Part shown: one piece after another, positions 1 to 64,000 of the stretch | Position numbering within the stretch: the first letter of the stretch is position 1 | Layout: each line of letters opens with the position of its first letter | Origin: Terribacillus sp. FSL K6-0262 | GTDB lineage: Bacteria > Bacillota > Bacilli > Bacillales > Amphibacillaceae | Assembly: GCF_037977385.1 (NCBI RefSeq) | Contig: NZ_CP150277.1 | Span: 1,341,001 to 1,405,000 of the forward strand | Direction of reading: 5' to 3' | DNA: 64,000 nt | Notes under the pieces: model-generated | Told to the model about the DNA's origin: nothing | What the model saw: only the letters and a program-made list of their open reading frames with translations | The model's database searches: none | Translations under genes and position numbers: made by a program

Positions 1-988
1 CTTGGATGGACGGAAAAATATAGAAAGCTCCGCCAGGTCTGTTTGTCATCAAACCCATTTCTTCGAAAGCTGACGTTACAAAGTTTCGACGTTGGCGATA
101 GCTTTTCTTCATATGCTCAACACTGGCCGATCCGCTGCGCAGTGCTTCAACTGCACCGTATTGAGCCATTGTCGGTGCACACATGATGGTGTACTGATGG
201 ATTTTCGTCATCGCTTGAATCAATTCAGCGGGTCCTGCGGCATAACCGAGGCGCCAGCCTGTCATCGCAAACGATTTGGAGAATCCAGAAATGAGGATTG
301 TTCGCTCCTGCATGTGCGGCAAATTGGAAAAGCTGACATAGTCAGCTTCATAGCTAAGCTCTGCATATATCTCGTCGGATAGGACAAGTAAATCATGGGC
401 TTCCACAAGCTCTGCGATCGGCTGCAGTTCCTCCCGATTCAGCATCGTGCCTGTAGGGTTATTCGGATTACAAAGGATGATTGCCTTTGTTTTTGGCGTA
501 AGGGCATCCTCCAGCTCTTCCGGCTGCAGTTTGAAGCCATTTTCTGCCTTTGTGCCAACGGAAATGGGTACTCCGCCTGCCAATGATACAGCCGAGGCAT
601 AAGCTACAAAGCATGGCTCGACGATGATTACCTCATCACCAGGATTGAGGATTGCCCGCAATGCAATATCGATAGCCTGGCTTGCCCCAACCGTTACGAT
701 CACTTGATCCGCAGGCCGGTAAGATACCGAAAATGTCGTTTTGAGATATTCGGAAATCAATTCACGCAATTCCAGCAGCCCGGCATTGGCCGTATATGCT
801 GTATATCCTTGCTCCAGTGAATGATAGCTTGCTTCGATGACATTCCACGGTGTGACGAAATCCGGCTCGCCGACCCCAAGGGAAATCACATTATCCATTG
901 TCGAAGCCAAATCGAAAAAGCGCCTGATCCCGGATGGTTTCAATGCATCTACGTGATCTGCAATGAAGCGGCTTGTATCGGAACTCAT
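1..988 (-). CDS. alaT: Alanine transaminase AlaT-like class I aminotransferase (3' end outside window)
   Basis: A PLP-dependent class I/II aminotransferase. The translated N-terminus (IKPSGIRRFF-like region, then SLGVGEPDF and YTANAGL) is close to what I remember of B. subtilis AlaT (YugH), which interconverts alanine/2-oxoglutarate and pyruvate/glutamate. The NPNNPTG loop and the ISGFSKSFAMTGWR segment holding the PLP-binding lysine are visible. The protein runs off the left edge, so about 330 residues are seen and the C-terminus is missing. The start ATG at 988 overlaps the stop of the upstream Lrp gene by 4 bp (ATGA), so the two are translationally coupled. Substrate is inferred from orthology and gene pairing. 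Confidence 0.88.
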   Translation of the reverse strand, partial: MSSDTSRFIADHVDALKPSGIRRFFDLASTMDNVISLGVGEPDFVTPWNVIEASYHSLEQGYTAYTANAGLLELRELISEYLKTTFSVSYRPADQVIVTVGASQAIDIALRAILNPGDEVIIVEPCFVAYASAVSLAGGVPISVGTKAENGFKLQPEELEDALTPKTKAIILCNPNNPTGTMLNREELQPIAELVEAHDLLVLSDEIYAELSYEADYVSFSNLPHMQERTILISGFSKSFAMTGWRLGYAAGPAELIQAMTKIHQYTIMCAPTMAQYGAVEALRSGSASVEHMKKSYRQRRNFVTSAFEEMGLMTNRPGGAFYIFPSIQ

Positions 989-1482
989 GGACTCACCGGC
1001 ATTCTGTGATCGTTATCGTCATCCTCACCAAAGATAATGCCATCATGTTTATATTTTTTCAGGATGAAGTGTGTCGTCGTCGAAATGACTGTGTCCAAAG
1101 TGGATAGCTTTTCGGAAACGAATCGCGCAACTTGTGACATTGTCTTTCCTTCGACGGATACAGATAAATCATAGGCACCTGACATCAGATAGACAGCTTT
1201 CACTTCAGGGAAACGATAAATCCGTTCCGCCACATCATCGAATCCCTTGCCGCGTACTGGTGTCACTTTCACGTCTATCATAGCAGTCACGCCTTCATAT
1301 CCGCGTACCTCTGCCCAGTCGATCAATGTTGAATAGCCATGGACGATTTGCATCTCCTCAAATTTGCCGATGGCCGCTTCCACTTCCTCTGAGGAGAGCT
1401 CCACCATCCGTGCTATCGTATGTACATCCATCCTGCCGTTCTTTTCCAGCAGCTCCAGTATTTCTATCTCTTTCTTATCCAA
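985..1482 (-). CDS. alaR: Lrp/AsnC family transcriptional regulator AlaR
   Basis: 165-residue Lrp/AsnC-family regulator: an N-terminal winged HTH (about residues 5-60, beginning EIEILELLEKNGRMDVHTIA) and a C-terminal RAM ligand-sensing domain (about 70-145). It sits directly upstream of, and overlaps by 4 bp, the alanine transaminase gene, as yugG (alaR) does with yugH (alaT) in B. subtilis, where AlaR activates alaT. The C-terminal tail is acidic (EDDDNDH). Ligand is presumably alanine; that is inference from the family and the partner gene. Confidence 0.88.
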   Translation of the reverse strand: MDKKEIEILELLEKNGRMDVHTIARMVELSSEEVEAAIGKFEEMQIVHGYSTLIDWAEVRGYEGVTAMIDVKVTPVRGKGFDDVAERIYRFPEVKAVYLMSGAYDLSVSVEGKTMSQVARFVSEKLSTLDTVISTTTHFILKKYKHDGIIFGEDDDNDHRMPVSP

Positions 1483-1575
1483 GTCCCGTCACTCCTCTAA
1501 TCCCTTAATATTGTACGTTCTATTTTATCTGAAATAAAAAGATTGAGAAACCGAAAACGGATACACCTTCGATTT

Positions 1576-2940
1576 TTAACCAATGATGACCCGCTCTTCC
1601 GGGTTCCTTACTGCTGTCTTCTTGATCCGGAACGCCAAAGCAAACGCAATCGTAATCGGGCCAACCCGCCCCATGAACATAAGGATCGAGAGCAGTATTT
1701 TGCCTGCTTCCGAAAGTTCCGGTGTCAGTCCCAATGTCATCCCGACCGTACCGAATGCAGAGAGCACTTCGAATGCAATATAGTTGAGCGCGGCCCCCTT
1801 TTCCGTAACGGCCAGCAGAAACACGAATACAGAGACGAGAAGGACAGAATACGTCGTAATGGAAAAAGCACGGAATACCAAATCCCCAGGTATCCGCCGA
1901 TTCCTGATATTCACTTCCTGTTTCCCTTTTATCAGTGCCCATACCGCAAACAGCAAAATGGCAAAGGTAGTCACCTTAATACCCCCTGCCGTCCCTCCGG
2001 TCCCTCCGCCGATGAACATAAGCGCCATCGTCACCAGCTGGGAACCCAAAGTCAGGTCAGCTGTATTCAGCGAGTTGAATCCTGCCGTCCGGGGGACCAC
2101 ACCGTGAAAGTAGGAAGCCAATAACTTATCCTTCCATGGCAGATTCCCGATGGTGTCCGGATTCCCGTACTCCAAAAGAAAGATCAATATCGTCCCTCCA
2201 ACAATCAGCAGGGCAGACATCCACAGGACGACCTTCGTATGGAGCATCAGGCGTTTTCTTGTTTTCCTGCTTTGGAAGATATCCGCAACCACAATGAAGC
2301 CGAGACCTCCCAAGATCAACAGACTCGTCAGTGTAAGATTGACCGTCATATCTCCCACGTAAGCAGTCATACTGCTGAAATCCCCCATGATATCGAATCC
2401 CGCATTATTGAATGCAGAAATCGAATGGAACAGCCCATAGTAAAATGACTTCGGATAACCAAACTCGTCTCCCCAATGCATTCCAAGGATGATGGTTCCG
2501 AGCAGTTCACAAATAACCGTGAAGAGGATGACAAATCGCACCATCCGGATAATTCCCTCATAGGAATCCTGGCTCAATGATTCCTTCACCAAATGCCGCT
2601 CCTCATAGCTGATGGTGCGGCGAAGCAGCATGGCGATGAATACAGTCAGCGTCATGAACCCCAAGCCGCCTATTTGGATGAGGCACAGCAGCACGATTTG
2701 GCCGAACAATGTAAAGGTTGTCTGAGTATCAACAACCACAAGCCCGGTTACACATACTGCAGATGTGGCCTCGAACAGCGCATCCACAAAGGATAGATGG
2801 TGCCGATCCGCAGTTGCAAAGGGCAGCATCAGAAGAAATGTCCCCAATGCAATCAAAACGAAAAATCCAAGCGCAAAAAATTGCGGAGGATTGATTTTAA
2901 CGCGCTGGAATAGCTTCCTGCTTCTAGTCACCATATACAT
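1576..2940 (-). CDS. ktrB: KtrB/KtrD-type potassium uptake channel subunit
   Basis: 454-residue integral membrane protein of the TrkH/KtrB superfamily. It has four repeated membrane-pore-membrane units with filter-like motifs (SAVCVTGL near residue 60, SAFNNAGFD near 175, TAGFNS near 285, SAFGTVG near 390) and an opening very like B. subtilis KtrB (INPPQFFALGFF). The glycine-rich gate loop GGGTGGTAGGIK is present. It would mediate K+ (Na+-coupled) uptake together with a cytosolic RCK subunit, KtrA or KtrC. No such subunit lies next to it, an arrangement more like the solitary ktrD, so the B or D name is uncertain. ATG at 2940 follows an AAAGGA ribosome binding site; ATG at 2934 is an alternative. 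Confidence 0.85.
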   Translation of the reverse strand: MYMVTRSRKLFQRVKINPPQFFALGFFVLIALGTFLLMLPFATADRHHLSFVDALFEATSAVCVTGLVVVDTQTTFTLFGQIVLLCLIQIGGLGFMTLTVFIAMLLRRTISYEERHLVKESLSQDSYEGIIRMVRFVILFTVICELLGTIILGMHWGDEFGYPKSFYYGLFHSISAFNNAGFDIMGDFSSMTAYVGDMTVNLTLTSLLILGGLGFIVVADIFQSRKTRKRLMLHTKVVLWMSALLIVGGTILIFLLEYGNPDTIGNLPWKDKLLASYFHGVVPRTAGFNSLNTADLTLGSQLVTMALMFIGGGTGGTAGGIKVTTFAILLFAVWALIKGKQEVNIRNRRIPGDLVFRAFSITTYSVLLVSVFVFLLAVTEKGAALNYIAFEVLSAFGTVGMTLGLTPELSEAGKILLSILMFMGRVGPITIAFALAFRIKKTAVRNPEERVIIG

Positions 2941-3066
2941 ACAAGTCCTTTTATTAGATTTTCTTTTGCTTCTTCCTTATACTACATTATCTTTCGAATA
3001 TGATACTGAAAAAAGCGCGAATATGCTATGGTATATTGTAGCTAAATGAAGAAAAGGATGTTCGAT

Positions 3067-4176
3067 ATGCATATTGCAATCATTGGAGCTGGAATAGCTG
3101 GATCCGTTACTGCTTATAAACTTGCCAAAGCTGGTATGCAGGTAACTGTGATCGATCGTTTTGATAATGGACAAGCAACAGATGCAGCAGCCGGGATCGT
3201 CTGTCCATGGCTGTCTCAGCGCCGGAATAAGGATTGGTATCAGCTCGCTAAAGGCGGTGCCGGTTATTACCCGGAGATCATCGAGGAACTTCGCCTCGAC
3301 GGAGAAGCAGAAACAGGCTATGCCAAAGTAGGGGCCTTAAGCCTTCATCCAGATCCGAAGAAGCTTGATGCCATGCTGGAGCGGGCAGAGAAACGAAAAG
3401 CGGATGCACCGGAAATTGGTACCGTCACCCGACTTGATGAGGACGATGCACGCCGGCTGTTCCCTTTGCTTGCACCTGGATATGGCGCAGTCCATGTCAG
3501 CGGAGCAGCTCGTGTCGACGGCCGGGCTTTGCGCAATAGCTTGCATCGGGCAGCCAAGAAATACAACGCACGTTTCATCACAGCCGATGCACGCCTTTCC
3601 ATGAAAGCAGGACAAATCTCCGTCATTGCCGGCGATGAGGAATGGACTCCTGATCAAGTGGCTGTCACGGCAGGCGCTTGGGCTGATCAGCTGTTGGAGC
3701 CATTAGGCTATTCCCTGCAAGTCAGCTTCCAAAAAGCGCAAATCTGTCATTTGCAGCTGCAAGCTGCCAAGACAGAGGAGTGGCCGGTGATCATGCCTCC
3801 AAATGACCAATACCTGCTCGCTTTCCCTGATGGAAGGATAGTAGCCGGTGCCACACATGAAAATGATGCAGAAATGGATACAAGCATCACTGCCGGCGGG
3901 GTGCACGAAGTACTGACGAAAGCCTTACAGCTTGCTCCTGGACTGGCTGAAGCGAGCATGGCTGAGACAAGGGTCGGCTTCCGGCCATTTACACCTGGCT
4001 TCCTCCCGGTATTCGGCCGCATGCCCAAGCATCCGAATCTCTATATGATGAATGGATTAGGTGCTTCGGGCCTTACGATGGGGCCATTTGTTGCTGATCA
4101 GCTCACAAAGCTGATGCTGGGACAAGAAACCGACATCGATATTTCCGCCTATGATCCAGAAGGCGCTTTAGCCTGA
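3067..4176 (+). CDS. FAD-dependent oxidoreductase (DAO/DadA family)
   Basis: 369-residue flavoprotein. The N-terminus MHIAIIGAGIAGSVTAYKLA is a Rossmann FAD-binding motif (GxGxxG at residues 7-12), followed by VTVID, whose acid binds the FAD ribose. The C-terminal NGLGASGLTMGP segment is the second FAD contact of the D-amino-acid oxidase/glycine oxidase fold. Substrate is unknown; the family acts on amines and amino acids. I chose ATG 3067 because AAAAGGA ends about 10 bases before it; the in-frame ATG at 3046 has no ribosome binding site. Transcribed divergently from the potassium transporter and followed by a terminator shared with the convergent GNAT gene. Confidence 0.82.
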   Translation: MHIAIIGAGIAGSVTAYKLAKAGMQVTVIDRFDNGQATDAAAGIVCPWLSQRRNKDWYQLAKGGAGYYPEIIEELRLDGEAETGYAKVGALSLHPDPKKLDAMLERAEKRKADAPEIGTVTRLDEDDARRLFPLLAPGYGAVHVSGAARVDGRALRNSLHRAAKKYNARFITADARLSMKAGQISVIAGDEEWTPDQVAVTAGAWADQLLEPLGYSLQVSFQKAQICHLQLQAAKTEEWPVIMPPNDQYLLAFPDGRIVAGATHENDAEMDTSITAGGVHEVLTKALQLAPGLAEASMAETRVGFRPFTPGFLPVFGRMPKHPNLYMMNGLGASGLTMGPFVADQLTKLMLGQETDIDISAYDPEGALA

Positions 4177-4180
4177 GACG

Positions 4181-4206
4181 GAGCCCATGTTCAACTTGGG
4201 CTCTTT
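4181..4206. terminator. Terminator between the FAD oxidoreductase and GNAT gene
   Basis: A stem of GAGCCCA paired with TGGGCTC around a 9-base loop, then CTTTGTC. It overlaps the stop of the convergent acetyltransferase gene. The T-run is weak, so moderate confidence. Confidence 0.55.
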
Positions 4207-4661
4207 GTCATAACCATGAATACCAATCCATCCGTTTCCCTCGCAAAACGTCCTGTTTCCCTGAATCCGGACTTTTCATAAAGACGTATAGCCCGTTCAT
4301 TGAACAAAGCTACCGTAAGCCGGAAACGGTTCTTTTGCGTATTAGCTTCGATCCAACGCTGAATTTCAGCGAAAAACTTTCCTCCTCTTCCCTGCCCGGT
4401 CATTTCAGGCGCCATTCCGATCCCAATATCAAGATAGGAAGGATCGCTGTAATCACCGCCAGGCACACGGGCATCCTCCCCGAAACAGAAATAACCCAGC
4501 AAAGAACCATTTTCATATACCCCGTAATAGTCACCTACCATGAGCATCATGACCGCACCTTCCGTATAGGTGAGGTTATAAAGATCGTAAGGAGGGGCAT
4601 AACGCCAATGTAATATTGTATACGCATCATCAGCGGTTAAAGATTTTATCTCATATCCCAT
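4191..4661 (-). CDS. GNAT family N-acetyltransferase
   Basis: 156-residue GNAT-fold protein. The acetyl-CoA binding region is readable as IGMAPEMTGQGRGGKFFAEI (Q/R-x-x-G-x-G/A equivalent GQGRGG, near residue 97), followed by FRLTVALFNERAIRLYEKSGF, the usual beta-5/alpha-4 motif. Substrate cannot be predicted. The reading frame opens at 4682, but GAAGGAG lies 7 bases before ATG 4661, so translation starts there (MGYEIKSL). Confidence 0.8.
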   Translation of the reverse strand: MGYEIKSLTADDAYTILHWRYAPPYDLYNLTYTEGAVMMLMVGDYYGVYENGSLLGYFCFGEDARVPGGDYSDPSYLDIGIGMAPEMTGQGRGGKFFAEIQRWIEANTQKNRFRLTVALFNERAIRLYEKSGFRETGRFARETDGLVFMVMTKSPS

Positions 4662-4757
4662 CACTAGGACTCCTTCTATCACTTATTGCTTGTATTATAG
4701 CATTTCTCATTCAGCAAGAAATGGTATACTTGAATATAAGAAAGGACGGTAACGTTT

Positions 4758-5624
4758 ATGGAATTACGGCAGCTGCGATATCTGGTCGAAATCGTGAAAC
4801 AAAAAAGATTGACAAAAGCAGCCGAGAGCCTCCATGTATCCCAGCCGGCTCTCAGCAAGGCGATCAAGAGCCTGGAAGAGGAACTCGGCATCACTTTATT
4901 CAATCGCACGAACAAATCAAGTACCTTGACGGATGCAGGGAAGGTCGTCCATACCTACGCCCAGCAAGTGCTTGCTCAATTGGACGAAATGCAGACAACA
5001 CTTCAAGATCTCACCGACTTGAGGCAAGGGGCGGTCACCATCGGGATCCCACCGATCATCGGCAGTCTCTTTTTCCCGAAAGTGATGGCGCGCTTCCATC
5101 AGACCTATCCGAATGTCACGATCAACATCACCGAATACGGCGCAGCTCGTGTCGTCAAGGCGGTGGATGAAGGGGAATTCGAGCTTGGGGTGGCAGTCCT
5201 TCCTCTTGATGAAACAGAGTTCAACTATTATCCGATCGTCGAGGAGGAGATGAAGCTGATGGTCCACCGCGATCATCCGCTGGCCAAACGGGAATTGGTC
5301 GAGCTCAAGGAATTGAAGAATGAAGATTTCATTTTCTATAATGAGGAATTCGCTTTGCACGATATCATGCGGAAACGCTGCATAGAAGAAGGGTTCGAAC
5401 CGCATATCCTCTTCAAAAGTGCACAATGGGATTTCATCAGCGAAATGGTAGCTGCCGACCTTGGTGTCAGCCTGCTTCCGGAGTCCATCTGTAATCGGAC
5501 CTATAATGCCGACATCCGGATCATCGATATAACACCCTCCATCCCATGGAACTTGGCAATCATCACAAAGAAAGATAGATATATTTCCTATGCCGGCAGA
5601 CGATTCATAGAATTTTTCCTCTGA
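4758..5624 (+). CDS. LysR-type regulator, CidR-like
   Basis: 288-residue LysR-family regulator: N-terminal winged HTH (about 1-60, MELRQLRYLVEIVKQKRLTKAA) and a periplasmic-binding-like effector domain (about 90-285). It lies immediately upstream of and co-directional with cidA-cidB, as B. subtilis ywbI does with ywbH-ywbG and as cidR does in staphylococci, where the regulator responds to acetate/pyruvate overflow. Two palindromes in the 122-bp gap to cidA are likely operators. The effector is inferred from the family context. Confidence 0.85.
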   Translation: MELRQLRYLVEIVKQKRLTKAAESLHVSQPALSKAIKSLEEELGITLFNRTNKSSTLTDAGKVVHTYAQQVLAQLDEMQTTLQDLTDLRQGAVTIGIPPIIGSLFFPKVMARFHQTYPNVTINITEYGAARVVKAVDEGEFELGVAVLPLDETEFNYYPIVEEEMKLMVHRDHPLAKRELVELKELKNEDFIFYNEEFALHDIMRKRCIEEGFEPHILFKSAQWDFISEMVAADLGVSLLPESICNRTYNADIRIIDITPSIPWNLAIITKKDRYISYAGRRFIEFFL

Positions 5625-5628
5625 CTCA

Positions 5629-5647
5629 ATATAACTATTAGTTATAT
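5629..5647. promoter_or_regulatory. Perfect 19-bp palindrome, probable LysR operator for cidAB
   Basis: ATATAACTATTAGTTATAT is a perfect inverted repeat with a single central base and 9-bp arms. It has the T-N11-A architecture of LysR-type binding sites. It stands just after the regulator gene and about 100 bp before cidA, the usual place for a recognition site activating the downstream operon. A second palindrome with the same AGTTAT core follows at 5715. Confidence 0.55.
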
Positions 5648-5714
5648 ACAATATGAAATATATGTATTTTACGAATACGTGAGAGCGCAGTATGATGGAG
5701 TTATCAATAATATT

Positions 5715-5728
5715 AGTTATGGATAACT
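5715..5728. promoter_or_regulatory. Second AGTTAT palindrome before cidA
   Basis: AGTTATGGATAACT: arms AGTTAT and ATAACT around GG. It shares the core hexamer with the 5629 palindrome and lies just upstream of the cidA ribosome binding site (AGGAGGAAG). It could be the promoter-proximal activation half-site or a repression site. Inferred. Confidence 0.4.
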
Positions 5729-5746
5729 TCGTTAGGAGGAAGAAAT

Positions 5747-6127
5747 ATGGTACTAAAAACAATTACCATGCTTTCTCAGCTAGCGCTCATTCACGTTTTT
5801 TATTTTGCCGGAGTCGGCTTAGCACATATACTATCACTTCCGGTACCAGGCTCGATCGTAGGTCTGGTCTTGTTATTACTAAGCTTATTTACAGGCATCA
5901 TCAAACTGGAGTGGATCGAGAAAGCAGGAGGCTGGCTGTTGGCAGAACTTCTGCTTTTCTTTGTCCCCTCCGCCGTCGGTATCCTGAATTATAAAGAGAT
6001 ACTGAACTGGCAAGGCTTGGAGACCGTCCTGCTCATCCTGATCAGTACCTTCATCGTGATGGCCGCTACTGGATTCACTGCTGAGAAGCTGTATAGAAGA
6101 AAAAGAAAAGGAGGACACACATCATGA
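5747..6127 (+). CDS. cidA: CidA/LrgA family holin-like protein
   Basis: 126-residue membrane protein with about four hydrophobic segments. The family signature around LPVPGSIVGLVLLLLSLF (residues 30-47) is characteristic of CidA/LrgA/YohJ. Members were described as holin-like modulators of murein hydrolase activity, and more recently linked to pyruvate/acetate metabolism. ATG 5747 follows AGGAGGAAG. Its 3' end overlaps cidB by 4 bp (ATGA). Confidence 0.9.
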   Translation: MVLKTITMLSQLALIHVFYFAGVGLAHILSLPVPGSIVGLVLLLLSLFTGIIKLEWIEKAGGWLLAELLLFFVPSAVGILNYKEILNWQGLETVLLILISTFIVMAATGFTAEKLYRRKRKGGHTS

Positions 6128-6828
6128 CTGCTGCGCTTATCATTTTAATCGGCACCATTGTGACCTATGTCATTTATCGCGCTTCCAAAGTCGTGTATAA
6201 AAAATGGCCCCTGCCGTTCTTCCATCCGCTGCTGCTGTGTCCGCTCATTCTGATTGCAATCATTCAATCATCCCATTTGGATCCCAGTGAATACGCCTTG
6301 TCTTCCAGCTTGTTGACCCATATGCTCGGACCAGCGACTGTTGCCTTTGCGATTCCCATCTATAAGCATGCTCACTTGCTGCGAAAGAATATCATGATCA
6401 TTCTTACAAGTATTGCAGCGGGTACATTGGTTGCAATCGGTTCTTCGCTGCTGTTAAGTCTGGTCATGCGATTCAATGGCGATTTACTGATAAGCATCCT
6501 GCCACGGTCGATAACAACACCAATTGCGATCGAAGTTTCGAAGACAATCGGCGGCTTACCGACATTGACGACCGTTTTCGTCATCGTCACTGGTGTCACC
6601 GGCGGTATCATCGGACCTTATGTCATCCGTCTGATGGCACTTAAATCACCAGTGGCCCGCGGCTTGGCGCTTGGCATGGGCGCTCATGGCGTAGGCACCA
6701 ACAAAGCAATGGAATATGGCGAGCAAGAAGGGACATTCTCCACGATAGGCATGATCATGGCTGCTGGTATGACATTGATTTGGGGCGGCTTGCTCATCCC
6801 TTCCTTGCTGCAGATCACCATCCTATGA
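6124..6828 (+). CDS. cidB: CidB/LrgB family protein
   Basis: 234-residue multi-span membrane protein of the LrgB/CidB family. It shows SITTPIAIEVSKTIGG (about residues 122-137) and the C-terminal GMGAHGVGTNKAMEYGEQEG segment typical of the family. It acts with CidA at the membrane. Translationally coupled to cidA through a 4-bp overlap and closed by a strong terminator. Confidence 0.9.
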   Translation: MTAALIILIGTIVTYVIYRASKVVYKKWPLPFFHPLLLCPLILIAIIQSSHLDPSEYALSSSLLTHMLGPATVAFAIPIYKHAHLLRKNIMIILTSIAAGTLVAIGSSLLLSLVMRFNGDLLISILPRSITTPIAIEVSKTIGGLPTLTTVFVIVTGVTGGIIGPYVIRLMALKSPVARGLALGMGAHGVGTNKAMEYGEQEGTFSTIGMIMAAGMTLIWGGLLIPSLLQITIL

Positions 6829-6865
6829 AAAAAGCATTTGCCGTTGTCGGCAAATGCTTTTTCTT
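6828..6865. terminator. Bidirectional terminator cidB / bdbC
   Basis: AAAAAGCATTTGCCG pairs with CGGCAAATGCTTTTT around TTGT. A-run on one side and T-run on the other serve both converging operons. Confidence 0.85.
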
Positions 6866-7268
6866 ATGCATGTTTTTTACGAAGGATGAACATGCTTACT
6901 GTGATGATCACGAAAGCAGTGAATGCCAGCAGCGGAATCGTAATGAATCCGAGCCAGTTGATATAATAACCTGAACATGGCACTCCGCTGGAGCATAGAC
7001 TCGCCCCCTGCAGCGCAGGTACTTTCTGATGCAAATAATGATAGCCCGATATGAGTATGCCGAGAATACTGAGCGGCAGCACATATTTATAGATCCGCAC
7101 ATCGTTCTTATAAAACGCGATGCCAAGGATGATGGCAAGCGGATACATGAGGATCCGCTGATACCAGCAGAGCGTACATGGAACGAACTTCATTATTTCA
7201 CTGAAATAGAGGCTTCCCAGCATGGCAGCGACTGCTGTTATCCAGGCAAATAACAAACCCTTATTCAT
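6864..7268 (-). CDS. bdbC: Thiol-disulfide oxidoreductase BdbC (DsbB family)
   Basis: 134-residue membrane protein with four predicted spans. It carries the two redox cysteine pairs of DsbB/BdbC: C31/C34 in VPCTLCWYQR and C92/C98 in the second extracytoplasmic loop. It passes electrons from its partner BdbD to quinone, so BdbD can form disulfides in exported proteins. It starts within the stop of bdbD (TGATG, 1-bp overlap), as expected for a two-gene operon. Confidence 0.92.
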   Translation of the reverse strand: MNKGLLFAWITAVAAMLGSLYFSEIMKFVPCTLCWYQRILMYPLAIILGIAFYKNDVRIYKYVLPLSILGILISGYHYLHQKVPALQGASLCSSGVPCSGYYINWLGFITIPLLAFTAFVIITVSMFILRKKHA

Positions 7269-7951
7269 CAGTTCGCCCCCTGTGTTTCCTCATCCACCAT
7301 CTCGATCAAATCGTTCATATCCTCGCCTTCGAACAGTTTCCCATTCACAAAGATGGTAGGTGTACCTGTGACACCAAGCTCATCGGCAAGCTCCGTATCC
7401 GTTGAAACGGCATCATCGGTGCCATTATCCTGATACACTTGCAGCACCTCTTCGGCTTCTTCGTCACTGACCACTTCACGCAGCTTGTCCATCAGGAAGT
7501 CATCGGTGAAACTCGTGTTCAAGTCTTCTGCAAAGAGAACATCATGGAATTTCCAGAATCCATCATCCCCAAGGACTTGGTAAACGGCCTCACTGAAACG
7601 TGCACCCTTCTCTGAGTCCGCATTGATGATCGGCATATTCATGAAATAAAAACTAGCTTTACCAGTTTCAATCAGTTCTTGATCGATCACCGGGAAGTTA
7701 TTATCGTGGAACTCTTGGCAGTGGATGCATTTGTAATCGCCAAATTCAATTATTTTAACCGGGGCATTTTCATCACCGAGGAATGGCTGATTGCTGTAGT
7801 CGATGTCCTGTACCTCATCGCTGCCGGAATAGGAATTGATAAGGACCAGCGCCACAACCAGAATGACAATAGCCAGGACAACCCAGACGATGACCTTCGA
7901 GGCTTTGGAAGCAGCCTGTGATGTGTTGCCTGCGGATTTCTTCTTTGCCAT
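7268..7951 (-). CDS. bdbD: Membrane-anchored thiol-disulfide oxidoreductase BdbD (DsbA family)
   Basis: 227-residue thioredoxin-fold protein with an N-terminal membrane anchor (about residues 20-38) and the active site CIHC at 75-78 in the DsbA-like context FGDYKCIHCQEF. The cis-proline region is TGTPTIFVNG near residue 195. It introduces disulfides into exported proteins and is re-oxidised by BdbC, encoded immediately downstream. In B. subtilis this pair is needed for competence-pilus proteins. Confidence 0.92.
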   Translation of the reverse strand: MAKKKSAGNTSQAASKASKVIVWVVLAIVILVVALVLINSYSGSDEVQDIDYSNQPFLGDENAPVKIIEFGDYKCIHCQEFHDNNFPVIDQELIETGKASFYFMNMPIINADSEKGARFSEAVYQVLGDDGFWKFHDVLFAEDLNTSFTDDFLMDKLREVVSDEEAEEVLQVYQDNGTDDAVSTDTELADELGVTGTPTIFVNGKLFEGEDMNDLIEMVDEETQGAN

Positions 7952-8160
7952 TTAACTATCGCTCCTTTTACAGAAATAATAGGTTTTATCTATCACATAA
8001 CATCATAACATTAAAAAGTAAAAATGGATGCCTTGCAACAGATTTGATTACAGGCAAATACTTCACCCGATTGAATTAGTTTGTGAAATGCATTACAATA
8101 TAATAGTTCTGATTATGACCTTTTTTTATGGGTATCATGAAAGAAAAGAAGGGATTACAC

Positions 8161-10047
8161 TTGAAGGAATATCATTTACCACAAGCGCCGGCGCGCCTGA
8201 GTCTGCGGGATGCATTGCGTGTCAGATCCGCAGCCTATCCCTGGAACCGGGCGATCGGATCTGGTCTTGCCACCTGCCTGCCGATATTGATCGGTTTCCT
8301 GTTAGGTGACATCACCCATGGATTCTCGGCCGCGCTTGGTGCTTTCACATTCTTATATATAGGAGCAGAGACGTATAAACAACGTGCCAAGAAACTCGCT
8401 GCAGTCGCTATCTGCCTTGCTGTATCCATGGTACTTGGAACCTTGCTTGCCCCTCATACGATCTTACTCTCTATTGTCGCGGGCATCATCGGCGTCATTG
8501 CCTTTTATGTTTTGAACACCCTGCAGCTCCTCATCCCTGGTCCGATGTTCTTCGTCTTGATATTCTCCATGGCCACAGGGCTGCCTCTGGACCCGCAGAG
8601 CGCCTGGGAAAGAGGATTCTACGTCCTGCTCGGAGGTGCACTCTCCTGGCTTTTGGCCATGTCAAGCTGGCTCTGGACAAAAAAAAACCACGAAAAGCAA
8701 ATGCTTATCAAATCTTACCGTCAGCTTATGGCCTTGCTGCAGTCCATCGGTACACCGTCGTTTTATCAGATGCAGCATCTGACTGTCCTTACCTTGAAGC
8801 AAGTTGATCGAATCATCTATGCATCCAAAAGACAGCCAGCGACACTTCGCCTGCACGAGCTGGCTTCCGATATTTTCCAGACATTGACACAGCTCGGGAA
8901 TAAAGGTTTCCCAATGGATATGAGAAAACCGCTGGAAGATCAGCTAACCGCTGTCATCGATGCACTCGAAGATGCAAAAGGCAATTGGCCTGCATATGCA
9001 GCATCTGAACAAACGATATTAAAAACGCTCCAATCCGAGCTGGAGCAAGCATATGATCTCGCCTCACAGCAAACGCCAGCAGCTCCTGTCCAAGTCGAGA
9101 CCGAATCTGCTTGGAGCGTGCTTCGCAACGGCATTTCCCGGACAAACATCACCGTCCGTCACGCCTTGTTCTATGGACTGTTCATCATGATTGCATCCTT
9201 ACTGGCACATTGGTTCGGCTTCAATCGTCCATACTGGGTACCAGTTGCCTGTGCGGCAGTACTCATCGGCGCCAATACAACCCTGACCATTCACCGGGCT
9301 ATCCAACGGTCGCTTGGCACCATTGTCGGCACCTTGATCGGCGGACTGATTCTATCATTGGAACCGTCCGGCTTTTATCTGATTCCTATTGTCGGTCTGC
9401 TCCAGCTATGCGTGGAACTGGTGATCGTACGCAACTACGTATTTGCCAATATGTTCATCGCCCCTCTTGTACTTGTATTGGTGGAAACGATGAATCCAGG
9501 CAATACTGTCAGCTATTTCGTGACAGCGAGAGTCGTCGATACCATCTTCGGAAGTTTGATTGCCATTCTGGCTGTCCTGTTATTGTGGCGCAGCATCCAT
9601 ACCCGCTTTTTGCCGGTGATATTGAAGGAAACAATTCTGCATATGCAGGAGCTGCTTCATGCAATTCATTCCGGGAAACAGGAAAAGAAACAAACCAAAA
9701 AACTGATAAACAGTCTGCTCGAATTGCGTGCTGCTTATGAAAGAAGTCTCGGTGACTTCCCGGGTCCCCAGCAGCGTGCAGAAATTCTATGGCCAGCCAT
9801 CATGCATGCCCAGCATGCCGGCTATCTGCTCATGTCCTTGCGCAAACATAAGGATAAGCTGACGGAAGCTCAATACGATGCGATCCAAAACCAGCTCGGC
9901 GGTATCATGACCAGCCTGGCAACACGGCAGCCTGTTTCCTTTGAACAATACGACGAGCTTGATGTACAGCAGGAACTCAATCAGCTGCAAGCCGCACTTA
10001 CACAGTTTTATACAAGAAATGATGCGGCCGAGCCCGCACCGAATTGA
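8161..10047 (+). CDS. FUSC-family / aromatic acid exporter-like membrane protein
   Basis: About 628 residues with two blocks of transmembrane helices (about 20-170 and 335-480), each followed by a soluble helical stretch. This is the layout of FUSC/YccS/ArAE-type proteins, several of which export aromatic acids; the substrate here is unknown. The longest frame opens at ATG 8128, but the best ribosome binding site (AGAAGGGA) lies 7 bases before TTG 8161 (MKEYHLPQ), which I use. Monocistronic, ended by a terminator. Confidence 0.75.
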   Translation: MKEYHLPQAPARLSLRDALRVRSAAYPWNRAIGSGLATCLPILIGFLLGDITHGFSAALGAFTFLYIGAETYKQRAKKLAAVAICLAVSMVLGTLLAPHTILLSIVAGIIGVIAFYVLNTLQLLIPGPMFFVLIFSMATGLPLDPQSAWERGFYVLLGGALSWLLAMSSWLWTKKNHEKQMLIKSYRQLMALLQSIGTPSFYQMQHLTVLTLKQVDRIIYASKRQPATLRLHELASDIFQTLTQLGNKGFPMDMRKPLEDQLTAVIDALEDAKGNWPAYAASEQTILKTLQSELEQAYDLASQQTPAAPVQVETESAWSVLRNGISRTNITVRHALFYGLFIMIASLLAHWFGFNRPYWVPVACAAVLIGANTTLTIHRAIQRSLGTIVGTLIGGLILSLEPSGFYLIPIVGLLQLCVELVIVRNYVFANMFIAPLVLVLVETMNPGNTVSYFVTARVVDTIFGSLIAILAVLLLWRSIHTRFLPVILKETILHMQELLHAIHSGKQEKKQTKKLINSLLELRAAYERSLGDFPGPQQRAEILWPAIMHAQHAGYLLMSLRKHKDKLTEAQYDAIQNQLGGIMTSLATRQPVSFEQYDELDVQQELNQLQAALTQFYTRNDAAEPAPN

Positions 10048-10077
10048 CCTTCTCTGTTACAGGGAAGGTTTTTTCGT
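10047..10077 (+). terminator. Terminator after the FUSC gene
   Basis: ACCTTCTCTG pairs with CAGGGAAGGT (one T-G pair) around TTA, then TTTTTT. Confidence 0.75.
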
Positions 10078-10135
10078 GTTACAGTCATCTGAAAGAAGGA
10101 TAAAGATAACGAAAAGACAGGAGCGTATATATCAA

Positions 10136-11182
10136 ATGCAGACAGGACAGAAGAAAAGGCCGGTCGTCGCCTTGACAGGAGCAAGCAGCCATATCGGCAG
10201 TCATCTATTGGATAAATTGAAAGGACGCTTTGATATCATTGCCCTATCCCACAGCGCCGATAAAAGAGAAAGCACAGAACACGTCACTTGGCGATCGTGT
10301 GACTTGTTTTCCCAAATCGATACTGAAAAAGGACTGTATGGAGCCGATATCGCTGTCTATCTTGTCCATTCGATGCGCCCTTCCGCCAAGCTTACACAAG
10401 CCCGGGATGAGGACATGGATGTCATCTTGGCCGATAATTTCGCCCAGGCTGCCAAAAAGAATGGTGTGAAGCAAATCATTTATTTAAGCGGCATCATACC
10501 ACCAGAGGAGAAACGATCCCGCCATCTCCGCACCAAATCGGAAGCGGAAAAAATCCTTGGATCGTATGGCGTGTCAGTCACGACTGTCCGCACTGGACTG
10601 ATTGTTGGATCTATAGGCGCTTCAGCTGAAAAATCGGATAAACAGCTGCCAGTCATACTCTCAAGCTGGACAAGGCACTGCCAGAAAACGAAGCTTCCAT
10701 CTCGACAGGATGTCCGTTCCATCCAGCGGATGCCGCTTCCTGACGCCAAGGATGCAAATTGGGCAGCCAGACACTATATGAGCTGGCTATCCGACTCACT
10801 TCGTCCTTTTGTCCGGACAGCGATTGATGAGCATCTGAATTGCAAGATCTATTTGACAGTCACCAAGAAACCCTTGCTGATTCTTTCCTACGCTAAAAAA
10901 AGAAGCACTCCTCATCGTGCGCTTTATTATATTACCGGCGGCCTATTCGCAAACACCAAAGAATCACAAAGCGGACGGATCGAATTCCGCAACATTCCCG
11001 GGAAGCAGGAGATGATCATTGCAATCCATGAATATGTACCATCACTTCCTTGGACTGTCTATAAATATACGCAAGCCCCGATCCATATGCTCGTCATGTA
11101 CTTATATAAGAAACATCTGGAGCGGCTGATCGACCAGAAGCAATCGGATTACCACGCGCCGCAGCATGCCATACAGCATTGA
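10136..11182 (+). CDS. NAD(P)-binding protein, atypical SDR/NmrA-like
   Basis: About 348 residues. A Rossmann start, VVALTGASSHIGSHLLDKL (about residues 9-27, TGxxxxxG pattern), and YLSGIIPPEE further on place it among extended or atypical SDR proteins such as nucleoside-diphosphate-sugar epimerase-like and NmrA-like members. A classical YxxxK catalytic pair is not evident, so it may bind NAD(P) without SDR catalysis. The start ATG 10136 follows AGGAG at a rather long 12-base spacing. Function not identified. Confidence 0.65.
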   Translation: MQTGQKKRPVVALTGASSHIGSHLLDKLKGRFDIIALSHSADKRESTEHVTWRSCDLFSQIDTEKGLYGADIAVYLVHSMRPSAKLTQARDEDMDVILADNFAQAAKKNGVKQIIYLSGIIPPEEKRSRHLRTKSEAEKILGSYGVSVTTVRTGLIVGSIGASAEKSDKQLPVILSSWTRHCQKTKLPSRQDVRSIQRMPLPDAKDANWAARHYMSWLSDSLRPFVRTAIDEHLNCKIYLTVTKKPLLILSYAKKRSTPHRALYYITGGLFANTKESQSGRIEFRNIPGKQEMIIAIHEYVPSLPWTVYKYTQAPIHMLVMYLYKKHLERLIDQKQSDYHAPQHAIQH

Positions 11183-11214
11183 AAGAGGCAGCACATTTGC
11201 GCTGCCTCTTCTCA
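11183..11214. terminator. Terminator between the NAD(P)-binding gene and the LURP gene
   Basis: AAGAGGCAGC pairs with GCTGCCTCTT around ACATTTGC, followed by CTCATT on the plus strand. Serves the two convergent genes. Confidence 0.7.
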
Positions 11215-11715
11215 TTCCCCTCCTCCATCCGCTGGGAAGGAACCATTATTATTGTGTAAAACCATATCCAATACAATCATGACAGCGATATAGGTAAGCA
11301 GATGGGATTCATCCTCTATCTGCATCTCATACGTATCACCCCAAGTGAACCACTTCTTTGTTACATGCATCAGCGGCCCATTCTCATCCGCCAATGTGTA
11401 CTTGTGGGACCACACATCTCCATCGAGCGTCCAGTTTTGCGGCTTCAATGAAAAGTTCGCTTTGAAAAAGGTGAAATTCTTGGTGACTTCAGCCACCCGC
11501 TCGCCATTTTCTACAATGATATATTTTGGCTTCCAAAAGGAAAGCTGCTGCTTGATCGCAACAAGCGGCCGATCATCCATATCGGTGATCGTCAGCCGAT
11601 CCTGAAAGGAGAAAAGTTTACTTTTGACGCGGTAAACCTCCTGCTCCTTTTCGTCGTATACCGAAAAGCTATCCTTGAAGCTGAATACTTTCTGCTTGAT
11701 ATAATAAGTCCCCAT
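11212..11715 (-). CDS. LURP-one-related protein (YxjI-like)
   Basis: 167-residue protein in which nearly all residues fall into short beta strands (YYIKQKVFSFKDSFSVYDE, later IKQQLSFWKPKYIIVENG), typical of the LURP-one/Tubby-like barrel family that includes B. subtilis YxjI. Biochemical role unknown. The open frame extends to 11892, but GGAGGTG precedes ATG 11715 (MGTYYIKQ), so the upstream extension is rejected. Confidence 0.75.
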   Translation of the reverse strand: MGTYYIKQKVFSFKDSFSVYDEKEQEVYRVKSKLFSFQDRLTITDMDDRPLVAIKQQLSFWKPKYIIVENGERVAEVTKNFTFFKANFSLKPQNWTLDGDVWSHKYTLADENGPLMHVTKKWFTWGDTYEMQIEDESHLLTYIAVMIVLDMVLHNNNGSFPADGGGE

Positions 11716-11885
11716 TGCCGCACCTCCGCAAAGATCTCTATTCCCTGCATACGAAAAGACGAAGGCATTAGTTCCACTTTCCAGATAAGTTCTTTTTTCC
11801 TTGCTGCCGGCATAACAGAAGCTTGACGCTGCCTCCTGGCCCAATGAGTTTCCCGAATTGGAACACAAAACCAGAAAGGCCATAT

Positions 11886-11922
11886 CAGCCACTAAAAAAG
11901 GACTGCAGCAAGCAGTCCTTAC
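11886..11922 (-). terminator. Terminator after adhB
   Basis: On the minus strand AAGGACTGC pairs with GCAGTCCTT around a 5-base loop, followed by TTTTTT. It closes the coat-adhB operon. Confidence 0.85.
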
Positions 11923-13055
11923 GGTTTCAAGATGACCTTGATACAGCCATCTGTTTTCGTATCGAATTTTTCATAGCCTTCCTTCGCTTGATCAAGCGGC
12001 AGTATATGCGTGATGATGTCAGCAAGATCGACTTTCTGATCTTGCAGCAGCCCGTGTAAATAGGGCATCGTGTGGATGACAGGAGCTTGACCGGTCTTGA
12101 TTGTGATATTGCGCTGGAAGATATCACCGAACGGAAAGGCATTATAGCGTCCGCCATACGCTCCTGTCACTTGAATATTGCCGCCCTTGCGCACACACTG
12201 CGCTGCCATGACGAATGCACCCAATGCCCCGCCCTGGAGCTTCAGCCCACTGCCGATGAACTCCATTGGCGTCATTTTGCCGTCCATACCGACAGCATCA
12301 ATGACGACATCGGCACCACCTTTCGTGATCTCTTTCAAATATTCCCCGGTATTCTCATGCTTCTCAAAATTCACGATTTCCACATTATTGGTTCGCTTGG
12401 CATGCTCCAGTCGGTAATCGATGTAATCGACAGCAATGACCCTTCTGGCGCCTTTCAGCCATGCGAATTTCTGCGCCAATAAGCCAACCGGCCCGCAGCC
12501 GAAAATGATGACTGTATCTCCGGGCTTCACGCCTCCATTATCGACAGACCAAAAAGCTGTCGATCCGGCATCGGCCAGCAAAATCAGCTGTTCATCCGCA
12601 ACCTCGGAGGTTTCCGGTATTTTAAAAGGAACAAAATTACCATAAGGCACACGCATGTATTCTGCTTGGCCCCCTGGATAGCCGCCATTATTGTCCGAGT
12701 AGCCGAAATAAGCACCCACCTGGCCATTTTCATTGCTGTTATCACACTGACTCTCCAAGTGGTTTTGACAGAAGAAGCACTCTCCGCAGCTTACGTTGAA
12801 CGGAATGACGACGCGATCACCCTTTTTCACCTTTGTCACTTCGGGTCCGACCTCTTCGACGACACCCATCGGCTCATGTCCGATGATATAATTCTCCGGC
12901 ATATTCGGGATCATCCCATGGATCAAATGCAGGTCAGATCCGCATATCGCTGTGGCAGTCAGCTTCACGATGATATCATCCGGCTTCTTGATCGAAGGTG
13001 CTTTCACTTCCTTTACGCGGATATCCTTTATCCCTTGATATGTCACTGCCTTCAT
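11919..13055 (-). CDS. adhB: Zinc-dependent alcohol dehydrogenase AdhB-like (MDR family)
   Basis: 378-residue medium-chain dehydrogenase/reductase. Catalytic zinc ligands are C38, H60 and E61 (ICGSDLH, GHEP), and structural zinc cysteines are C90, C93, C96 and C104. The NAD site is the Rossmann motif FGCGPVGLLA near residue 190. Oxidises an alcohol or aldehyde of unknown identity; the sequence resembles glutathione-independent formaldehyde dehydrogenase-type enzymes. Its start overlaps the stop of an upstream CotF-domain gene by 4 bp. In B. subtilis adhB likewise lies among the coat genes yraD-yraG, which supports the name and suggests sporulation-stage expression. Confidence 0.82.
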   Translation of the reverse strand: MKAVTYQGIKDIRVKEVKAPSIKKPDDIIVKLTATAICGSDLHLIHGMIPNMPENYIIGHEPMGVVEEVGPEVTKVKKGDRVVIPFNVSCGECFFCQNHLESQCDNSNENGQVGAYFGYSDNNGGYPGGQAEYMRVPYGNFVPFKIPETSEVADEQLILLADAGSTAFWSVDNGGVKPGDTVIIFGCGPVGLLAQKFAWLKGARRVIAVDYIDYRLEHAKRTNNVEIVNFEKHENTGEYLKEITKGGADVVIDAVGMDGKMTPMEFIGSGLKLQGGALGAFVMAAQCVRKGGNIQVTGAYGGRYNAFPFGDIFQRNITIKTGQAPVIHTMPYLHGLLQDQKVDLADIITHILPLDQAKEGYEKFDTKTDGCIKVILKP

Positions 13056-13435
13056 GGCTGATTCTCCTTAGATTCGGTATTCGTCGGTGTCGCAAACATA
13101 CCCAGACGGTCGGTATCATATCGGAATAAATCCATACTGACGATATCGATTGCTGTATTGGCTGCTTTCCTGTCAAACGGAAACTGTGATTTCGGGTCAG
13201 CTGGAAACAGCCAGTTGTGCTGCGCCATCAAAGCCGAAATAGCGCCCTGCATCTCGATGGCTTCCTCCAAATGGCGCACCAATATTTGGCGCAATTCCGG
13301 ATTCACAGCTTCGGTGACCGCTATCGCATAATTGTTCACAGCCGACTTCGCCGTGATGAGCATTTCCGTACAAATGGCCGAATCCATCAAGTCGGGCATC
13401 CCTTTTGCATTTTCCGGATCCAAGTAATCATGCAT
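13052..13435 (-). CDS. Spore coat protein, CotF domain (YraF/YraD-like)
   Basis: 127-residue protein with the CotF helical domain: LMDSAICTEMLITAKSAVNNYAIAVTEAVNPELRQILVRHLEEAI (about 16-60) followed by the HNWLFPAD motif. Such proteins form part of the spore coat. It overlaps the preceding small coat gene by 8 bp and adhB by 4 bp, so the three form one operon. Confidence 0.85.
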   Translation of the reverse strand: MHDYLDPENAKGMPDLMDSAICTEMLITAKSAVNNYAIAVTEAVNPELRQILVRHLEEAIEMQGAISALMAQHNWLFPADPKSQFPFDRKAANTAIDIVSMDLFRYDTDRLGMFATPTNTESKENQP

Positions 13436-13658
13436 CCGCTTCAGCCCCCTTTACCAGCTGGGACTTGCTGTACAGCTCCTCCAGCTCCCTGATTTGACGC
13501 ACAGAAGTTTCCACATCTTTCTCCATCAGCTGCTTGATTTTCTGATCGAAGACGACACCTTGCAGGAATTTCGCTTTCATGACTGCTGTCGTCTTAAAGT
13601 TAAGCAGCTCATGGACCTCCATCGTTTCATGCGGAGCCAATTGCTGATTATCACTCAT
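13428..13658 (-). CDS. Small spore-coat-associated protein (YraG/YraE-like)
   Basis: 76-residue helical protein with the pattern HETMEVHELLNFKTTAVMKAKFL, which resembles the small partner proteins encoded next to CotF-domain genes in the B. subtilis yra cluster. ATG 13658 follows AAGGAGG. A paralogue of the same type starts on the other strand at 13761. Confidence 0.75.
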   Translation of the reverse strand: MSDNQQLAPHETMEVHELLNFKTTAVMKAKFLQGVVFDQKIKQLMEKDVETSVRQIRELEELYSKSQLVKGAEADA

Positions 13659-13760
13659 CTTCCAACCTCCTTATCTTGTTTCAGCTTGTCCCCTGCACAT
13701 GTTTTTATGTATAAAGGGGGCTGTTTCTCACAAGCTATCAGTAAAAGGAGGCGTTCTGGT
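13659..13760. promoter_or_regulatory. Divergent intergenic region of the spore-coat locus
   Basis: 102 bp between two divergent coat operons. It must carry both promoters, presumably for mother-cell sigma factors. I could not find a convincing SigE, SigG or SigK match, so only the position is asserted. AAGGAGG sites for both flanking genes are clear. Confidence 0.45.
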
Positions 13761-13964
13761 ATGCATCATTCCGGTATCCACGAAACCATGGAAGCAATGG
13801 AATTATTGAATACAGCGTGTCTTTCGCTGACAAAATCCTCCGGTATGCGCTTTTTGGCAAAAGATGACGGACTAAAAACGCTGCTGAAAGTCCAAGCCGA
13901 TGCGGATAAGCGTCACATCCATATGCTGCAGCGCTTTCTGAACCAGGAGGAGCCGCATGGATAA
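13761..13964 (+). CDS. Small spore-coat-associated protein, mirror paralogue
   Basis: 67-residue protein starting MHHSGIHETMEAMELLNTAC. The HETMEAMELLN stretch matches HETMEVHELLN of the divergent 76-residue gene, so the two are paralogues. ATG 13761 follows AAAGGAGG. It overlaps the next CotF-domain gene by 8 bp, the same overlap as in the mirrored pair. Confidence 0.72.
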   Translation: MHHSGIHETMEAMELLNTACLSLTKSSGMRFLAKDDGLKTLLKVQADADKRHIHMLQRFLNQEEPHG

Positions 13965-14256
13965 GCTTATTGAAATACTTGGATCCGCTCGTGAAATAAC
14001 GGATCAAGTAATCGTGACGGATTTGCTGGTTACGGTTAAAACGGCAATCATCAATACCGCCAAGGCAATCAACGAAACCAGCAACGAACAGCTGCGCACC
14101 GATTTGAAACGGAAGCTTCACGAGCACATCGAACAGCATGAGCGTGTGTTCAGCTATATGATGGAGCATGGCTATTACTATCCGAAGCGACCGGCTCAGC
14201 AGCTGCACGTACTGAATGAGACTGCTGAAACAGTGCTTACATTGAATAGGGATTAA
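13957..14256 (+). CDS. Spore coat protein, CotF domain, mirror paralogue
   Basis: 99-residue CotF-domain protein: ITDQVIVTDLLVTVKTAIINTAKAIN and later HGYYYPKRP, corresponding to HNWLFPAD of the divergent paralogue. Probably a coat component made at the same stage. Ends just before a strong terminator. Confidence 0.82.
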   Translation: MDKLIEILGSAREITDQVIVTDLLVTVKTAIINTAKAINETSNEQLRTDLKRKLHEHIEQHERVFSYMMEHGYYYPKRPAQQLHVLNETAETVLTLNRD

Positions 14257-14261
14257 GGAGG

Positions 14262-14290
14262 AAGCATGGGCAAAATGCTCATGCTTTTTG
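14262..14290 (+). terminator. Terminator after the plus-strand coat pair
   Basis: AAGCATGGGCA pairs with TGCTCATGCTT (one G-T pair) around AAA, followed by TTTG. Confidence 0.75.
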
Positions 14291-14379
14291 CTTGCAAGCT
14301 GTTCTTTTGCTTTCTTTTCTTTCACCTACGTATAATATTCCGTATAGCATGTAAGTCGCATGACGAATAGGAGGCCATT

Positions 14380-15126
14380 ATGAACGATTTCATCAATCAA
14401 TTACACAATCACCGTTCTGTCCGGACATTCACCGATAAAAAACTGACTCAGGAGCAGCTGGATGCCATCATGGTCGCAGCCAACCAAGCTCCGAACTGGA
14501 TCAACGGGCAGCAAGTATCTGTCATCGTCGTCACGGATGAGGAAAGGAAGCGCCAGTTAGCAGAGCTGTCCGGTAATCAGAAACATGTCGATGACGCTGC
14601 TGCTTTTCTCGTTTTCTGCATGGATTACAGCCGCGCCAAATACGTAACAGATCTGCACGATAAGACACTTGAGGTCATGAATGACATCGAGGCTGTACTA
14701 GTCGGCTCCACCGATGTCGGCATCGCTCTCGGAACTGCTGTTGCAGCTGCGGAATCCATGGGCCTGGGCACCGTACCAATCGGCGGTGTCCGCAGAAGTC
14801 CGGCAGAAATCTCAAAGCTGCTCGGACTGCCGGAGCTTGCTTTCCCGATTTCCGGCCTCGCCATCGGCTATCCGGCCGACCCGCTGCCGCCGCAAAGTCC
14901 GCGGATTCCATTGGAAGCTTTCTATCATAAGGAAACTTATGTTCAAAACCAGGAAGAAGCTGTCAAAGAAATGGATAGAAAACAGCAGGAGGCAATCAAA
15001 TCCCGCACCGGCGAAGCAAAAGCACATCCTTGGTCGGAACGGATTGCAGCCTTTTACTCAGAGCGGTATAAAGAATATGGAAAAGTGACAGATGTTCTGA
15101 AACAGAGCGGTTACGATTATAAATAA
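14380..15126 (+). CDS. FMN-dependent NAD(P)H oxidoreductase, NfrA-type nitroreductase family
   Basis: 248-residue nitroreductase-fold protein: HNHRSVRTFTDKKLTQEQL at the N-terminus binds the FMN phosphate, and LGTVPIGGVRR near residue 130 is the conserved glycine-rich turn. Length and layout fit the B. subtilis NfrA1/NfrA2 (YwcG/YcnD) flavin reductases, which reduce FMN, nitro compounds or quinones with NAD(P)H. Followed 27 bp later by a luciferase-like gene that could use reduced flavin; likely one transcript. Confidence 0.83.
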   Translation: MNDFINQLHNHRSVRTFTDKKLTQEQLDAIMVAANQAPNWINGQQVSVIVVTDEERKRQLAELSGNQKHVDDAAAFLVFCMDYSRAKYVTDLHDKTLEVMNDIEAVLVGSTDVGIALGTAVAAAESMGLGTVPIGGVRRSPAEISKLLGLPELAFPISGLAIGYPADPLPPQSPRIPLEAFYHKETYVQNQEEAVKEMDRKQQEAIKSRTGEAKAHPWSERIAAFYSERYKEYGKVTDVLKQSGYDYK

Positions 15127-15153
15127 AAGGATCCAAGCAGAAAGGAAGAATGA

Positions 15154-16140
15154 ATGATGACCAGAACACCTTTATCGGTTTTGGACCTATCTCCTGTACC
15201 AGATAATCAAACACCAAAAGAAGCTTTCGAGAACAGCAAACAGCTGATCCAGCATACAGAAAAACTGGGTTATAAACGCTATTGGGTCGCCGAGCATCAC
15301 AATATGCCAAGCATTGCCAGCTCCGCCACCTCCGTATTGATCGGCTACCTTGCAGGGCATAGCTCGACCATCCGTGTCGGCTCCGGCGGTGTCATGCTGC
15401 CGAACCATTCTCCGCTAGTCATAGCCGAGCAGTTCGGAACACTGGCAACGATGTACCCTGACCGAATCGACCTTGGACTCGGACGTGCCCCCGGTACGGA
15501 TTACATGACAAGCCGCGCATTGCGCCGGGACGCGCATTCAAGCGCTGAGAACTTCCCGGAAGACGTCCAGGAGCTGCTGCAATATTTGGGTGATGCCAAT
15601 ACGCCAATCAAGGCATATCCCGGACATGGAACGAATGTGCCGGTCTACTTGCTAGGTTCCAGCACCTTCAGCGCCCAGCTCGCTGCCATGCTCGGCTTGC
15701 CATTTGCTTTTGCCAGCCACTTCGCACCAGGAGAGCTCCATAATGCTTTGCGGTTATACCGCGAAAGATTCCAGCCATCTGCTTATCTGGACAAACCATA
15801 TGCGATGGTGACTGTAAACGGAATCGTCGCCGATACGAATGAGGAAGCAGAATTCCTATCCACGACATTGAAGCTGAAATTCCTCAGCATCATCCGCGGC
15901 CGCTCCGGCGCATCCACTGCACCGGTCGAGAGCATGGATCATATCTGGAATGAGCACGAAAAGCTGCATGTCACCAACACACTGACTTACTCCTTCGTAG
16001 GAGACAAAGCCAAGGTAGCCAGTGAACTGGAAGCCTTCCATGCCAAGACGCAGTTTGATGAACTCATCGTCACTGCCGATATTTATGACCAGGAAAAACG
16101 CCGAAATAGCTATACGCTGCTTTCCGAGCTTTGGAAGTAA
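15154..16140 (+). CDS. LLM-class (luciferase-like) flavin-dependent oxidoreductase
   Basis: 328-residue bacterial-luciferase-like protein with the group hallmark [19 protein letters not shown] and [16 protein letters not shown] (about 45-60), then [19 protein letters not shown] near residue 105. Such proteins (YtmO/YvbT type) use FMNH2 or F420-like chemistry; natural substrates are mostly unknown. The upstream nitroreductase-fold gene could supply reduced flavin. Ribosome binding site AAAGGAAG; ATG 15154 or 15157. Confidence 0.83.
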
Positions 16141-16148
16141 GCATGAAG

Positions 16149-16178
16149 AAAGAACCTCAATTCAGAGGTTCTTTTTTC
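16149..16178 (+). terminator. Terminator after the LLM oxidoreductase
   Basis: AAGAACCTC pairs with GAGGTTCTT around AATTCA, then TTTTTT. Confidence 0.85.
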
Positions 16179-16206
16179 ATGCTGCTATTTTTAATACAAT
16201 ACAAAG

Positions 16207-16238
16207 CAATAAAAAAAGACCGCTGTATGTAGCGGCCT
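16207..16238 (-). terminator. Terminator after the YhfK-like gene
   Basis: On the minus strand GGCCGCT pairs with AGCGGTC (one G-T pair) around ACATAC and is followed by TTTTTTTATT. Confidence 0.75.
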
Positions 16239-16253
16239 TCCTTCCTAATTTTT

Positions 16254-16898
16254 TTAGTTATAAATATCCTCAACCGGGGTATCTCCCGCCAGCAAAGAAA
16301 CGATTTTGCCTTCTGCTTTTTCATTCCCGATCGCAGCAACGATGGCACGTGCAACATCTTCACGCGGAATCTGAGTCGTCTTGAATCCCGATGGATCCGT
16401 TGTGACTTTACCAGTTCCTGCTTCATCCGATAATCCGCCCGGACGCAGGATGGTGTAGTTCAGCTTGCTGCCTCGGACTATCTTGTCAGCATAGTGCTTG
16501 GCGATATAATAAGGCTTCATGCTCTCGCTCCATTCGTCGGGAGAGTCTGCATGGATGGCACTGACCATGATGTACTGTTTGGCTCCGATTCTCTCAGCTG
16601 CTTCCACGGATTTGGCCGCTCCATCCAAGTCGATCGCAAGTGTCTTATCTGCTCCAGTGCTGCCGCCGGATCCTGCGGTGAATACCACGACATCCGATCC
16701 GCTTATAGCGTCTGTAATCGCGTCTACATCATCTTCCAAGTTCAAGAAGACAGGATTTACGCCTTTCTCTTCAAAATATCCGAATTGTTCTTCCTTGCGC
16801 AGTCCGACGGATACTTCATGCTCTTTCTTCTCATTCAATACATTGACCAGGTTTTTCCCTACTTTACCGTTTGCTCCGATAATGAAGATTTTACTCAT
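16254..16898 (-). CDS. NAD(P)-binding oxidoreductase, YhfK-like
   Basis: 214 residues, the length of B. subtilis YhfK. Atypical SDR with an N-terminal Rossmann motif IFIIGANGKVGKNLVNVL, then VVFTAGSGGSTGADKT and YIMVSAIHADSPDEW. No tyrosine-lysine catalytic pair of classical SDRs is obvious, as in NmrA-like proteins. ATG 16898 has GAGGG at good spacing; the ATG 6 bases upstream touches that site. Follows the aldehyde dehydrogenase gene by 20 bp, probably co-transcribed. Confidence 0.78.
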   Translation of the reverse strand: MSKIFIIGANGKVGKNLVNVLNEKKEHEVSVGLRKEEQFGYFEEKGVNPVFLNLEDDVDAITDAISGSDVVVFTAGSGGSTGADKTLAIDLDGAAKSVEAAERIGAKQYIMVSAIHADSPDEWSESMKPYYIAKHYADKIVRGSKLNYTILRPGGLSDEAGTGKVTTDPSGFKTTQIPREDVARAIVAAIGNEKAEGKIVSLLAGDTPVEDIYN

Positions 16899-16918
16899 GT
16901 TCATCCCTCATTCTTTGT

Positions 16919-18376
16919 TTATTTCAAAAAGCTGTCATAATCCGTGCACTCGTTTTGGACACCGATCCATTTCGTTTCGGTGAATTCCTCCAATGCCCAT
17001 TTGCCATTGAAACGGCCAAGGCCGGATTGCTTCACCCCGCCAAATGGCGCTTGCGGTTCATCATTGATGCTCTGGTCGTTGACATGAATCATTCCCGTTT
17101 CGATCCGTCCGGCAATCGATTCACCATGCCCCACGGTAGAATGCACAGCACCGGAAAGACCGTATGGATGCTCATTGGCCATCTCGACCGCTTCCTCTTC
17201 TGTTTCAAATGTAATGATCGGTGCAATCGGTCCGAAAATCTCTTCTGCCGCAAGCGGAGACTGGTTGTCCACTTGGTTGACGACAGTAGGCTCCAGCACA
17301 TTGCCGCTCCAATTGCCGCCGGTCAAAACGTTTGCTCCAGCATCAATCGCACGCTGCAGCTGCTCCTTTATGCTTTCCACTTGCTGCTCATTTATGATCG
17401 GACCTACTTGTGTATTTTCATCTGCAGGGTCACCGTATCGCAGTTCCTTGACTTTTGCAACAAACTTGCTCGTGAACTCCTCTGCAACGGAGCCCTGAAC
17501 GAGAATGCGATTCAGTGCGATACAAACCTGTCCCTGGTGATAAAATTTACCATAAACAGCAGATTCCACTGCCGCATCGATGTTGGCATCTTCCATCACG
17601 ATGAGGACATTATTCCCGCCAAGTTCCAATGCGGTGCTTTTCAGCTCGCCAGCAGCAAGGGATGCGATATGCTTACCGACCCCCGTGGATCCTGTAAATG
17701 AGATCAGCCGAGGAATCGGATGCTTCACAAAGGCATCCCCGATTTCGGAGCTCTTACCGCTGACAAGGTTGATCAGACCTTTTGGCGCACCGGCTTCCTC
17801 GAACAAGGCCGCTACAAGCGAACCTGCTGTCACGGTTGTATCCTTGGAAGGCTTGATGACGACTCCGTTACCTGTAGCCAGGGCTGCCGCAACAGAACGC
17901 ATCGTCAAATGAAGCGGGAAGTTCCACGGACTGATGACACCGACTACCCCCAGCGGTTCCTGATAAACTTTATTCACCTTGCCGGGAACATGGGAAAGGA
18001 ATACTTCCCCTTTCATCCGATTCGGATAAGAAGCCGCTTCCTTCATGAAATTGACCGCAGTCGTGATTTCGCCGACTGCCTTTCGATACGTGCTGCCCGC
18101 CTCCTTGATCAGCCACTCGATAAACAGTTCTTCTTCCCGAGCCATGATCTGGATTGCCTTCTCGATCAGCTCCCGCTTCACCTGCGGCGGCTGCTTTGCC
18201 CATTCTTTCTGTGCCCTTGCCGCTGCTTTATAAGCCTCATCCACGTCAGCTTCATTGGCTCCTTGGATCGTAAGCAAAGTTTCACCTGTATATGGATCGA
18301 TATTTTCAAACGTCTCTTCACTGTTCCCTCTACGCCATTCACCATCTATAAAAAGTAACTCGAATTGCTTTTGCAT
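16919..18376 (-). CDS. Aldehyde dehydrogenase family protein (YfmT-like)
   Basis: 485-residue NAD(P)+-dependent aldehyde dehydrogenase. The oxyanion residue N152 (ISPWNFP), general base E251 (LELGGNN) and catalytic C285 (GQVCIALNR) are all present. Length and sequence fit the B. subtilis YfmT benzaldehyde/vanillin dehydrogenase group, so an aromatic aldehyde is a plausible substrate; this is inference. Probably an operon with the following YhfK-like gene. Confidence 0.82.
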   Translation of the reverse strand: MQKQFELLFIDGEWRRGNSEETFENIDPYTGETLLTIQGANEADVDEAYKAAARAQKEWAKQPPQVKRELIEKAIQIMAREEELFIEWLIKEAGSTYRKAVGEITTAVNFMKEAASYPNRMKGEVFLSHVPGKVNKVYQEPLGVVGVISPWNFPLHLTMRSVAAALATGNGVVIKPSKDTTVTAGSLVAALFEEAGAPKGLINLVSGKSSEIGDAFVKHPIPRLISFTGSTGVGKHIASLAAGELKSTALELGGNNVLIVMEDANIDAAVESAVYGKFYHQGQVCIALNRILVQGSVAEEFTSKFVAKVKELRYGDPADENTQVGPIINEQQVESIKEQLQRAIDAGANVLTGGNWSGNVLEPTVVNQVDNQSPLAAEEIFGPIAPIITFETEEEAVEMANEHPYGLSGAVHSTVGHGESIAGRIETGMIHVNDQSINDEPQAPFGGVKQSGLGRFNGKWALEEFTETKWIGVQNECTDYDSFLK

Positions 18377-18555
18377 GATAGACCTCCTCGATAATTGCCT
18401 CGACTTAGAGACAATTCCCCGCCTGTACGAGTTTAAACAAGTGCTCTGTGAAATGTCTTCTCCATTTCTCAGTGTTTTCTAATTTTCACTTCATGCTGCT
18501 CTAAGATGTGTTGGATATAGTAGAACCATAACAACGAATAAGGAGATGGATTAAT

Positions 18556-19110
18556 ATGAAAAGAAAGAATCTGCTAGCAAGCGGTCTGGCACTGACATTG
18601 GCAGCAGGATTGGGGTTCGGTTTCCAGCATGTGAGCGCGGACGATGATAAAGTACCAACTGATACAAAAGTGAATCTGAATCAAGCAATCGATATTGCAA
18701 GCAAAGAACAAGCAGGAACCGTCACTGGCGTAGAGCTGGATACTGCACGAAATGGGCAGGCTTATTACGAAGTGGATGTAAATGACGACAAAGCTGAATA
18801 TGATGTCCGTGTAAATGCAGAGGATGGTTCCGTCGAGTCCTGGAAAGATGACGATGACGATGATGATGACCATGATAATCAAGCAGCACAGCCAAAAATA
18901 GATATCAAAACCGCAGCTGAAACAGCCCTGGCCCAGGAAAAAAACGCCATCCTGACAGATATCTCCCTCGATGAAGATGATGGCAGATTGGAATATGATG
19001 CGGAGCTTCGTACCGATAAGCAAGAAATCGAGGTCACTATCGATGCGGAGTCCGGCGAAGTGACTTATACAGAAAAAGAATCGATCGATGATGATGGTGA
19101 TGATGACTAA
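18556..19110 (+). CDS. Secreted PepSY-domain protein with acidic linker
   Basis: 184 residues. A signal peptide (about 1-28, ending VSA) is followed by two PepSY-type modules (about 40-95 and 113-175) separated by an aspartate run near residues 98-106. A second aspartate-rich stretch ends the protein. Highly acidic, so likely extracellular and possibly cation-binding. PepSY domains are often peptidase-inhibitory or sensory. Ribosome binding site AAGGAG before ATG 18556; a terminator follows. Confidence 0.8.
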   Translation: MKRKNLLASGLALTLAAGLGFGFQHVSADDDKVPTDTKVNLNQAIDIASKEQAGTVTGVELDTARNGQAYYEVDVNDDKAEYDVRVNAEDGSVESWKDDDDDDDDHDNQAAQPKIDIKTAAETALAQEKNAILTDISLDEDDGRLEYDAELRTDKQEIEVTIDAESGEVTYTEKESIDDDGDDD

Positions 19111-19120
19111 ATAATTATCC

Positions 19121-19148
19121 GGGTCTCCTATGGGAGGCTCTTTTTTTG
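19121..19148 (+). terminator. Terminator after the PepSY gene
   Basis: GGGTCTCC pairs with GGAGGCTC (two G-T pairs) around TATG, followed by seven Ts. Confidence 0.75.
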
Positions 19149-19212
19149 TTTCATTTTTCCCAAACCGGTTATTAATAGAAGGAGTCTTATATACGAAAGG
19201 AGAAATCCAATC

Positions 19213-19956
19213 ATGAAGGAAAATATCCAGGATAAGATTGTCATCATCACAGGCGCTTCCAGCGGTATTGGAGAGGCCACGGCGAAGGAATTGGCCGGGC
19301 ACGGAGCCAAAATTGTCCTTGCCGCCCGCCGTGAAGAACGTTTGCGGGAGCTCGCAGAGTCGATCAAGCAGGATGGAGGAGAGGCCGTTTATCAAGTGAC
19401 AGACGTCACCAAGCAGGAAGAAGTCGAACAGCTGGCCCAGCTTGCCATCGATACATATGGTCAAATCGATGCCATTTTTAATAATGCCGGTCTGATGCCG
19501 CTGTCCTTTTTGCACAAAAAACGAATCTCTGAATGGGATACGATGATAGACGTCAACATCAAGGGTGTACTGTATGGTATTGCTGCTGTGCTGCCGCATA
19601 TGCGCGAGCGGAAACAAGGCCATATCATCAATACCTCATCAGTTGCCGGACATAAATCCGGTCCGGGTACAGCGGTTTATTCCGGAACGAAATTCGCTGT
19701 GCGCGCTATCACCGAAGGCTTGCGCCAGGAAGAAGCGGAAAATAATATCCGTACCACGATCATTTCTCCAGGTGCAATCGAAACGGAGCTCCCAGACAGC
19801 ATTACAGATACTGAAATCCGAGAAAGCATGGGAGAAACATTGGAAGCAGCTGTCACTCCGGATAGTATCGCCAGGGCCGTTCGTTATGCCTTGAGTGAGC
19901 CGGATGATGTTGCAGTGAATGAGCTATTGATCCGTCCGACGAAGCAAAGTCTCTGA
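19213..19956 (+). CDS. Classical short-chain dehydrogenase/reductase
   Basis: 247-residue SDR: TGASSGIG cofactor motif (residues 14-21), NNAG near 90, catalytic serine in INTSSVAG near 140, and YSGTK tyrosine-lysine near 156-160. Arginines in AARREER after beta-2 suggest NADP(H) preference. Substrate unknown. ATG 19213 follows AAGGAG. Confidence 0.87.
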   Translation: MKENIQDKIVIITGASSGIGEATAKELAGHGAKIVLAARREERLRELAESIKQDGGEAVYQVTDVTKQEEVEQLAQLAIDTYGQIDAIFNNAGLMPLSFLHKKRISEWDTMIDVNIKGVLYGIAAVLPHMRERKQGHIINTSSVAGHKSGPGTAVYSGTKFAVRAITEGLRQEEAENNIRTTIISPGAIETELPDSITDTEIRESMGETLEAAVTPDSIARAVRYALSEPDDVAVNELLIRPTKQSL

Positions 19957-19965
19957 AATCCTTAT

Positions 19966-20016
19966 GAATAAAGCCGCACCCCCGCCAATCATTTGGTGAG
20001 GTGCGGCTTCTTTATT
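19966..20016. terminator. Bidirectional terminator SDR / bglH
   Basis: GAATAAAGCCGCACC and GGTGCGGCTTCTTTATTC form a long stem with a loop of about 19 bases; T-rich flanks on both strands serve the two convergent units. Confidence 0.75.
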
Positions 20017-20018
20017 CA

Positions 20019-23565
<3,547 letters not shown>

Positions 23566-23587
23566 TTACAATTCATTTACTTTTTAT

Positions 23588-24430
23588 TTACTGTAAACAT
23601 TCTGTCAGCCGATGTATATGAACAGTCAGATACAATTGCTCGTCTTTAGTGAGCCCGGAATGAAAGCGTTCCTTTAAATAAATATCCATCCTTTCCGTAC
23701 ATTCGAAAGCCCGCCTATATTTCAGCCGGACTTGATCGTAAAGAAATGATTCTGCCAGTTCCGGTAATCTTTCATCCCGCAGAAAGCGTATCGCAAAAAA
23801 ACGTAAATGTGTCAAAAATCGTTCGTAATTGATTGAGCTGTCATCCAGATTCCCTTTGAAGAAATAGGTTACGATATTCAGCAGATCGCTGACCATTTCC
23901 GTGACTTGCACAGCTCTGAGCATATGCTCCCCTGTCAACTGGCTATTGACCAAATACAAAGCAATCGAGGCGGCTTCATCTTCTCCCAATGCATAACCTG
24001 TTTCCTCTTCGACGATCTCCAGCGCTTTCCACGCAATCTTATATTCCTGTTGATAATATTTTCGAATCTCCCATAAAAGCGGATTTTTCAGTACGATTCC
24101 CTGTTTCTCTCTGCTGATGGCAAAACTTAAGTGATCAGTCAGCGCTATGTAAAGATATTCATCCAAATCATAAGGAAGATGCCCGCGTGCATATTCCACT
24201 ACCTTGGCTGCAATATTGAGATACACGGGGGAAACATCACGCAGAAGTGTCTCCAGTTTCTCAGTCATACCTGACTTTTCCAAGATGAACTTCTTCTCTA
24301 TCCCGGATGGATCAATGGTATCCCCGATTTTCTTTTTGAATGCCAAGCCTTTTCCCATTACAACCAGCTCTTGATTAGCATCATTCCTTGTGACTACCAC
24401 ACTGTTATTCAAGATCTTTTCTATCCTCAT
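23588..24430 (-). CDS. licT: BglG-family transcriptional antiterminator LicT
   Basis: 280 residues: N-terminal RNA-binding CAT domain (about 1-55, MRIEKILNNSVVVTRNDANQ) and two PTS regulation domains (about 70-170 and 175-280) with conserved histidines. LicT binds RAT sites in nascent mRNA when beta-glucosides are transported; its activity is set by phosphorylation from BglP and HPr. RAT/terminator units precede both licT itself and bglP. ATG 24430 follows GGGGG. Confidence 0.92.
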   Translation of the reverse strand: MRIEKILNNSVVVTRNDANQELVVMGKGLAFKKKIGDTIDPSGIEKKFILEKSGMTEKLETLLRDVSPVYLNIAAKVVEYARGHLPYDLDEYLYIALTDHLSFAISREKQGIVLKNPLLWEIRKYYQQEYKIAWKALEIVEEETGYALGEDEAASIALYLVNSQLTGEHMLRAVQVTEMVSDLLNIVTYFFKGNLDDSSINYERFLTHLRFFAIRFLRDERLPELAESFLYDQVRLKYRRAFECTERMDIYLKERFHSGLTKDEQLYLTVHIHRLTECLQ

Positions 24431-24456
24431 CGATTTCCCCCATTTCCATAGCAGAA

Positions 24457-24510
24457 TGAAAAAAACCCAAACTCACGCATAGCCTTTCTGCTTGCGCAAA
24501 TTCAGGTTTT
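24457..24510 (-). terminator. Attenuator upstream of licT
   Basis: On the minus strand AAACCTGAATTTGCGCA can pair (with wobble pairs) with TGCGTGAGTTTGGGTTT, followed by TTTT. Its 5' arm overlaps the RAT at 24505-24532, so licT appears autoregulated. Confidence 0.75.
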
Positions 24511-24532
24511 GCCCGCAACGCGGTAACAATCC
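24505..24532 (-). promoter_or_regulatory. RAT site upstream of licT
   Basis: The minus strand reads GGATTGTTACCGCGTTGCGG then GCAAAACC, an almost ideal LicT-class RAT whose central GTT is flanked by CGC/GCG. It is an autoregulatory site for the antiterminator gene. Confidence 0.85.
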
Positions 24533-24541
24533 TCGATTGAT

Positions 24542-24589
24542 TTGTAAACGCTTCACATCGAAAATATCATAGCAGAAATTCCCTGTCAA
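24542..24589 (-). promoter_or_regulatory. licT promoter with a cre-like element
   Basis: -35 TTGACA (plus 24584-24589), 17-bp spacer, -10 TATTTT (plus 24561-24566) with an upstream TG. Just downstream TTGTAAACGCTTCAC (24542-24556) matches the cre consensus at 13 of 15 positions, a roadblock position. Remaining bases from 24590 to 24762 hold the divergent malic enzyme promoter; a TATAAT at 24699-24704 is its likely -10. Confidence 0.65.
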
Positions 24590-24762
24590 TCCAATCGCGC
24601 AAGGACGCTCGTCACTTTCTTTATTGACACTAAAGATTATTTTAATTTAAAAATGGGAATTACAAGCCAATTAATCGCTTTCCCCCTTCTCTGAAAGGTA
24701 TAATCAAAACTGGTATAGAAATCTAACATAGATATTGACATATACAGAAGGGATGTAAGAGG

Positions 24763-26001
24763 ATGAGCAATCTACGAGAAGATGCATTGAAAATACACCG
24801 TGAAAACAAAGGGAAACTGACAATGAAGTCGAAGATTCCGGTTCGCAATGCGACGGATCTGAGCCTTGCTTATTCACCTGGTGTGGCGGAGCCTTGTAAG
24901 GAAATCCACCAAAACAAGGATGACGTCTACGAATATACAATGAAAGGCAACATGGTTGCGGTTGTCAGTGACGGCTCTGCCGTGCTTGGCCTTGGCAACA
25001 TCGGTCCGGAAGCAGCGCTGCCGGTCATGGAAGGGAAATCCGTCCTTTTCCAAAGCTTCGCAGGTGTCGACAGCTTCCCGATCGTTTTGGATACAAACGA
25101 CGTGGATGAAATCGTCCGCACCGTGAAATTGATGGCGCCGACATTCGGCGGTGTGAACCTGGAAGATATCTCCGCTCCGCGCTGCTTCGAAATCGAAGAA
25201 CGTTTGAAAGCTGAAACGGATATCCCGGTATTCCACGATGATCAGCACGGTACTGCAATCGTAACGGTTGCTGGTTTGCTGAATGCATTGAAATTGGTCG
25301 GCAAAAGCTTTGATAACATCAAGGTCGTAGCCAACGGTGCCGGTGCTGCCGGTATCGCGATCATCGAGCTCCTTCACAGCCTTGGCGTGAACAACGTCAT
25401 CATGTGTGATTCCAAAGGGATGATCTACGAAGGCCGTCCAGAGGGCATGAACAAAATGAAAGACCGTGTGGCGAAAATCACGAACCGCGACCGTCAGGCT
25501 GGCAGCCTGTCCGACGCGATCAAGGATGCGGATGTGTTCATCGGGGTATCTTTAGCCAACCTATTATCCAAGGATGATGTGCGCAGCATGGCAAAAGATC
25601 CGATCATCTTCGCGATGGCGAACCCGGATCCGGAAATCCTGCCTGATGATGCGAAAGCAGCAGGTGCCCGCGTCATCGGAACCGGCCGTTCCGACTTCCC
25701 GAACCAGGTGAACAATGTACTTGCCTTCCCTGGTATCTTCCGCGGTGCCTTGGATGTCCGCGCGACTGGCATCAACGAAGAAATGAAAATCGCCGCTGCC
25801 AAAGCGATTGCCGAATTGATCGATGAGAGCGACTTGAACGAAGATTACGTCATCCCGGCTCCATTCGATCCGCGCGTTGCACCAGCAGTAGCGAAAGCAG
25901 TGGCAAAAGCAGCGATGGATACCGGCGTCAACCGCATCACGGTCGATCCGGAAGAAGTGGCCGAAAAGACTCGTCAGCTTACAATCATCGACGAAGACTA
26001 A
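24763..26001 (+). CDS. ytsJ: NADP-dependent malic enzyme (YtsJ-like)
   Basis: 412-residue short-form malic enzyme. AYSPGVAEPCKEI (about 34-46), the metal-site region VFHDDQHGTA near 155 and the Rossmann motif VANGAGAAGIAI near 188 are all visible. Oxidatively decarboxylates malate to pyruvate. Length and sequence fit B. subtilis YtsJ, the main NADP-dependent malic enzyme and an NADPH source. Monocistronic, converging on gapN. Confidence 0.88.
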   Translation: MSNLREDALKIHRENKGKLTMKSKIPVRNATDLSLAYSPGVAEPCKEIHQNKDDVYEYTMKGNMVAVVSDGSAVLGLGNIGPEAALPVMEGKSVLFQSFAGVDSFPIVLDTNDVDEIVRTVKLMAPTFGGVNLEDISAPRCFEIEERLKAETDIPVFHDDQHGTAIVTVAGLLNALKLVGKSFDNIKVVANGAGAAGIAIIELLHSLGVNNVIMCDSKGMIYEGRPEGMNKMKDRVAKITNRDRQAGSLSDAIKDADVFIGVSLANLLSKDDVRSMAKDPIIFAMANPDPEILPDDAKAAGARVIGTGRSDFPNQVNNVLAFPGIFRGALDVRATGINEEMKIAAAKAIAELIDESDLNEDYVIPAPFDPRVAPAVAKAVAKAAMDTGVNRITVDPEEVAEKTRQLTIIDED

Positions 26002-26009
26002 AAACGACA

Positions 26010-26048
26010 CAAAAAAAGAGGAATCCCATCGGATTCCTCTTTTTTATT
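26010..26048. terminator. Bidirectional terminator ytsJ / gapN
   Basis: AAAAAAAGAGGAATCC pairs with GGATTCCTCTTTTTT around CATC. Confidence 0.9.
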
Positions 26049-27492
26049 ACTTATCCAAGTTCAATACAGTCAATTTCTCCCTTGTCATGGAAAGGATGCT
26101 GTTCGCAATACCTTGGGTGCCCATGCCAGAACCTTTCACACCAAGGAATGGGAAGTGGTCAGGGCCGCGCTCTGTGCGTCCATTGACTTGCACAGCGCCA
26201 GTTTCCAATTCATTCGCGATATAAAAGGCTTTGTCCACGTCACGTGTGAAGATGCTCGCCTGCAAACCGTACTCGGATTTATTCGCAATCTCAATTGCTT
26301 CCTCATCAGAACCAACACGGATGACAGGCAACACTGGTCCGAATGGTTCTACCCATGCAACATCCATATCCTCCGTCACATGATCAAGCAATGTAGGATG
26401 GATCAGATTGCCTTCACGTTTGTTACCTGCAACAAGTGTTGCACCTTTTTCCAATGCGTCATCGATCAATCCTTGTACGAGATCTGCAGATTTGCTGTCG
26501 ATCAATGGGACGACAGTATTTCCGTCTTCCGGGGATCCCACAGCCAGTTTTTCCACTTCAGCCTGTAATTTTGCAACCAGTTCATTTGCCACATTATCGT
26601 GAACCAGGACGCGCTTGATTGCAGTACAGCGCTGACCTGAATAAGAGTATGCGCCGCTGATGATATTCTTTACAGCTTTATCCAAATCAGCGTCTTCGCG
26701 GACGATACCGGGATCCTTACCGCCAAGCTCAAGGACGACTGGCTTCATGCCAGCAATTTTGGCCAGGTTCTCACCTGTTTGGGTTCCCCCGGTGAAGGAA
26801 ACCATGCTGATATCTTTATGCTCTACAAGGAAGTCACCAATGACAGAACCACGGCCTGTCACGATGTTGACGACACCTGCCGGGAAACCAGCCCGATCGA
26901 GGGCTTCCACCATTTTGATGCCGCTTAAAGCGCCTTGCGTTGCAGGCTTGAAGATGACTGTATTACCGGAAACAAGTGCTGGAGCCAGTTTGGATGCTGC
27001 CAAGTTTACTGGATAGTTGAAAGGCGAAATTGCCAGGACGACACCTAATGGCACTCGGTCCACAATCGCAACCTTGGAACTTGAACCACCCGGGAAACGG
27101 TCGCCTCTCATGCTTTCGCCATTGGAATGCAATGCTTCCTGTGCCGTATAACGGATATAATCATATGTCCGCTGCACTTCGCTTTTGGCATCCTTCAGGC
27201 TCTTACCGACTTCAAGCATCATTGTCTGTGCAAGTTCATCCTGCATGGCAAGCAGCTCATCAGCCCATTTATAAAGCAGATCCGCCTTTTCCTGCAAGGA
27301 AACTTTCGCCCATGCTTTTTGTGCTTGCTTCGCCGATTGGATGGCAGCAGCCGCTTCTTCCTGGGACAACGCCTGTACAGTACCAACGACGCCATCTTTG
27401 TACGGAGACATGATTTCCACTACGTTTCCGGTAGTGCTTTCTTTCCATTCGCCATTCACATAATAGCGCTGTGCTGTTAATGTTGACTCCAT
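26047..27492 (-). CDS. gapN: NADP-dependent non-phosphorylating glyceraldehyde-3-phosphate dehydrogenase GapN
   Basis: 481-residue aldehyde dehydrogenase-superfamily enzyme with N159 (ISPFNYPVNLA), E255 (LELGGKD) and catalytic C289 (SGQRCTAIKRV). The FNYPVNL, GQRCTAVKRV-like and C-terminal PFLGVKGSG blocks match what I recall of Streptococcus mutans GapN over nearly the whole length. It oxidises glyceraldehyde 3-phosphate to 3-phosphoglycerate with NADP+, bypassing ATP-yielding steps and making NADPH. AAGGAGG precedes ATG 27492. Confidence 0.88.
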   Translation of the reverse strand: MESTLTAQRYYVNGEWKESTTGNVVEIMSPYKDGVVGTVQALSQEEAAAAIQSAKQAQKAWAKVSLQEKADLLYKWADELLAMQDELAQTMMLEVGKSLKDAKSEVQRTYDYIRYTAQEALHSNGESMRGDRFPGGSSSKVAIVDRVPLGVVLAISPFNYPVNLAASKLAPALVSGNTVIFKPATQGALSGIKMVEALDRAGFPAGVVNIVTGRGSVIGDFLVEHKDISMVSFTGGTQTGENLAKIAGMKPVVLELGGKDPGIVREDADLDKAVKNIISGAYSYSGQRCTAIKRVLVHDNVANELVAKLQAEVEKLAVGSPEDGNTVVPLIDSKSADLVQGLIDDALEKGATLVAGNKREGNLIHPTLLDHVTEDMDVAWVEPFGPVLPVIRVGSDEEAIEIANKSEYGLQASIFTRDVDKAFYIANELETGAVQVNGRTERGPDHFPFLGVKGSGMGTQGIANSILSMTREKLTVLNLDK

Positions 27493-27745
27493 TACTTTTT
27501 CCTCCTTGTGTTGCAGTTAGTTTATTTAATTAAAAAACTTAAAAAAGTTTCTGACACTCATTCTACTACTAACATTTTTATAATGGAATCATTTTGCTCA
27601 AAAAAATTAAATTAATTTTTTCCGTAATATCAAGGTTTCTAAGTATATAACATATAAAATTAGTGTGTCATTATTATTATCCAATCTGTCATCATAACGA
27701 GACCGAATCTATGATATTCCGGATAATGACACATCCTTTTTTAAC
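27493..27745. other. AT-rich intergenic region upstream of gapN
   Basis: About 250 bp without a gene. It should hold the gapN promoter; a TATAAA-like -10 lies near 27580 on the minus strand with a poor -35. An inverted repeat, GTGTCATTA (27665-27673) against GGATAATGACAC (27721-27732), flanks 47 bp; meaning unknown. Confidence 0.4.
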
Positions 27746-27776
27746 TAAAAAAAGAGGGGCATCAATCGCCCCTCTC
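27744..27776 (-). terminator. Terminator of the pksA-like regulator gene
   Basis: On the minus strand GAGGGGC pairs with GCCCCTC around GATTGAT, followed by TTTTTTT. Confidence 0.85.
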
Positions 27777-28364
27777 CTTTTCCTGGCATAAATCATCTAC
27801 ATATTCAGTCAAAATCTCCGCCGTATACTCACCAGAAAATTGCTCCGGATTAAGTAATCGGTGAATAGCCAATCCATCTATCAGCGCATATAATTTTTCC
27901 GTTTCCTTGTTTATATCTTTTCCTCTGCTTAAAGCTTCATTATCAGACAGCAATACCAGTAAGCGCTGTACTATTTCACGGATTCCGTCCTCCTGGCGAA
28001 AGGATTCTCCTTGCTTATATTTGAAATGCAGGGTGAACACAAACCAAACCTGCATCTCCGCCATCGTTTCCGAATCTATCGGAAGAAGTTCCAACAATAC
28101 TTTTTTCGCAAGCTCTTTTGGCGGCAACGGCTGACGAATGACTTCCATGATGCGATCTTTACAACGACTTTTCACAAGCTCCATCGCATAATTGAGCAAT
28201 TCATCCTGCGTCGTGAAATAATGACGCAAAGAGCCTAATGACAGATTGGCTTCTTTGGCTATGTTACGGACAGAAGCCGCTTCCACTCCGCCTTCCATAA
28301 TGACTTTCCAGGTTGCTTTGGCTATCTCTTGCTTTCTTGCTTTATGATCGATTTTCTTTGGCAT
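27762..28364 (-). CDS. pksA: TetR family transcriptional regulator, PksA-like
   Basis: 200-residue TetR-family regulator: HTH at about 12-58 (EIAKATWKVIMEGGVEAASV ... NLSLGSLRHYF) and a helical ligand-binding C-terminus. It is divergent from a ymcC-like membrane gene, the same pairing as pksA-ymcC in B. subtilis, which is the basis for the name. Two TACA-N2-TGTA palindromes in the shared 111-bp gap are likely operators. The ribosome binding site is poor (GTAAGG close to ATG). Confidence 0.72.
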   Translation of the reverse strand: MPKKIDHKARKQEIAKATWKVIMEGGVEAASVRNIAKEANLSLGSLRHYFTTQDELLNYAMELVKSRCKDRIMEVIRQPLPPKELAKKVLLELLPIDSETMAEMQVWFVFTLHFKYKQGESFRQEDGIREIVQRLLVLLSDNEALSRGKDINKETEKLYALIDGLAIHRLLNPEQFSGEYTAEILTEYVDDLCQEKERGD

Positions 28365-28406
28365 AACCTTACTGTAGCAAATGCCGTATATAAAATCAAT
28401 TTTTTA

Positions 28407-28418
28407 ATACACTTGTAT
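28407..28418. promoter_or_regulatory. Putative operator 1 (TACA-N2-TGTA)
   Basis: ATACACTTGTAT lies between the divergent TetR-type regulator and the ymcC-like gene and shares the TACA-N2-TGTA pattern with a second copy 39 bp away. Probably bound by the regulator. Confidence 0.45.
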
Positions 28419-28445
28419 CACAAAGAGTTACGTGTTAGCATAATA

Positions 28446-28457
28446 ATACAACTGTAC
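28446..28457. promoter_or_regulatory. Putative operator 2 (TACA-N2-TGTA)
   Basis: ATACAACTGTAC ends just before the AAGGAG ribosome binding site of the ymcC-like gene, a repressing position. Partner of the 28407 copy. Confidence 0.45.
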
Positions 28458-28475
28458 TAAAAAGGAGATGAAATA

Positions 28476-29024
28476 ATGAACGCCATCATTGTATTGATCA
28501 TCCTATGCGAAGTAGGTTTCTGGGTCTTTATTGCAGCTGGATTGATAGCCCGCTATGTGCTCAAGCTTCCCAAAGCAGGTTTGATCCTGCTCAGCGCAAC
28601 CCCTTTGATCGACCTGGTTTTACTTGTAGCTACAGGCCTTGATTTGGCGCGTGGGACGACAGCAACAATGGCACATGCAATTGCTGCCATTTACATCGGT
28701 GTCAGCCTGGCATATGGAAAATCGATGATACGCTGGGCAGATCAGCGATTTGCTTATTACCTCGCGAAACAAGGCGAAAAGCCGAAAAAACTCTACGGGA
28801 AAGAACATGCCTTGAAAGAAGTGAAAGGGTGGCTGCAGCATTTGCTTGCGTACATCATCGGTGCCGGGCTGCTGCTTGCTGTCATCTATTGGATCAACGA
28901 TGCAGAAAGGACAGCAGCACTCACCAGTGTCCTGCGGGTTTGGTCAATCATTCTGGGCATCGATTTCCTCATCAGCTTCAGCTATATCCTGTTTCCCAAA
29001 AAAGAAAAGCATGCCGGCTCCTAG
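28476..29024 (+). CDS. ymcC: YmcC-like integral membrane protein
   Basis: 182-residue protein with about five or six membrane spans (near 2-27, 34-54, 62-80, 118-140 and 150-174) and a basic cytoplasmic loop near 88-112. Divergent from the PksA-like regulator as in B. subtilis, where ymcC has no known function. Probably repressed by that neighbour. ATG 28476 follows AAGGAG. Confidence 0.72.
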   Translation: MNAIIVLIILCEVGFWVFIAAGLIARYVLKLPKAGLILLSATPLIDLVLLVATGLDLARGTTATMAHAIAAIYIGVSLAYGKSMIRWADQRFAYYLAKQGEKPKKLYGKEHALKEVKGWLQHLLAYIIGAGLLLAVIYWINDAERTAALTSVLRVWSIILGIDFLISFSYILFPKKEKHAGS

Positions 29025-29045
29025 AGCTGCATGCTTTCCTTTTAA
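29010..29045. terminator. Terminator ymcC / psiE
   Basis: AAAGCATGC pairs with GCATGCTTT around a 14-base loop, followed by CCTTTT; serves both convergent genes. Confidence 0.7.
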
Positions 29046-29479
29046 AAATCTTCCTTTTTCGATTTTTCATTAGCCAGATTCATTATAAAGTAGCAGATGA
29101 CCAGCAAGAGGATCGCTCCGCAATAATACAATGTGTAAAGGGCACTCTCATGATAGACAACAATGAGACGGATCAGGGCTGTTATTCCGATATATAGGAA
29201 ATATCGGATCGGGAAATGATAATCCTCCTGAAAGTACTTCACTATCATGGCGATGAACTCGAAATACAGGAAGAATACCAGGATATTATTCAGGAATTCC
29301 AGTCTTGAAGTATTGCCCTCATTGAATAGGGAATTGTTGATGATATCAATCAATTCCTTCACTAACAGGATGGTAATGGCGATAGCCAAAAGGATCAGGG
29401 CTATATTCAATACATACTGCAGAGCTTTCGCAATCGTTGCCTTTGTCCGCTTCTTCTTTGTATGGGTCTGCATTCGCAT
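29042..29479 (-). CDS. psiE: PsiE-family phosphate-starvation-inducible membrane protein
   Basis: 145-residue protein with four hydrophobic spans and the PsiE-family middle region FFLYFEFIAMIVKYFQEDYHFPIRYFLYIGITALIR (about 70-105). PsiE was named from phosphate starvation in E. coli; the molecular role is unknown. ATG 29479 follows AGAGGTG. Confidence 0.85.
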   Translation of the reverse strand: MRMQTHTKKKRTKATIAKALQYVLNIALILLAIAITILLVKELIDIINNSLFNEGNTSRLEFLNNILVFFLYFEFIAMIVKYFQEDYHFPIRYFLYIGITALIRLIVVYHESALYTLYYCGAILLLVICYFIMNLANEKSKKEDF

Positions 29480-29505
29480 TGTATCACCTCTAACGTTACT
29501 ATTCC

Positions 29506-30633
29506 CTACCTTTTTACCAGATAAGCGGAACTGATCTCAGCAGTGCGTGTCACTCCGGATAACGCATATGTCAATTCAAGCTCTGTTCGTAAATCCCCGA
29601 TCACTCGGCTTACCCCGGCTTGTCCATCAGCTGCGAGTCCATATACATAGGGCCTGCCGATCAGGACACTGTCAGCCCCCAAAGCGATTGCTTTGAACAC
29701 ATCAGCACCGCTCCGAACACCGCCGTCCATCAATACAGGCACTGCCCCATCGACTTCCTCCGCGATAGCTGGCAGCGCCCGCAAAGATGCAATGGCCCCA
29801 TCAAGCTGCCTGCCGCCGTGATTTGAAACAACGATAGCATCGAACCCCAAATCGACCGCCTGTCTCGCATCAGCTGGATGCAGGATACCCTTTACAACAA
29901 TCGGCAATTTCGTCTGTTTCTGCAGAAATAGCAGATCGTCCCATGATAGATTCGGATGATGGATGTTCTCCAAAATCGCATCCCTTATATGCTCTTCGGT
30001 AAGCTGCGGCACCAATTCTTGAAAAACAGGATCATTTATGTAATTGGCTGCTCCTTTCAATAGTTTGAGCGGCGAATATCCATTTCGGTAATCCCGCTTC
30101 CTCCAGCCCAGCAGACCCGTATCGACCGTCACTACAATCGCCCGATATCCTGCCTCTTCTGCCCTTCTTGCCATGCTGGCCGTCAAAGCACGATTCTTCG
30201 ACCAATACAACTGGAACCATTTCACTGCCTCTGGCGCTGCTTCAGCGATTTCTTCTAATGAAGCGGAGGTGACCGTACTTGCAACAAACGGAATACCTGC
30301 CGCTTCTGCAGCCTTCACACTGCCGATTTCCATATCCGCATGAAAGATCCCTTGGAACCCTACTGGAGCAAGCATCACCGGCAGGCTTTGATCCTGGCCG
30401 AACAGCCGGATGGAAGGGTCCACATCCGAAACATCGCGCAAAACCCGAGGCAGGATATCGTAGTCGCTGAATGCGTCTCGATTCTGCCCTAATGTCACCT
30501 CATCCCCAGCCCCGCTTTGCAAAAAACCAAAGGGGCCATTCGGGAGGACTTCCTGTGCCCGTTGTTCCCACTCCGCTGCAAACAGCGGATAATCCCCTAT
30601 TGATTCCCCGATTCTCGTAAAAACATTTCCCAC
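29506..30633 (-). CDS. FMN-dependent alpha-hydroxy acid dehydrogenase/oxidase (lactate oxidase type)
   Basis: 375-residue TIM-barrel flavoprotein of the glycolate oxidase/lactate 2-monooxygenase family. The catalytic histidine-arginine signature VSNHGGRQLDGAIA, the FMN-binding PVMLAPVGFQG and VLMDGGVRSGADVFKA are all present. Oxidises an alpha-hydroxy acid such as L-lactate to the keto acid; substrate not determined. The open frame runs to 30765, but AGGGGG is 7 bases before GTG 30633, the start I use; the extension overlaps the divergent aminotransferase promoter. Confidence 0.82.
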   Translation of the reverse strand: MGNVFTRIGESIGDYPLFAAEWEQRAQEVLPNGPFGFLQSGAGDEVTLGQNRDAFSDYDILPRVLRDVSDVDPSIRLFGQDQSLPVMLAPVGFQGIFHADMEIGSVKAAEAAGIPFVASTVTSASLEEIAEAAPEAVKWFQLYWSKNRALTASMARRAEEAGYRAIVVTVDTGLLGWRKRDYRNGYSPLKLLKGAANYINDPVFQELVPQLTEEHIRDAILENIHHPNLSWDDLLFLQKQTKLPIVVKGILHPADARQAVDLGFDAIVVSNHGGRQLDGAIASLRALPAIAEEVDGAVPVLMDGGVRSGADVFKAIALGADSVLIGRPYVYGLAADGQAGVSRVIGDLRTELELTYALSGVTRTAEISSAYLVKR

Positions 30634-30750
30634 TTTATATACCCCCTGCCATTTCTTTGTAATATTAATAGAATAATCCGAACACATTGGGAATTCCAGA
30701 CTTTTCGTGTTAAGATTATCTTTGAAAACACGCAGACGGAGGCAGCAACC

Positions 30751-32034
30751 ATGGCTAAATATCAAGACCTTTCGAATGAAGCATTACAACAGAAATACAA
30801 TGCGCTGCAGGATGCATACGAGGCAATTGCCAGTCAGCAGCTGCAGCTGGATATGTCACGCGGGAAGCCTTGCACCGAACAGCTTGACCTTTCCCAGCCG
30901 ATGCTCGACATCCTGACATCAGGCAGCACAGTCAAAACCGAAAACGGAACAGACGCCCGGAACTATGGTGGTTTGGACGGGATTCCAGAAGCAAAGGCAT
31001 TTTTCGCCTCCATTTTGGAAGTTGAACCGACCAAAGTGATCGTAGGCGGGAACAGCAGTCTGACAATGATGCATGATTCAATCGTTCAATTTTTGCTGCA
31101 TGGTGTTTCCGAGGAAGCAACTCCATGGATGAAACAAGGGAATGTGAAGTTCCTCTGCCCTAGCCCTGGCTATGATCGCCATTTCACAATTTGTGAGGCA
31201 TTAGGAATTGAAATGATTCCAGTAGCAATGACGCCAAATGGCCCCGATATGGATGAGGTGGAGAAGCTGGCAGCTGCCGACCCGCAAATCAAAGGTATCT
31301 GGTGCGTACCTAAATACAGCAATCCGGATGGTTTCACCTATTCCGATGCCGTGGTCGATCGACTTGCCGGAATGCAGACAGCCGCGGATGATTTCCGGAT
31401 ATTCTGGGATAATGCATATATCGTCCATCATCTCTCGGACGAACCAGATGAATTGAAGAACATCATGACCGCAGCAGCAGATGCAGGGCATCCGGACCGT
31501 GTCATGGAATTCACTTCTACATCAAAGGTGACCTTCCCAGGCTCGGGTGTGGCAGCCTTAGCTTCCAGCGAGAGAAATATTGCGTTTTATAAGAAGAATC
31601 TTTCCGTTCAATCCATTGGTCCCGATAAACTGAATCAAATGCGCCATGTCGCATTTTTGAAGGATAAGGACACACTTATCGCCCATATGAAAAAGCATGC
31701 AGCAATCATCGCCCCCAAATTCCAAACTGTCCTGTCGATCCTGCAGGAGAAGCTGGGCGGAAAAGGGATTGCTGATTGGACCAATCCCAATGGCGGCTAT
31801 TTCATCAGCTTGAACACGATGGAAGGATGCGCCAAGGATGTCGTGGAGCTTGCCAAGAAAGCCGGTGTGACATTGACTGGTGCAGGTGCAACCTACCCGT
31901 ACGGTAAAGATCCATACGACCGTAATATACGCATCGCGCCAACACTGCCGCCGACTGAAGAACTGAAAAAAGCTATCGAAGTGCTATGCTTGTGCGTAGA
32001 AATGGTAAGCATCGATCGTCTGCTGCAAAAATAA
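30751..32034 (+). CDS. Class I aminotransferase, aspartate aminotransferase subgroup Ic
   Basis: 427-residue PLP enzyme. LDMSRGKPC near residue 32, ARNYGGLDGIPEAKAFF near 70, KYSNPDGFTYSD near 192 and the lysine region TSTSKVTFPGSGV near 255 match the atypical MocR-like aspartate aminotransferases found in Corynebacterium (AspT) and many Firmicutes. Interconverts aspartate/oxoglutarate and oxaloacetate/glutamate. GGAGG precedes ATG 30751. Divergent from the alpha-hydroxy acid oxidase. Confidence 0.82.
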   Translation: MAKYQDLSNEALQQKYNALQDAYEAIASQQLQLDMSRGKPCTEQLDLSQPMLDILTSGSTVKTENGTDARNYGGLDGIPEAKAFFASILEVEPTKVIVGGNSSLTMMHDSIVQFLLHGVSEEATPWMKQGNVKFLCPSPGYDRHFTICEALGIEMIPVAMTPNGPDMDEVEKLAAADPQIKGIWCVPKYSNPDGFTYSDAVVDRLAGMQTAADDFRIFWDNAYIVHHLSDEPDELKNIMTAAADAGHPDRVMEFTSTSKVTFPGSGVAALASSERNIAFYKKNLSVQSIGPDKLNQMRHVAFLKDKDTLIAHMKKHAAIIAPKFQTVLSILQEKLGGKGIADWTNPNGGYFISLNTMEGCAKDVVELAKKAGVTLTGAGATYPYGKDPYDRNIRIAPTLPPTEELKKAIEVLCLCVEMVSIDRLLQK

Positions 32035-32036
32035 AA

Positions 32037-32064
32037 TCAGGCCGCCCTATGGCGGCCTTTTTAA
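32037..32064. terminator. Terminator after the aspartate aminotransferase
   Basis: AGGCCGCC pairs with GGCGGCCT around CTAT, followed by TTTTAA; also faces the convergent GNAT gene. Confidence 0.85.
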
Positions 32065-32888
32065 TTGGAATAAAGGTAATAATCCTGCTGACTTTCTTTA
32101 ATGAAGCCAATGGAGGTATATAGAGATAGCGCTTTTTCATTTTCAGGCTGGACATCCAGATACACACGCTGTCCCAGGCTCGTTTCCACCCGCACCGCTT
32201 CCTGCAGTGCCTTCCTTCCGTATCCTTTTCCTTGGAATTCCGGCAGTACCGCAAACCCGTATATCCCGCTTCCCTCTCCGTCTCGATGGATTCTCATCTT
32301 CCCTACTGTCTTCCCCTCAGCCTCGATCATATAAAACTCCTTCTGAAAACCATCCTTCTCCAAGCGGCCATTATAAGCGAGTGCTTCTTCCGCTTTGAAA
32401 TCGAAACAGACGATATCCAATTGAACCTTCATTCCGATATCCTCTGGAAGGGAAGGTCGCAAACGGACCGATCCACCGGAATCAGGTAATGCTTCTCCAT
32501 CCCACTTCATCATGTATTCCGATTCTTCAAAAGTACAATTCACTGTTTCCAACCATGCCTTGCCTGATACACTGTCAGCCGGCACATTCAGTAATATTTT
32601 CACAGCCTTCCCCATTGCAGGAATGCTTTCCCGGAAAAGCCCACTGAATATACCCTTCCTCCGGTAATTCGGATGCACCATACCGCATACCTCGATTTTA
32701 CTCCCGAAGCTGTATAAACCTAGAAAACCAACAAGCCTGCCAGAGTCATATGCCATGAAATCTGTCTGCTCGGCATCACTCCTGTTCTCAAGCATGTCCC
32801 AATTCAGTTTGAGCTCGATTCCATCATACTTCTCCACCGCTTGCTGAAGCGCTTTAATTTCATTTAATTGTGTCACTGTAAGCCTCAT
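32061..32888 (-). CDS. GNAT family N-acetyltransferase, two-domain
   Basis: About 275 residues with two GNAT folds. The N-terminal domain has VHPNYRRKGIFSGLF (near 80), and the C-terminal domain has VLPEFQGKGYGRKALQEAV with the acetyl-CoA loop QGKGYG (near 220). The second half ends LDVQPENEKALSLYTSIGF, typical of RimI/mycothiol-synthase-like enzymes. Substrate unknown. Three ATGs follow GGGGG; I use the third (32888), which has the best spacing. Confidence 0.75.
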   Translation of the reverse strand: MRLTVTQLNEIKALQQAVEKYDGIELKLNWDMLENRSDAEQTDFMAYDSGRLVGFLGLYSFGSKIEVCGMVHPNYRRKGIFSGLFRESIPAMGKAVKILLNVPADSVSGKAWLETVNCTFEESEYMMKWDGEALPDSGGSVRLRPSLPEDIGMKVQLDIVCFDFKAEEALAYNGRLEKDGFQKEFYMIEAEGKTVGKMRIHRDGEGSGIYGFAVLPEFQGKGYGRKALQEAVRVETSLGQRVYLDVQPENEKALSLYTSIGFIKESQQDYYLYSN

Positions 32889-32938
32889 CATCATCCCCCA
32901 TATCCATATCTCCACTTATCATACCTTATTTTCCCAAA

Positions 32939-32970
32939 CAAAAAAATCCCGCCGTATAAACGGCGGGACC
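32939..32970 (-). terminator. Terminator of the lmrA-lmrB-type operon
   Basis: On the minus strand TCCCGCCGT pairs with ACGGCGGGA around TTAT, followed by TTTTTTTG. Confidence 0.9.
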
Positions 32971-32973
32971 TGA

Positions 32974-34434
32974 TTAATCCGCTTGATGATCCACTTTCAC
33001 TCGTCTGATGAAGAAGCTGATTACAATACCGACAATCGCAGCAATGATACCAAAGATAAAGGAACTTTGGACACCTTCTGTGAAAGCTTGAATAGCGGTA
33101 GCCGGGTCTTGCGGATTGGCTGCATCTTCCATATATCTTTCCTGTCCAGCTGTCATGATGGAAATCGCTACAGCTGTGCCGATTGCACCGGCAACCTGCT
33201 GCAATGTATTCATGATGGCTGTTCCATCCGGATACAAATTAGGAGGAAGCTGGTTCAGACCATTTGTCTGAGCCGGCATCATGATCATGGAAATACCAAT
33301 CATCAGAGCGATATGCAAACCGACGATGTAACCAGTGGACGTTTCCAGTGAAATGCCGGAGAAACCGAACATAACCAATGTGACGATGATAAGACCAGGC
33401 GTCACAAGGAATCTTGGCCCGAATTTATCGAACAGGCCGCCCATCACAGGGGAAAGCAATCCATTGATGACACCGCCCGGAAGCATGGTCAGACCGGCAA
33501 CCAGCGGAGTGAGCGCCAATGATGTCTGCAAATACAACGGCAGCAGGATCATGGACGAAAGCATGACCATCATGCTCACCAAGATCAACAACAAACCTAC
33601 TACGAACATCGGATACCTGAAGGCATTCAAGTTCATCATCGGCTGTTCCATCCTCAGCTGGCGGACAGAGAATAAGATCAGGCTCAAGACACCGACGGCA
33701 ATCGCAACGATGACGACCGGATCACCCCATCCGCCGCCTTCACCGGCATGACTGAAGCCGTAGACTACGCCGCCAAATCCAATGGTCGACAGGACGATGG
33801 ACAGGATATCGATTTTTGGCTTCTTCAATTCGGTGACATTTTGCATGAAGAATGCTCCAAAAATAATGGCAATGATCAAAAACGGAAGTGAAATCCAGAA
33901 AATCCAATGCCAAGTCAATTCATCAATGATCAGGCCTGAAAGCGTCGGCCCGACTGCAGGTGCAAACATGATGACCAAACCGATCAATCCCATGGATCTG
34001 CCGCGTCGATGCGGCGGGATGATATTCAATATCGTGTTGAACATGAGCGGAAGCAACAGTGCCGTCCCAACTGCCTGCACAACACGGGCGATCAGCAGCA
34101 GTGAAAAGGATGGTGCGATTGCAGCGATTAACGTACCGATGATGGAGAACACCAAAGATGTGAGAAATAGCTGCCGAGTCGTAAACCATTGTAAGAGCAA
34201 ACCAGAAACCGGCACAAGTACACCAAGCGTCAATAGATAACCTGTAGTCAGCCATTGAGCCGTCGAAGGTGATATACCGAAGTCACTGATGATATTCTGA
34301 AGCGCAATATTCAGCGCAGTTTCACTGAACATCCCGATAAAACCAGCAATCAAAAATGAAATAATGATTGGCATAGCCTTGATATTGCTTGTATCTACAG
34401 CTGCTGCAGCTGTATTTTTACTATCCATTTGCAA
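32974..34434 (-). CDS. lmrB: DHA2-family multidrug MFS transporter, LmrB-like
   Basis: About 486 residues with 14 predicted spans. Sequence landmarks TAQWLTTGYLLTLGVLVPVSG, RGRSMGLIGLVIMFAPAVGP (DHA2 motif C, GPTLSG) and MMPAQTNGLNQLPPNLYPDGTA closely follow B. subtilis LmrB, the lincomycin/puromycin exporter. The upstream TetR gene resembles LmrA, its repressor. GGAGG lies 8 bases before TTG 34434; ATG 34428 is too far from it and ATG 34449 overlaps it. Confidence 0.82.
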   Translation of the reverse strand: MQMDSKNTAAAAVDTSNIKAMPIIISFLIAGFIGMFSETALNIALQNIISDFGISPSTAQWLTTGYLLTLGVLVPVSGLLLQWFTTRQLFLTSLVFSIIGTLIAAIAPSFSLLLIARVVQAVGTALLLPLMFNTILNIIPPHRRGRSMGLIGLVIMFAPAVGPTLSGLIIDELTWHWIFWISLPFLIIAIIFGAFFMQNVTELKKPKIDILSIVLSTIGFGGVVYGFSHAGEGGGWGDPVVIVAIAVGVLSLILFSVRQLRMEQPMMNLNAFRYPMFVVGLLLILVSMMVMLSSMILLPLYLQTSLALTPLVAGLTMLPGGVINGLLSPVMGGLFDKFGPRFLVTPGLIIVTLVMFGFSGISLETSTGYIVGLHIALMIGISMIMMPAQTNGLNQLPPNLYPDGTAIMNTLQQVAGAIGTAVAISIMTAGQERYMEDAANPQDPATAIQAFTEGVQSSFIFGIIAAIVGIVISFFIRRVKVDHQAD

Positions 34435-34457
34435 AGATTTCTCCTCCAATGCGGAAT

Positions 34458-35039
34458 TTATTTTTTAAGTAATGACGGAAGCTGTTTCGCGACACAATAC
34501 AACGGACTTCCCGAAGTACTCGTGAGCGCCAGGATAGCTGCTCCTTCCACCAAGGCATTTATCGTAACGGCCAATTCTTTCGCCATTTCTTTTTCATAGC
34601 CGAAGGCGATCAATCGATCTGTATATAATGACTGCCAATCCGCATAGGCATGCTGACAGCTGTTTCGCAGTGCTTCGTGCGTTGCTGCAGTCTCAGACGC
34701 AATCAGCCCGATTTGCACACCTTCCATTTGATGTTTTTTTTCAAATTCGGAAGCGATCTTGCAGATATGATACTGAAATGCCTCTGCAGCCGTATCCTTG
34801 GCTTCCAAATCCCTCGCAGCTCCTTCCAGGACATGCTCCTTCATGAGCCTGATTGCTTCAACGGCGATCTCTTCCTTTCCATTCGGGAAGTGATAATAGA
34901 GCGATCCCTTGGGAGCACCGCTTTCTTCAATGATTTGATTCAGGCCCGTGCCATGATAACCCTGCCGCTGGAAAAGCTCCGAAGCGGTACGTAAGATGAT
35001 TTCTTTTGTACTTTCCTTCTTTTTCACTGTGCCATACAA
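34458..35039 (-). CDS. lmrA: TetR family regulator, LmrA/YxaF-like
   Basis: 193-residue TetR repressor: HTH at about 12-58 with GAPKGSLYYHFPNGKEEIA, the form seen in LmrA/YxaF, plus a ligand-binding C-terminus. First gene of a two-gene operon with the LmrB-like pump, so it should repress its own operon until a drug or flavonoid-type ligand binds. Starts at TTG 35039, preceded by AAGGAG at 7 bases. Confidence 0.8.
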   Translation of the reverse strand: MYGTVKKKESTKEIILRTASELFQRQGYHGTGLNQIIEESGAPKGSLYYHFPNGKEEIAVEAIRLMKEHVLEGAARDLEAKDTAAEAFQYHICKIASEFEKKHQMEGVQIGLIASETAATHEALRNSCQHAYADWQSLYTDRLIAFGYEKEMAKELAVTINALVEGAAILALTSTSGSPLYCVAKQLPSLLKK

Positions 35040-35056
35040 CCTTGCACTCCTTATAT

Positions 35057-35080
35057 TATGACGATTGGTCTAGATAATAA
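35057..35080. promoter_or_regulatory. Possible LmrA-type operator
   Basis: Upstream of the TetR gene, the minus strand reads TTATCTAGACCAATCGTCAT. The TAGACC half resembles the LmrA/YxaF box of B. subtilis as I recall it (TAGACCRGTCTA core); the second half is degenerate. Weak support. Confidence 0.35.
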
Positions 35081-35245
35081 TAATTTTTTTTGTTAAGCAT
35101 GTCAAGAATGAAATCTGCGATTTTGTTTATAAAATTAATGTAAATTTTAAAGCACCAAAGTAAAGTAGATGTTATAGTACAAATGAATTTTTATAACACA
35201 TACCCTCTCATACCAACGATCAATATATGGAAAGGAGTACAAAAT

Positions 35246-36427
35246 ATGACGAATAACCAAAAGAAAGCATCAACTCTCATCGAAATTTTTCTCGTTTCCC
35301 TTCGCTTAGGCTGTACATCATTCGGCGGACCGATTGCCCATCTGGGTTATTTCCAAGAAGCATATGTACGCAGCAAAAAATGGCTGGATGCACAGGCATA
35401 TGCCAATCTGGTTGCCCTGAGCCAGTTCCTGCCCGGTCCCGCCAGCAGTCAAGTCGGCATCGGGATCGGCATCATAAGAGGAGGGATATTAGGAGGGATC
35501 GTCTCATTCATCGGCTTTACCCTGCCTTCTGTCCTCCTGCTCATGTTGTTCGCCTTCTTCCTCGGGCAAATGAATATGGCGGATGCTGGATGGATTCAGG
35601 GGCTGAAGTTAGTTGCTGTTGCCGTCGTCGCTCATGCTGTATTGGGGATGAGTCAAAAGCTTACCGCAACTCCTGCAGCGAAGGGGATTGCATTGGGGGC
35701 TCTCGTGCTTACACTTATATGGCCCCATCAATTCGCACAGCTGCTGGCTATATTGATCGCAGCCGTTGCTGGGTATATTCTGCTGCATCCTGATCAAGGC
35801 GATAAAGAAGCTGCCAGCCTGCATATCGCTATCGATAAAAGAATCGGTGCCATCTGCCTTGCTTTATTCTTCATTTTATTGGCAGGCCTGCCTGTGCTGC
35901 GCACGATCACAGACAATTCTTTTGTTATCATGGCCGATAGTTTCTATCGGGCCGGTTCACTCGTATTCGGAGGCGGTCATGTTGTCCTTCCTCTCCTGGA
36001 ACGTGAATTCGTCCCAACCGGATTGATAAGTCAGCAAGACTTCCTTGCCGGTTATGGTGCTGCCCAGGCAGTGCCCGGACCTTTATTTACATTTGCTGCG
36101 TATCTCGGCACTGTCCTCTACGGCTGGCAGGGTGGATTACTAGCGACCATCGCCATTTTCCTCCCGGCCTTTCTGCTCTTGATCGGTGCTTTGCCATTTT
36201 GGACGAGCCTGCAGCGAAACGCCGGCTTCCGCAAGGCGTTTGCTGGAATCAATGCTGCTGTCGTCGGGATATTGATCAGCGCTTTCTTCATTCCCATTTG
36301 GTCAACAACCATTCACAGCGCCTCCGATATTGCCCTGGCAGCCATTTTCTACAGCCTGCTTGCTTTCTGGAAAGTTCCTGCCTGGATCATTGTAATAATC
36401 GGCGCCATCAGCGGTATTGTGCTATAG
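35246..36427 (+). CDS. chrA: Chromate transporter ChrA (long, two-domain)
   Basis: 393-residue CHR-family transporter with two homologous halves. The first has CTSFGGPIAHLGYF and SQFLPGPASSQVGIGIG; the second has AGSLVFGGGHVVLPLLEREFV and AQAVPGPLFTFAAYLG. The FGGP/FGGGH and PGP motifs are family signatures. It exports chromate in exchange for sulfate or by proton motive force. AAGGAG precedes ATG 35246; the frame upstream to 35183 is not used. Confidence 0.9.
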   Translation: MTNNQKKASTLIEIFLVSLRLGCTSFGGPIAHLGYFQEAYVRSKKWLDAQAYANLVALSQFLPGPASSQVGIGIGIIRGGILGGIVSFIGFTLPSVLLLMLFAFFLGQMNMADAGWIQGLKLVAVAVVAHAVLGMSQKLTATPAAKGIALGALVLTLIWPHQFAQLLAILIAAVAGYILLHPDQGDKEAASLHIAIDKRIGAICLALFFILLAGLPVLRTITDNSFVIMADSFYRAGSLVFGGGHVVLPLLEREFVPTGLISQQDFLAGYGAAQAVPGPLFTFAAYLGTVLYGWQGGLLATIAIFLPAFLLLIGALPFWTSLQRNAGFRKAFAGINAAVVGILISAFFIPIWSTTIHSASDIALAAIFYSLLAFWKVPAWIIVIIGAISGIVL

Positions 36428-36439
36428 TTTTACCAATCA

Positions 36440-36483
36440 TCCACCGAGGGGGCATGTGTGTGCCATCCCCCCTCGGCGGATTT
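36440..36483 (+). terminator. Hairpin after chrA
   Basis: TCCACCGAGGGGG pairs with CCCCCTCGGCGGA around about 15 bases, then TTTCATTT. Strong stem but interrupted T-run. Confidence 0.5.
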
Positions 36484-36498
36484 CATTTCCAGACGATA

Positions 36499-37701
36499 TC
36501 AACCTTCATTCTTCACATTCCCCTTGAAACCAACGATTCCCAGCAGAATGGCAAGCAGCAGCATGATCAAACAGCCCGTCTGTACCGCCGCTGCCACGCC
36601 AATCACCTGATTGATGGCGGCCAAGGCTGCTGTCATCCCGATGATCAGCAGGGCTTCAACCGATTGGTACATACTTAGCATGCGACCCATCTGCCCGACC
36701 GGAATACGTTCCTGCATATAGGTCACATAACCAGCATTGGCAAAAGCCAGCGCCCCGGATAACATGAACACACCGACACTCGCTGGAATGAAGTCCTTCG
36801 AAAAAGCGAACAGCAAATAACCCGAAGCCCCTGCTGCCGTACCATATACGAGCAATTGGATCGATCGAAAATGTCGGGTGACAGCAGCGAGCAGGACAGA
36901 GCCAGAGATAAAACCGATTCCAGCAATACTTACAAGCAAGCCATATGCGGCTTCTGAAAGCCCAATCGCTTCCGCGGTAAAAGCTACCTCCATGGAATCG
37001 ACAGCTGCGGTCATGACGGTAATGCAGCTGAACAGAAGAAGCAGGAATGTCAGCATGGCAAATTTCTTACTGTAATCGATGATTAGGCTCCAATCCTCTT
37101 TCCAAATCCGCAGCCATTTCCACTCGTTTTTTTCCTCCAAGACAGCTTTGACAGATGGTAAAGCAATGCAAATGACAGCCGCCGCCAGCAGCAAGAGTAT
37201 ATTCATGATCAATGCAGCCTCGACGGACCCCATGCCGACCAGGATTCCCGCCGCTGCCGGACCTAATACAAAGCCGCTTCCATCCGCAATAGCCCGGTAG
37301 GAATTGAATTTCTGCCAATGCCGTTTTTCGATCAACCCTGTTATATAGGGCAGACTCGCAGGCTCAAAAATAGTTCCAGCTGCTGCAACGAAGAATACCA
37401 GTACATAGATTTGCCAAAGGGAATCGGCCATCATCATCCCTGTTATCCCAAAAATCCTTATAAAGTACAGCATGATCATCAACTTTCGATTATCCAGCCG
37501 ATCAATCATGCTTCCTGCCCAGCTGTTCATCAGCAGCCCTGCTGCAGGTTTGATCATATAAAGGATCGCGACAGCTGCCGCAGACTGATCAGCTTGCTTG
37601 TACACTTTCAAATTCAAAGCAATCAAATACAGCCAATCCCCACAGGATGCACAAGCCATTGCAATCAGCATTCCAATGGCACGGAAACGGTATTTACCCA
37701 T
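36499..37701 (-). CDS. MFS transporter under T-box control
   Basis: 400-residue major facilitator protein with about 12 spans. Motif A is AGSMIDRLDNRKLMI (residues 62-76), and the overall look is of the MFS_3/EntS-like exporter group rather than amino-acid permeases. ATG 37701 follows AAGGAGGAGG. Its leader (37733-38006) is a T-box riboswitch with a CAA (Gln) specifier, so the gene should be made when tRNA-Gln is uncharged. That points to a role in glutamine or peptide supply, though the family does not say so. Confidence 0.8.
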   Translation of the reverse strand: MGKYRFRAIGMLIAMACASCGDWLYLIALNLKVYKQADQSAAAVAILYMIKPAAGLLMNSWAGSMIDRLDNRKLMIMLYFIRIFGITGMMMADSLWQIYVLVFFVAAAGTIFEPASLPYITGLIEKRHWQKFNSYRAIADGSGFVLGPAAAGILVGMGSVEAALIMNILLLLAAAVICIALPSVKAVLEEKNEWKWLRIWKEDWSLIIDYSKKFAMLTFLLLLFSCITVMTAAVDSMEVAFTAEAIGLSEAAYGLLVSIAGIGFISGSVLLAAVTRHFRSIQLLVYGTAAGASGYLLFAFSKDFIPASVGVFMLSGALAFANAGYVTYMQERIPVGQMGRMLSMYQSVEALLIIGMTAALAAINQVIGVAAAVQTGCLIMLLLAILLGIVGFKGNVKNEG

Positions 37702-37732
37702 CTTTCCTCCTCCTTACCCGAAATGAAGCAAA

Positions 37733-38006
37733 TAAAAAAATCCCACCCCCAAGATTGTCATCTTAGGGGCGAGATTCCGTCGCGGTGCCACCCTAGTTAC
37801 TCTGACAGGTCACCCTGTCAGACTCAAAAGGTACACGCCAAAATGCGTAGACCTTCGTGCAATAACGGGCACTCCCGGTCTGCCATCAATTTATCCGGCA
37901 AACAGCTCCATGGTTTGTTCCAGCTGGACTCCTTCACCCTTCACACCACATCAGGGATTCTCTGCAGAAGGAACAGTCAAGCTGTACTGCTCCATTTCAT
38001 CACTTG
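37733..38006 (-). promoter_or_regulatory. T-box riboswitch, specifier CAA (Gln)
   Basis: The minus-strand leader carries the T-box AGGGTGGCACCGCG (plus 37781-37794) and a terminator CCCCTAAGAT / ATCTTGGGGG with T-run (plus 37733-37769). Stem I has the S-turn strands AGTA and GAA: the 5' strand is AGTACAGCT and the 3' strand AGCTGGAACAAACCAT. In Stem I structures the codon directly follows GAA and is followed by A; here it is CAA at plus 37917-37915. The T-box reads TGGC, pairing with a G discriminator base, as tRNA-Gln has. It acts by antitermination on uncharged tRNA. Confidence 0.88.
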
Positions 38007-38018
38007 TAAATTTTTTCT

Positions 38019-38047
38019 ATGATAGCATGCATTGAACCGCTGTACAA
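38019..38047 (-). promoter_or_regulatory. Promoter of the T-box/MFS unit
   Basis: On the minus strand -35 TTGTAC (plus 38042-38047), 17-bp spacer and -10 TATCAT (plus 38019-38024), starting RNA a few bases before Stem I. Confidence 0.6.
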
Positions 38048-38144
38048 TATATAGCTTTTATTTATAGCCCTCTATAAAAGATACGCCATATCGATTTGGG
38101 ATATTATGGTACACTTAAACTCAGCATATAACTGCTCAGATGAG

Positions 38145-38588
38145 GTGAAACTCTGTTTAAAATATTCATTCTGATCATTTTTCTTATTTATATATGCCCT
38201 TCTAAGGGGAGAAAAAAGAGTCAGGTTTATCATCCTTACCTGCTTCCTATTGATTTCCATCCTGTTCATATCTGGAATCCTATTCATTTCAAACAAATAT
38301 AATATACATGATAGCCCTGTATTAGAGAATGGTTTCAACATCCTTTACGATTGGGTCCATGTATTTTCCTATTTATTTGTCATTCCAACGGTCTTGCTTA
38401 CTGCTTATACATTACTGAAAATGATTCCGAAGCTATCCGCACGCATGTGGATAAGAGTCACTATGTACATTTTCTGGATTGCTTTACTGGCGGGATCAGC
38501 TTATATATCCTTATGGGTTTGCACCTTGATCAAACTGGCAGCACAAAAAAAGACACTTCCCGCGGGAAGTGTCTTTGTCTTATCTTAG
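38145..38588 (+). pseudogene. Probable degenerate small membrane protein gene
   Basis: From 38175 the frame reads a hydrophobic protein (FFLFIYALLRG, RFIILTCFLLISILFISGILF, then three more spans to about 38545). There is no good start: GTG 38145 is in frame but followed by TGA at 38172, and TTG 38250 has no ribosome binding site. A parallel frame from CTG 38153, just after GAGGTG, encodes a matching first span (LFKIFILIIFLIYI) and would join the main frame by a one-base shift at the A6 run near 38212. The last codons run through the ndh terminator hairpin. No family recognised. It could instead be a real gene with an odd start. Confidence 0.4.
38544..38578. terminator. Terminator after ndh
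   Basis: AAAGACACTTCCCG and CGGGAAGTGTCTTT form a perfect palindrome flanked by A and T runs. It lies inside the 3' end of the convergent degenerate reading frame. Confidence 0.85.
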
Positions 38589-39763
38589 TAAGCTAAGCTG
38601 AATAGACCTTTGACGTGAGTCAAGTAGCGAATGTTACTTGCCTCTTTCATCATTGTTGCTGGAAGACCTTTCAATGGTGTTTGGTTAGCACCGACGAACG
38701 CTACGGCATCCTTGCGGCCAAGGCTTGCAAGTGTACCGGAGTTGATCGGGCTGAAGCTTTCCATTGTTTTGCCTTCAAGGTAAGCGAATAGATTATAACC
38801 TACTAGCTCGCCCATTTGCCAAGCGATTTGTGCTGTTGGCGGCCAAGGACGACCGTCTTCACCGAAGTATACCGCACTGTCACCGACAACGAAGACATCC
38901 TGATGGCTCTTGGACTGCAAGTATTCGTTAACAGTCGCACGCCCGCGATCAGTTTCCAAGCCGGACTCTGCCACCATTGGAAGGGCTTGTACGCCGCCAG
39001 TCCAAACGAATGTGTTTGTTTCGATTTTCTGACCATCTTTCAATTCCACGACATTGCCTTCCACGTTCGTTACAGGCAAGCCAAGCAAGAATTCCACGCC
39101 GCGTTTTTCCAAGCTGGATTGTGCGCGATCGATAAGATGCTGCGGAAGCATTGGTAGGATCTTCGGACCAGCTTCAACAAGCTGAAGCTTGATTTCTTTT
39201 GGATCCACACCAAGAGGCAAGCAGTAAGAAGCAAGCTTGTCCGCGATTTCGCCAACCAGTTCGACACCAGTCAAACCGCCGCCACCGATAAGGATCGTTC
39301 CATCTGCAGGGTTTTTGGAAGCTGCATATGCTTTGATCTTATCTTGGATTTGGTTGAATACTTTATTTGCATCGTCTACGGATTTCAGGACAAGGCTGTT
39401 CTCTTCCAATCCAGGGATGCCGAAGTAAGCAGTCTTGCTTCCAAGACCTACTACCAAAGCGTCATAAGAAAGGGTACTGCCGCCTTCAAGGACAACTTCT
39501 TTCTTATCGACATTGAAGCTTTCCACTGTTGCGACTTTGAAGTCTACATCCAGACCTTTCAAAAGCTTTGTCACAGGCATTGCCACTGCTTGCTCGGAAA
39601 TGCTGCCCGCTGCAAGACGGTGAAGTTCCGTGATGATTTGGTGTGTCGGTGTTTTATTGATAAGTGTTACGTTCGCTTGTGCTTTGCTGTAATACTTACG
39701 TACGGTTTGAGCGGCTAAGACTCCGCCGTAACCGGCGCCTAAAATAACGATATTCTTTGCCAT
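38585..39763 (-). CDS. ndh: Type II NADH dehydrogenase
   Basis: 392 residues, the length of B. subtilis Ndh (YjlD), with near-identical blocks. FAD motif VILGAGYGGVLAA (about 5-17), NADH motif ILIGGGGLTGVELVGE (about 157-172), TAQIAWQMGELIGYN-like region and the C-terminal LTHVKGLFSLAY are all present. It feeds electrons from NADH to menaquinone without pumping protons. Downstream of yjlC in one operon controlled by a Rex site. Confidence 0.93.
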   Translation of the reverse strand: MAKNIVILGAGYGGVLAAQTVRKYYSKAQANVTLINKTPTHQIITELHRLAAGSISEQAVAMPVTKLLKGLDVDFKVATVESFNVDKKEVVLEGGSTLSYDALVVGLGSKTAYFGIPGLEENSLVLKSVDDANKVFNQIQDKIKAYAASKNPADGTILIGGGGLTGVELVGEIADKLASYCLPLGVDPKEIKLQLVEAGPKILPMLPQHLIDRAQSSLEKRGVEFLLGLPVTNVEGNVVELKDGQKIETNTFVWTGGVQALPMVAESGLETDRGRATVNEYLQSKSHQDVFVVGDSAVYFGEDGRPWPPTAQIAWQMGELVGYNLFAYLEGKTMESFSPINSGTLASLGRKDAVAFVGANQTPLKGLPATMMKEASNIRYLTHVKGLFSLAY

Positions 39764-39793
39764 ACTTAATCCTCCGTCCTTACCTTTTAGCTC

Positions 39794-40210
39794 TTATTTT
39801 TGTTTTTGTCTTTCTTTTTCGTTCGCTACTTCCAAATAGCTTTGAACAAAACGGAACATCTTCTGTGCTTGCGGGTCCTTCATCAGACGAAGCAAACCGA
39901 ACAGACCGATTGTTTCATTGCTTGATTCCGCACGATCCTTTGCTTCGATTGCAGTTTGGGCGACTGTTTTCACAGAATCCGTCACAGGATGAAGCACTTC
40001 TGTAATTGCATTAACTGTATCGGATTTCAACACATCATCTGTTGCTACAGAATGTGCAAAGTCGTAAGAAGCAGTCAAAGCATTCACAAGTTCATTGATT
40101 TTCGGCAGCTGTTCGATCAGGGAAGTCAATGATTCTTGCACTTCAGGTTTTAGCAATTGGTCAACTAGATCTTGTTGGCGCTGGCTAACACTTTCGTTTG
40201 TTTCTGACAT
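39794..40210 (-). CDS. yjlC: DUF1641 protein YjlC
   Basis: 138-residue DUF1641 protein, all-helical, with the family C-terminal segment FGLLRLMKDPQAQKMFRFVQSYLE. In B. subtilis yjlC forms an operon with ndh and the complex is membrane-associated; exact role unknown. AAAGGAG lies 8 bases before ATG 40210, so the frame extension to 40240 is not translated. Confidence 0.88.
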   Translation of the reverse strand: MSETNESVSQRQQDLVDQLLKPEVQESLTSLIEQLPKINELVNALTASYDFAHSVATDDVLKSDTVNAITEVLHPVTDSVKTVAQTAIEAKDRAESSNETIGLFGLLRLMKDPQAQKMFRFVQSYLEVANEKERQKQK

Positions 40211-40268
40211 AACGTATTCTCCTTTGCTATGGCAATGCATTATATTTATACGTAAACATTATACTTCG

Positions 40269-40286
40269 TTGTGAATTTGTTCACAA
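40269..40286. promoter_or_regulatory. Rex operator upstream of yjlC-ndh
   Basis: TTGTGAATTTGTTCACAA is a perfect inverted repeat matching the Rex consensus TTGTGAA-N4-TTCACAA. Rex releases it when the NADH/NAD+ ratio rises, inducing the NADH dehydrogenase. A further TTCACAA half-site follows at about 40294. Confidence 0.88.
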
Positions 40287-40700
40287 CTGTACGTTCACAA
40301 ATTGCTCAAAATATCCACCTACAACTTTACTCCTACTTAAGGCACTTGTCAAAAGTTATTTCACATGAGTTAATGTTTTTTTTCATTTCCTATTATATGT
40401 TCAAAAAAATGACATAGTAAAAGCCCTTTCATACTTCCGCTTCCGTAGCTTCCCCTTATTTCGGCAAAGTATTAATATTTTTACTTATTTTCCCGAAATC
40501 TTTGCTGGCAACTATCGCCTCCCAGCATCGATATTCAAACAATCCAACTCCGAATCCCTGATTCGTTTATCAGCCACGCTCATCCCCTGTTAGCAGAGCT
40601 ATACCCAGCGTGAAGAGAAACCGTAAAAATAGGTTAGGCAAGCTACCCTTACACAGGTGCCTACATACGATGAAGAAGAAAGCAAGAAGGGAGAATGATG
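40287..40700. other. Gene-free region between yjlC and the glycine-rich gene
   Basis: About 410 bp. No protein or RNA family recognised. The left part should contain the yjlC promoter; the right part is AT-rich then mixed, ending with GGGAG before the glycine-rich gene. I see no strong hairpin with a T-run. Confidence 0.4.
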
Positions 40701-41132
40701 ATGTACAACGAAAACGATGATAAGCAAAACCAGCAACGGCAGATCCAGTTTCCAGGCGGACCTGGATTTGGCGGTCCCGGCTTCGGCGGTCCGGGTTTCG
40801 GAGGCGGGCAAGGCGGCTTTCCATTCGGACCTCCCCCAGGAGCAGGCGGACAGCAAGGACAATTCGGGCCGCCTCCCGGGCCGCCTCCATCCCAAATTCC
40901 GCAGCTGCAGTCAGTGAGCGGCGGTCCATCTACTTTCGCAGTAGATCCAGGCGGAATCAGATTTTGCCTTTTCCGGTACACTTATATAGAGCTTGAAAAC
41001 GGACAGCGGTTCTGGTACTACCCAGTATTTGTGGGCCGCACCTCCATTGCTGGTTTCCGCTGGCGGCCGCAGCAGTTCCGCTGGCAGTATTTTGGTATCG
41101 ACCTTAGAAGAATCGCTGCATTCAGCTGCTAA
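40701..41132 (+). CDS. Gly/Pro-rich protein with conserved aromatic C-terminal domain
   Basis: About 143 residues. An acidic/Gln N-terminus (YNENDDKQNQQRQ) is followed by a low-complexity stretch with three GPGFG repeats and PPPG runs (about 17-65). A compact C-terminal domain follows (about 78-143: VDPGGIRFCLFRYTYIEL ... VGRTSIAGFRW ... FGIDLRRIAAFSC). A similar tail occurs in uncharacterised Bacillus proteins with different Gly/Pro-rich N-termini. No signal peptide. Three ATGs follow GGGAG; the third has the best spacing. Function unknown. Confidence 0.72.
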   Translation: MYNENDDKQNQQRQIQFPGGPGFGGPGFGGPGFGGGQGGFPFGPPPGAGGQQGQFGPPPGPPPSQIPQLQSVSGGPSTFAVDPGGIRFCLFRYTYIELENGQRFWYYPVFVGRTSIAGFRWRPQQFRWQYFGIDLRRIAAFSC

Positions 41133-41194
41133 TCGAAGAGGCCGGGCTTGCCGCCCGGCATTATACATAGCATGAAATATATCCAGAATGGCTA

Positions 41195-41322
41195 ACAATC
41201 AGCCTCGTGAAAAACAATACGGGAAAACGAAGAGCTATGGCGGCGTGTCCTGCCGAAGCGGCGCTCAAGAATAAGGTTCGGTTTTAAGCACTGGAAAATT
41301 AGTTATGTCCCAGCCTCTTCCC
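41195..41322. repeat. Possible dispersed intergenic element
   Basis: On the minus strand, just after dctM, the sequence begins GAGGCTGGGACATAACTAAT and continues through AGCGCCGCTTCGGCAGGAC to GTTTTCCCG. GAGGCTGGGACATAACTA-type runs are, as I recall, frequent intergenic repeats or terminators in Oceanobacillus- and Virgibacillus-like genomes. There is only one copy in this window, so repetition is not shown here. Confidence 0.35.
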
Positions 41323-41324
41323 CC

Positions 41325-42635
41325 TCATTTATCAAGCACACCCATGAGCTCTGGCAGCCAGAGGCTTAACGCCGGAATATAGGCGACTGCCAAAAAGGCT
41401 AGAATGACCGGAATATAAAAGAGCAGAAGCGGTTTGGTCACTTGTTCGATTGTGACATTTCCTACCTTCGCACCTATAAAGAGTACAGTACCTACCGGCG
41501 GCGTGATTGTACCGATTGCCAGCCCCATAGACATGATCATTCCGAAATGAACAGGATGAACACCCAGCTCCAATGCAATCGGCAAAAGAATCGGTGTAAA
41601 GATGAGCAAAGCTGGGGCGATATCCATAAATGTTCCGACAAGCAGCAGCAATAATACCATTATCAATATCAATATCATCGGACTGTCACTGATTTGAAGG
41701 ATGCCTGAACTGACCACCTGCGGCAGCTTGGAGTAGGACAGTATCCAGGACATTGCTGATGAAGCCCCGATAAGCAGTAAGATGACACCTGAGAAAATGA
41801 CCGTGTCCCGCAATATTATGGGGACATCTTTCCATTTCAGGCTTCTGTAAATCAAGCAAAGCACCACTGCATAGAGAATAGCCACAGCCGCTCCCTCTGT
41901 CGCGGTAAAGACACCGAACGAAATGCCGCCGATGACGATGACGATCAGCAGCAGACTCGGGATGGCGTCCAGGATTACTTTGGCTGCCTGGGAAAAACGG
42001 ATCGGTTCGGAGACTGCATATCCTTTCCGCTTGGCAACGATGAAAGCTGTGGCCATGATCAAGATGGACATTAGTATCCCTGGCACATAACCAGCAATGA
42101 ACAAGGCACCGATCGAGGTCCCCCCGCTCAGGACTGAATATAAGATTGGTGTGCCGCTCGGCGGAATGATCAACCCTGCTGGCGCAGAAGCTACGTTGAC
42201 AGCTGCCGAATAGCTTGGGTCATAGCCCTCTTTCTTCTGCATCGGCGCCATTATTTTTCCCATTGTGGCAGCTGATGCGATGGCTGATCCCGACAAGGCA
42301 CCGAACAAAGTATTACCAATGACATTTGTGTGCGCCAGGGAACCAGGCAGGCGTCCGGCCAGCAATTTCGCCAAATTGATCAGCCGCTGTGCAATCCCTC
42401 CTGTATTCATGATGCTTCCAGCCAATGTGAAGAAGACAAGTGATAACAGGACAAAGCTATCGATTCCAGCGATGAACTGCTGCGAGACGACCATTAATAT
42501 TTCATCGAATGGCAGCAGCATAGCCCCGGCAGCCAATGTAGATAAGCCGATACTGATTGCGATTGGAACACCAAAGAAAATGAGCAGGAAGAAAAGCGCG
42601 AACAAAACAATACCCGCAAGAGCCACACTCGTCAT
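41325..42635 (-). CDS. TRAP transporter large permease (DctM family)
   Basis: 436-residue membrane protein with about 12 spans. It shows the DctM/ITT-type repeats GSIMNTGGIAQRLI and AVNVASAPAGLIIPPSGTPILYSVLSG, and in the second half MGLAIGTITPPVGTVLFIGAKV. It catalyses Na+-coupled import of substrate handed over by the DctP protein. Last gene of a nine-gene unit. Overlaps the small permease gene by 4 bp. Confidence 0.9.
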   Translation of the reverse strand: MTSVALAGIVLFALFFLLIFFGVPIAISIGLSTLAAGAMLLPFDEILMVVSQQFIAGIDSFVLLSLVFFTLAGSIMNTGGIAQRLINLAKLLAGRLPGSLAHTNVIGNTLFGALSGSAIASAATMGKIMAPMQKKEGYDPSYSAAVNVASAPAGLIIPPSGTPILYSVLSGGTSIGALFIAGYVPGILMSILIMATAFIVAKRKGYAVSEPIRFSQAAKVILDAIPSLLLIVIVIGGISFGVFTATEGAAVAILYAVVLCLIYRSLKWKDVPIILRDTVIFSGVILLLIGASSAMSWILSYSKLPQVVSSGILQISDSPMILILIMVLLLLLVGTFMDIAPALLIFTPILLPIALELGVHPVHFGMIMSMGLAIGTITPPVGTVLFIGAKVGNVTIEQVTKPLLLFYIPVILAFLAVAYIPALSLWLPELMGVLDK

Positions 42636-43123
42636 GCTGCGTCCCTCCCCCGGGCAGCTTCCTTACGTGCCATGAATCGGTTCGTGACGATGTAATAGAC
42701 ACTCAACAAGCCGGATAATGGCAGCGCAGCATATACATAACCCATCGGCAGCCCCAGGACCGGTGAAGTCTGTGTCATGGAAGCAAGCATCAGCTGCGTG
42801 CCTCCTGCAATAAAGACAATCACCATGAACAGCAGTACCGTCACTTCGATGACCAGCTCGGCTGCTTTTTTATCCTTGGCATTTTTCCATTTGGACATCA
42901 GGAATGTCAGTGCAATATGCTCCTTCACACCGAATGCATAACTGGCACCGAGCAACCCGACCCAGATGAAGGAAAAGCGCAGTACCTCTTCTGTGAACAC
43001 GCTCGGATTCTGCAGGACAAAGCGAGTGAAGACTTGCCAGATCGCCCCTGCAACCAGGAAGACAGTCAATGTGCACGTCACCAGCAAAATACATTTATCT
43101 ATCCAATACCGTACTTTTTCCAC
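42632..43123 (-). CDS. TRAP transporter small permease (DctQ family)
   Basis: 163-residue protein with four spans and the DctQ pattern VFTRFVLQNPSVFTEEVLRFSFIWVGLLGASYAF (about 31-64). It forms the membrane complex with DctM. Starts at GTG 43123, with GAGGAG 9 bases upstream. Confidence 0.9.
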   Translation of the reverse strand: MEKVRYWIDKCILLVTCTLTVFLVAGAIWQVFTRFVLQNPSVFTEEVLRFSFIWVGLLGASYAFGVKEHIALTFLMSKWKNAKDKKAAELVIEVTVLLFMVIVFIAGGTQLMLASMTQTSPVLGLPMGYVYAALPLSGLLSVYYIVTNRFMARKEAARGRDAA

Positions 43124-43143
43124 CTCGTTCAGCTCCTCTTCAT

Positions 43144-44154
43144 TTACTGTAACGCCGCGATGTCATCCAGTACTTTGGCTACGTCCGGGTCTTGACGCTT
43201 TTCTTCAATCAGCGGCTGCACCAATTCCTTGAAAGGCTCCTGATCAAGCTCATTGAAGGTCACACCCATCTCGTCCTCAGCCTTTTGGATACTTTCTTCA
43301 ATCAGCTGGTCCCATCGGGCATTATGATTCTCAGAAGAAATCGCCGCAGCTTCCTCGACAGCCTGCTGCTGCTCCGGTGTCAGGCTGTCCCATGTCTTTT
43401 CGCTCATGATGAGAAAATCCGGAATTCTCGTGTGTTCATCATACGAAAAGAACTTGGCTACCTCACCATGGTTCGCATCGGTAAGTGCGATCGGACTGCT
43501 TTCCGCCCCGTCAATGACACCTTGCTGAAGCCCGGTGTACACTTCCGGCGCAGGCAGCGGCGTCGGCGAGGCACCCAGGAGCTCCATCGTCCGGATCGAT
43601 GTTGTATTCGTCATTGTACGGATCTTCAGTCCGTTCAGGTCTTCCGGTTTTTCAATCGGTGTATCTGCCGTATAGAAGCTCCGTGCCCCGGCATCGTAAT
43701 AAGCGATGCCATGAAGACCGATTGCCTCCAGCTCTTCATAAAGATCTTTCACGATGTCCGATTGCATAACCCGCTTGAAATGCTCTTCATCCTCGAAAAC
43801 ATAAGGCAAACTGAACACAGAGAAATCATCATAAAAACTCTCCAGAACCCCGCCATTCACTTTTGCCATATCGATGACGCCATTTTGGACAAGCTCCAGC
43901 ATCACCCTTTCATCACCAAGACCGCCTTCGGTATAGATATCCGTTGTCAGTACCCCATTTGTGCGCTGCTCCAGCTCTCCGCTGAATTCCTCCAGACTGG
44001 CATATACCGGGCTATTCGGATTATGGATATGCCCCATCGTCAGCCTTTTCGGCTCCTGGCCAGCGGCATCCGAAGCCGGAGCGACAACCATGACCACACC
44101 TATGGCAAGCAGCAGAACAGCAAGAATTAGCCATGTCGTTTTTGCTTGATTCAT
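43144..44154 (-). CDS. TRAP transporter substrate-binding protein (DctP family)
   Basis: 336 residues: signal peptide about 1-31, then a DctP-type binding protein. The AYYDAGARSFYT region and KIRTMTNTTSIRTMELLGASPTPLPAPEVYTGLQQGVIDGAE (about 175-217) contain the conserved arginine that clamps the substrate carboxylate. The family favours acidic sugars and keto or sugar acids. With the dehydrogenases upstream, an oxidised sugar or sugar acid is the best guess. Confidence 0.9.
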   Translation of the reverse strand: MNQAKTTWLILAVLLLAIGVVMVVAPASDAAGQEPKRLTMGHIHNPNSPVYASLEEFSGELEQRTNGVLTTDIYTEGGLGDERVMLELVQNGVIDMAKVNGGVLESFYDDFSVFSLPYVFEDEEHFKRVMQSDIVKDLYEELEAIGLHGIAYYDAGARSFYTADTPIEKPEDLNGLKIRTMTNTTSIRTMELLGASPTPLPAPEVYTGLQQGVIDGAESSPIALTDANHGEVAKFFSYDEHTRIPDFLIMSEKTWDSLTPEQQQAVEEAAAISSENHNARWDQLIEESIQKAEDEMGVTFNELDQEPFKELVQPLIEEKRQDPDVAKVLDDIAALQ

Positions 44155-44172
44155 CGTTCACCCTCCACCTAT

Positions 44173-44187
44173 TAAAAGCGCTTACAA
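44173..44187. promoter_or_regulatory. cre-like box before the TRAP genes
   Basis: The minus strand reads TTGTAAGCGCTTTTA, matching the cre consensus at 14 of 15 positions. It lies in the 54-bp gap between a dehydrogenase gene and dctP, so CcpA may block read-through into, or a local promoter of, the transporter genes. Confidence 0.55.
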
Positions 44188-44208
44188 TTCACGGCATGCG
44201 ACAGCACG

Positions 44209-45402
44209 CTATTCAGGCGTCCCTTTCGGCAGTGCCGAAATAACGTCAGCCTGAATAGCAGGCTTACTCCATGTTACTTGTAATTCATATGGCAGCTTCC
44301 CGCTCCTATAACACGTATTCAACGTCTGGTCCAAATCCATGACAGCCCGGATATTCGTCTCTGTCTTTCGAATCACTTCGTCGGGGAACGGTTGTCCAGC
44401 CAGTGTATCTTGATGTAATGCTTCAATGATTGCCGCATGTCCCAGAGCAGTTTCGTATGTGCACGGAATCTCCCTGCCATCCGTCAGGGCAGCAATGCAA
44501 TAATCCAATTTATCCAAATGATTGGCCTGCGGATTACCATAGACCTTCTCCTGGCCATTTTCCGTGCAGGCAGTGATGATACCTTGATCAAGATTGCAAT
44601 CATAGACGATGCAGCCTTTTTCAAAGTTGTATTGGAACTGCGGTCCCTGCTCCGTCCCTGTAGCATGCGATCCGTAAAAAAGCAGCTCACACTCTTCGTC
44701 TGTATACATTCGGATGGCACATGTATCAAATGTTTCCACCTCATTGGCTCGGTACAGCTCCGCTTCCAGACTTTTTATACACACCGTCTCCTGCTGCTCC
44801 TGCCCCAGCATGTAAAGCATATTGTGGATAAAATGAGCCGCGGCATTATTGGCTACACTATCGCGGATCAGACGCCCATCCTGCGCCTTCAGCTTCCCTG
44901 CCCACGCCGATCGGGAAAAATAGGCTTCATCGCGCGGCCACAGCACCAAGGTCTTCAGCTGCTTCGGCTTTCCGTAGATTCCATTCAGGATATCTTCCTT
45001 GAGCTCCAGGATTGGCGCAGTGAATGACCAGTTAAAACCGATGGCTGCCCATTTTCCCGATTCCAGGATTGCCTCATCCCATTTCTTTTTATCACGCATA
45101 TCGGCGAAAATCGGTTTTTCACAAAGGACATTCGAGCCATGCCGAAGTGCAAAAATTGCCTGCTCGGTATGCAAATGGATAGGCGTTGCAATAATCGCCA
45201 AGTCCGCTTGCTTTTGCTGATAAAAAGCGTCCATCCTTGTATAGATCGGGATCCCTTGCTGCTTCACCAGTTGCAAAAGGGGGCTTTTTTCCGGATGGAT
45301 CTCGACGATGCCAGCAAATACAATATCCTCCCGCTGCAGCAAAGCCTTCAAATAATGCTCCCCGTATCCATTCATCCCAATTAAAACGACTGCTTTCTTC
45401 AT
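44209..45402 (-). CDS. Gfo/Idh/MocA family oxidoreductase (third of the cluster)
   Basis: 397-residue NAD(P)-dependent dehydrogenase. Rossmann start VVLIGMNGYGEHYLKALL, lysine motif CEKPIFADM near 96, then a larger C-terminal domain. The usual GGG-D-x-G-x-H motif is replaced by SVANNAAAHFIHNMLYML near 190, so it belongs to a divergent subgroup. Likely acts on a sugar or cyclitol derivative. ATG 45402 follows GGGGAG and overlaps the stop of the preceding dehydrogenase gene by 4 bp. Confidence 0.82.
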   Translation of the reverse strand: MKKAVVLIGMNGYGEHYLKALLQREDIVFAGIVEIHPEKSPLLQLVKQQGIPIYTRMDAFYQQKQADLAIIATPIHLHTEQAIFALRHGSNVLCEKPIFADMRDKKKWDEAILESGKWAAIGFNWSFTAPILELKEDILNGIYGKPKQLKTLVLWPRDEAYFSRSAWAGKLKAQDGRLIRDSVANNAAAHFIHNMLYMLGQEQQETVCIKSLEAELYRANEVETFDTCAIRMYTDEECELLFYGSHATGTEQGPQFQYNFEKGCIVYDCNLDQGIITACTENGQEKVYGNPQANHLDKLDYCIAALTDGREIPCTYETALGHAAIIEALHQDTLAGQPFPDEVIRKTETNIRAVMDLDQTLNTCYRSGKLPYELQVTWSKPAIQADVISALPKGTPE

Positions 45403-46493
45403 CTTCTCTCCCCTGCCTTTGTCAGGCTGATTGCCTGTTCCTGCGCTTGGATTGCCAGCGCCGCTGCCCGGAAAGTATGTTCCTGACTCATTGCCGTCTC
45501 CGTCCCCAGCACACAATCATCAATCAACTGTCTGAAATACGGGATCCCAACCTTTCCTTTGGCAGGGAAATAGATCTCCTCTTCGTCCGTGACCACGTAC
45601 AGATGATCTCCTACGGCCGATCGTGCCACATCCGTATATTTGCGCAGTTCCACAAACCCGTTGGTACCGTGCAGCACCGTTCGTCCGTCTCCCCAGACCC
45701 GCAGTCCTTCGGGTGTGAACCAGTCGACACGGAAATATTGGCTGACGCCTGTATCCGTCACAAGTGTTGCATCACCGAAATCCTGCCAGTCACCGTACTG
45801 CGGATGGGCATAATTCGCCACCTTGCTATGGAGCACCTTCGCATCCTTGCACCTCGCATAATGAAGCAGCTGCTCAATTTGATGGCTGCCGATATCACAA
45901 AGGATGCCCCCGTTCTTCCCTGGATCGAAAAACCATGCCGGTCTCGTTTCTGCCTGCAGCCGATGCGGACCGGAACCAGTGAGCTGAAATAATTCCCCGA
46001 TCAGTCCCTCCTGCACAATCCCATCGGCAAGCAAAGCAGCCTCCACTGCTAATCGCTCGCTGTAAAACACGGCCCATTTCTTTCCCGAGCGCCGCACGGC
46101 ATCTTCCGCTGCATGCAATTGAGCCATCGTCGTGAAAGGAGCTTTGGCAGACAGAAAATGCTTATCATGTTCCAAGACCTGAACACCTAACGCTCCCCGC
46201 TTGGATGGCACGATACTTGTAGCCACCAGATCGACTTCGCTATGCAATATCGCAGACAGCTCTTGGACGACCTGCCCTGTTTGGAATTTCGCCCTAAGAG
46301 CATTCGCCTGATCTGGATTTTCATCATAGATGTGCATCAGCTGTGCCCCTGCATCCAATAAGCCCTGTACCATACTGTGGATATGCGGATGATCCAGGCC
46401 TGCAGCGGAAAAAGTAAAAGGCACCCTTTCCCGTTCAGCAGCAGCCGCTGCCATTCCTCGAGCCAGCTCCTCCAGCTGTTTCAGCAGTGCCAT
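45399..46493 (-). CDS. Gfo/Idh/MocA family oxidoreductase with altered EKP motif (second of the cluster)
   Basis: 364 residues. The fold and the motif GGILCDIGSHQIEQLLHY near 198 are those of Gfo/Idh/MocA enzymes, but the normally invariant EKP catalytic motif reads SAKAPFTTM, and the first glycine motif is replaced by SAAGLDHPHIHSM. Cofactor binding or chemistry may therefore differ. ATG 46493 follows GGGGAGG. Overlaps the next gene by 4 bp. Confidence 0.78.
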   Translation of the reverse strand: MALLKQLEELARGMAAAAAERERVPFTFSAAGLDHPHIHSMVQGLLDAGAQLMHIYDENPDQANALRAKFQTGQVVQELSAILHSEVDLVATSIVPSKRGALGVQVLEHDKHFLSAKAPFTTMAQLHAAEDAVRRSGKKWAVFYSERLAVEAALLADGIVQEGLIGELFQLTGSGPHRLQAETRPAWFFDPGKNGGILCDIGSHQIEQLLHYARCKDAKVLHSKVANYAHPQYGDWQDFGDATLVTDTGVSQYFRVDWFTPEGLRVWGDGRTVLHGTNGFVELRKYTDVARSAVGDHLYVVTDEEEIYFPAKGKVGIPYFRQLIDDCVLGTETAMSQEHTFRAAALAIQAQEQAISLTKAGERR

Positions 46494-46509
46494 GCAGCCT
46501 CCCCCCCTT

Positions 46510-47328
46510 CTACACATGCGCTTGATAGCATTGCTTCATTTGATGGAGCACCTCATCTCCTGGCTGATCCCAAATTTCCTGATTGATGATTTCCACTTCG
46601 ATCGGACCACGATAACCTGCTTCCTCCACCATATTGCGCATTTCACGCAAATTGATGACACCGTCTCCCATCATGGCTCTTCCTTTGAACATATCCTCCA
46701 TCGGCACCTTCCAATCCGATACATGGAAACCGAGGATCTTACCCTTGGCACGGTCGATCTGTTTTTTCAGTTCTGGATCCCACCAGACATGGAAGGCATC
46801 GACCACTACCCCGAGATGATCGGATTGCAGCTGCTCTGCCAATGTGTTCGCCTGTCCCAGTGTATTGATCACGGAACGGTCTGCGGCATACATGGGATGA
46901 AGCGGCTCGATTCCGAGCCTTACCCCCATTTCTTCTGCATACGGCAGGATCGCTTCGATTCCTTCCCGCACCCAATGACGAGCCTGCGCAATATTTTTAT
47001 CGGATGCAGCACCGCATACGAGCACCAGCACATCGGTACCCAATGCCTTTGCATCTTCTATTGCCCGTTTATTATCGTCGATGCGCTGTTGCCTTTCCTG
47101 CTCGGTCGCTGCCGGGAACATACCGCCTCGGCAAAGACTGGATACTTGCACACCATATTCAGTCAATAGCTTCTTCGCTTCTTTCACAGCGATTTTTTCC
47201 AGCTTATGCCGCCAAATGGAAATCCAATGGATATCATGCCGGGCACAGCCTTGGATCGCTTCGGTCAGGGACCAGTTTTCCGTCGTAATCTGATTGAGAC
47301 TGAGAAGCTGCAAATCAGCCTTTGTCAT
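46510..47328 (-). CDS. Sugar phosphate isomerase/epimerase (xylose-isomerase-like TIM barrel)
   Basis: 272-residue TIM barrel of the AP-endonuclease/xylose isomerase-like family. Metal ligands are recognisable in LGIEPLHP (near 140), VVVDAFHVWWD (near 175), LGFHVSDW (near 200) and the final PIEVEIIN (near 245). Such enzymes isomerise, epimerise or dehydrate keto sugars, as IolE and IolI do in inositol breakdown. The start overlaps the DUF993 gene by 4 bp. Confidence 0.82.
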   Translation of the reverse strand: MTKADLQLLSLNQITTENWSLTEAIQGCARHDIHWISIWRHKLEKIAVKEAKKLLTEYGVQVSSLCRGGMFPAATEQERQQRIDDNKRAIEDAKALGTDVLVLVCGAASDKNIAQARHWVREGIEAILPYAEEMGVRLGIEPLHPMYAADRSVINTLGQANTLAEQLQSDHLGVVVDAFHVWWDPELKKQIDRAKGKILGFHVSDWKVPMEDMFKGRAMMGDGVINLREMRNMVEEAGYRGPIEVEIINQEIWDQPGDEVLHQMKQCYQAHV

Positions 47329-48500
47329 GACATCACCTTCTGTTCGATGCCTGCAAGCTTCAATACCAGCTGCATCCGTTCTGACGCAAGCGCTGGATCC
47401 ACCAGGACACCCGCCTGATCAGCCAAACGGAATAATTCACTCAAATGGAGGACAGACCTGGCCCCTTCCGCTCCGCCGATCATCCGGAAATGTGATTGAT
47501 ACCCATTCAGATAAGCCAGGAAAACGACTCCTGTCTTGTACGCGTACGTCGGCGTTTCGAAGATGTGCCTTGCCAGCGGTACCGTTTTATCGAAAATTCC
47601 CCCATATCCATCCAGATCGTCCGAATCGAGCGCACGCAGCGCCTCGGAAGCAGCTGGTGCAATTGCATCGAATATCCCGAGCAGTGCATGGCTGTATCGA
47701 TTGCCATCGCCTTGAATCAGCTCTGGATAGTTGAAGTCGTCCCCTGTGTACATTCGGACAGATGCCGGTAATTTGGATCGCATCTCGATCTCCCTGTCTT
47801 TATCCAGCAAAGAAATCTTGATCCCATCGATTTTCGCTTCATATCGGTGGATCAAATCAAGACAAGCATCCATCGCATGGCTGACCGTCTCCGATCCCCA
47901 GTAGCCTGTCAATTTCGGGTCGAACATCGGTCCGAGCCAATGCAGGATGACCGGCTGTTCCACCCCTGCAAGCACATGTCCGTAGACGTCCTTGTAATCT
48001 TCTGCAGATCGGGCGCTGGCAGAAAGCGCACGGCTCGCCATCAAGATGACCCGGCTGCCAGTGCCTTCGACAAATGTACACTGCTCCTCATAAGCTTGCT
48101 TGATTTCCGACATCGTAAACGTCCTGTCTGCAGGCAAATGATCCGTCCCGGCACCGGAAGCAAGCATTGCTTTTTCCTTTTTTGCTTCCGCTGCACTTAC
48201 CGAAATCAATTCCTTTGCCATCTCCCATGTCAGCCCCATGCCGCGCTGCGCCGTATCCATCGCTTCTGCCACACCAAACCCGAGCTTCCATAATACCTTG
48301 CGATACGCCAAGGTGGCCTCCCAATCAATAGCCCCGCCAAGAACCGGGTGCGCTTCGGAAGCCGCATCTGCAACCACGTGAGCTGCAGAATAGGCTGTCC
48401 TCGTCCGGAAGGATCCCTCAGCCGGATAAGCAGAAGCCGGATGGACCAGCTTGTATTCCTCCAGCTTGCGCCCTTGCTTCGGTAAAAGAATCGTTGTCAT
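47325..48500 (-). CDS. DUF993 protein (dihydrodipicolinate synthase-like aldolase fold)
   Basis: 391 residues. The central part (VILMASRALSASARSAEDYKDVYGHVL, then PVILHWLGPMFDPKLTGYWG and IDGIKISLLDKDREIEMR) fits the DUF993 branch of the DHDPS/NAL superfamily. The lysine in IDGIKISLL would be the Schiff-base lysine. An aldolase or lyase step on a keto sugar acid is plausible but unproven. ATG 48500 follows AAGGAGG; the longer frame is not used. Confidence 0.8.
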   Translation of the reverse strand: MTTILLPKQGRKLEEYKLVHPASAYPAEGSFRTRTAYSAAHVVADAASEAHPVLGGAIDWEATLAYRKVLWKLGFGVAEAMDTAQRGMGLTWEMAKELISVSAAEAKKEKAMLASGAGTDHLPADRTFTMSEIKQAYEEQCTFVEGTGSRVILMASRALSASARSAEDYKDVYGHVLAGVEQPVILHWLGPMFDPKLTGYWGSETVSHAMDACLDLIHRYEAKIDGIKISLLDKDREIEMRSKLPASVRMYTGDDFNYPELIQGDGNRYSHALLGIFDAIAPAASEALRALDSDDLDGYGGIFDKTVPLARHIFETPTYAYKTGVVFLAYLNGYQSHFRMIGGAEGARSVLHLSELFRLADQAGVLVDPALASERMQLVLKLAGIEQKVMS

Positions 48501-48514
48501 GCAGCTTCCTCCTT

Positions 48515-49666
48515 TTAAACTTCCAGACTCGGAACAGTGACCCATTTCTTCTCTCGCCAAGCTTCCAGTCCCAAATCGGACAGCTGGGTGCCTTTTGCAC
48601 CTTCCAGCAAGTCCCATGGAAATTCTGCATCCTCTTCCACATGCTTAAGGAATAATTCCCATTGAATCTTGAATCCATTATCATAAGTGCGATTTTCCGG
48701 CAATGTCTCCCACTGGGAGCGGAAATCGATTGTATTCGGAATATCCGGATTCCACACTGGCTTTGGCGTCGTCACCCGATGCTGGACCTTGCAATCACGC
48801 AGGCCTGCCACTGCGCTTCCATGGGTTCCATCCACCTGGAACGTGACGAGATCATCACGATCGACCCTTGTCGTCCAGGAGGAATTGGCCTGGACGACTA
48901 TCCCGTTCTTAAGGGCGAAAATGGCGTAGGCTGCATCATCTGCTGTCGCTTTGTAGCGATTGCCCGCTTCATCCACCCGATATGGGATATGTGTCGCTCC
49001 AAGACAGGTCAAGCTATCGATTTCACCGAAAAGATGGTCGATGACATATCGCCAATGCGCAAACATATCGACGATGATACCGCCGCCGTCTTCCGCTCGG
49101 TAATTCCAGCTTGGGCGCTGCGCCTCCTGCCAATCGCCTTCGAACACCCAGTAGCCAAAGTCCAGTTTTACCGACAGGATTTCACCGAAGTAATTGCTAT
49201 CGATCAAATGCTTCAGCTTCAGCAGACCTGGCAGGAAAAGCTTATCCTGCACAACACCATTCTTCACACCAGCCTCGCGCGCCAATCTGGCCAGCTCCAA
49301 GGATCCTTCCAGGCTGGTGGCAGTCGGTTTCTCGCAATAAATATGCTTCCCCGCCTCTATTGCCTGCTTGATGCTTGCTTCCCTGCGATTGGTCGTCTGG
49401 GAATCAAAGTAAATCTGGTTATAGCCATCAGCTAAAGCCGAATCCAAGTCGGTGCTGTAGCGCTCCACATCATTTTCCCGCGCAAGCTTCGCCAGCTTCT
49501 CCTCATTCCGCCCGATAAGTATCGGATCCGGCATCAATCTGTCTCCGCTGGAAAGCAGCACCCCGCCTTCTGCTCGTATCGCCGCAATGGACCGGATAAG
49601 ATGCTGATTCGTCCCCATCCTGCCTGTTACACCGTTCATGATTATCCCTATTTTCTTTGTCGCCAT
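48515..49666 (-). CDS. Gfo/Idh/MocA family oxidoreductase (first of the cluster)
   Basis: 383-residue dehydrogenase. Cofactor motif MNGVTGRMGTNQHL (residues 9-22), catalytic IYCEKPTATSLEGS near 110 and GGGIIVDMFAHWRYVIDHLFGE near 195 with the conserved D and H. The RAEDGGGIIVD context is typical of sugar dehydrogenases. First enzyme gene after the AraC regulator. GAGGG precedes ATG 49666. Confidence 0.85.
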   Translation of the reverse strand: MATKKIGIIMNGVTGRMGTNQHLIRSIAAIRAEGGVLLSSGDRLMPDPILIGRNEEKLAKLARENDVERYSTDLDSALADGYNQIYFDSQTTNRREASIKQAIEAGKHIYCEKPTATSLEGSLELARLAREAGVKNGVVQDKLFLPGLLKLKHLIDSNYFGEILSVKLDFGYWVFEGDWQEAQRPSWNYRAEDGGGIIVDMFAHWRYVIDHLFGEIDSLTCLGATHIPYRVDEAGNRYKATADDAAYAIFALKNGIVVQANSSWTTRVDRDDLVTFQVDGTHGSAVAGLRDCKVQHRVTTPKPVWNPDIPNTIDFRSQWETLPENRTYDNGFKIQWELFLKHVEEDAEFPWDLLEGAKGTQLSDLGLEAWREKKWVTVPSLEV

Positions 49667-49704
49667 TCCGCGCCCTCCCACTATCCGATTTAAGGATAGT
49701 ATAA

Positions 49705-49717
49705 GTAAAGCGTTTAC
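49705..49717. promoter_or_regulatory. cre-like palindrome before the dehydrogenase operon
   Basis: GTAAAGCGTTTAC has 5-bp arms; on the minus strand ATGTAAACGCTTTAC matches the cre consensus at 13 of 15 positions. It stands between the AraC gene and the first dehydrogenase, where a promoter would be. Confidence 0.5.
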
Positions 49718-49747
49718 ATTTTTTCTTATCAATCTTTTCCCTCATTC

Positions 49748-50536
49748 TCAATTTCGGAAGTCATCTGTCGTGCGCCGATAAACATTCGGCGTGACACCCA
49801 CATATTTCTTAAAGACACGATAAAATGTCGATACCGCTTCAAACCCTACCTCAAAGCAAATCGAGACGATCTCCCTGTCGGATTCACGCAGCATTTTCTT
49901 TACCTTCAAAAGCCGTACCTCCGTCAGGAATTGATAGGGCGTCATACCATACATTTCTTTGAAGATCTGATTCATGTAGCGGCTGCTCACACCTGCCTTG
50001 GCAGCGACTTCCTCCATGCTGGCAATCTCGAAATATCGTGTTTCCAAGTAATGCTTGAGCCATTTTGCCCGTCTCGTATTAGTATCCTGTGTTGTATCCT
50101 CCCGCTGCATGATGGCAAGCTGATAAAGCACCTGCGAGAGCAGCAGTTTCAGCCCCATCGCATGAATCGGATGCCTCTGCGATTGCTCGAACAGCATCTT
50201 CCGCAGCAACTGCCGAAGCTCGCTGCTCTCGAACAGGGATAAATTCAAGACGCGGGACTCTGCAAATACTGGTTCCACAAGATAAGAAACGACATCTTCG
50301 GATAGATGCCGGAAATCGAATTCCAGGACAAGCACGGTCATTTTCGACTGCGCTTGGATGGCATGATTTGTATGCGGGGAGATCAGCACGATACTATCGG
50401 GATGCAGCTTCCGACCTTCCGTATCCAATTCGCATTTCCCCTCCCCATCAAGTACGTAGAGCAGCTGATGCGTGTTGTGCTTATGCCTGGCAACTTCATT
50501 TTTTTCCTGATGCTTATTTTCAAAGAGTCTGATCAA
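49748..50536 (-). CDS. AraC family transcriptional regulator
   Basis: 262 residues. N-terminal cupin sensor (about 1-130, HKHNTHQLLYVLDGEGKCEL) and C-terminal double HTH (about 160-258: MEEVAAKAGVSSRYMNQIFKEMYGMTPYQFL and ICFEVGFEAVSTFYRVFKKYVGVTPN). It heads the dehydrogenase-TRAP block in the same orientation and is the likely inducer-responsive activator. Starts at TTG 50536, preceded by GGAGG. Confidence 0.88.
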   Translation of the reverse strand: MIRLFENKHQEKNEVARHKHNTHQLLYVLDGEGKCELDTEGRKLHPDSIVLISPHTNHAIQAQSKMTVLVLEFDFRHLSEDVVSYLVEPVFAESRVLNLSLFESSELRQLLRKMLFEQSQRHPIHAMGLKLLLSQVLYQLAIMQREDTTQDTNTRRAKWLKHYLETRYFEIASMEEVAAKAGVSSRYMNQIFKEMYGMTPYQFLTEVRLLKVKKMLRESDREIVSICFEVGFEAVSTFYRVFKKYVGVTPNVYRRTTDDFRN

Positions 50537-50555
50537 TATACATTCACCTCCAATA

Positions 50556-50597
50556 AAAAAGGCCGGGATGCATTCGAGGCATCCCGGCCTTTTTCTT
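50556..50597. terminator. Terminator between the CNNM gene and the AraC gene
   Basis: AAGGCCGGGATGC pairs with GCATCCCGGCCTT around ATTCGAG, flanked by A6 and T5 runs. Confidence 0.9.
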
Positions 50598-50607
50598 TAT
50601 TCATCTA

Positions 50608-51936
50608 TCAAGCTTCCAGGCGCGGAAGCTGTTCTTGTTCCAGGATGCGCAGTTCCACCATAATGATCTGGTGGTTATCCATTTCGATAACCTCCCACTC
50701 ATTTCCTGCTGCATCCACCACAATGGTCTGTGAATCCACATCGTCATTCTTAACAAAAATCCAGCCGCCGACTGTATCCACGTCCTCCCGGTTGTCGAAT
50801 ACAAAGCCGAATCGATCCTCCAAATCATCCAGCAGCACACGGCCATTGATATGATAGGTAAGATCGGAAATTTCCTGGACATCCGGCACTTCATCTTCGT
50901 CGAATTCATCATGGATTTCCCCCACGATTTCCTCAAGGATGTCCTCCATCGTCAGGATCCCTGCGGTCCCGCCATATTCATCCACGACAAGTGCAATATG
51001 CACGCGTTCGGTCTGCATCTTCATCAAGGCATCCTGCAAGGATGTCCCCTCATGGATGAGCGGCAGCTCATGAATGAAATTAGGCAGGCTCTGTCTTCTG
51101 CCTGCAGCAAAATCCGTCAGCATTTCCTTTACATTGACGAAGCCGATGATATGGTCCTTATCTCCATCCTCTGTCACGAGATAACGAGTGAACTGGTGTT
51201 CATCGATGATCCCGATCACTTCGGATGCTGTCATGGATTTCTCCAACGTGACCACCTGTGTCCGCGGTACCATGATATCCTTGGCTACACGCTCGTCAAA
51301 GGTAAAGATATTTTCCATATAACTAAGTTCCGTTTTGTTGATTTCACCACTTTGATAGCTTTGCGTCATGATGATGCGCAGCTCTTCTTCCGAGTGTGCG
51401 GATTCATGGGCTGCCGGTTTCACACCGAACAGCTTCAGAAATACACGAGCAGAACCATTCAGCAAATAAATGAATGGCGCCATCAGCTTACCGAACCAAT
51501 ACAGCGGCGGGCCCAGAATCAATGTCAATTGCTCCGTGTACTGGATTGCCAATGTCTTTGGCGCCAATTCCCCAATCACTACATGCAGGAATGTGACCGA
51601 TGCGAAGGCAATCGCATACGACAATATCGTAGACAAGGACTCGGACAGCCCGAATTCGTGGAATAACGGATGAAGCATCTTTTCCACCGTCGGTTCACCC
51701 AATGCACCCAAGACAAGTGCTGTTACAGTGATACCAAGCTGACAGGCTGACAAGTAATAATCCAGGTTATCCACTAGTTTCTTTACGATGATTGCCCGTT
51801 TATTGCCCTCTGCCACCAGCTGATCGATCCGCGACATGCGCACCTTCACAACCGAAAACTCCGCACCTACGAAAAAGGCCGTAAAAATGATGAATAACAC
51901 AACTAAACTTAAATTAATGACTATTGATGGGTCCAA
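50608..51936 (-). CDS. CNNM/CorC (HlyC) family transporter
   Basis: 442 residues: CNNM membrane domain (about 1-190), paired CBS domains (about 205-330, [14 protein letters not shown] ... [23 protein letters not shown]) and C-terminal CorC/HlyC domain (about 345-430). B. subtilis relatives are YhdP (MpfA), YrkA, YqhB and YugS; MpfA exports Mg2+. Starts at TTG 51936, whose AGAAGGG ribosome binding site forms the 3' arm of a hairpin. Upstream lie a Spo0M-like gene and a Mn2+ riboswitch, pointing to metal-dependent control. Confidence 0.87.
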
Positions 51937-51941
51937 TTAAT

Positions 51942-51962
51942 TCCCTTCTCTAACGGAAGGGA
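51942..51962 (-). promoter_or_regulatory. Hairpin hiding the CNNM gene ribosome binding site
   Basis: On the minus strand TCCCTTC, loop CGTTAGA, GAAGGGA; the second arm is the Shine-Dalgarno sequence of the TTG start at 51936. A stable stem here would hold translation down until opened, for example by a ribosome on the upstream short frame. Confidence 0.6.
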
Positions 51963-52113
51963 CTCACCTCACTTATTTGATTGATAGTTTACAAGCCGAT
52001 TAATAAAATAGCCGGCGACGCCTCTGCGAGGAGCAGCGCTAGCAAAACTTCTGTCATGACTGGTCGTTATTCTCAGCAAAGCCTTCCCAATGCAATCTCC
52101 TCCTTTATGGCAT
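51963..52113 (-). other. Leader region with a candidate short upstream frame before the CNNM gene
   Basis: 151 bp between the Spo0M-like gene and the hairpin. On the minus strand AAAGGAGGAG (plus about 52099-52108) precedes an ATT-initiated 39-codon frame ending RSFASAAPRRGVAGYFINRL... at TGA plus 51971-51973, and a second frame, ATG at plus 52058, gives MTEVLLALLLAEASPAILLI. Both look peptide-like. The stop of the first lies about 10 bases before the hairpin. Which, if either, is translated cannot be told. Confidence 0.4.
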
Positions 52114-52503
52114 CTACGCTAAAATCCGTACTTGCCTATCATCTTTCGCACATTTTTCATTGGCGAATATAAGCTTGGTCTGCAGCTCATAAATCAATGA
52201 ATCAGAGCTTGGTTCAAGTTCCTCTGGCAAACGGAACTTGAACGGCTTATCAATCAGTTCATTCGATTTCAGCTGCTTGGACATGAAAATGCTTATTACA
52301 TTCTTTATATTCACTATTTTATCGGTTGCGCTGTTTTTTATAACCAAATCGCAATCCAATCTATTCAGATCTTGGTCCTTCCAGCCTCCAAGAAGCCGAA
52401 AATGCCCTTCGATCTTATCACCTGCATGATAGCTTGCCTGATTCAGTTCGAGCCTGATCGATGGTGCTCGCAACTGCATCAATTCTAAGCACTTCTTCAA
52501 CAT
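52114..52503 (-). CDS. Spo0M-like arrestin-fold protein, single domain
   Basis: 129 residues. The SIRLELNQASYHAGDKIEGHFRLLGG opening, the D-L-V-I-K-N strand and the PFKFRLPEELEPSS turn correspond to the N-terminal arrestin-like half of the sporulation-control protein Spo0M, which is about 258 residues in B. subtilis. Half-length: a single-domain relative or a truncation. GGAGGAA precedes ATG 52503. It is the first gene after the Mn2+ riboswitch. Confidence 0.65.
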   Translation of the reverse strand: MLKKCLELMQLRAPSIRLELNQASYHAGDKIEGHFRLLGGWKDQDLNRLDCDLVIKNSATDKIVNIKNVISIFMSKQLKSNELIDKPFKFRLPEELEPSSDSLIYELQTKLIFANEKCAKDDRQVRILA

Positions 52504-52534
52504 GGAAATTATTCCTCCATTAACGTTTACTAAA

Positions 52535-52698
52535 CGAAAAGGACCCTCACATTGTGAAGGTCCCGTCTGTAATCAGCCTTCACCAAATTGGCAAAGGTCT
52601 GGCAAACAACATGACGTTGTCAGTTAAACCGGCGACAGCAAGCTATCACGTATTGTCGACTTAACTGGAAGCTACTCCCCTTTGGAGCAATCACAATC
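52535..52698 (-). promoter_or_regulatory. yybP-ykoY (Mn2+) riboswitch with terminator
   Basis: The minus strand contains CAAAGGGGAGTAGC (plus about 52673-52686) and, about 75 bases on, CCAGACCTTTGCC, the two conserved metal-binding blocks of the yybP-ykoY class. P1 is CAAAGG paired with CCTTTG. The expression platform is visible: CCTTTGCC can pair with GGTGAAGG when no metal is bound; otherwise GTGAAGG pairs with CCTTCAC and prevents the terminator GGACCTTCAC / GTGAGGGTCC plus TTTT (plus 52537-52563). So this should be an ON switch. Confidence 0.85.
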
Positions 52699-52720
52699 CT
52701 ATTCTATTAATCTGCAATAT

Positions 52721-52749
52721 AGTTTACACGATTGCCTTTTCCCTGTCAA
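52721..52749 (-). promoter_or_regulatory. Promoter upstream of the Mn2+ riboswitch
   Basis: On the minus strand -35 TTGACA (plus 52744-52749), 17-bp spacer, -10 TAAACT (plus 52721-52726), about 25 bases before the riboswitch. Confidence 0.6.
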
Positions 52750-52760
52750 TATGCCCCAAA

Positions 52761-53303
52761 TCACATGCGATTGACCGGGTACATGGCAGAGGCGAAATAA
52801 CGGTCATGAAGAACTTCGTGGTGATGACGTTCATGACCAAGCATGATATAAGCCAGCGCCCGGACAGATGTAGCATGACCGTTTGCCATTCCCTGCCTGA
52901 CCCAGTCCTGCTCGCCCAGAGATTCCAGCAAGGCGATCGTCGAGGCACGCACCGCCCTGTATTGCGCCAGAAGGCTCGCCACTGTCATCTGGGTGAACTT
53001 CGCTTGCTGCACATAGGAATCCTCATCAAAACCCGGCAAAGGCGTCACATCGCCTCGGGCAATGGTCAGAAGACGGTAAGAAAGGATCCTTTCCGTATCC
53101 GTAAGATGGCCGATCACTTCTTTGATCGTCCATTTTCCAGCTTCGTAGGCAAAACAAGCCTGCTCGTCAGTCAGTCCTTGCAGAAGATTCGTGGTCTGCC
53201 GCTTTTGTTCCTTGAACAAAGCTGCAATATTTCCCTCTGGAACGAGTTTCATGTAATCTTGGTAATAAGCAGGATATTCCGTTGTACTAGGTTTCTCTTG
53301 CAT
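52761..53303 (-). CDS. DinB family protein
   Basis: 180-residue four-helix protein of the DinB/YfiT superfamily with the three histidines that bind a metal: H66 in VIGHLTDTERIL and the closing HERHHHEVLHDRYF (about 156-169). Family members include thiol-dependent transferases; the substrate here is unknown. ATG 53303 follows AAAGGTG. Confidence 0.82.
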   Translation of the reverse strand: MQEKPSTTEYPAYYQDYMKLVPEGNIAALFKEQKRQTTNLLQGLTDEQACFAYEAGKWTIKEVIGHLTDTERILSYRLLTIARGDVTPLPGFDEDSYVQQAKFTQMTVASLLAQYRAVRASTIALLESLGEQDWVRQGMANGHATSVRALAYIMLGHERHHHEVLHDRYFASAMYPVNRM

Positions 53304-53554
53304 GGGATCACCTTTTTCTTTAACTGATTTCGTTTAGGCTGTGAAAAATAAGAAGCTTCATAAGAACACGATATCGTTATTTTCCCAAAGAATAAAGGAA
53401 ACAGTCCATATTTTGGTGAAACAGCCCAAAGCAGGAAAAGCCCGCTGAAATCACGAAAGGCGGAAGCTTTTTACTATTTTTATGCACCTGCTTCCCGATT
53501 CTTGCGTATAAATGACTGTACAAGCCTTTGTTCCAAAGAAAAGGAGTGCTGGAA

Positions 53555-54193
53555 ATGGCTGATTTTGAGCAGCTTGCCAAGCAGATTCAAATGTCAGGTC
53601 CTGATACAATGCCCCATTTGACAGCGTATCCCGCCTCTTTGGTCCTGATCGGGACCGGCAGGAGCGCGTTTGCATTCCGCCTTATCGATTCTTCCAAGGT
53701 CGTGAAGATATTCTTTCCTGCTTTCCGTCACATTGCAGCAGAGGAAGCGGAAATCTATAAAGCACTTGTGAACAACCGCTACTTTCCGACGCTGCACGAA
53801 GCAGGTGACGGCTACTTGGTGATCGATTACATCCCTGGTCATACCCTGTACGATTGTCTTCGCGAGGGCATCCCGATAACTGATCATCACATTGCAGCCA
53901 TCGACAGCGCCTTGACCCATGCCGCAGCAGAAGGATTGAATCCATCGGATATCCACCTCCGCAACATCCTGATCACACCGGCAGGAGATATCCGATTGAT
54001 TGATCCAGCACGATTCCGGCAGCAAAAGCATTGCACCCAATGGGAGGACCTTCACCGAGCCTATGAAAGATTCTACAAGAAAAAGCTCTTCCCAAAAAAG
54101 ATGCCCGGCTTTCTGCTGGAGCTGATTGCCTACCTGTACAAAAGACGGAAATCCCTCACCCTTCAAGCACCGTCGAATAAAGTCATTCACTAA
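53555..54193 (+). CDS. YrzF-like serine/threonine protein kinase homologue
   Basis: 212 residues. Kinase-like fold: glycine-rich loop IGTGRSAFAFR (about 33-43), VVKIFF lysine near 52, hinge YLVIDYIPGHTLYDCL near 90, catalytic loop LNPSDIHLRNILIT near 130 and IDPARF in place of DFG. This pattern resembles B. subtilis YrzF, annotated as a probable Ser/Thr kinase; activity is not shown. AAAGGAG precedes ATG 53555. Probably co-transcribed with the next gene (13-bp gap). Confidence 0.77.
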   Translation: MADFEQLAKQIQMSGPDTMPHLTAYPASLVLIGTGRSAFAFRLIDSSKVVKIFFPAFRHIAAEEAEIYKALVNNRYFPTLHEAGDGYLVIDYIPGHTLYDCLREGIPITDHHIAAIDSALTHAAAEGLNPSDIHLRNILITPAGDIRLIDPARFRQQKHCTQWEDLHRAYERFYKKKLFPKKMPGFLLELIAYLYKRRKSLTLQAPSNKVIH

Positions 54194-54206
54194 AGGAGAA
54201 GCATTC

Positions 54207-54617
54207 ATGACAATAACCATATCCCAAGCAGAAGCCTATCAAATCGAACGCATCGTCCATAGCGGTCTGGGACGGGAACAAACAGCTGAATTGATTGAAG
54301 CAGGCGATGTAAGTACCATTCAGCAAAGCTATCCAAAAGCTGACCCCGAGATGCTGCAAGAACAAAAAAACAAGCTTGCAGCCGCTTTGAAAGACGGCTA
54401 CAGCATTTCATTCCCCACCTTCAATGGCGTACGAAACCTTCTGCATTTGCGCTTTGGCTTGGAGGAAGACAAGGACTACGTCACAGAAGACAAGACAATC
54501 CGCGGATTGAAAGCAGACGAGGCGGCAGCCGCCATTCTGCGTACGATGTTTGAACCCTTATGGAAAGTGGAGAGAAATGGCGGTCAACTTTCGATCACCC
54601 ATATCAGCAAATCATAA
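54207..54617 (+). CDS. Conserved hypothetical protein
   Basis: 136 residues, not recognised. Mostly helical N-terminal half (residues 4-60, QAEAYQIERIVHSGLGREQTAELIEAGDVSTI), no membrane segment or signal peptide. AAGGAG before ATG 54207. It follows the kinase-like gene by 13 bp and shares its transcript, ending at a terminator shared with hbs. Confidence 0.7.
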   Translation: MTITISQAEAYQIERIVHSGLGREQTAELIEAGDVSTIQQSYPKADPEMLQEQKNKLAAALKDGYSISFPTFNGVRNLLHLRFGLEEDKDYVTEDKTIRGLKADEAAAAILRTMFEPLWKVERNGGQLSITHISKS

Positions 54618-54653
54618 AAAAATGCCGACGCACGTATGCGCCGGCATTTTCAT
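54617..54653. terminator. Bidirectional terminator before hbs
   Basis: AAAAATGCCGACGCA pairs with TGCGCCGGCATTTT (one mismatch) around CGTA. Confidence 0.8.
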
Positions 54654-54669
54654 TCCAAAAGGAAGTCTC

Positions 54670-54942
54670 TTATTTAACAGCTTCTTTGAAATCTTTACCT
54701 GCTTTGAAAGCTGGAGCTTTGGAAGCAGGGATAGTGATTTCTTCACCAGTCTGCGGGTTACGGCCAGTACGTGCCGCGCGCTCTCTTACTTCGAAAGTAC
54801 CGAAGCCTACAAGCTGTACTTTTTCATCTTTTGCAAGTGTTTCAGAGATTGTTTCAAGTAGTGCATCAACTGCTTTGCTTGCATCTTTTTTAGATAGTTC
54901 TGCTTGTTGTGCCACTGCTTCTACTAATTCTGCTTTGTTCAT
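54670..54942 (-). CDS. hbs: HU DNA-binding protein Hbs
   Basis: 90-residue histone-like [22 protein letters not shown] at the start, the [21 protein letters not shown] signature (about 46-66), and [16 protein letters not shown] at the end. Compacts and bends DNA; essential in B. subtilis. ATG 54942 follows GAGGTG; the two-codon upstream extension is rejected. The 242 bp upstream must contain its promoters; none was assigned. Confidence 0.95.
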
Positions 54943-55184
54943 GAAAAACACCTCATTTAATAAATTTATACATAACCTTCACCTGATGTAAAAGCTGTAT
55001 GTTTGCGTTTAATATGCAGGAACATTGCTGCTCCCGTATTTCCTTATTATAGCATGCATTCTTGCTTTCATGGCTATTAATCTGCATTCTTAACATTGCT
55101 GCAACAGCATTTTCACAGGTTTTCCATTTGCGAGATAATGATCGGATGATACAGTTATTCCCAATAAACAGAATTGTAACCCTA

Positions 55185-56654
55185 TTAAGTCGTTTTATGC
55201 AAAGATTTTACATGATCTTTTACTCTCTGGATATTTTCCATCTTATTATCCCAGCACTTTTGACTGAGATCGACAGGGTATTCCTCCGGCGATTTCGGAC
55301 GCTTATATTCATCCCATAGCAATGACAGATTTTCTTTCGCATAAGCCTTGATGTCATCGATAGCCGGAAGCTCATAGACCAGCTCGCCATCCTTGAAGAT
55401 TGTCTGATGCAAATCAACCGCATCGTAATCCGTCACAAACTTACTGACGTAAGTGTGGACCGGATGGAACATCTTCAGATGATCCTCTTCCTGGGGATTT
55501 TCATCCTCCATGGCAATGTAGTCCCCTTCGGATTTCTTATTGATCCGATTGACGATTCGATAGACCTTCTTCAAGCCAGGCGTCGATACCTTTTCGGGAT
55601 TGGCACTGATTTTGATTGTATCCTGCATCGCACCATCTTCCTCGATGCTCACAAGTTTATACACCGCACCCAAAGCAGGCTGATCATACGCTGTGATCAG
55701 CTTTGTCCCGATGCCCCAAATGTCGATCTTCGCTCCTTGCGCCTTCAAACTTTGGATCGTTTCTTCATCCAAATCATTCGATGCCGATATCTTTGTCTCC
55801 GTAAATCCAGCTTCATCCAGCGCCTTCCGCGCCTTCTTGGACAAGTAAGCCAAATCACCGCTATCGAGCCTGATTGCACGGAAATTGATATTATCGCCTT
55901 GTTCTTTAGCTACTCGAATGGCATTCGGTACGCCTGAACGGAGTGTATCATATGTGTCCACAAGGAAAGTACAATCCTTATGCCGTTCTGCATACTTCGT
56001 AAATGCCGTATATTCATCACGATAAGCCTGAATCATGGAATGCGCCAAAGTACCGGCAACCGGAATGCCGAATTTCTTGCCTGCCCGGACATTCGAAGTC
56101 GCCTCGAATCCGCCGATATATGCCGCTCTCGTGCCCCATACAGCCGCATCGAGCTCATGGGCGCGCCGGCTTCCCATTTCCAAAGCAATCTCATCGCCAA
56201 GCAAGAGCTTGATTCTCGATGCTTTCGTCGCGATCAATGTCTGGTAGTTGACGATATTCAAAATCGCCGTCTCCACCAGCTGTGCTTCCGCCAGGGGAGC
56301 CTCGATCCGCATGAGCGGTTCATTGCTGAAAACAAGCTCTCCTTCCACGACAGAATAGACCGTGCCTGTAAAGCGCAGATCCTTCAGAAAGCCAAGGAAA
56401 TCCTCCCCGTAACCAAGCTCATCCTTCAAGTAAGCCAAATCGCTTTCCGTTAATCGGAATTGCTGCAAATACTCTATGACACGTTCCAACCCCGCAAATA
56501 TGGCAAAGCCGTTACCGAACGGCAGCTTGCGGAACGAAACCTCGAACACTGCTTTTTTATCATGGATCCCATCATTCCAATATGTTTCCGCCATATTGAT
56601 TTGATAAAGATCTGTATGTAAACTCAGTCCATCATCTGGATATTGCGAACTCAT
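55185..56654 (-). CDS. pncB: Nicotinate phosphoribosyltransferase
   Basis: 489 residues. LHTDLYQINMAETYW (about 13-27), EMGSRRAHELDAAVWGTRAAYIGGFEATSNV near 165-195 and AIRLDSGDLAYLSKKAR near 268 with the active-site acidic residues. Converts nicotinate and PRPP to nicotinate mononucleotide in NAD salvage. GGAGG lies 8 bases before ATG 56654. Monocistronic. Confidence 0.93.
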   Translation of the reverse strand: MSSQYPDDGLSLHTDLYQINMAETYWNDGIHDKKAVFEVSFRKLPFGNGFAIFAGLERVIEYLQQFRLTESDLAYLKDELGYGEDFLGFLKDLRFTGTVYSVVEGELVFSNEPLMRIEAPLAEAQLVETAILNIVNYQTLIATKASRIKLLLGDEIALEMGSRRAHELDAAVWGTRAAYIGGFEATSNVRAGKKFGIPVAGTLAHSMIQAYRDEYTAFTKYAERHKDCTFLVDTYDTLRSGVPNAIRVAKEQGDNINFRAIRLDSGDLAYLSKKARKALDEAGFTETKISASNDLDEETIQSLKAQGAKIDIWGIGTKLITAYDQPALGAVYKLVSIEEDGAMQDTIKISANPEKVSTPGLKKVYRIVNRINKKSEGDYIAMEDENPQEEDHLKMFHPVHTYVSKFVTDYDAVDLHQTIFKDGELVYELPAIDDIKAYAKENLSLLWDEYKRPKSPEEYPVDLSQKCWDNKMENIQRVKDHVKSLHKTT

Positions 56655-56773
56655 GCTTGAAACCTCCACTAATCAGCCCGTTCTTCTGACAGCTGTTTTC
56701 CCGTATCCGTTTACATAAGGGAACGGTATCTTATTCGTTCCATCTATTGTACCGCAAAACTGGTAAAAAACAT

Positions 56774-56812
56774 AAAAAAATCGCCGAAAACATCGAAAGA
56801 TGCTTTCGGCTG
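56774..56812 (-). terminator. Terminator after the small YolD-like gene
   Basis: On the minus strand GCCGAAAGCATC folds against GATGTTTTCGGC (one extra T) around TTTC, followed by GATTTTTTT. Confidence 0.75.
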
Positions 56813-56817
56813 CTTGA

Positions 56818-57000
56818 TCAATGTATCTGCTGAATACCTGCGATATGGATTATCATTCGTTTCTTTTCATCATTTTCCAGACAAAGCGTTTGGTCCAAGA
56901 GATTCAGATTATGATATCTTCCGGTAAAGGTATGCAGCGTCCCGTTCTCATAATAAGAGATGGTCATATCACCATTTTCCTTGAGCGCTTTCAAAATCAC
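56818..57000 (-). CDS. Small protein, YolD-like C-terminal region
   Basis: 60 residues (VILKALKENGDMTISYY ... FTGRYHNLNLLDQTLCLEND ... IIHIAGIQQIH). The strand pattern and ending resemble YolD-family proteins, which are often made with Y-family polymerases, but no such partner is nearby. The frame is open to 57162; AAGGAG lies 9 bases before GTG 57000, and a TATACT -10-like box occurs in the upstream extension, so I start at 57000. Modest confidence. Confidence 0.55.
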   Translation of the reverse strand: MILKALKENGDMTISYYENGTLHTFTGRYHNLNLLDQTLCLENDEKKRMIIHIAGIQQIH

Positions 57001-57180
57001 CCTCAGCCTCTCCTTTCTGTATACCTCACACTTTATACTGTTAGTATACGCCATAAAGTAACCGCTTACACCATACAGTGTGACCAATTTGTGAAGTTTT
57101 ATACATAAAGAAAGGTATCTTTCAATTTTCGTTGTACAAGGAAATAATTCTTTTAAAAACAATCATTTATATTACCTGTT

Positions 57181-57216
57181 TTCATAAAAGAAGCTGCGGT
57201 GATGCTCAATCCGCAG
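57181..57216 (-). terminator. Terminator after the DUF3219-like gene
   Basis: On the minus strand GAGCTGCGG pairs with CCGCAGCTTC around ATTGAGCATCA, followed by TTTT. Confidence 0.8.
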
Positions 57217-57511
57217 CTCCTGCCTTTTCCTCCAGCACAAGGGAGTACTCCCCCACCTGTCCTTCTTCGTAAAGATTGGTGATACTTGTGCTATATTGTT
57301 TGATTGTGGCCTCGAACGCAATCTCATCTTCAGGAACCTCCACCTGAAAGTCATCTTTATAAAGCAAAACCGCCACATCATGATAAGCCTCACTTGTCAC
57401 CGGGAATTTAAACCTGATCTCATGAAGCTGCTGTCCGCCTTTATCGACATATTGATGAACATATTCATATGCCCCCAATTCCATACCGTTCACAATCACT
57501 TTTCTATCCAT
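57206..57511 (-). CDS. DUF3219 (YkvR-like) protein
   Basis: 101 residues, soluble and beta-rich. KFPVTSEAYHDVAVLLYKDDFQVEVPEDEI and STSITNLYEEGQVGEYSLVL match my memory of the DUF3219 family represented by B. subtilis YkvR. Function unknown. Ribosome binding site AAAGGAG before ATG 57511. Confidence 0.7.
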   Translation of the reverse strand: MDRKVIVNGMELGAYEYVHQYVDKGGQQLHEIRFKFPVTSEAYHDVAVLLYKDDFQVEVPEDEIAFEATIKQYSTSITNLYEEGQVGEYSLVLEEKAGAAD

Positions 57512-57578
57512 GTCATCTCTCCTTTTACCAATAAGTGTATCACCTCCTTGTTAAACAATACAAAAACGGAGCATAGCG

Positions 57579-58340
57579 CTAAGATTTCGTGTACTGCTCG
57601 ATGCAATCACGAAGAAACTGAGCCGCGCCCTTTCCAGCCTTGTTTTCATAATAAGCCGTGAAACGTTCATCCTGGACGTACATCTCCGCCAACCCCGCAT
57701 GCGCTTCCTTTGAATAGGCAGGCCATGTAAAAGACAGCCATTCCCGATGCAGCCCAGCGGCTCGCATTGCTGCCTGTCCGGCAGAATCCCCTTCCTTCAT
57801 CGCCTTACGCAGCGTTTCGAATACGCGCTGTTCCACTTCCTCCATCTGCTTGTACTGCTCCTCCGACAATCCACGGAATTTCTGATAGGAAGCTTCGACT
57901 GTTTCCTCGCCATATGCTTCTCTGATTTCCTCTCCATAGGCTGATTCATTTTCAGCCAGCAGCTTTTCCTTGAAGCCTGTGAACTTCTCGCTATCCGTCA
58001 TCTGTACCTTCCCTTCCAACGCTTGAATGCTCTTCTCGACATTTCCAAGGAGCCTCCGAATACGTTCCTGCTTTTCCAGCAAGCTGTCCCGGTGCTCCTT
58101 CAGCGCCTTTTCCCTATCGAATCCCGGCGAATGAATGATGGACTTGATTGTATCCAGATCCACGCCCAACTCCCGATAAAAGAGGATCTGCTGCAGCAAA
58201 TCCACCTCTTTTTCCGTATAGATCCTATAGCCGCTCGCATTGATCTCAGCTGGATGCAACAGGCCGATTTGATCGTAATAGCGCAGCGTACGCTTGCTTA
58301 CACCGGCAAGCTCAGCCAGCTTCTGAACGGTATATATCAT
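57579..58340 (-). CDS. MerR family regulator with TipAS domain
   Basis: 253 residues: MerR HTH (about 1-70, YTVQKLAELAGVSKRTLRYYDQIGLLHPAEIN), dimerisation coiled coil (about 78-110) and a C-terminal TipAS ligand-binding domain (about 130-250, with FTAYYENKAGKGAAQFLRDCIEQY). TipAS proteins bind diverse antibiotics and activate resistance genes. GGGAGGG precedes ATG 58340. No obvious efflux gene is adjacent, so targets are unknown. Confidence 0.85.
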   Translation of the reverse strand: MIYTVQKLAELAGVSKRTLRYYDQIGLLHPAEINASGYRIYTEKEVDLLQQILFYRELGVDLDTIKSIIHSPGFDREKALKEHRDSLLEKQERIRRLLGNVEKSIQALEGKVQMTDSEKFTGFKEKLLAENESAYGEEIREAYGEETVEASYQKFRGLSEEQYKQMEEVEQRVFETLRKAMKEGDSAGQAAMRAAGLHREWLSFTWPAYSKEAHAGLAEMYVQDERFTAYYENKAGKGAAQFLRDCIEQYTKS

Positions 58341-58407
58341 CAAGATCCCTCCCTTCTGCTTTACACTCTAAACGTTGACGCAGCGTAAACCGCAAGCCTT
58401 TTTTCAA

Positions 58408-58443
58408 AGAAAAAGACAAACCGATGAAAATCAGTTTGTCTGA
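58408..58443 (-). terminator. Terminator of the Nudix gene
   Basis: On the minus strand AGACAAAC pairs with GTTTGTCT around TGATTTTCATCG, followed by TTTTC; it overlaps the Nudix stop codon. Confidence 0.75.
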
Positions 58444-58865
58444 TAGGTGCTCCGCCATATGGAAGCGGGAAGCTGTTTTTCACGCAAGACCTCGATCAGG
58501 GGATACGGCTGCAGGTCCAGCTGGTCGAATTCTTCCGGCTTTGCCCAAAAGAAACGCAGATGCGGTTCCTGGCTCTCGATCTGCATATCATCGATCACTG
58601 CTTCAAAAACATGTGTCAATTCAAAGTGCGTGGTAGCTTCGTGCTGCCAGCTATGCTCAAAATCACCAAGAAAACGGACCACTTTCCCTTTCACACCCAG
58701 TTCCTCCTGCAGCTCCCGCAGCAAAGCCGATTCTGCCCCTTCCCCGATCTCGACATGACCGCCGGGCAGGAAGCTGTTTTGCCATCCGTCTGCCTTAGCA
58801 AGCAGAATGCTGTCTCCCTTCCGGATGACAGCGCGGGCAAGACGGTGAAATTCTTTCTTTTTCAT
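58431..58865 (-). CDS. Nudix hydrolase
   Basis: 144 residues with an intact Nudix box: GGHVEIGEGAESALLRELQEELGV at residues 35-58 (GX5EX7REUXEEXGU). It hydrolyses a nucleoside diphosphate linked to another moiety; the exact substrate is not predictable. Lies 15 bp after the Eis-like acetyltransferase in the same direction, likely one transcript. Confidence 0.87.
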   Translation of the reverse strand: MKKKEFHRLARAVIRKGDSILLAKADGWQNSFLPGGHVEIGEGAESALLRELQEELGVKGKVVRFLGDFEHSWQHEATTHFELTHVFEAVIDDMQIESQEPHLRFFWAKPEEFDQLDLQPYPLIEVLREKQLPASIWRSTYQTN

Positions 58866-58880
58866 ATAATGCCAATCTCC

Positions 58881-60032
58881 TTAAAAGAAATCATAAAAAT
58901 ACGGTTCACGCCTTGGGATACTGTGCTCCAATTTTTGGATCATCTCTTCCGGTCCATCGATCAAACCAGCCTGCCACAGGACAAGCGGACGCTTGTAGCC
59001 GAACACAATAGCTGAAAGCATATTGATCGATAGCTTGATGCCGACGGTTTCAGAAGAAGCTGCTGCTTTTCCTTCCTGAAGCGCAAATATCCCGTTATTT
59101 TCCTTGATGACTGGGTCTTCCACTTGAAGCACAATACCAGCAGGATCAGCCTGCCACTCATATTTTTGGAAGAAAGCCGGAATATCCACAACCCGCGCCA
59201 TGAAGTATGGATAATGCTTCACGGAAAGCTCAGGATCCGGCAGCATGAAGACGAGCGGATCATGCGGTGCAAGATCAAGCGTAACCTCTTCAAACATCGA
59301 ATCATGCTGCGCAATGAAATTCCATAAACCGATACGTGCATCTGCCGTAAGGGCAATGAATTCTGAAATATCAAGTTTGTCACGAGAAGCAATCTCATAA
59401 ATGATATATCCTTGTGCCTTGCCATCCTCATCACGGTAAATGGCGATGAAATCATGGTCACCATAAAAACGCTGCTGCCACCAGGAAGCTTCCCGTGCCA
59501 GCATACCGCTGTATGTAGCTGCATAAGCCGTATAGATATCCTCGATTTCTCGTGAATGCTCTTCCTTCTTCACGCGTTCTATTGTACCCTGGACTGTCTT
59601 CATCCGGACGAGATCTTTCTTCTTCAGCGTATAAATCGTACGATCCGTGAATAGCTCATACCCAAATCGACGATAAAAATCGACATAGAAGGGATGCAGC
59701 ATGGAAACAGACATCCCTTGCTCGCGCATGTGATAAAGCGTATCGGATAAAAGCCGCTTGATATAACCATTCCGTCGATATTCAGGATAGGTGGCTACAC
59801 CAGCAATGCCGCCCATTGGAATCGTCTGTCCGCCAAGTCTGACCGCAAGCGGCAGCAGATGCAGCTTGGCAGCGAGCTTCCCATTTTCCTTGATTCCGTA
59901 AAGCTGCTGATGCCGGTCCATATGCTCCAGTCTCTCCGCCCGCTTATCTTCCGTGATGCGGTACCGGAAGGCATACTCCGACATTTGAATTGCCGCTTCC
60001 AAATCCTGCGTTTGTAACCGTTCTGTCTTCAT
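58881..60032 (-). CDS. Eis-like GNAT N-acetyltransferase
   Basis: 383 residues, the length of the Eis family: an N-terminal GNAT domain with GGIAGVATYPEYRRNGYIKRLL (acetyl-CoA loop YRRNGY, about 74-95), a second degenerate GNAT domain, and an SCP2-like C-terminus ending in YFYDFF, placing a C-terminal carboxylate at the active site. Eis enzymes acetylate amines, including aminoglycosides in some species; here unknown. GGAGGG precedes ATG 60032. Confidence 0.85.
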   Translation of the reverse strand: MKTERLQTQDLEAAIQMSEYAFRYRITEDKRAERLEHMDRHQQLYGIKENGKLAAKLHLLPLAVRLGGQTIPMGGIAGVATYPEYRRNGYIKRLLSDTLYHMREQGMSVSMLHPFYVDFYRRFGYELFTDRTIYTLKKKDLVRMKTVQGTIERVKKEEHSREIEDIYTAYAATYSGMLAREASWWQQRFYGDHDFIAIYRDEDGKAQGYIIYEIASRDKLDISEFIALTADARIGLWNFIAQHDSMFEEVTLDLAPHDPLVFMLPDPELSVKHYPYFMARVVDIPAFFQKYEWQADPAGIVLQVEDPVIKENNGIFALQEGKAAASSETVGIKLSINMLSAIVFGYKRPLVLWQAGLIDGPEEMIQKLEHSIPRREPYFYDFF

Positions 60033-60318
60033 CCTGATCCCTCCTCTATTTTTTCCTTTTAACTATAGCATAACCAATCCCAGCAGATTACCATTAACCC
60101 GTGTTTGTTTTGGATTGATCGGCCGTTTGGTTGTAAGAAGGAAAATAGACAATAACATGATGCCTGCTCCTAAATCCTTTGTCAGGTGACTTCCACCGAA
60201 AAAACGGAAAGGAAATGGCTGAAAGCGCGTATCGTATTGACAAATGAAAACGCGCAAAAGTCCATGCATGCAGCGACTTTTGCGCGAAATTTCATTTTTC
60301 CTTTATAAAGGCCTACAC
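60033..60318. other. Intergenic region with terminator of the sugar porter
   Basis: 286 bp. It contains a strong hairpin at 60249-60290: CGCGCAAAAGTC pairs with GACTTTTGCGCG around CATGCATGCAGC. On the minus strand it is followed by TTTTCATTTG and so ends the sugar-porter transcript. A 68-codon minus-strand frame in the remainder has no support. Confidence 0.65.
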
Positions 60319-61671
60319 TCAACCTGCCGACCTTTCAGAACGTGCTCCAAGCTCTGCCTCTATTTGTTCCAGACTGCGCCCCTTTGTTTCGACCACTACA
60401 AATCGAACGAAAAGCAGCCCCAGAACACATATGATGCCGAAAGAGGAGAAAATGACGCCAAAACTGTATTGATCGGCAAGAATCGGGAAGACCAGACCAA
60501 CCAGCAAGGAACCGGTCCAGTTAAAGGCAGAGGATATTCCCGCCCCGATTCCGCGTACCGATAACGGGAAGATTTCCCCGACAATGATCCATGTAAGCGG
60601 CGCCCAAGAAAATGAATAGAAGAGGATGAAACAGCACAACGATACTAAAGTGATCCAATTGAGTGCGCTTTCATTTATCCCGATAAGCTCCAGGATTGCT
60701 GGTGCAAAGAAGGAAAGTGCCATACCTGCACCACCCACCGTAAGGATGGCACGCCGATTGAATTTATCTACAAATTGCAGGAATATAATTGTAGTCACAA
60801 CGAAAATCACACCGACTATCACCGTAAAACCCGCAGCAACTTGCGGTGCCAAGCCGACATCGCGTGCAATACTGGTGGCATAGTAGACAATGGAGTTAGA
60901 GCCTTGGATTTGCTGGAAGGTAGCAATCCCAACCCCGATGATCAAGGCCATGCGAAATCGCTTTTGAAATAATTGGCCAATTCCTGTCTTTTCTTGCTTC
61001 GCAATTTTTTTGATTTCCTGAATTTCTGCCTCTGCTTCCGATTTCGAATCCCTCAGGGAAGACAATACTTCCCGCGCTTTCTCCCCCATCCCCTTCTTAA
61101 TCAAGTAGCGTGGAGATTCCGGCAGCTTTAGCACCCCAAAGTATAGCACCACTGCAAAAATCCCTGCACTTCCCAACATCCAGCGCCAGCTGTTCGGAAC
61201 TGGTTCAAAGATAAAAGACACAATGTAACTTAAAAGCATACCGCTTACAATCATCAATTGGTTCAACCCTGACAATTTCCCGCGAACCTTTGCCGGAGCT
61301 ATTTCGGACATGTACGCCGGTACCAAGGACGAAGCTGTCCCGACAGCAATCCCTAAGATGACACGCGCAATCGTCAAGGTTATCTCTTCTGGGGCAATTG
61401 CCGATCCGATCGCACCCACAAAGAAAATCACCGAGGACACCAGGATGATATTTCTGCGCCCGAATCTATCTCCGAGCAATCCGCTTAGAATCGATCCTAT
61501 TATCGCCCCGCCCATCAAGGAAGACACAACGATTCCCAGCCATAATGGGCTTAAGTCAAACTCGTCGTGAATGGGCCCTTCTGCACCAGCGATAATCCCT
61601 ATATCATAACCAAACAAGATACCAGCAAATGATCCGAAGAAAAAGATAAATTTACTTGAAACTTTATTCAT
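60319..61671 (-). CDS. Sugar porter MFS transporter, probable L-arabinose permease
   Basis: 450 residues, 12 spans. Sugar porter signatures: GFYDxxxxG-like FGYDIGIIAGAEG (20-32), DRFGRRN (68-74), PESPRYLIKKG (near 183), QQIQGSNSIVYYA (near 255) and PLSVRGIGAG (near 378). Lies directly after araA-araD in the same direction and has a cre box in front, so it is probably the arabinose importer (AraE/AraP role), by inference from context. Confidence 0.85.
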   Translation of the reverse strand: MNKVSSKFIFFFGSFAGILFGYDIGIIAGAEGPIHDEFDLSPLWLGIVVSSLMGGAIIGSILSGLLGDRFGRRNIILVSSVIFFVGAIGSAIAPEEITLTIARVILGIAVGTASSLVPAYMSEIAPAKVRGKLSGLNQLMIVSGMLLSYIVSFIFEPVPNSWRWMLGSAGIFAVVLYFGVLKLPESPRYLIKKGMGEKAREVLSSLRDSKSEAEAEIQEIKKIAKQEKTGIGQLFQKRFRMALIIGVGIATFQQIQGSNSIVYYATSIARDVGLAPQVAAGFTVIVGVIFVVTTIIFLQFVDKFNRRAILTVGGAGMALSFFAPAILELIGINESALNWITLVSLCCFILFYSFSWAPLTWIIVGEIFPLSVRGIGAGISSAFNWTGSLLVGLVFPILADQYSFGVIFSSFGIICVLGLLFVRFVVVETKGRSLEQIEAELGARSERSAG

Positions 61672-61718
61672 GCTACTAACTCTCCTTTATGTTGGCTTCT
61701 CTATTTCGCACAAGACTT

Positions 61719-61733
61719 TTTAAGCGCTTTCAT
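61719..61733. promoter_or_regulatory. cre-like box before the sugar porter
   Basis: The minus strand reads ATGAAAGCGCTTAAA, matching the cre consensus at 14 of 15 positions, about 48 bp before the porter start. It suggests the porter has its own catabolite-controlled promoter in addition to read-through from araA. Confidence 0.6.
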
Positions 61734-61778
61734 TTTATGCAACAAAAGGAAAATGCACTTCTGACACAATCATCATCC

Positions 61779-61801
61779 CCAAGGGAGCATCACTCCCTTG
61801 G
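61779..61801 (-). other. Strong hairpin without T-run after araA
   Basis: CCAAGGGAG and CTCCCTTGG form a perfect 9-bp stem around a 5-base loop, right after the araA stop. No T-run follows on the minus strand, so it is more likely an RNA-stabilising or processing structure than a terminator. Confidence 0.5.
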
Positions 61802-61811
61802 AGACACGATC

Positions 61812-63233
61812 TTACTTGATCACGACATATTCCAAGCCGACTAGTTTGGCATACGTTATGATCTGATCTGTCGTCAGATTCAACGACACCACGGTATGGT
61901 GACCGCCGCCGTTTTCAATCCATGCCTTGACGCCTTCGTGGAAGTTTGGCTTGATTTTCCAGAGGACCCGGGCCACAGGCAGTTTCGGAGCAGGGATCGC
62001 AGGCTCGAATGCCGTCACTTCATTTATGAGAAGTTTGTAATGGGTACCAAAATCCGCCATGGAAACAACGATTCCTTCTCCCGCCTTGCCATCAAAAACA
62101 AGACGCGCGGGATCCTCACGATCACCGATGCCCAACGGAGATACCACAATTTTTGGTTTATTGCCGGCTAGACTCGGATCGACTTCAAGCATATGGGACT
62201 GAAGGACAGATTCCTGACCCGGAGTCATTTCATAGGTGTAATCCTCCATGAATCCAGTGGATTGGTTATGACTCATGACTTTGAGCAGACGATCCAGCGC
62301 TGCTGTTTTCCAGTCGCCTTCCCCGGCAAATCCGTATCCTTGCTCCATCAATCGCTGGACAGCAAGTCCCGGTAGCTGCTTCATGCCATATAGATCCTCG
62401 AAATTGGTCGTGAAAGCAGAATAGCCCCCTTCATCCAAGAAACGTTTGATGGCAATTTCATAGCTCGCCTGCACTTTGACACTAGCTTCCCATTCCTCCA
62501 AATTATAGTCACCATACTCGAATACATAAGCATCTCTGTATTCACCGAACAATGCATCCACTTCTTCTTCCGAAACCGCATCGACATATCGGACCAAGTC
62601 CCCGATGCCGTAGTAGTCCACTGTCCAGCCAAACTGTATTTGTGCTTCGATTTTATCTCCCTCGGTAACTGCTACATTACGCATATTGTCACCGAATCGG
62701 GCAACTTTGATGTTGAAACTCTCCTTATACGCAACCGCTGCATCCATCCAAGCTGCAATTTCCTTTTGTACTTCTTCACGTTTCCAGTGACCAGTCACCA
62801 CTTTATTCCGTTTATTCAATCGGGCATTGATAAAACCATATTCCCTGTCACCGTGTGCAGCTTGGTGAAGATTCATGTAATCCATATCGATCGTATCCCA
62901 AGGTATACTTTCCTTAAACTGTGTCGCTAAATGAAGCAGAGGCTTCTGCAGCAGTTTCGTTCCTCGTATCCACATCTTTGCTGGAGAAAATGTATGCATC
63001 CATGTAATCACACCGGCTACTTCATCCCGGTAGTTTACTTCTTTCATGATGTTTGTGATTTTGTCCGCGCTTACAGCTAAATCCTGCAGAACTATTGAAT
63101 AAGGCAAGACACCGCTTTCATTCAATGCGTCTGTAATCGCTTGTGCATTTGCCTTCACCTCCGCCAAGGCTTCTTCCCCATATAGATGCTGCGAACCCAC
63201 CACAAACCAAAATACATTGTTATTTGTTTCCAT
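61812..63233 (-). CDS. araA: L-arabinose isomerase
   Basis: 473 residues. WFVVGSQHLYGEEAL at the start, WMHTFSPAKMWIRG near 93, DYMNLHQAAHGDREYGF near 118 and HNQSTGFMEDYTYEM near 325 are AraA landmarks; catalytic glutamates and metal-binding histidines lie in these blocks. Converts L-arabinose to L-ribulose. Follows araD by 33 bp. AGGAGGAG precedes ATG 63233. Confidence 0.95.
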   Translation of the reverse strand: METNNNVFWFVVGSQHLYGEEALAEVKANAQAITDALNESGVLPYSIVLQDLAVSADKITNIMKEVNYRDEVAGVITWMHTFSPAKMWIRGTKLLQKPLLHLATQFKESIPWDTIDMDYMNLHQAAHGDREYGFINARLNKRNKVVTGHWKREEVQKEIAAWMDAAVAYKESFNIKVARFGDNMRNVAVTEGDKIEAQIQFGWTVDYYGIGDLVRYVDAVSEEEVDALFGEYRDAYVFEYGDYNLEEWEASVKVQASYEIAIKRFLDEGGYSAFTTNFEDLYGMKQLPGLAVQRLMEQGYGFAGEGDWKTAALDRLLKVMSHNQSTGFMEDYTYEMTPGQESVLQSHMLEVDPSLAGNKPKIVVSPLGIGDREDPARLVFDGKAGEGIVVSMADFGTHYKLLINEVTAFEPAIPAPKLPVARVLWKIKPNFHEGVKAWIENGGGHHTVVSLNLTTDQIITYAKLVGLEYVVIK

Positions 63234-63266
63234 TGCAGACTCTCCTCCTCATCATTTGGTATTGCG

Positions 63267-63962
63267 TCACTTCTGCCCGTAATAAGCATCTTTGCCATGC
63301 TTTCGTAAATAGTGCTTATCCAATATCCGCTGCGGCAGCTCCTCCGCAAAATGATTTAGTTCCCGAGCGAATAAATTCATCTTTGAAACTTCATCCAGCA
63401 CCACACTGTTCATCACTGCCGTTTTGGCATCCTTGCCCCAAGTAAATGGACCATGCCCGCGCAGCAGCACTCCAGGTATCGACATAATGTCCAAATCCCG
63501 CTCTTTGAATGTCTCGATGATGACATTGCCTGTTTCAGCTTCATAGCCGCGATCGATCTCTTCCTGTGTCAAGAAACGCGCACATGGTATAGAGCCATAA
63601 AAGGTGTCTGCATGCGTGGTTCCCATTGCCGGGACATCCAGGCCAGCTTGCGCCCAGATGGTTGCCCAAGTGGAATGCGTATGGACGATGCCGCCAATTT
63701 CCGTATAATGCTTATACAGGACCGCATGTGTCTTTGTATCCGAAGATGGATTCAGCTCCCCTTCCACCACATTTCCTTCCAGATCAACAACGACCATGTC
63801 ACTGGCTGTCATCGTGTCATAATCGACGCCGCTTGGCTTAATGACAAACAAGCCGCTTTCACGATCGATTCCACTCGCATTTCCCCAGGTATACTTCACC
63901 AGTCCATACTTTGGAAGGTCCAGATTGGCTTGAAAAACTTCTTCTTTCAAATGTTCTAACAT
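63267..63962 (-). CDS. araD: L-ribulose-5-phosphate 4-epimerase
   Basis: 231 residues. Class II aldolase fold: [13 protein letters not shown] near 23, [10 protein letters not shown] near 41, [15 protein letters not shown] with zinc-binding histidines near 92-100, and [13 protein letters not shown] near 166. Converts L-ribulose 5-phosphate to D-xylulose 5-phosphate. GGAGGATCT before ATG 63962. The 38 bases to the right edge may contain the end of another ara gene: one frame reads AVDHLI then TAA at plus 63980-63982, but this is too short to name. Confidence 0.95.
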
Positions 63963-64000
63963 GTCAGATCCTCCAATCCTTAAATTAAATGATCAACTGC

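Follow-up and report, generated by a model that had tools for sequence, protein, structure and literature searches.

Bacillus subtilis uses rhamnogalacturonan I (RG-I), going by the extracts of PMC7596534 and PMC8787155, through the YesW and YesX lyases, the YesOPQ ABC importer and the cytosolic YesR. Levoglucosan breakdown proceeds by oxidation, beta-elimination, hydration and reduction, and its enzymes are a dehydrogenase that uses NAD, a reductase of the Gfo/Idh/MocA family and two proteins that carry sugar isomerase annotations (extract of PMC7676230). Galacturonate is the substrate of the Ashwell pathway (UxaC, UxaB and UxaA). A redox pathway that breaks down glycans with broad specificity has reportedly been studied as well.

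The nine-gene block considered here belongs to a soil bacterium, Terribacillus sp. FSL K6-0262. As the original prediction had supposed, the literature searched describes no pathway with this exact set; searches of titles and abstract starts on rhamnogalacturonan/Gfo, 3-keto/MocA/glucuronide and redox glycan breakdown returned no description of the block, and no paper of the full-text literature searched names DUF993. On balance, the block probably serves the catabolism of a small acidic RG-I fragment, most likely a uronate-rhamnose disaccharide, a reading that draws on the neighbouring genes in relatives, the PL11 and rha genes of the same genome, co-occurrence across 398 genomes and the kinship of DctP. 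Its proposed likeness to the B. subtilis system, as the above extracts describe it, would comprise the same polymer, cleavage by a PL11 lyase, an acidic disaccharide processed in the cytosol and release of rhamnose, but the block has a TRAP in place of an ABC importer, and its genome, in which GH88/105 was not found, has DUF993, a TIM-barrel enzyme and three dehydrogenases of the Gfo type in its stead. With LgdA-LgdB1-LgdB2-LgdC of Bacillus smithii (extract of PMC7676230) it shares dehydrogenases and annotated sugar isomerases, whereas its substrate would be acidic and DUF993 is present. Ashwell genes adjoin the block in one relative (L010), but none lies inside it.

Gene content, layout and control

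The window, i.e., the whole stretch analysed, comprises 64,000 nt of contig NZ_CP150277.1 (positions 1,341,001-1,405,000). Nine ORFs of its ORF list, all on the minus strand, span 50536 to 41325, and their Pfam names (HTH_AraC, three GFO_IDH_MocA proteins, DUF993, AP_endonuc_2, DctP, DctQ and DctM) agree with the catabolic block originally predicted. A 16-pair terminator-like hairpin (50556..50594) separates the AraC gene from the gene upstream of it and is the likely upstream limit of the block. The AraC-type regulator (49748..50536; AraC_binding/cupin and HTH_18) is followed by the dehydrogenase Gfo1 (48515..49666; EKP and DMFAH motifs; 561 bits with 3oqb), DUF993 (47325..48500; 391 aa; Pfam 589 bits), the AP_endonuc_2 TIM barrel (46510..47328; 143 bits), by Pfam and structure match a candidate isomerase or eliminase, and two divergent Gfo/Idh/MocA proteins: Gfo2 (45399..46493; 292 bits with 2p2s), with AKAP for EKP, and Gfo3 (44209..45402), which keeps EKP and has NAAAH for DxxxH. 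The TRAP transporter consists of the solute-binding protein DctP (43144..44154), the small permease DctQ (42632..43123) and the large permease DctM (41325..42635). Three pairs overlap by 4 bp (DUF993/isomerase, Gfo2/Gfo3 and DctQ/DctM), and the likely starts, unlike those of the longest ORFs, are ATG 49666 for Gfo1, ATG 48500 for DUF993, ATG 46493 for Gfo2 and ATG 45402 for Gfo3.

It is plausible that all nine genes form one regulon. Of 80 loci, 18 have a relative of the AraC gene on the strand of DUF993 and no more than 2.5 kb from it. Two CcpA-type (cre-like) sites on the minus strand, TGTAAACGCTTT before Gfo1 (49707..49718) and TGTAAGCGCTTT before DctP (44175..44186), were found by pattern search with what we take to be the cre consensus, and they suggest at least two promoters. 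The strict consensus has three matches in the window against 1.6 expected, none of them inside the block, and TGTAAACGCTTT deviates from the longer consensus patterns at one or more positions; when one mismatch is allowed, a second consensus matches the DctP site, but not the Gfo1 site. The shorter pattern TGTAARCGCTTT occurs twice in the window against a mean of 0.05 and a maximum of 1 in 100 shuffles, a flattering count, since the pattern was picked after both sites were seen. Around PL11 (19 kb) the strict consensus has no match, and in the rha locus one against 0.58 expected. We infer that AraC would induce and CcpA repress the block.

A putative metal site of the isomerase (E141, D177, H202 and E246) is predicted from what we take to be the metal ligands of IolI. 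The original prediction was reminded of inositol and levoglucosan routes, a likeness that holds for the enzyme classes and chemistry, which are as in the levoglucosan route (extract of PMC7676230), but fails for the substrates. Although the enzyme superfamilies are identical, every NCBIfam inositol and levoglucosan model stays far under its cut-off: the block dehydrogenases reach at best 57.6 bits against 355 for inositol dehydrogenase and 54.4 bits (Gfo1) against 650 for levoglucosan dehydrogenase. The importer is of a carboxylate-binding class, and a single IolB-family gene (L118) was noticed in passing in the relative loci; an inositol-like or anhydrosugar route is thus very improbable.

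The conserved core and DUF993

In 70 of 80 loci, DUF993 is flanked on the same strand by Gfo1, at most 300 bp away, and by the isomerase, at most 400 bp away, the arrangement for which a neighbourhood search had been suggested, and Gfo1-DUF993-isomerase is a real conserved cassette. DUF993 has the TIM-barrel fold of the DHDPS/N-acetylneuraminate lyase superfamily, and its Lys228, invariant across 41 aligned sequences, is aligned by hhalign with the Schiff-base lysine of DapA (DHDPS) at E 2e-4, with a probability of only 46%. It is a separate Pfam family from the superfamily members DapA, KdgD and YagE and shares 12-18% identity with the listed DHDPS structures; its fold and lysine support the aldolase-like character first assigned to it and make it a candidate Schiff-base lyase. 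Sinorhizobium meliloti has proteins of the same kind as DUF993 (SMc04132, structure 4dnh, 442 bits) and the isomerase (SMc04130, structure 3ju2, 244 bits), and SMc04132 and SMc04133 are entries in a gene table of a PhaR regulation study (extract of PMC12542648).

The protein search scored at least 8000 DUF993 relatives. The triad occurs widely among proteobacteria and actinobacteria; its chemistry is therefore probably not confined to RG, which counts against an RG-I substrate. Alternatively, the triad could serve a widespread pathway of its own that handles some keto-sugar acid and is supplied from RG-I by Gfo2, Gfo3 and the transporter. It mostly occurs without Gfo2/Gfo3. Its direct neighbour is a glycerate kinase gene in L002, L004 and L005 (annotated) and L032 (by similarity), and in L092 and L095-L097 such a gene is found roughly 5 kb away or closer. 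In L089 and L090 the triad is next to an enolase-superfamily gene, relatives of which occur in 25 more loci. We give this alternative a low probability; it is compatible with an RG-I module, being the same claim viewed from the core.

Pectin and rhamnose genes in relatives and in the genome

DctP groups with the uronate-binding TRAP proteins (extract of PMC7660916), which agrees with the sugar acid first proposed as substrate, and has an altered pocket. Its best solved relative by sequence, 4n91, binds D-glucuronate (same extract); the ligand arginines R158 and R179, aligned with those of 4n91, are present in 50 of 50 aligned sequences, while Ser219-Ser220 replaces Asn-Asn of 4n91, as in 15 others of the 50. 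The uronate-group ligand Asn (Asn210 in STM3169) is thus not found in DctP at the presumed corresponding position. A linkage of DctP to Gfo3 through apparent shared contigs (11/24 in the DctP subfamily versus 6/24 in the next group) was weak and was rejected.

All nine genes occur in identical order in L009 and L120; L064 has one additional gene between Gfo3 and DctP, and L116 has the other eight, the AraC gene not being found beside them. The five-enzyme block was observed in seven genomes, and in four of them it adjoins pectin, uronate or rhamnose genes (PL11, rha or uxaABC-like), as does the partial block of Shouchella. Around the block and TRAP genes of L116 lie PL11 (RGL11_C, 867 bits), GH42, RhaI (644 versus a cut-off of 531) and RhaE (1018 versus 568). 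L064/L136 reads block-TRAP-RhaE-RhaI-RhaB on one strand, with RhaE over its cut-off and RhaI and RhaB called by phmmer; in L117 the block is followed by PL11, with GH43 and GH4 upstream, and L013/L135 holds a RhaB-RhaA fusion, RhaE, the block (Gfo2 not found) and PL11. The block of L010/L137 precedes uxaA-like, uxaB and uxaC genes and a PL9-like lyase, and in L118 UxaB and a UxaA-like gene adjoin Gfo3. This rhamnogalacturonan/rhamnose context, absent from the original prediction, shows up only in relatives and elsewhere in the genome.

Other loci count against an RG-I substrate. Four Gracilibacillus loci (L011, L016, L022 and L119) combine the core with Gfo3, lack Gfo2 and adjoin apparent glycerol genes, L020 adjoins preA/preT-like genes, the importers of L117 and L013 are ABC and not TRAP systems, and the genomes of L010 and L064 have no PL11 match. 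In the window genome and two near kin, moreover, the block lies apart from PL11 and the rha genes.

The window genome does encode the RG-I lyase PL11 (G000:C1:850811-852319, 845 bits; unlinked to the block) and a rhamnose pathway, with RhaE at 999.6 bits and RhaB and RhaA over cut-off in locus L134. GH88/105 (PF07470), the only GH families searched for as possible cutters of the disaccharide, had no match at E <= 0.001. UxaC is absent; a UxaC-dependent sink was rejected on this ground, and the absence, as regards the fate of the uronate, counts against an RG-I fragment. Altronate dehydratase was also rejected; the sole GD_AH_C gene exceeds the galactarate dehydratase cut-off instead (GarD, 875 versus 731 bits), and KdgD scores 411 versus 374. 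This combination would suit the import of free hexuronate (galacturonate or glucuronate) and its degradation by a UxaC-independent oxidative route, pectin merely supplying both sugars, as would the free uronates bound by the kin of DctP (extract of PMC7660916) and the uxa genes directly after the block in L010. However, the block and TRAP genes of L064/L136 are followed directly by the genes for rhamnose isomerase, kinase and aldolase while the UxaC of that genome lies elsewhere, the Ser-Ser pair departs from 4n91, and UxaC is in any case present in 18 of the 21 genomes with DUF993; we regard free hexuronate as rather unlikely.

Among 398 genomes of the class, counted raw with kinship ignored and with GH88/105 scored absent when no match reached 1e-10, all eight Gfo3-positive genomes have PL11. 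Gfo3 is found in all five PL11-positive genomes without GH88/105 (again ignoring kinship), one of which, G294, has a weak partial match (24.7 bits, 35.5 with neighbours) over the Pfam cut-off, and in 3 of the 35 with it. Gfo3 may therefore mark the rhamnogalacturonan association, although the three that retain GH88/105, and its occurrence in only 5 of 145 genera, hence in few independent lineages, count against RG-I. A rhamnose-uronate fragment of other origin (for example from ulvan, from gums of plants or from exopolysaccharide of bacteria), with PL11 present because a common habitat supplies both polymers, is decidedly unlikely: many carriers are, going by their names, salt-tolerant Bacilli, and a Marinococcus locus has rhamnose genes with no PL11 match in its genome, but in L116, L117 and L013/L135 PL11 belongs to one cluster with the block or with the Gfo3 form of it, and it accompanies Gfo3 throughout the 398-genome sample, which was searched for Gfo3, PL11 and GH88/105.

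Proposed route and its significance

Gene set, order, conservation, neighbourhoods and co-occurrence were computed, as were the DUF993 fold and lysine and the DctP kinship; from these we infer the RG-I substrate, each enzymatic step and the direction of each redox reaction. A secreted PL11 lyase would release the uronate-rhamnose disaccharide from RG-I, and the TRAP transporter would take it up into the cytosol by way of its carboxylate. There the TIM-barrel enzyme, together with the Gfo-type dehydrogenases, could part rhamnose from the uronate, the freed rhamnose passing to RhaA/RhaB/RhaE, and the oxidised uronate could be reshaped and cut by Gfo1, the isomerase and DUF993 with its aldolase fold and Schiff-base-type lysine. 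More tentatively, and at present doubtfully, we hypothesize that the block replaces GH105, with C3 oxidation of the uronosyl residue of the RG-I disaccharide by a Gfo-type dehydrogenase, beta-elimination of rhamnose by the TIM-barrel enzyme and reduction of the keto-uronate or its cleavage by DUF993.

If this replacement is true, DUF993 gains its first function and a pectin glycosidic bond is cleaved by several enzymes and no hydrolase. Oxidation and elimination instead of the usual hydrolase would give pectin degradation a new route, would extend redox-elimination cleavage of glycosides to pectin and would explain how some PL11-bearing bacteria manage without GH105. A testable RG-I substrate for DUF993 would open up a large family for which a structure has been solved.

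Organization of the block and its enzymes

The nine co-directional genes of the original prediction were borne out at 50536-41325 on the minus strand, with 4-bp overlaps in three gene pairs, and Pfam named them in agreement with it (AraC, Gfo1, DUF993, TIM-barrel isomerase, Gfo2, Gfo3, DctP, DctQ and DctM, in gene order). A hairpin of 16 pairs sits immediately upstream of the AraC gene, and CcpA-type sites precede Gfo1 (49707-49718) and DctP (44175-44186). The short CcpA-type pattern TGTAARCGCTTT, picked only after both sites had been seen, is confined to them window-wide, and a window search with the strict cre consensus recovered neither. A strict cre match occurs at 23551-23565, inside a region (20019-24430) where a GH1 glucosidase, a PTS beta-glucoside permease and a BglG-type antiterminator were recognised by eye. 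Facing the DctM end is a Gly/Pro-rich ORF of 145 aa (40695-41132), and a similar ORF holds the same position at L009 and L120, loci from close kin of the window strain.

The window genome (3.35 Mb, 99.97% complete) has a single DUF993 gene, whose product is 89% identical to that of Terribacillus halophilus, which makes Terribacillus the probable genus. The closest structures to the isomerase are 7vpf (376 bits) and 3ju2/SMc04130 (244 bits), and in an alignment with IolI its residues E141, D177, H202 and E246 fall on what we take to be the metal-ligand positions of that enzyme. Judged by EKP and DxxxH, the motifs we assumed for the dehydrogenases, Gfo1 has both, Gfo2 has AKAP in place of EKP, and Gfo3 has NAAAH in place of DxxxH; none of the three reached the cut-off of any NCBIfam model listed.

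A widespread core in several catabolic contexts

Scanning GTDB genomes with an alignment of DUF993 gave at least 594 confirmed places, the best 80 of which were analysed by tblastn. Of these 80, 75 have Gfo1 on the DUF993 strand no more than 300 bp away, 72 have the isomerase no more than 400 bp away, and 70 have both this close. Gfo2 was found within 4 kb on the same strand in 4/80 and Gfo3 anywhere in the flanks in 10/80. The hosts among the matches listed include Bacilli, Bradyrhizobium, Streptomyces, Ktedonobacter and Gemmatimonadetes MAGs; the core of Gfo1, DUF993 and isomerase is so widespread that it is unlikely to be specific to rhamnogalacturonan. We also examined 16 of 147 DUF993-bearing plasmid records, one of them unannotated. 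The isomerase adjoins DUF993 in 14/16 and Gfo1 does so in 6/16, so DUF993 and the isomerase stay together most consistently, with variable accessory genes. In six of the ten records in which Gfo1 is not adjacent (L007, L093-L097), a "3-ketoacyl-ACP reductase" directly precedes DUF993.

A second catabolic context for the pair is formed by L005-L008 and L093-L097, where it occurs without Gfo1 amid varying sets of genes for CoA-transferase, enoyl-CoA hydratase or MaoC, acyl-CoA dehydrogenase, 3-ketoacyl reductase, ETF, GMC and aldehyde dehydrogenase; glycerate kinase is present in four of these nine clusters (L005, L095-L097). Plasmid pAO1 of Paenarthrobacter nicotinovorans (L004, 368-12379) carries a sugar ABC importer, GMC, AldH, Gfo1-like, DUF993 and glycerate kinase genes consecutively, with the isomerase not adjacent. 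Genes annotated as enolase/mandelate racemase adjoin the core on Sinorhizobium and Chelatococcus plasmids (L089, 10175-11590; L090, 6393-7781). Their relative at L041 (7286-8683; 437 and 374 bits), which represents a cluster spread over 25 loci, was matched by neither Pfam nor NCBIfam at the thresholds used.

Neighbourhoods of the full and partial block

Gfo1, DUF993, isomerase, Gfo2 and Gfo3 are contiguous in seven genomes: the window, L009, L120, L010 (Geomicrobium), L064 (Marinococcus), L116 (G376) and L117 (G059). Inspection by eye recognised no pectin genes beside the block in the three Terribacillus-like genomes. PL11 (rhamnogalacturonan lyase), RhaI, RhaE, GH42 and a RhaB-like gene lie near the block at L116, and PL11, GH43, GH4 and ABC rather than TRAP genes at L117. 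The downstream order at L064 is TRAP-RhaE-RhaI-RhaB, with an aldose-epimerase-family gene inserted between Gfo3 and DctP. At L010 the block is followed by a uxaA-like gene (GD_AH domains, scoring below the galactarate dehydratase cut-off), uxaB (split over two frames, both below cut-off), uxaC (first frame over cut-off) and a long protein whose matches are to pectate lyase 1ru4 (111 bits) and, at a weak 28 bits, to rhamnogalacturonan lyase 5olq. Neither Pfam nor NCBIfam gave a match, at the thresholds used, to a 572-aa protein between PL11 and RhaE at L116 (3963-5681). Near the block and beside apparent ABC importer genes, a further Gfo-type protein of 433 aa (by PDB matches) occurs in Geomicrobium (L137, 9440-10741) and a similar one of 454 aa, recognised by eye, in Shouchella (L135, 13758-15122).

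Gfo3 also occurs at Shouchella L013, where Gfo2 was not found, together with a RhaB-RhaA fusion, RhaE, the block, a two-component system, an ABC importer and PL11. At L118 it is followed by an IolB/KduI-family gene, a UxaA-like gene and UxaB, with no DUF993 found in the 19-kb stretch. At four Gracilibacillus loci (L011, L016, L022, L119), which have no Gfo2, the core and Gfo3 lie next to apparent glycerol genes, and L020 adjoins preA/preT-like genes; these neighbourhoods count against the reading of the block as a rhamnogalacturonan I (RG-I) module.

A possible route without the usual hydrolase

The window genome encodes a PL11 (845 bits, 630-aa reading frame, N-terminus resembling a signal peptide), a rha operon, galactarate dehydratase and KdgD; genome searches returned no GH88/105 match and no UxaC, and inspection by eye of the 19 kb around PL11 recognised no sugar ABC genes. 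Among the seven full-block genomes, five have PL11 (G002 and G020 do not) and six gave no GH88/105 match, G059 having two. In 398 genomes of the class, with all marker searches taken as one draw since their handles agreed, PL11 (E <= 1e-30) was found in 40, GH88/105 (E <= 1e-10) in 66 and Gfo3 (E <= 1e-50) in 8, subject to genes missed in draft genomes. All eight Gfo3 genomes, which belong to five genera and represent few independent gains, have PL11 (Fisher 5e-9, ignoring kinship). Gfo3 is present in 5/5 PL11-positive genomes without GH88/105 versus 3/35 with both (Fisher 8.5e-5, likewise ignoring kinship); at a laxer threshold G294, which is among these five, shows a weak and partial match to GH88/105 (24.7 bits, or 35.5 counting its neighbours). 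Of 13 PL11 genera, three lack GH88/105 in all or most of their members; all three have Gfo3, compared with two of the remaining ten (genus-level p about 0.035, by hand).

YesR is a member of GH105. In B. subtilis, according to PMC7596534 and PMC8787155, YesW/YesX cleave RG-I, YesOPQ takes up the unsaturated product, and cytosolic YesR then hydrolyses it. A PL11-bearing strain that lacks GH105 has to process this product differently. Levoglucosan breakdown, as described in PMC7676230, dispenses with a hydrolase: its steps are oxidation, beta-elimination, hydration and reduction, and its enzymes are a dehydrogenase acting at C3, proteins that carry a sugar isomerase annotation, and a reductase of the Gfo/Idh/MocA type. 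Enzymes of these kinds are also encoded in the block, where the dehydrogenases could carry out oxidation and reduction, and the TIM-barrel enzyme, which has a putative metal site, elimination or hydration. We propose that Gfo3 and/or Gfo2 would oxidise the uronosyl residue, the isomerase would expel rhamnose, and Gfo1 and DUF993 would process the keto-uronate to C3 units; the glycerate kinase adjoining the core in other taxa is compatible with a C3 product.
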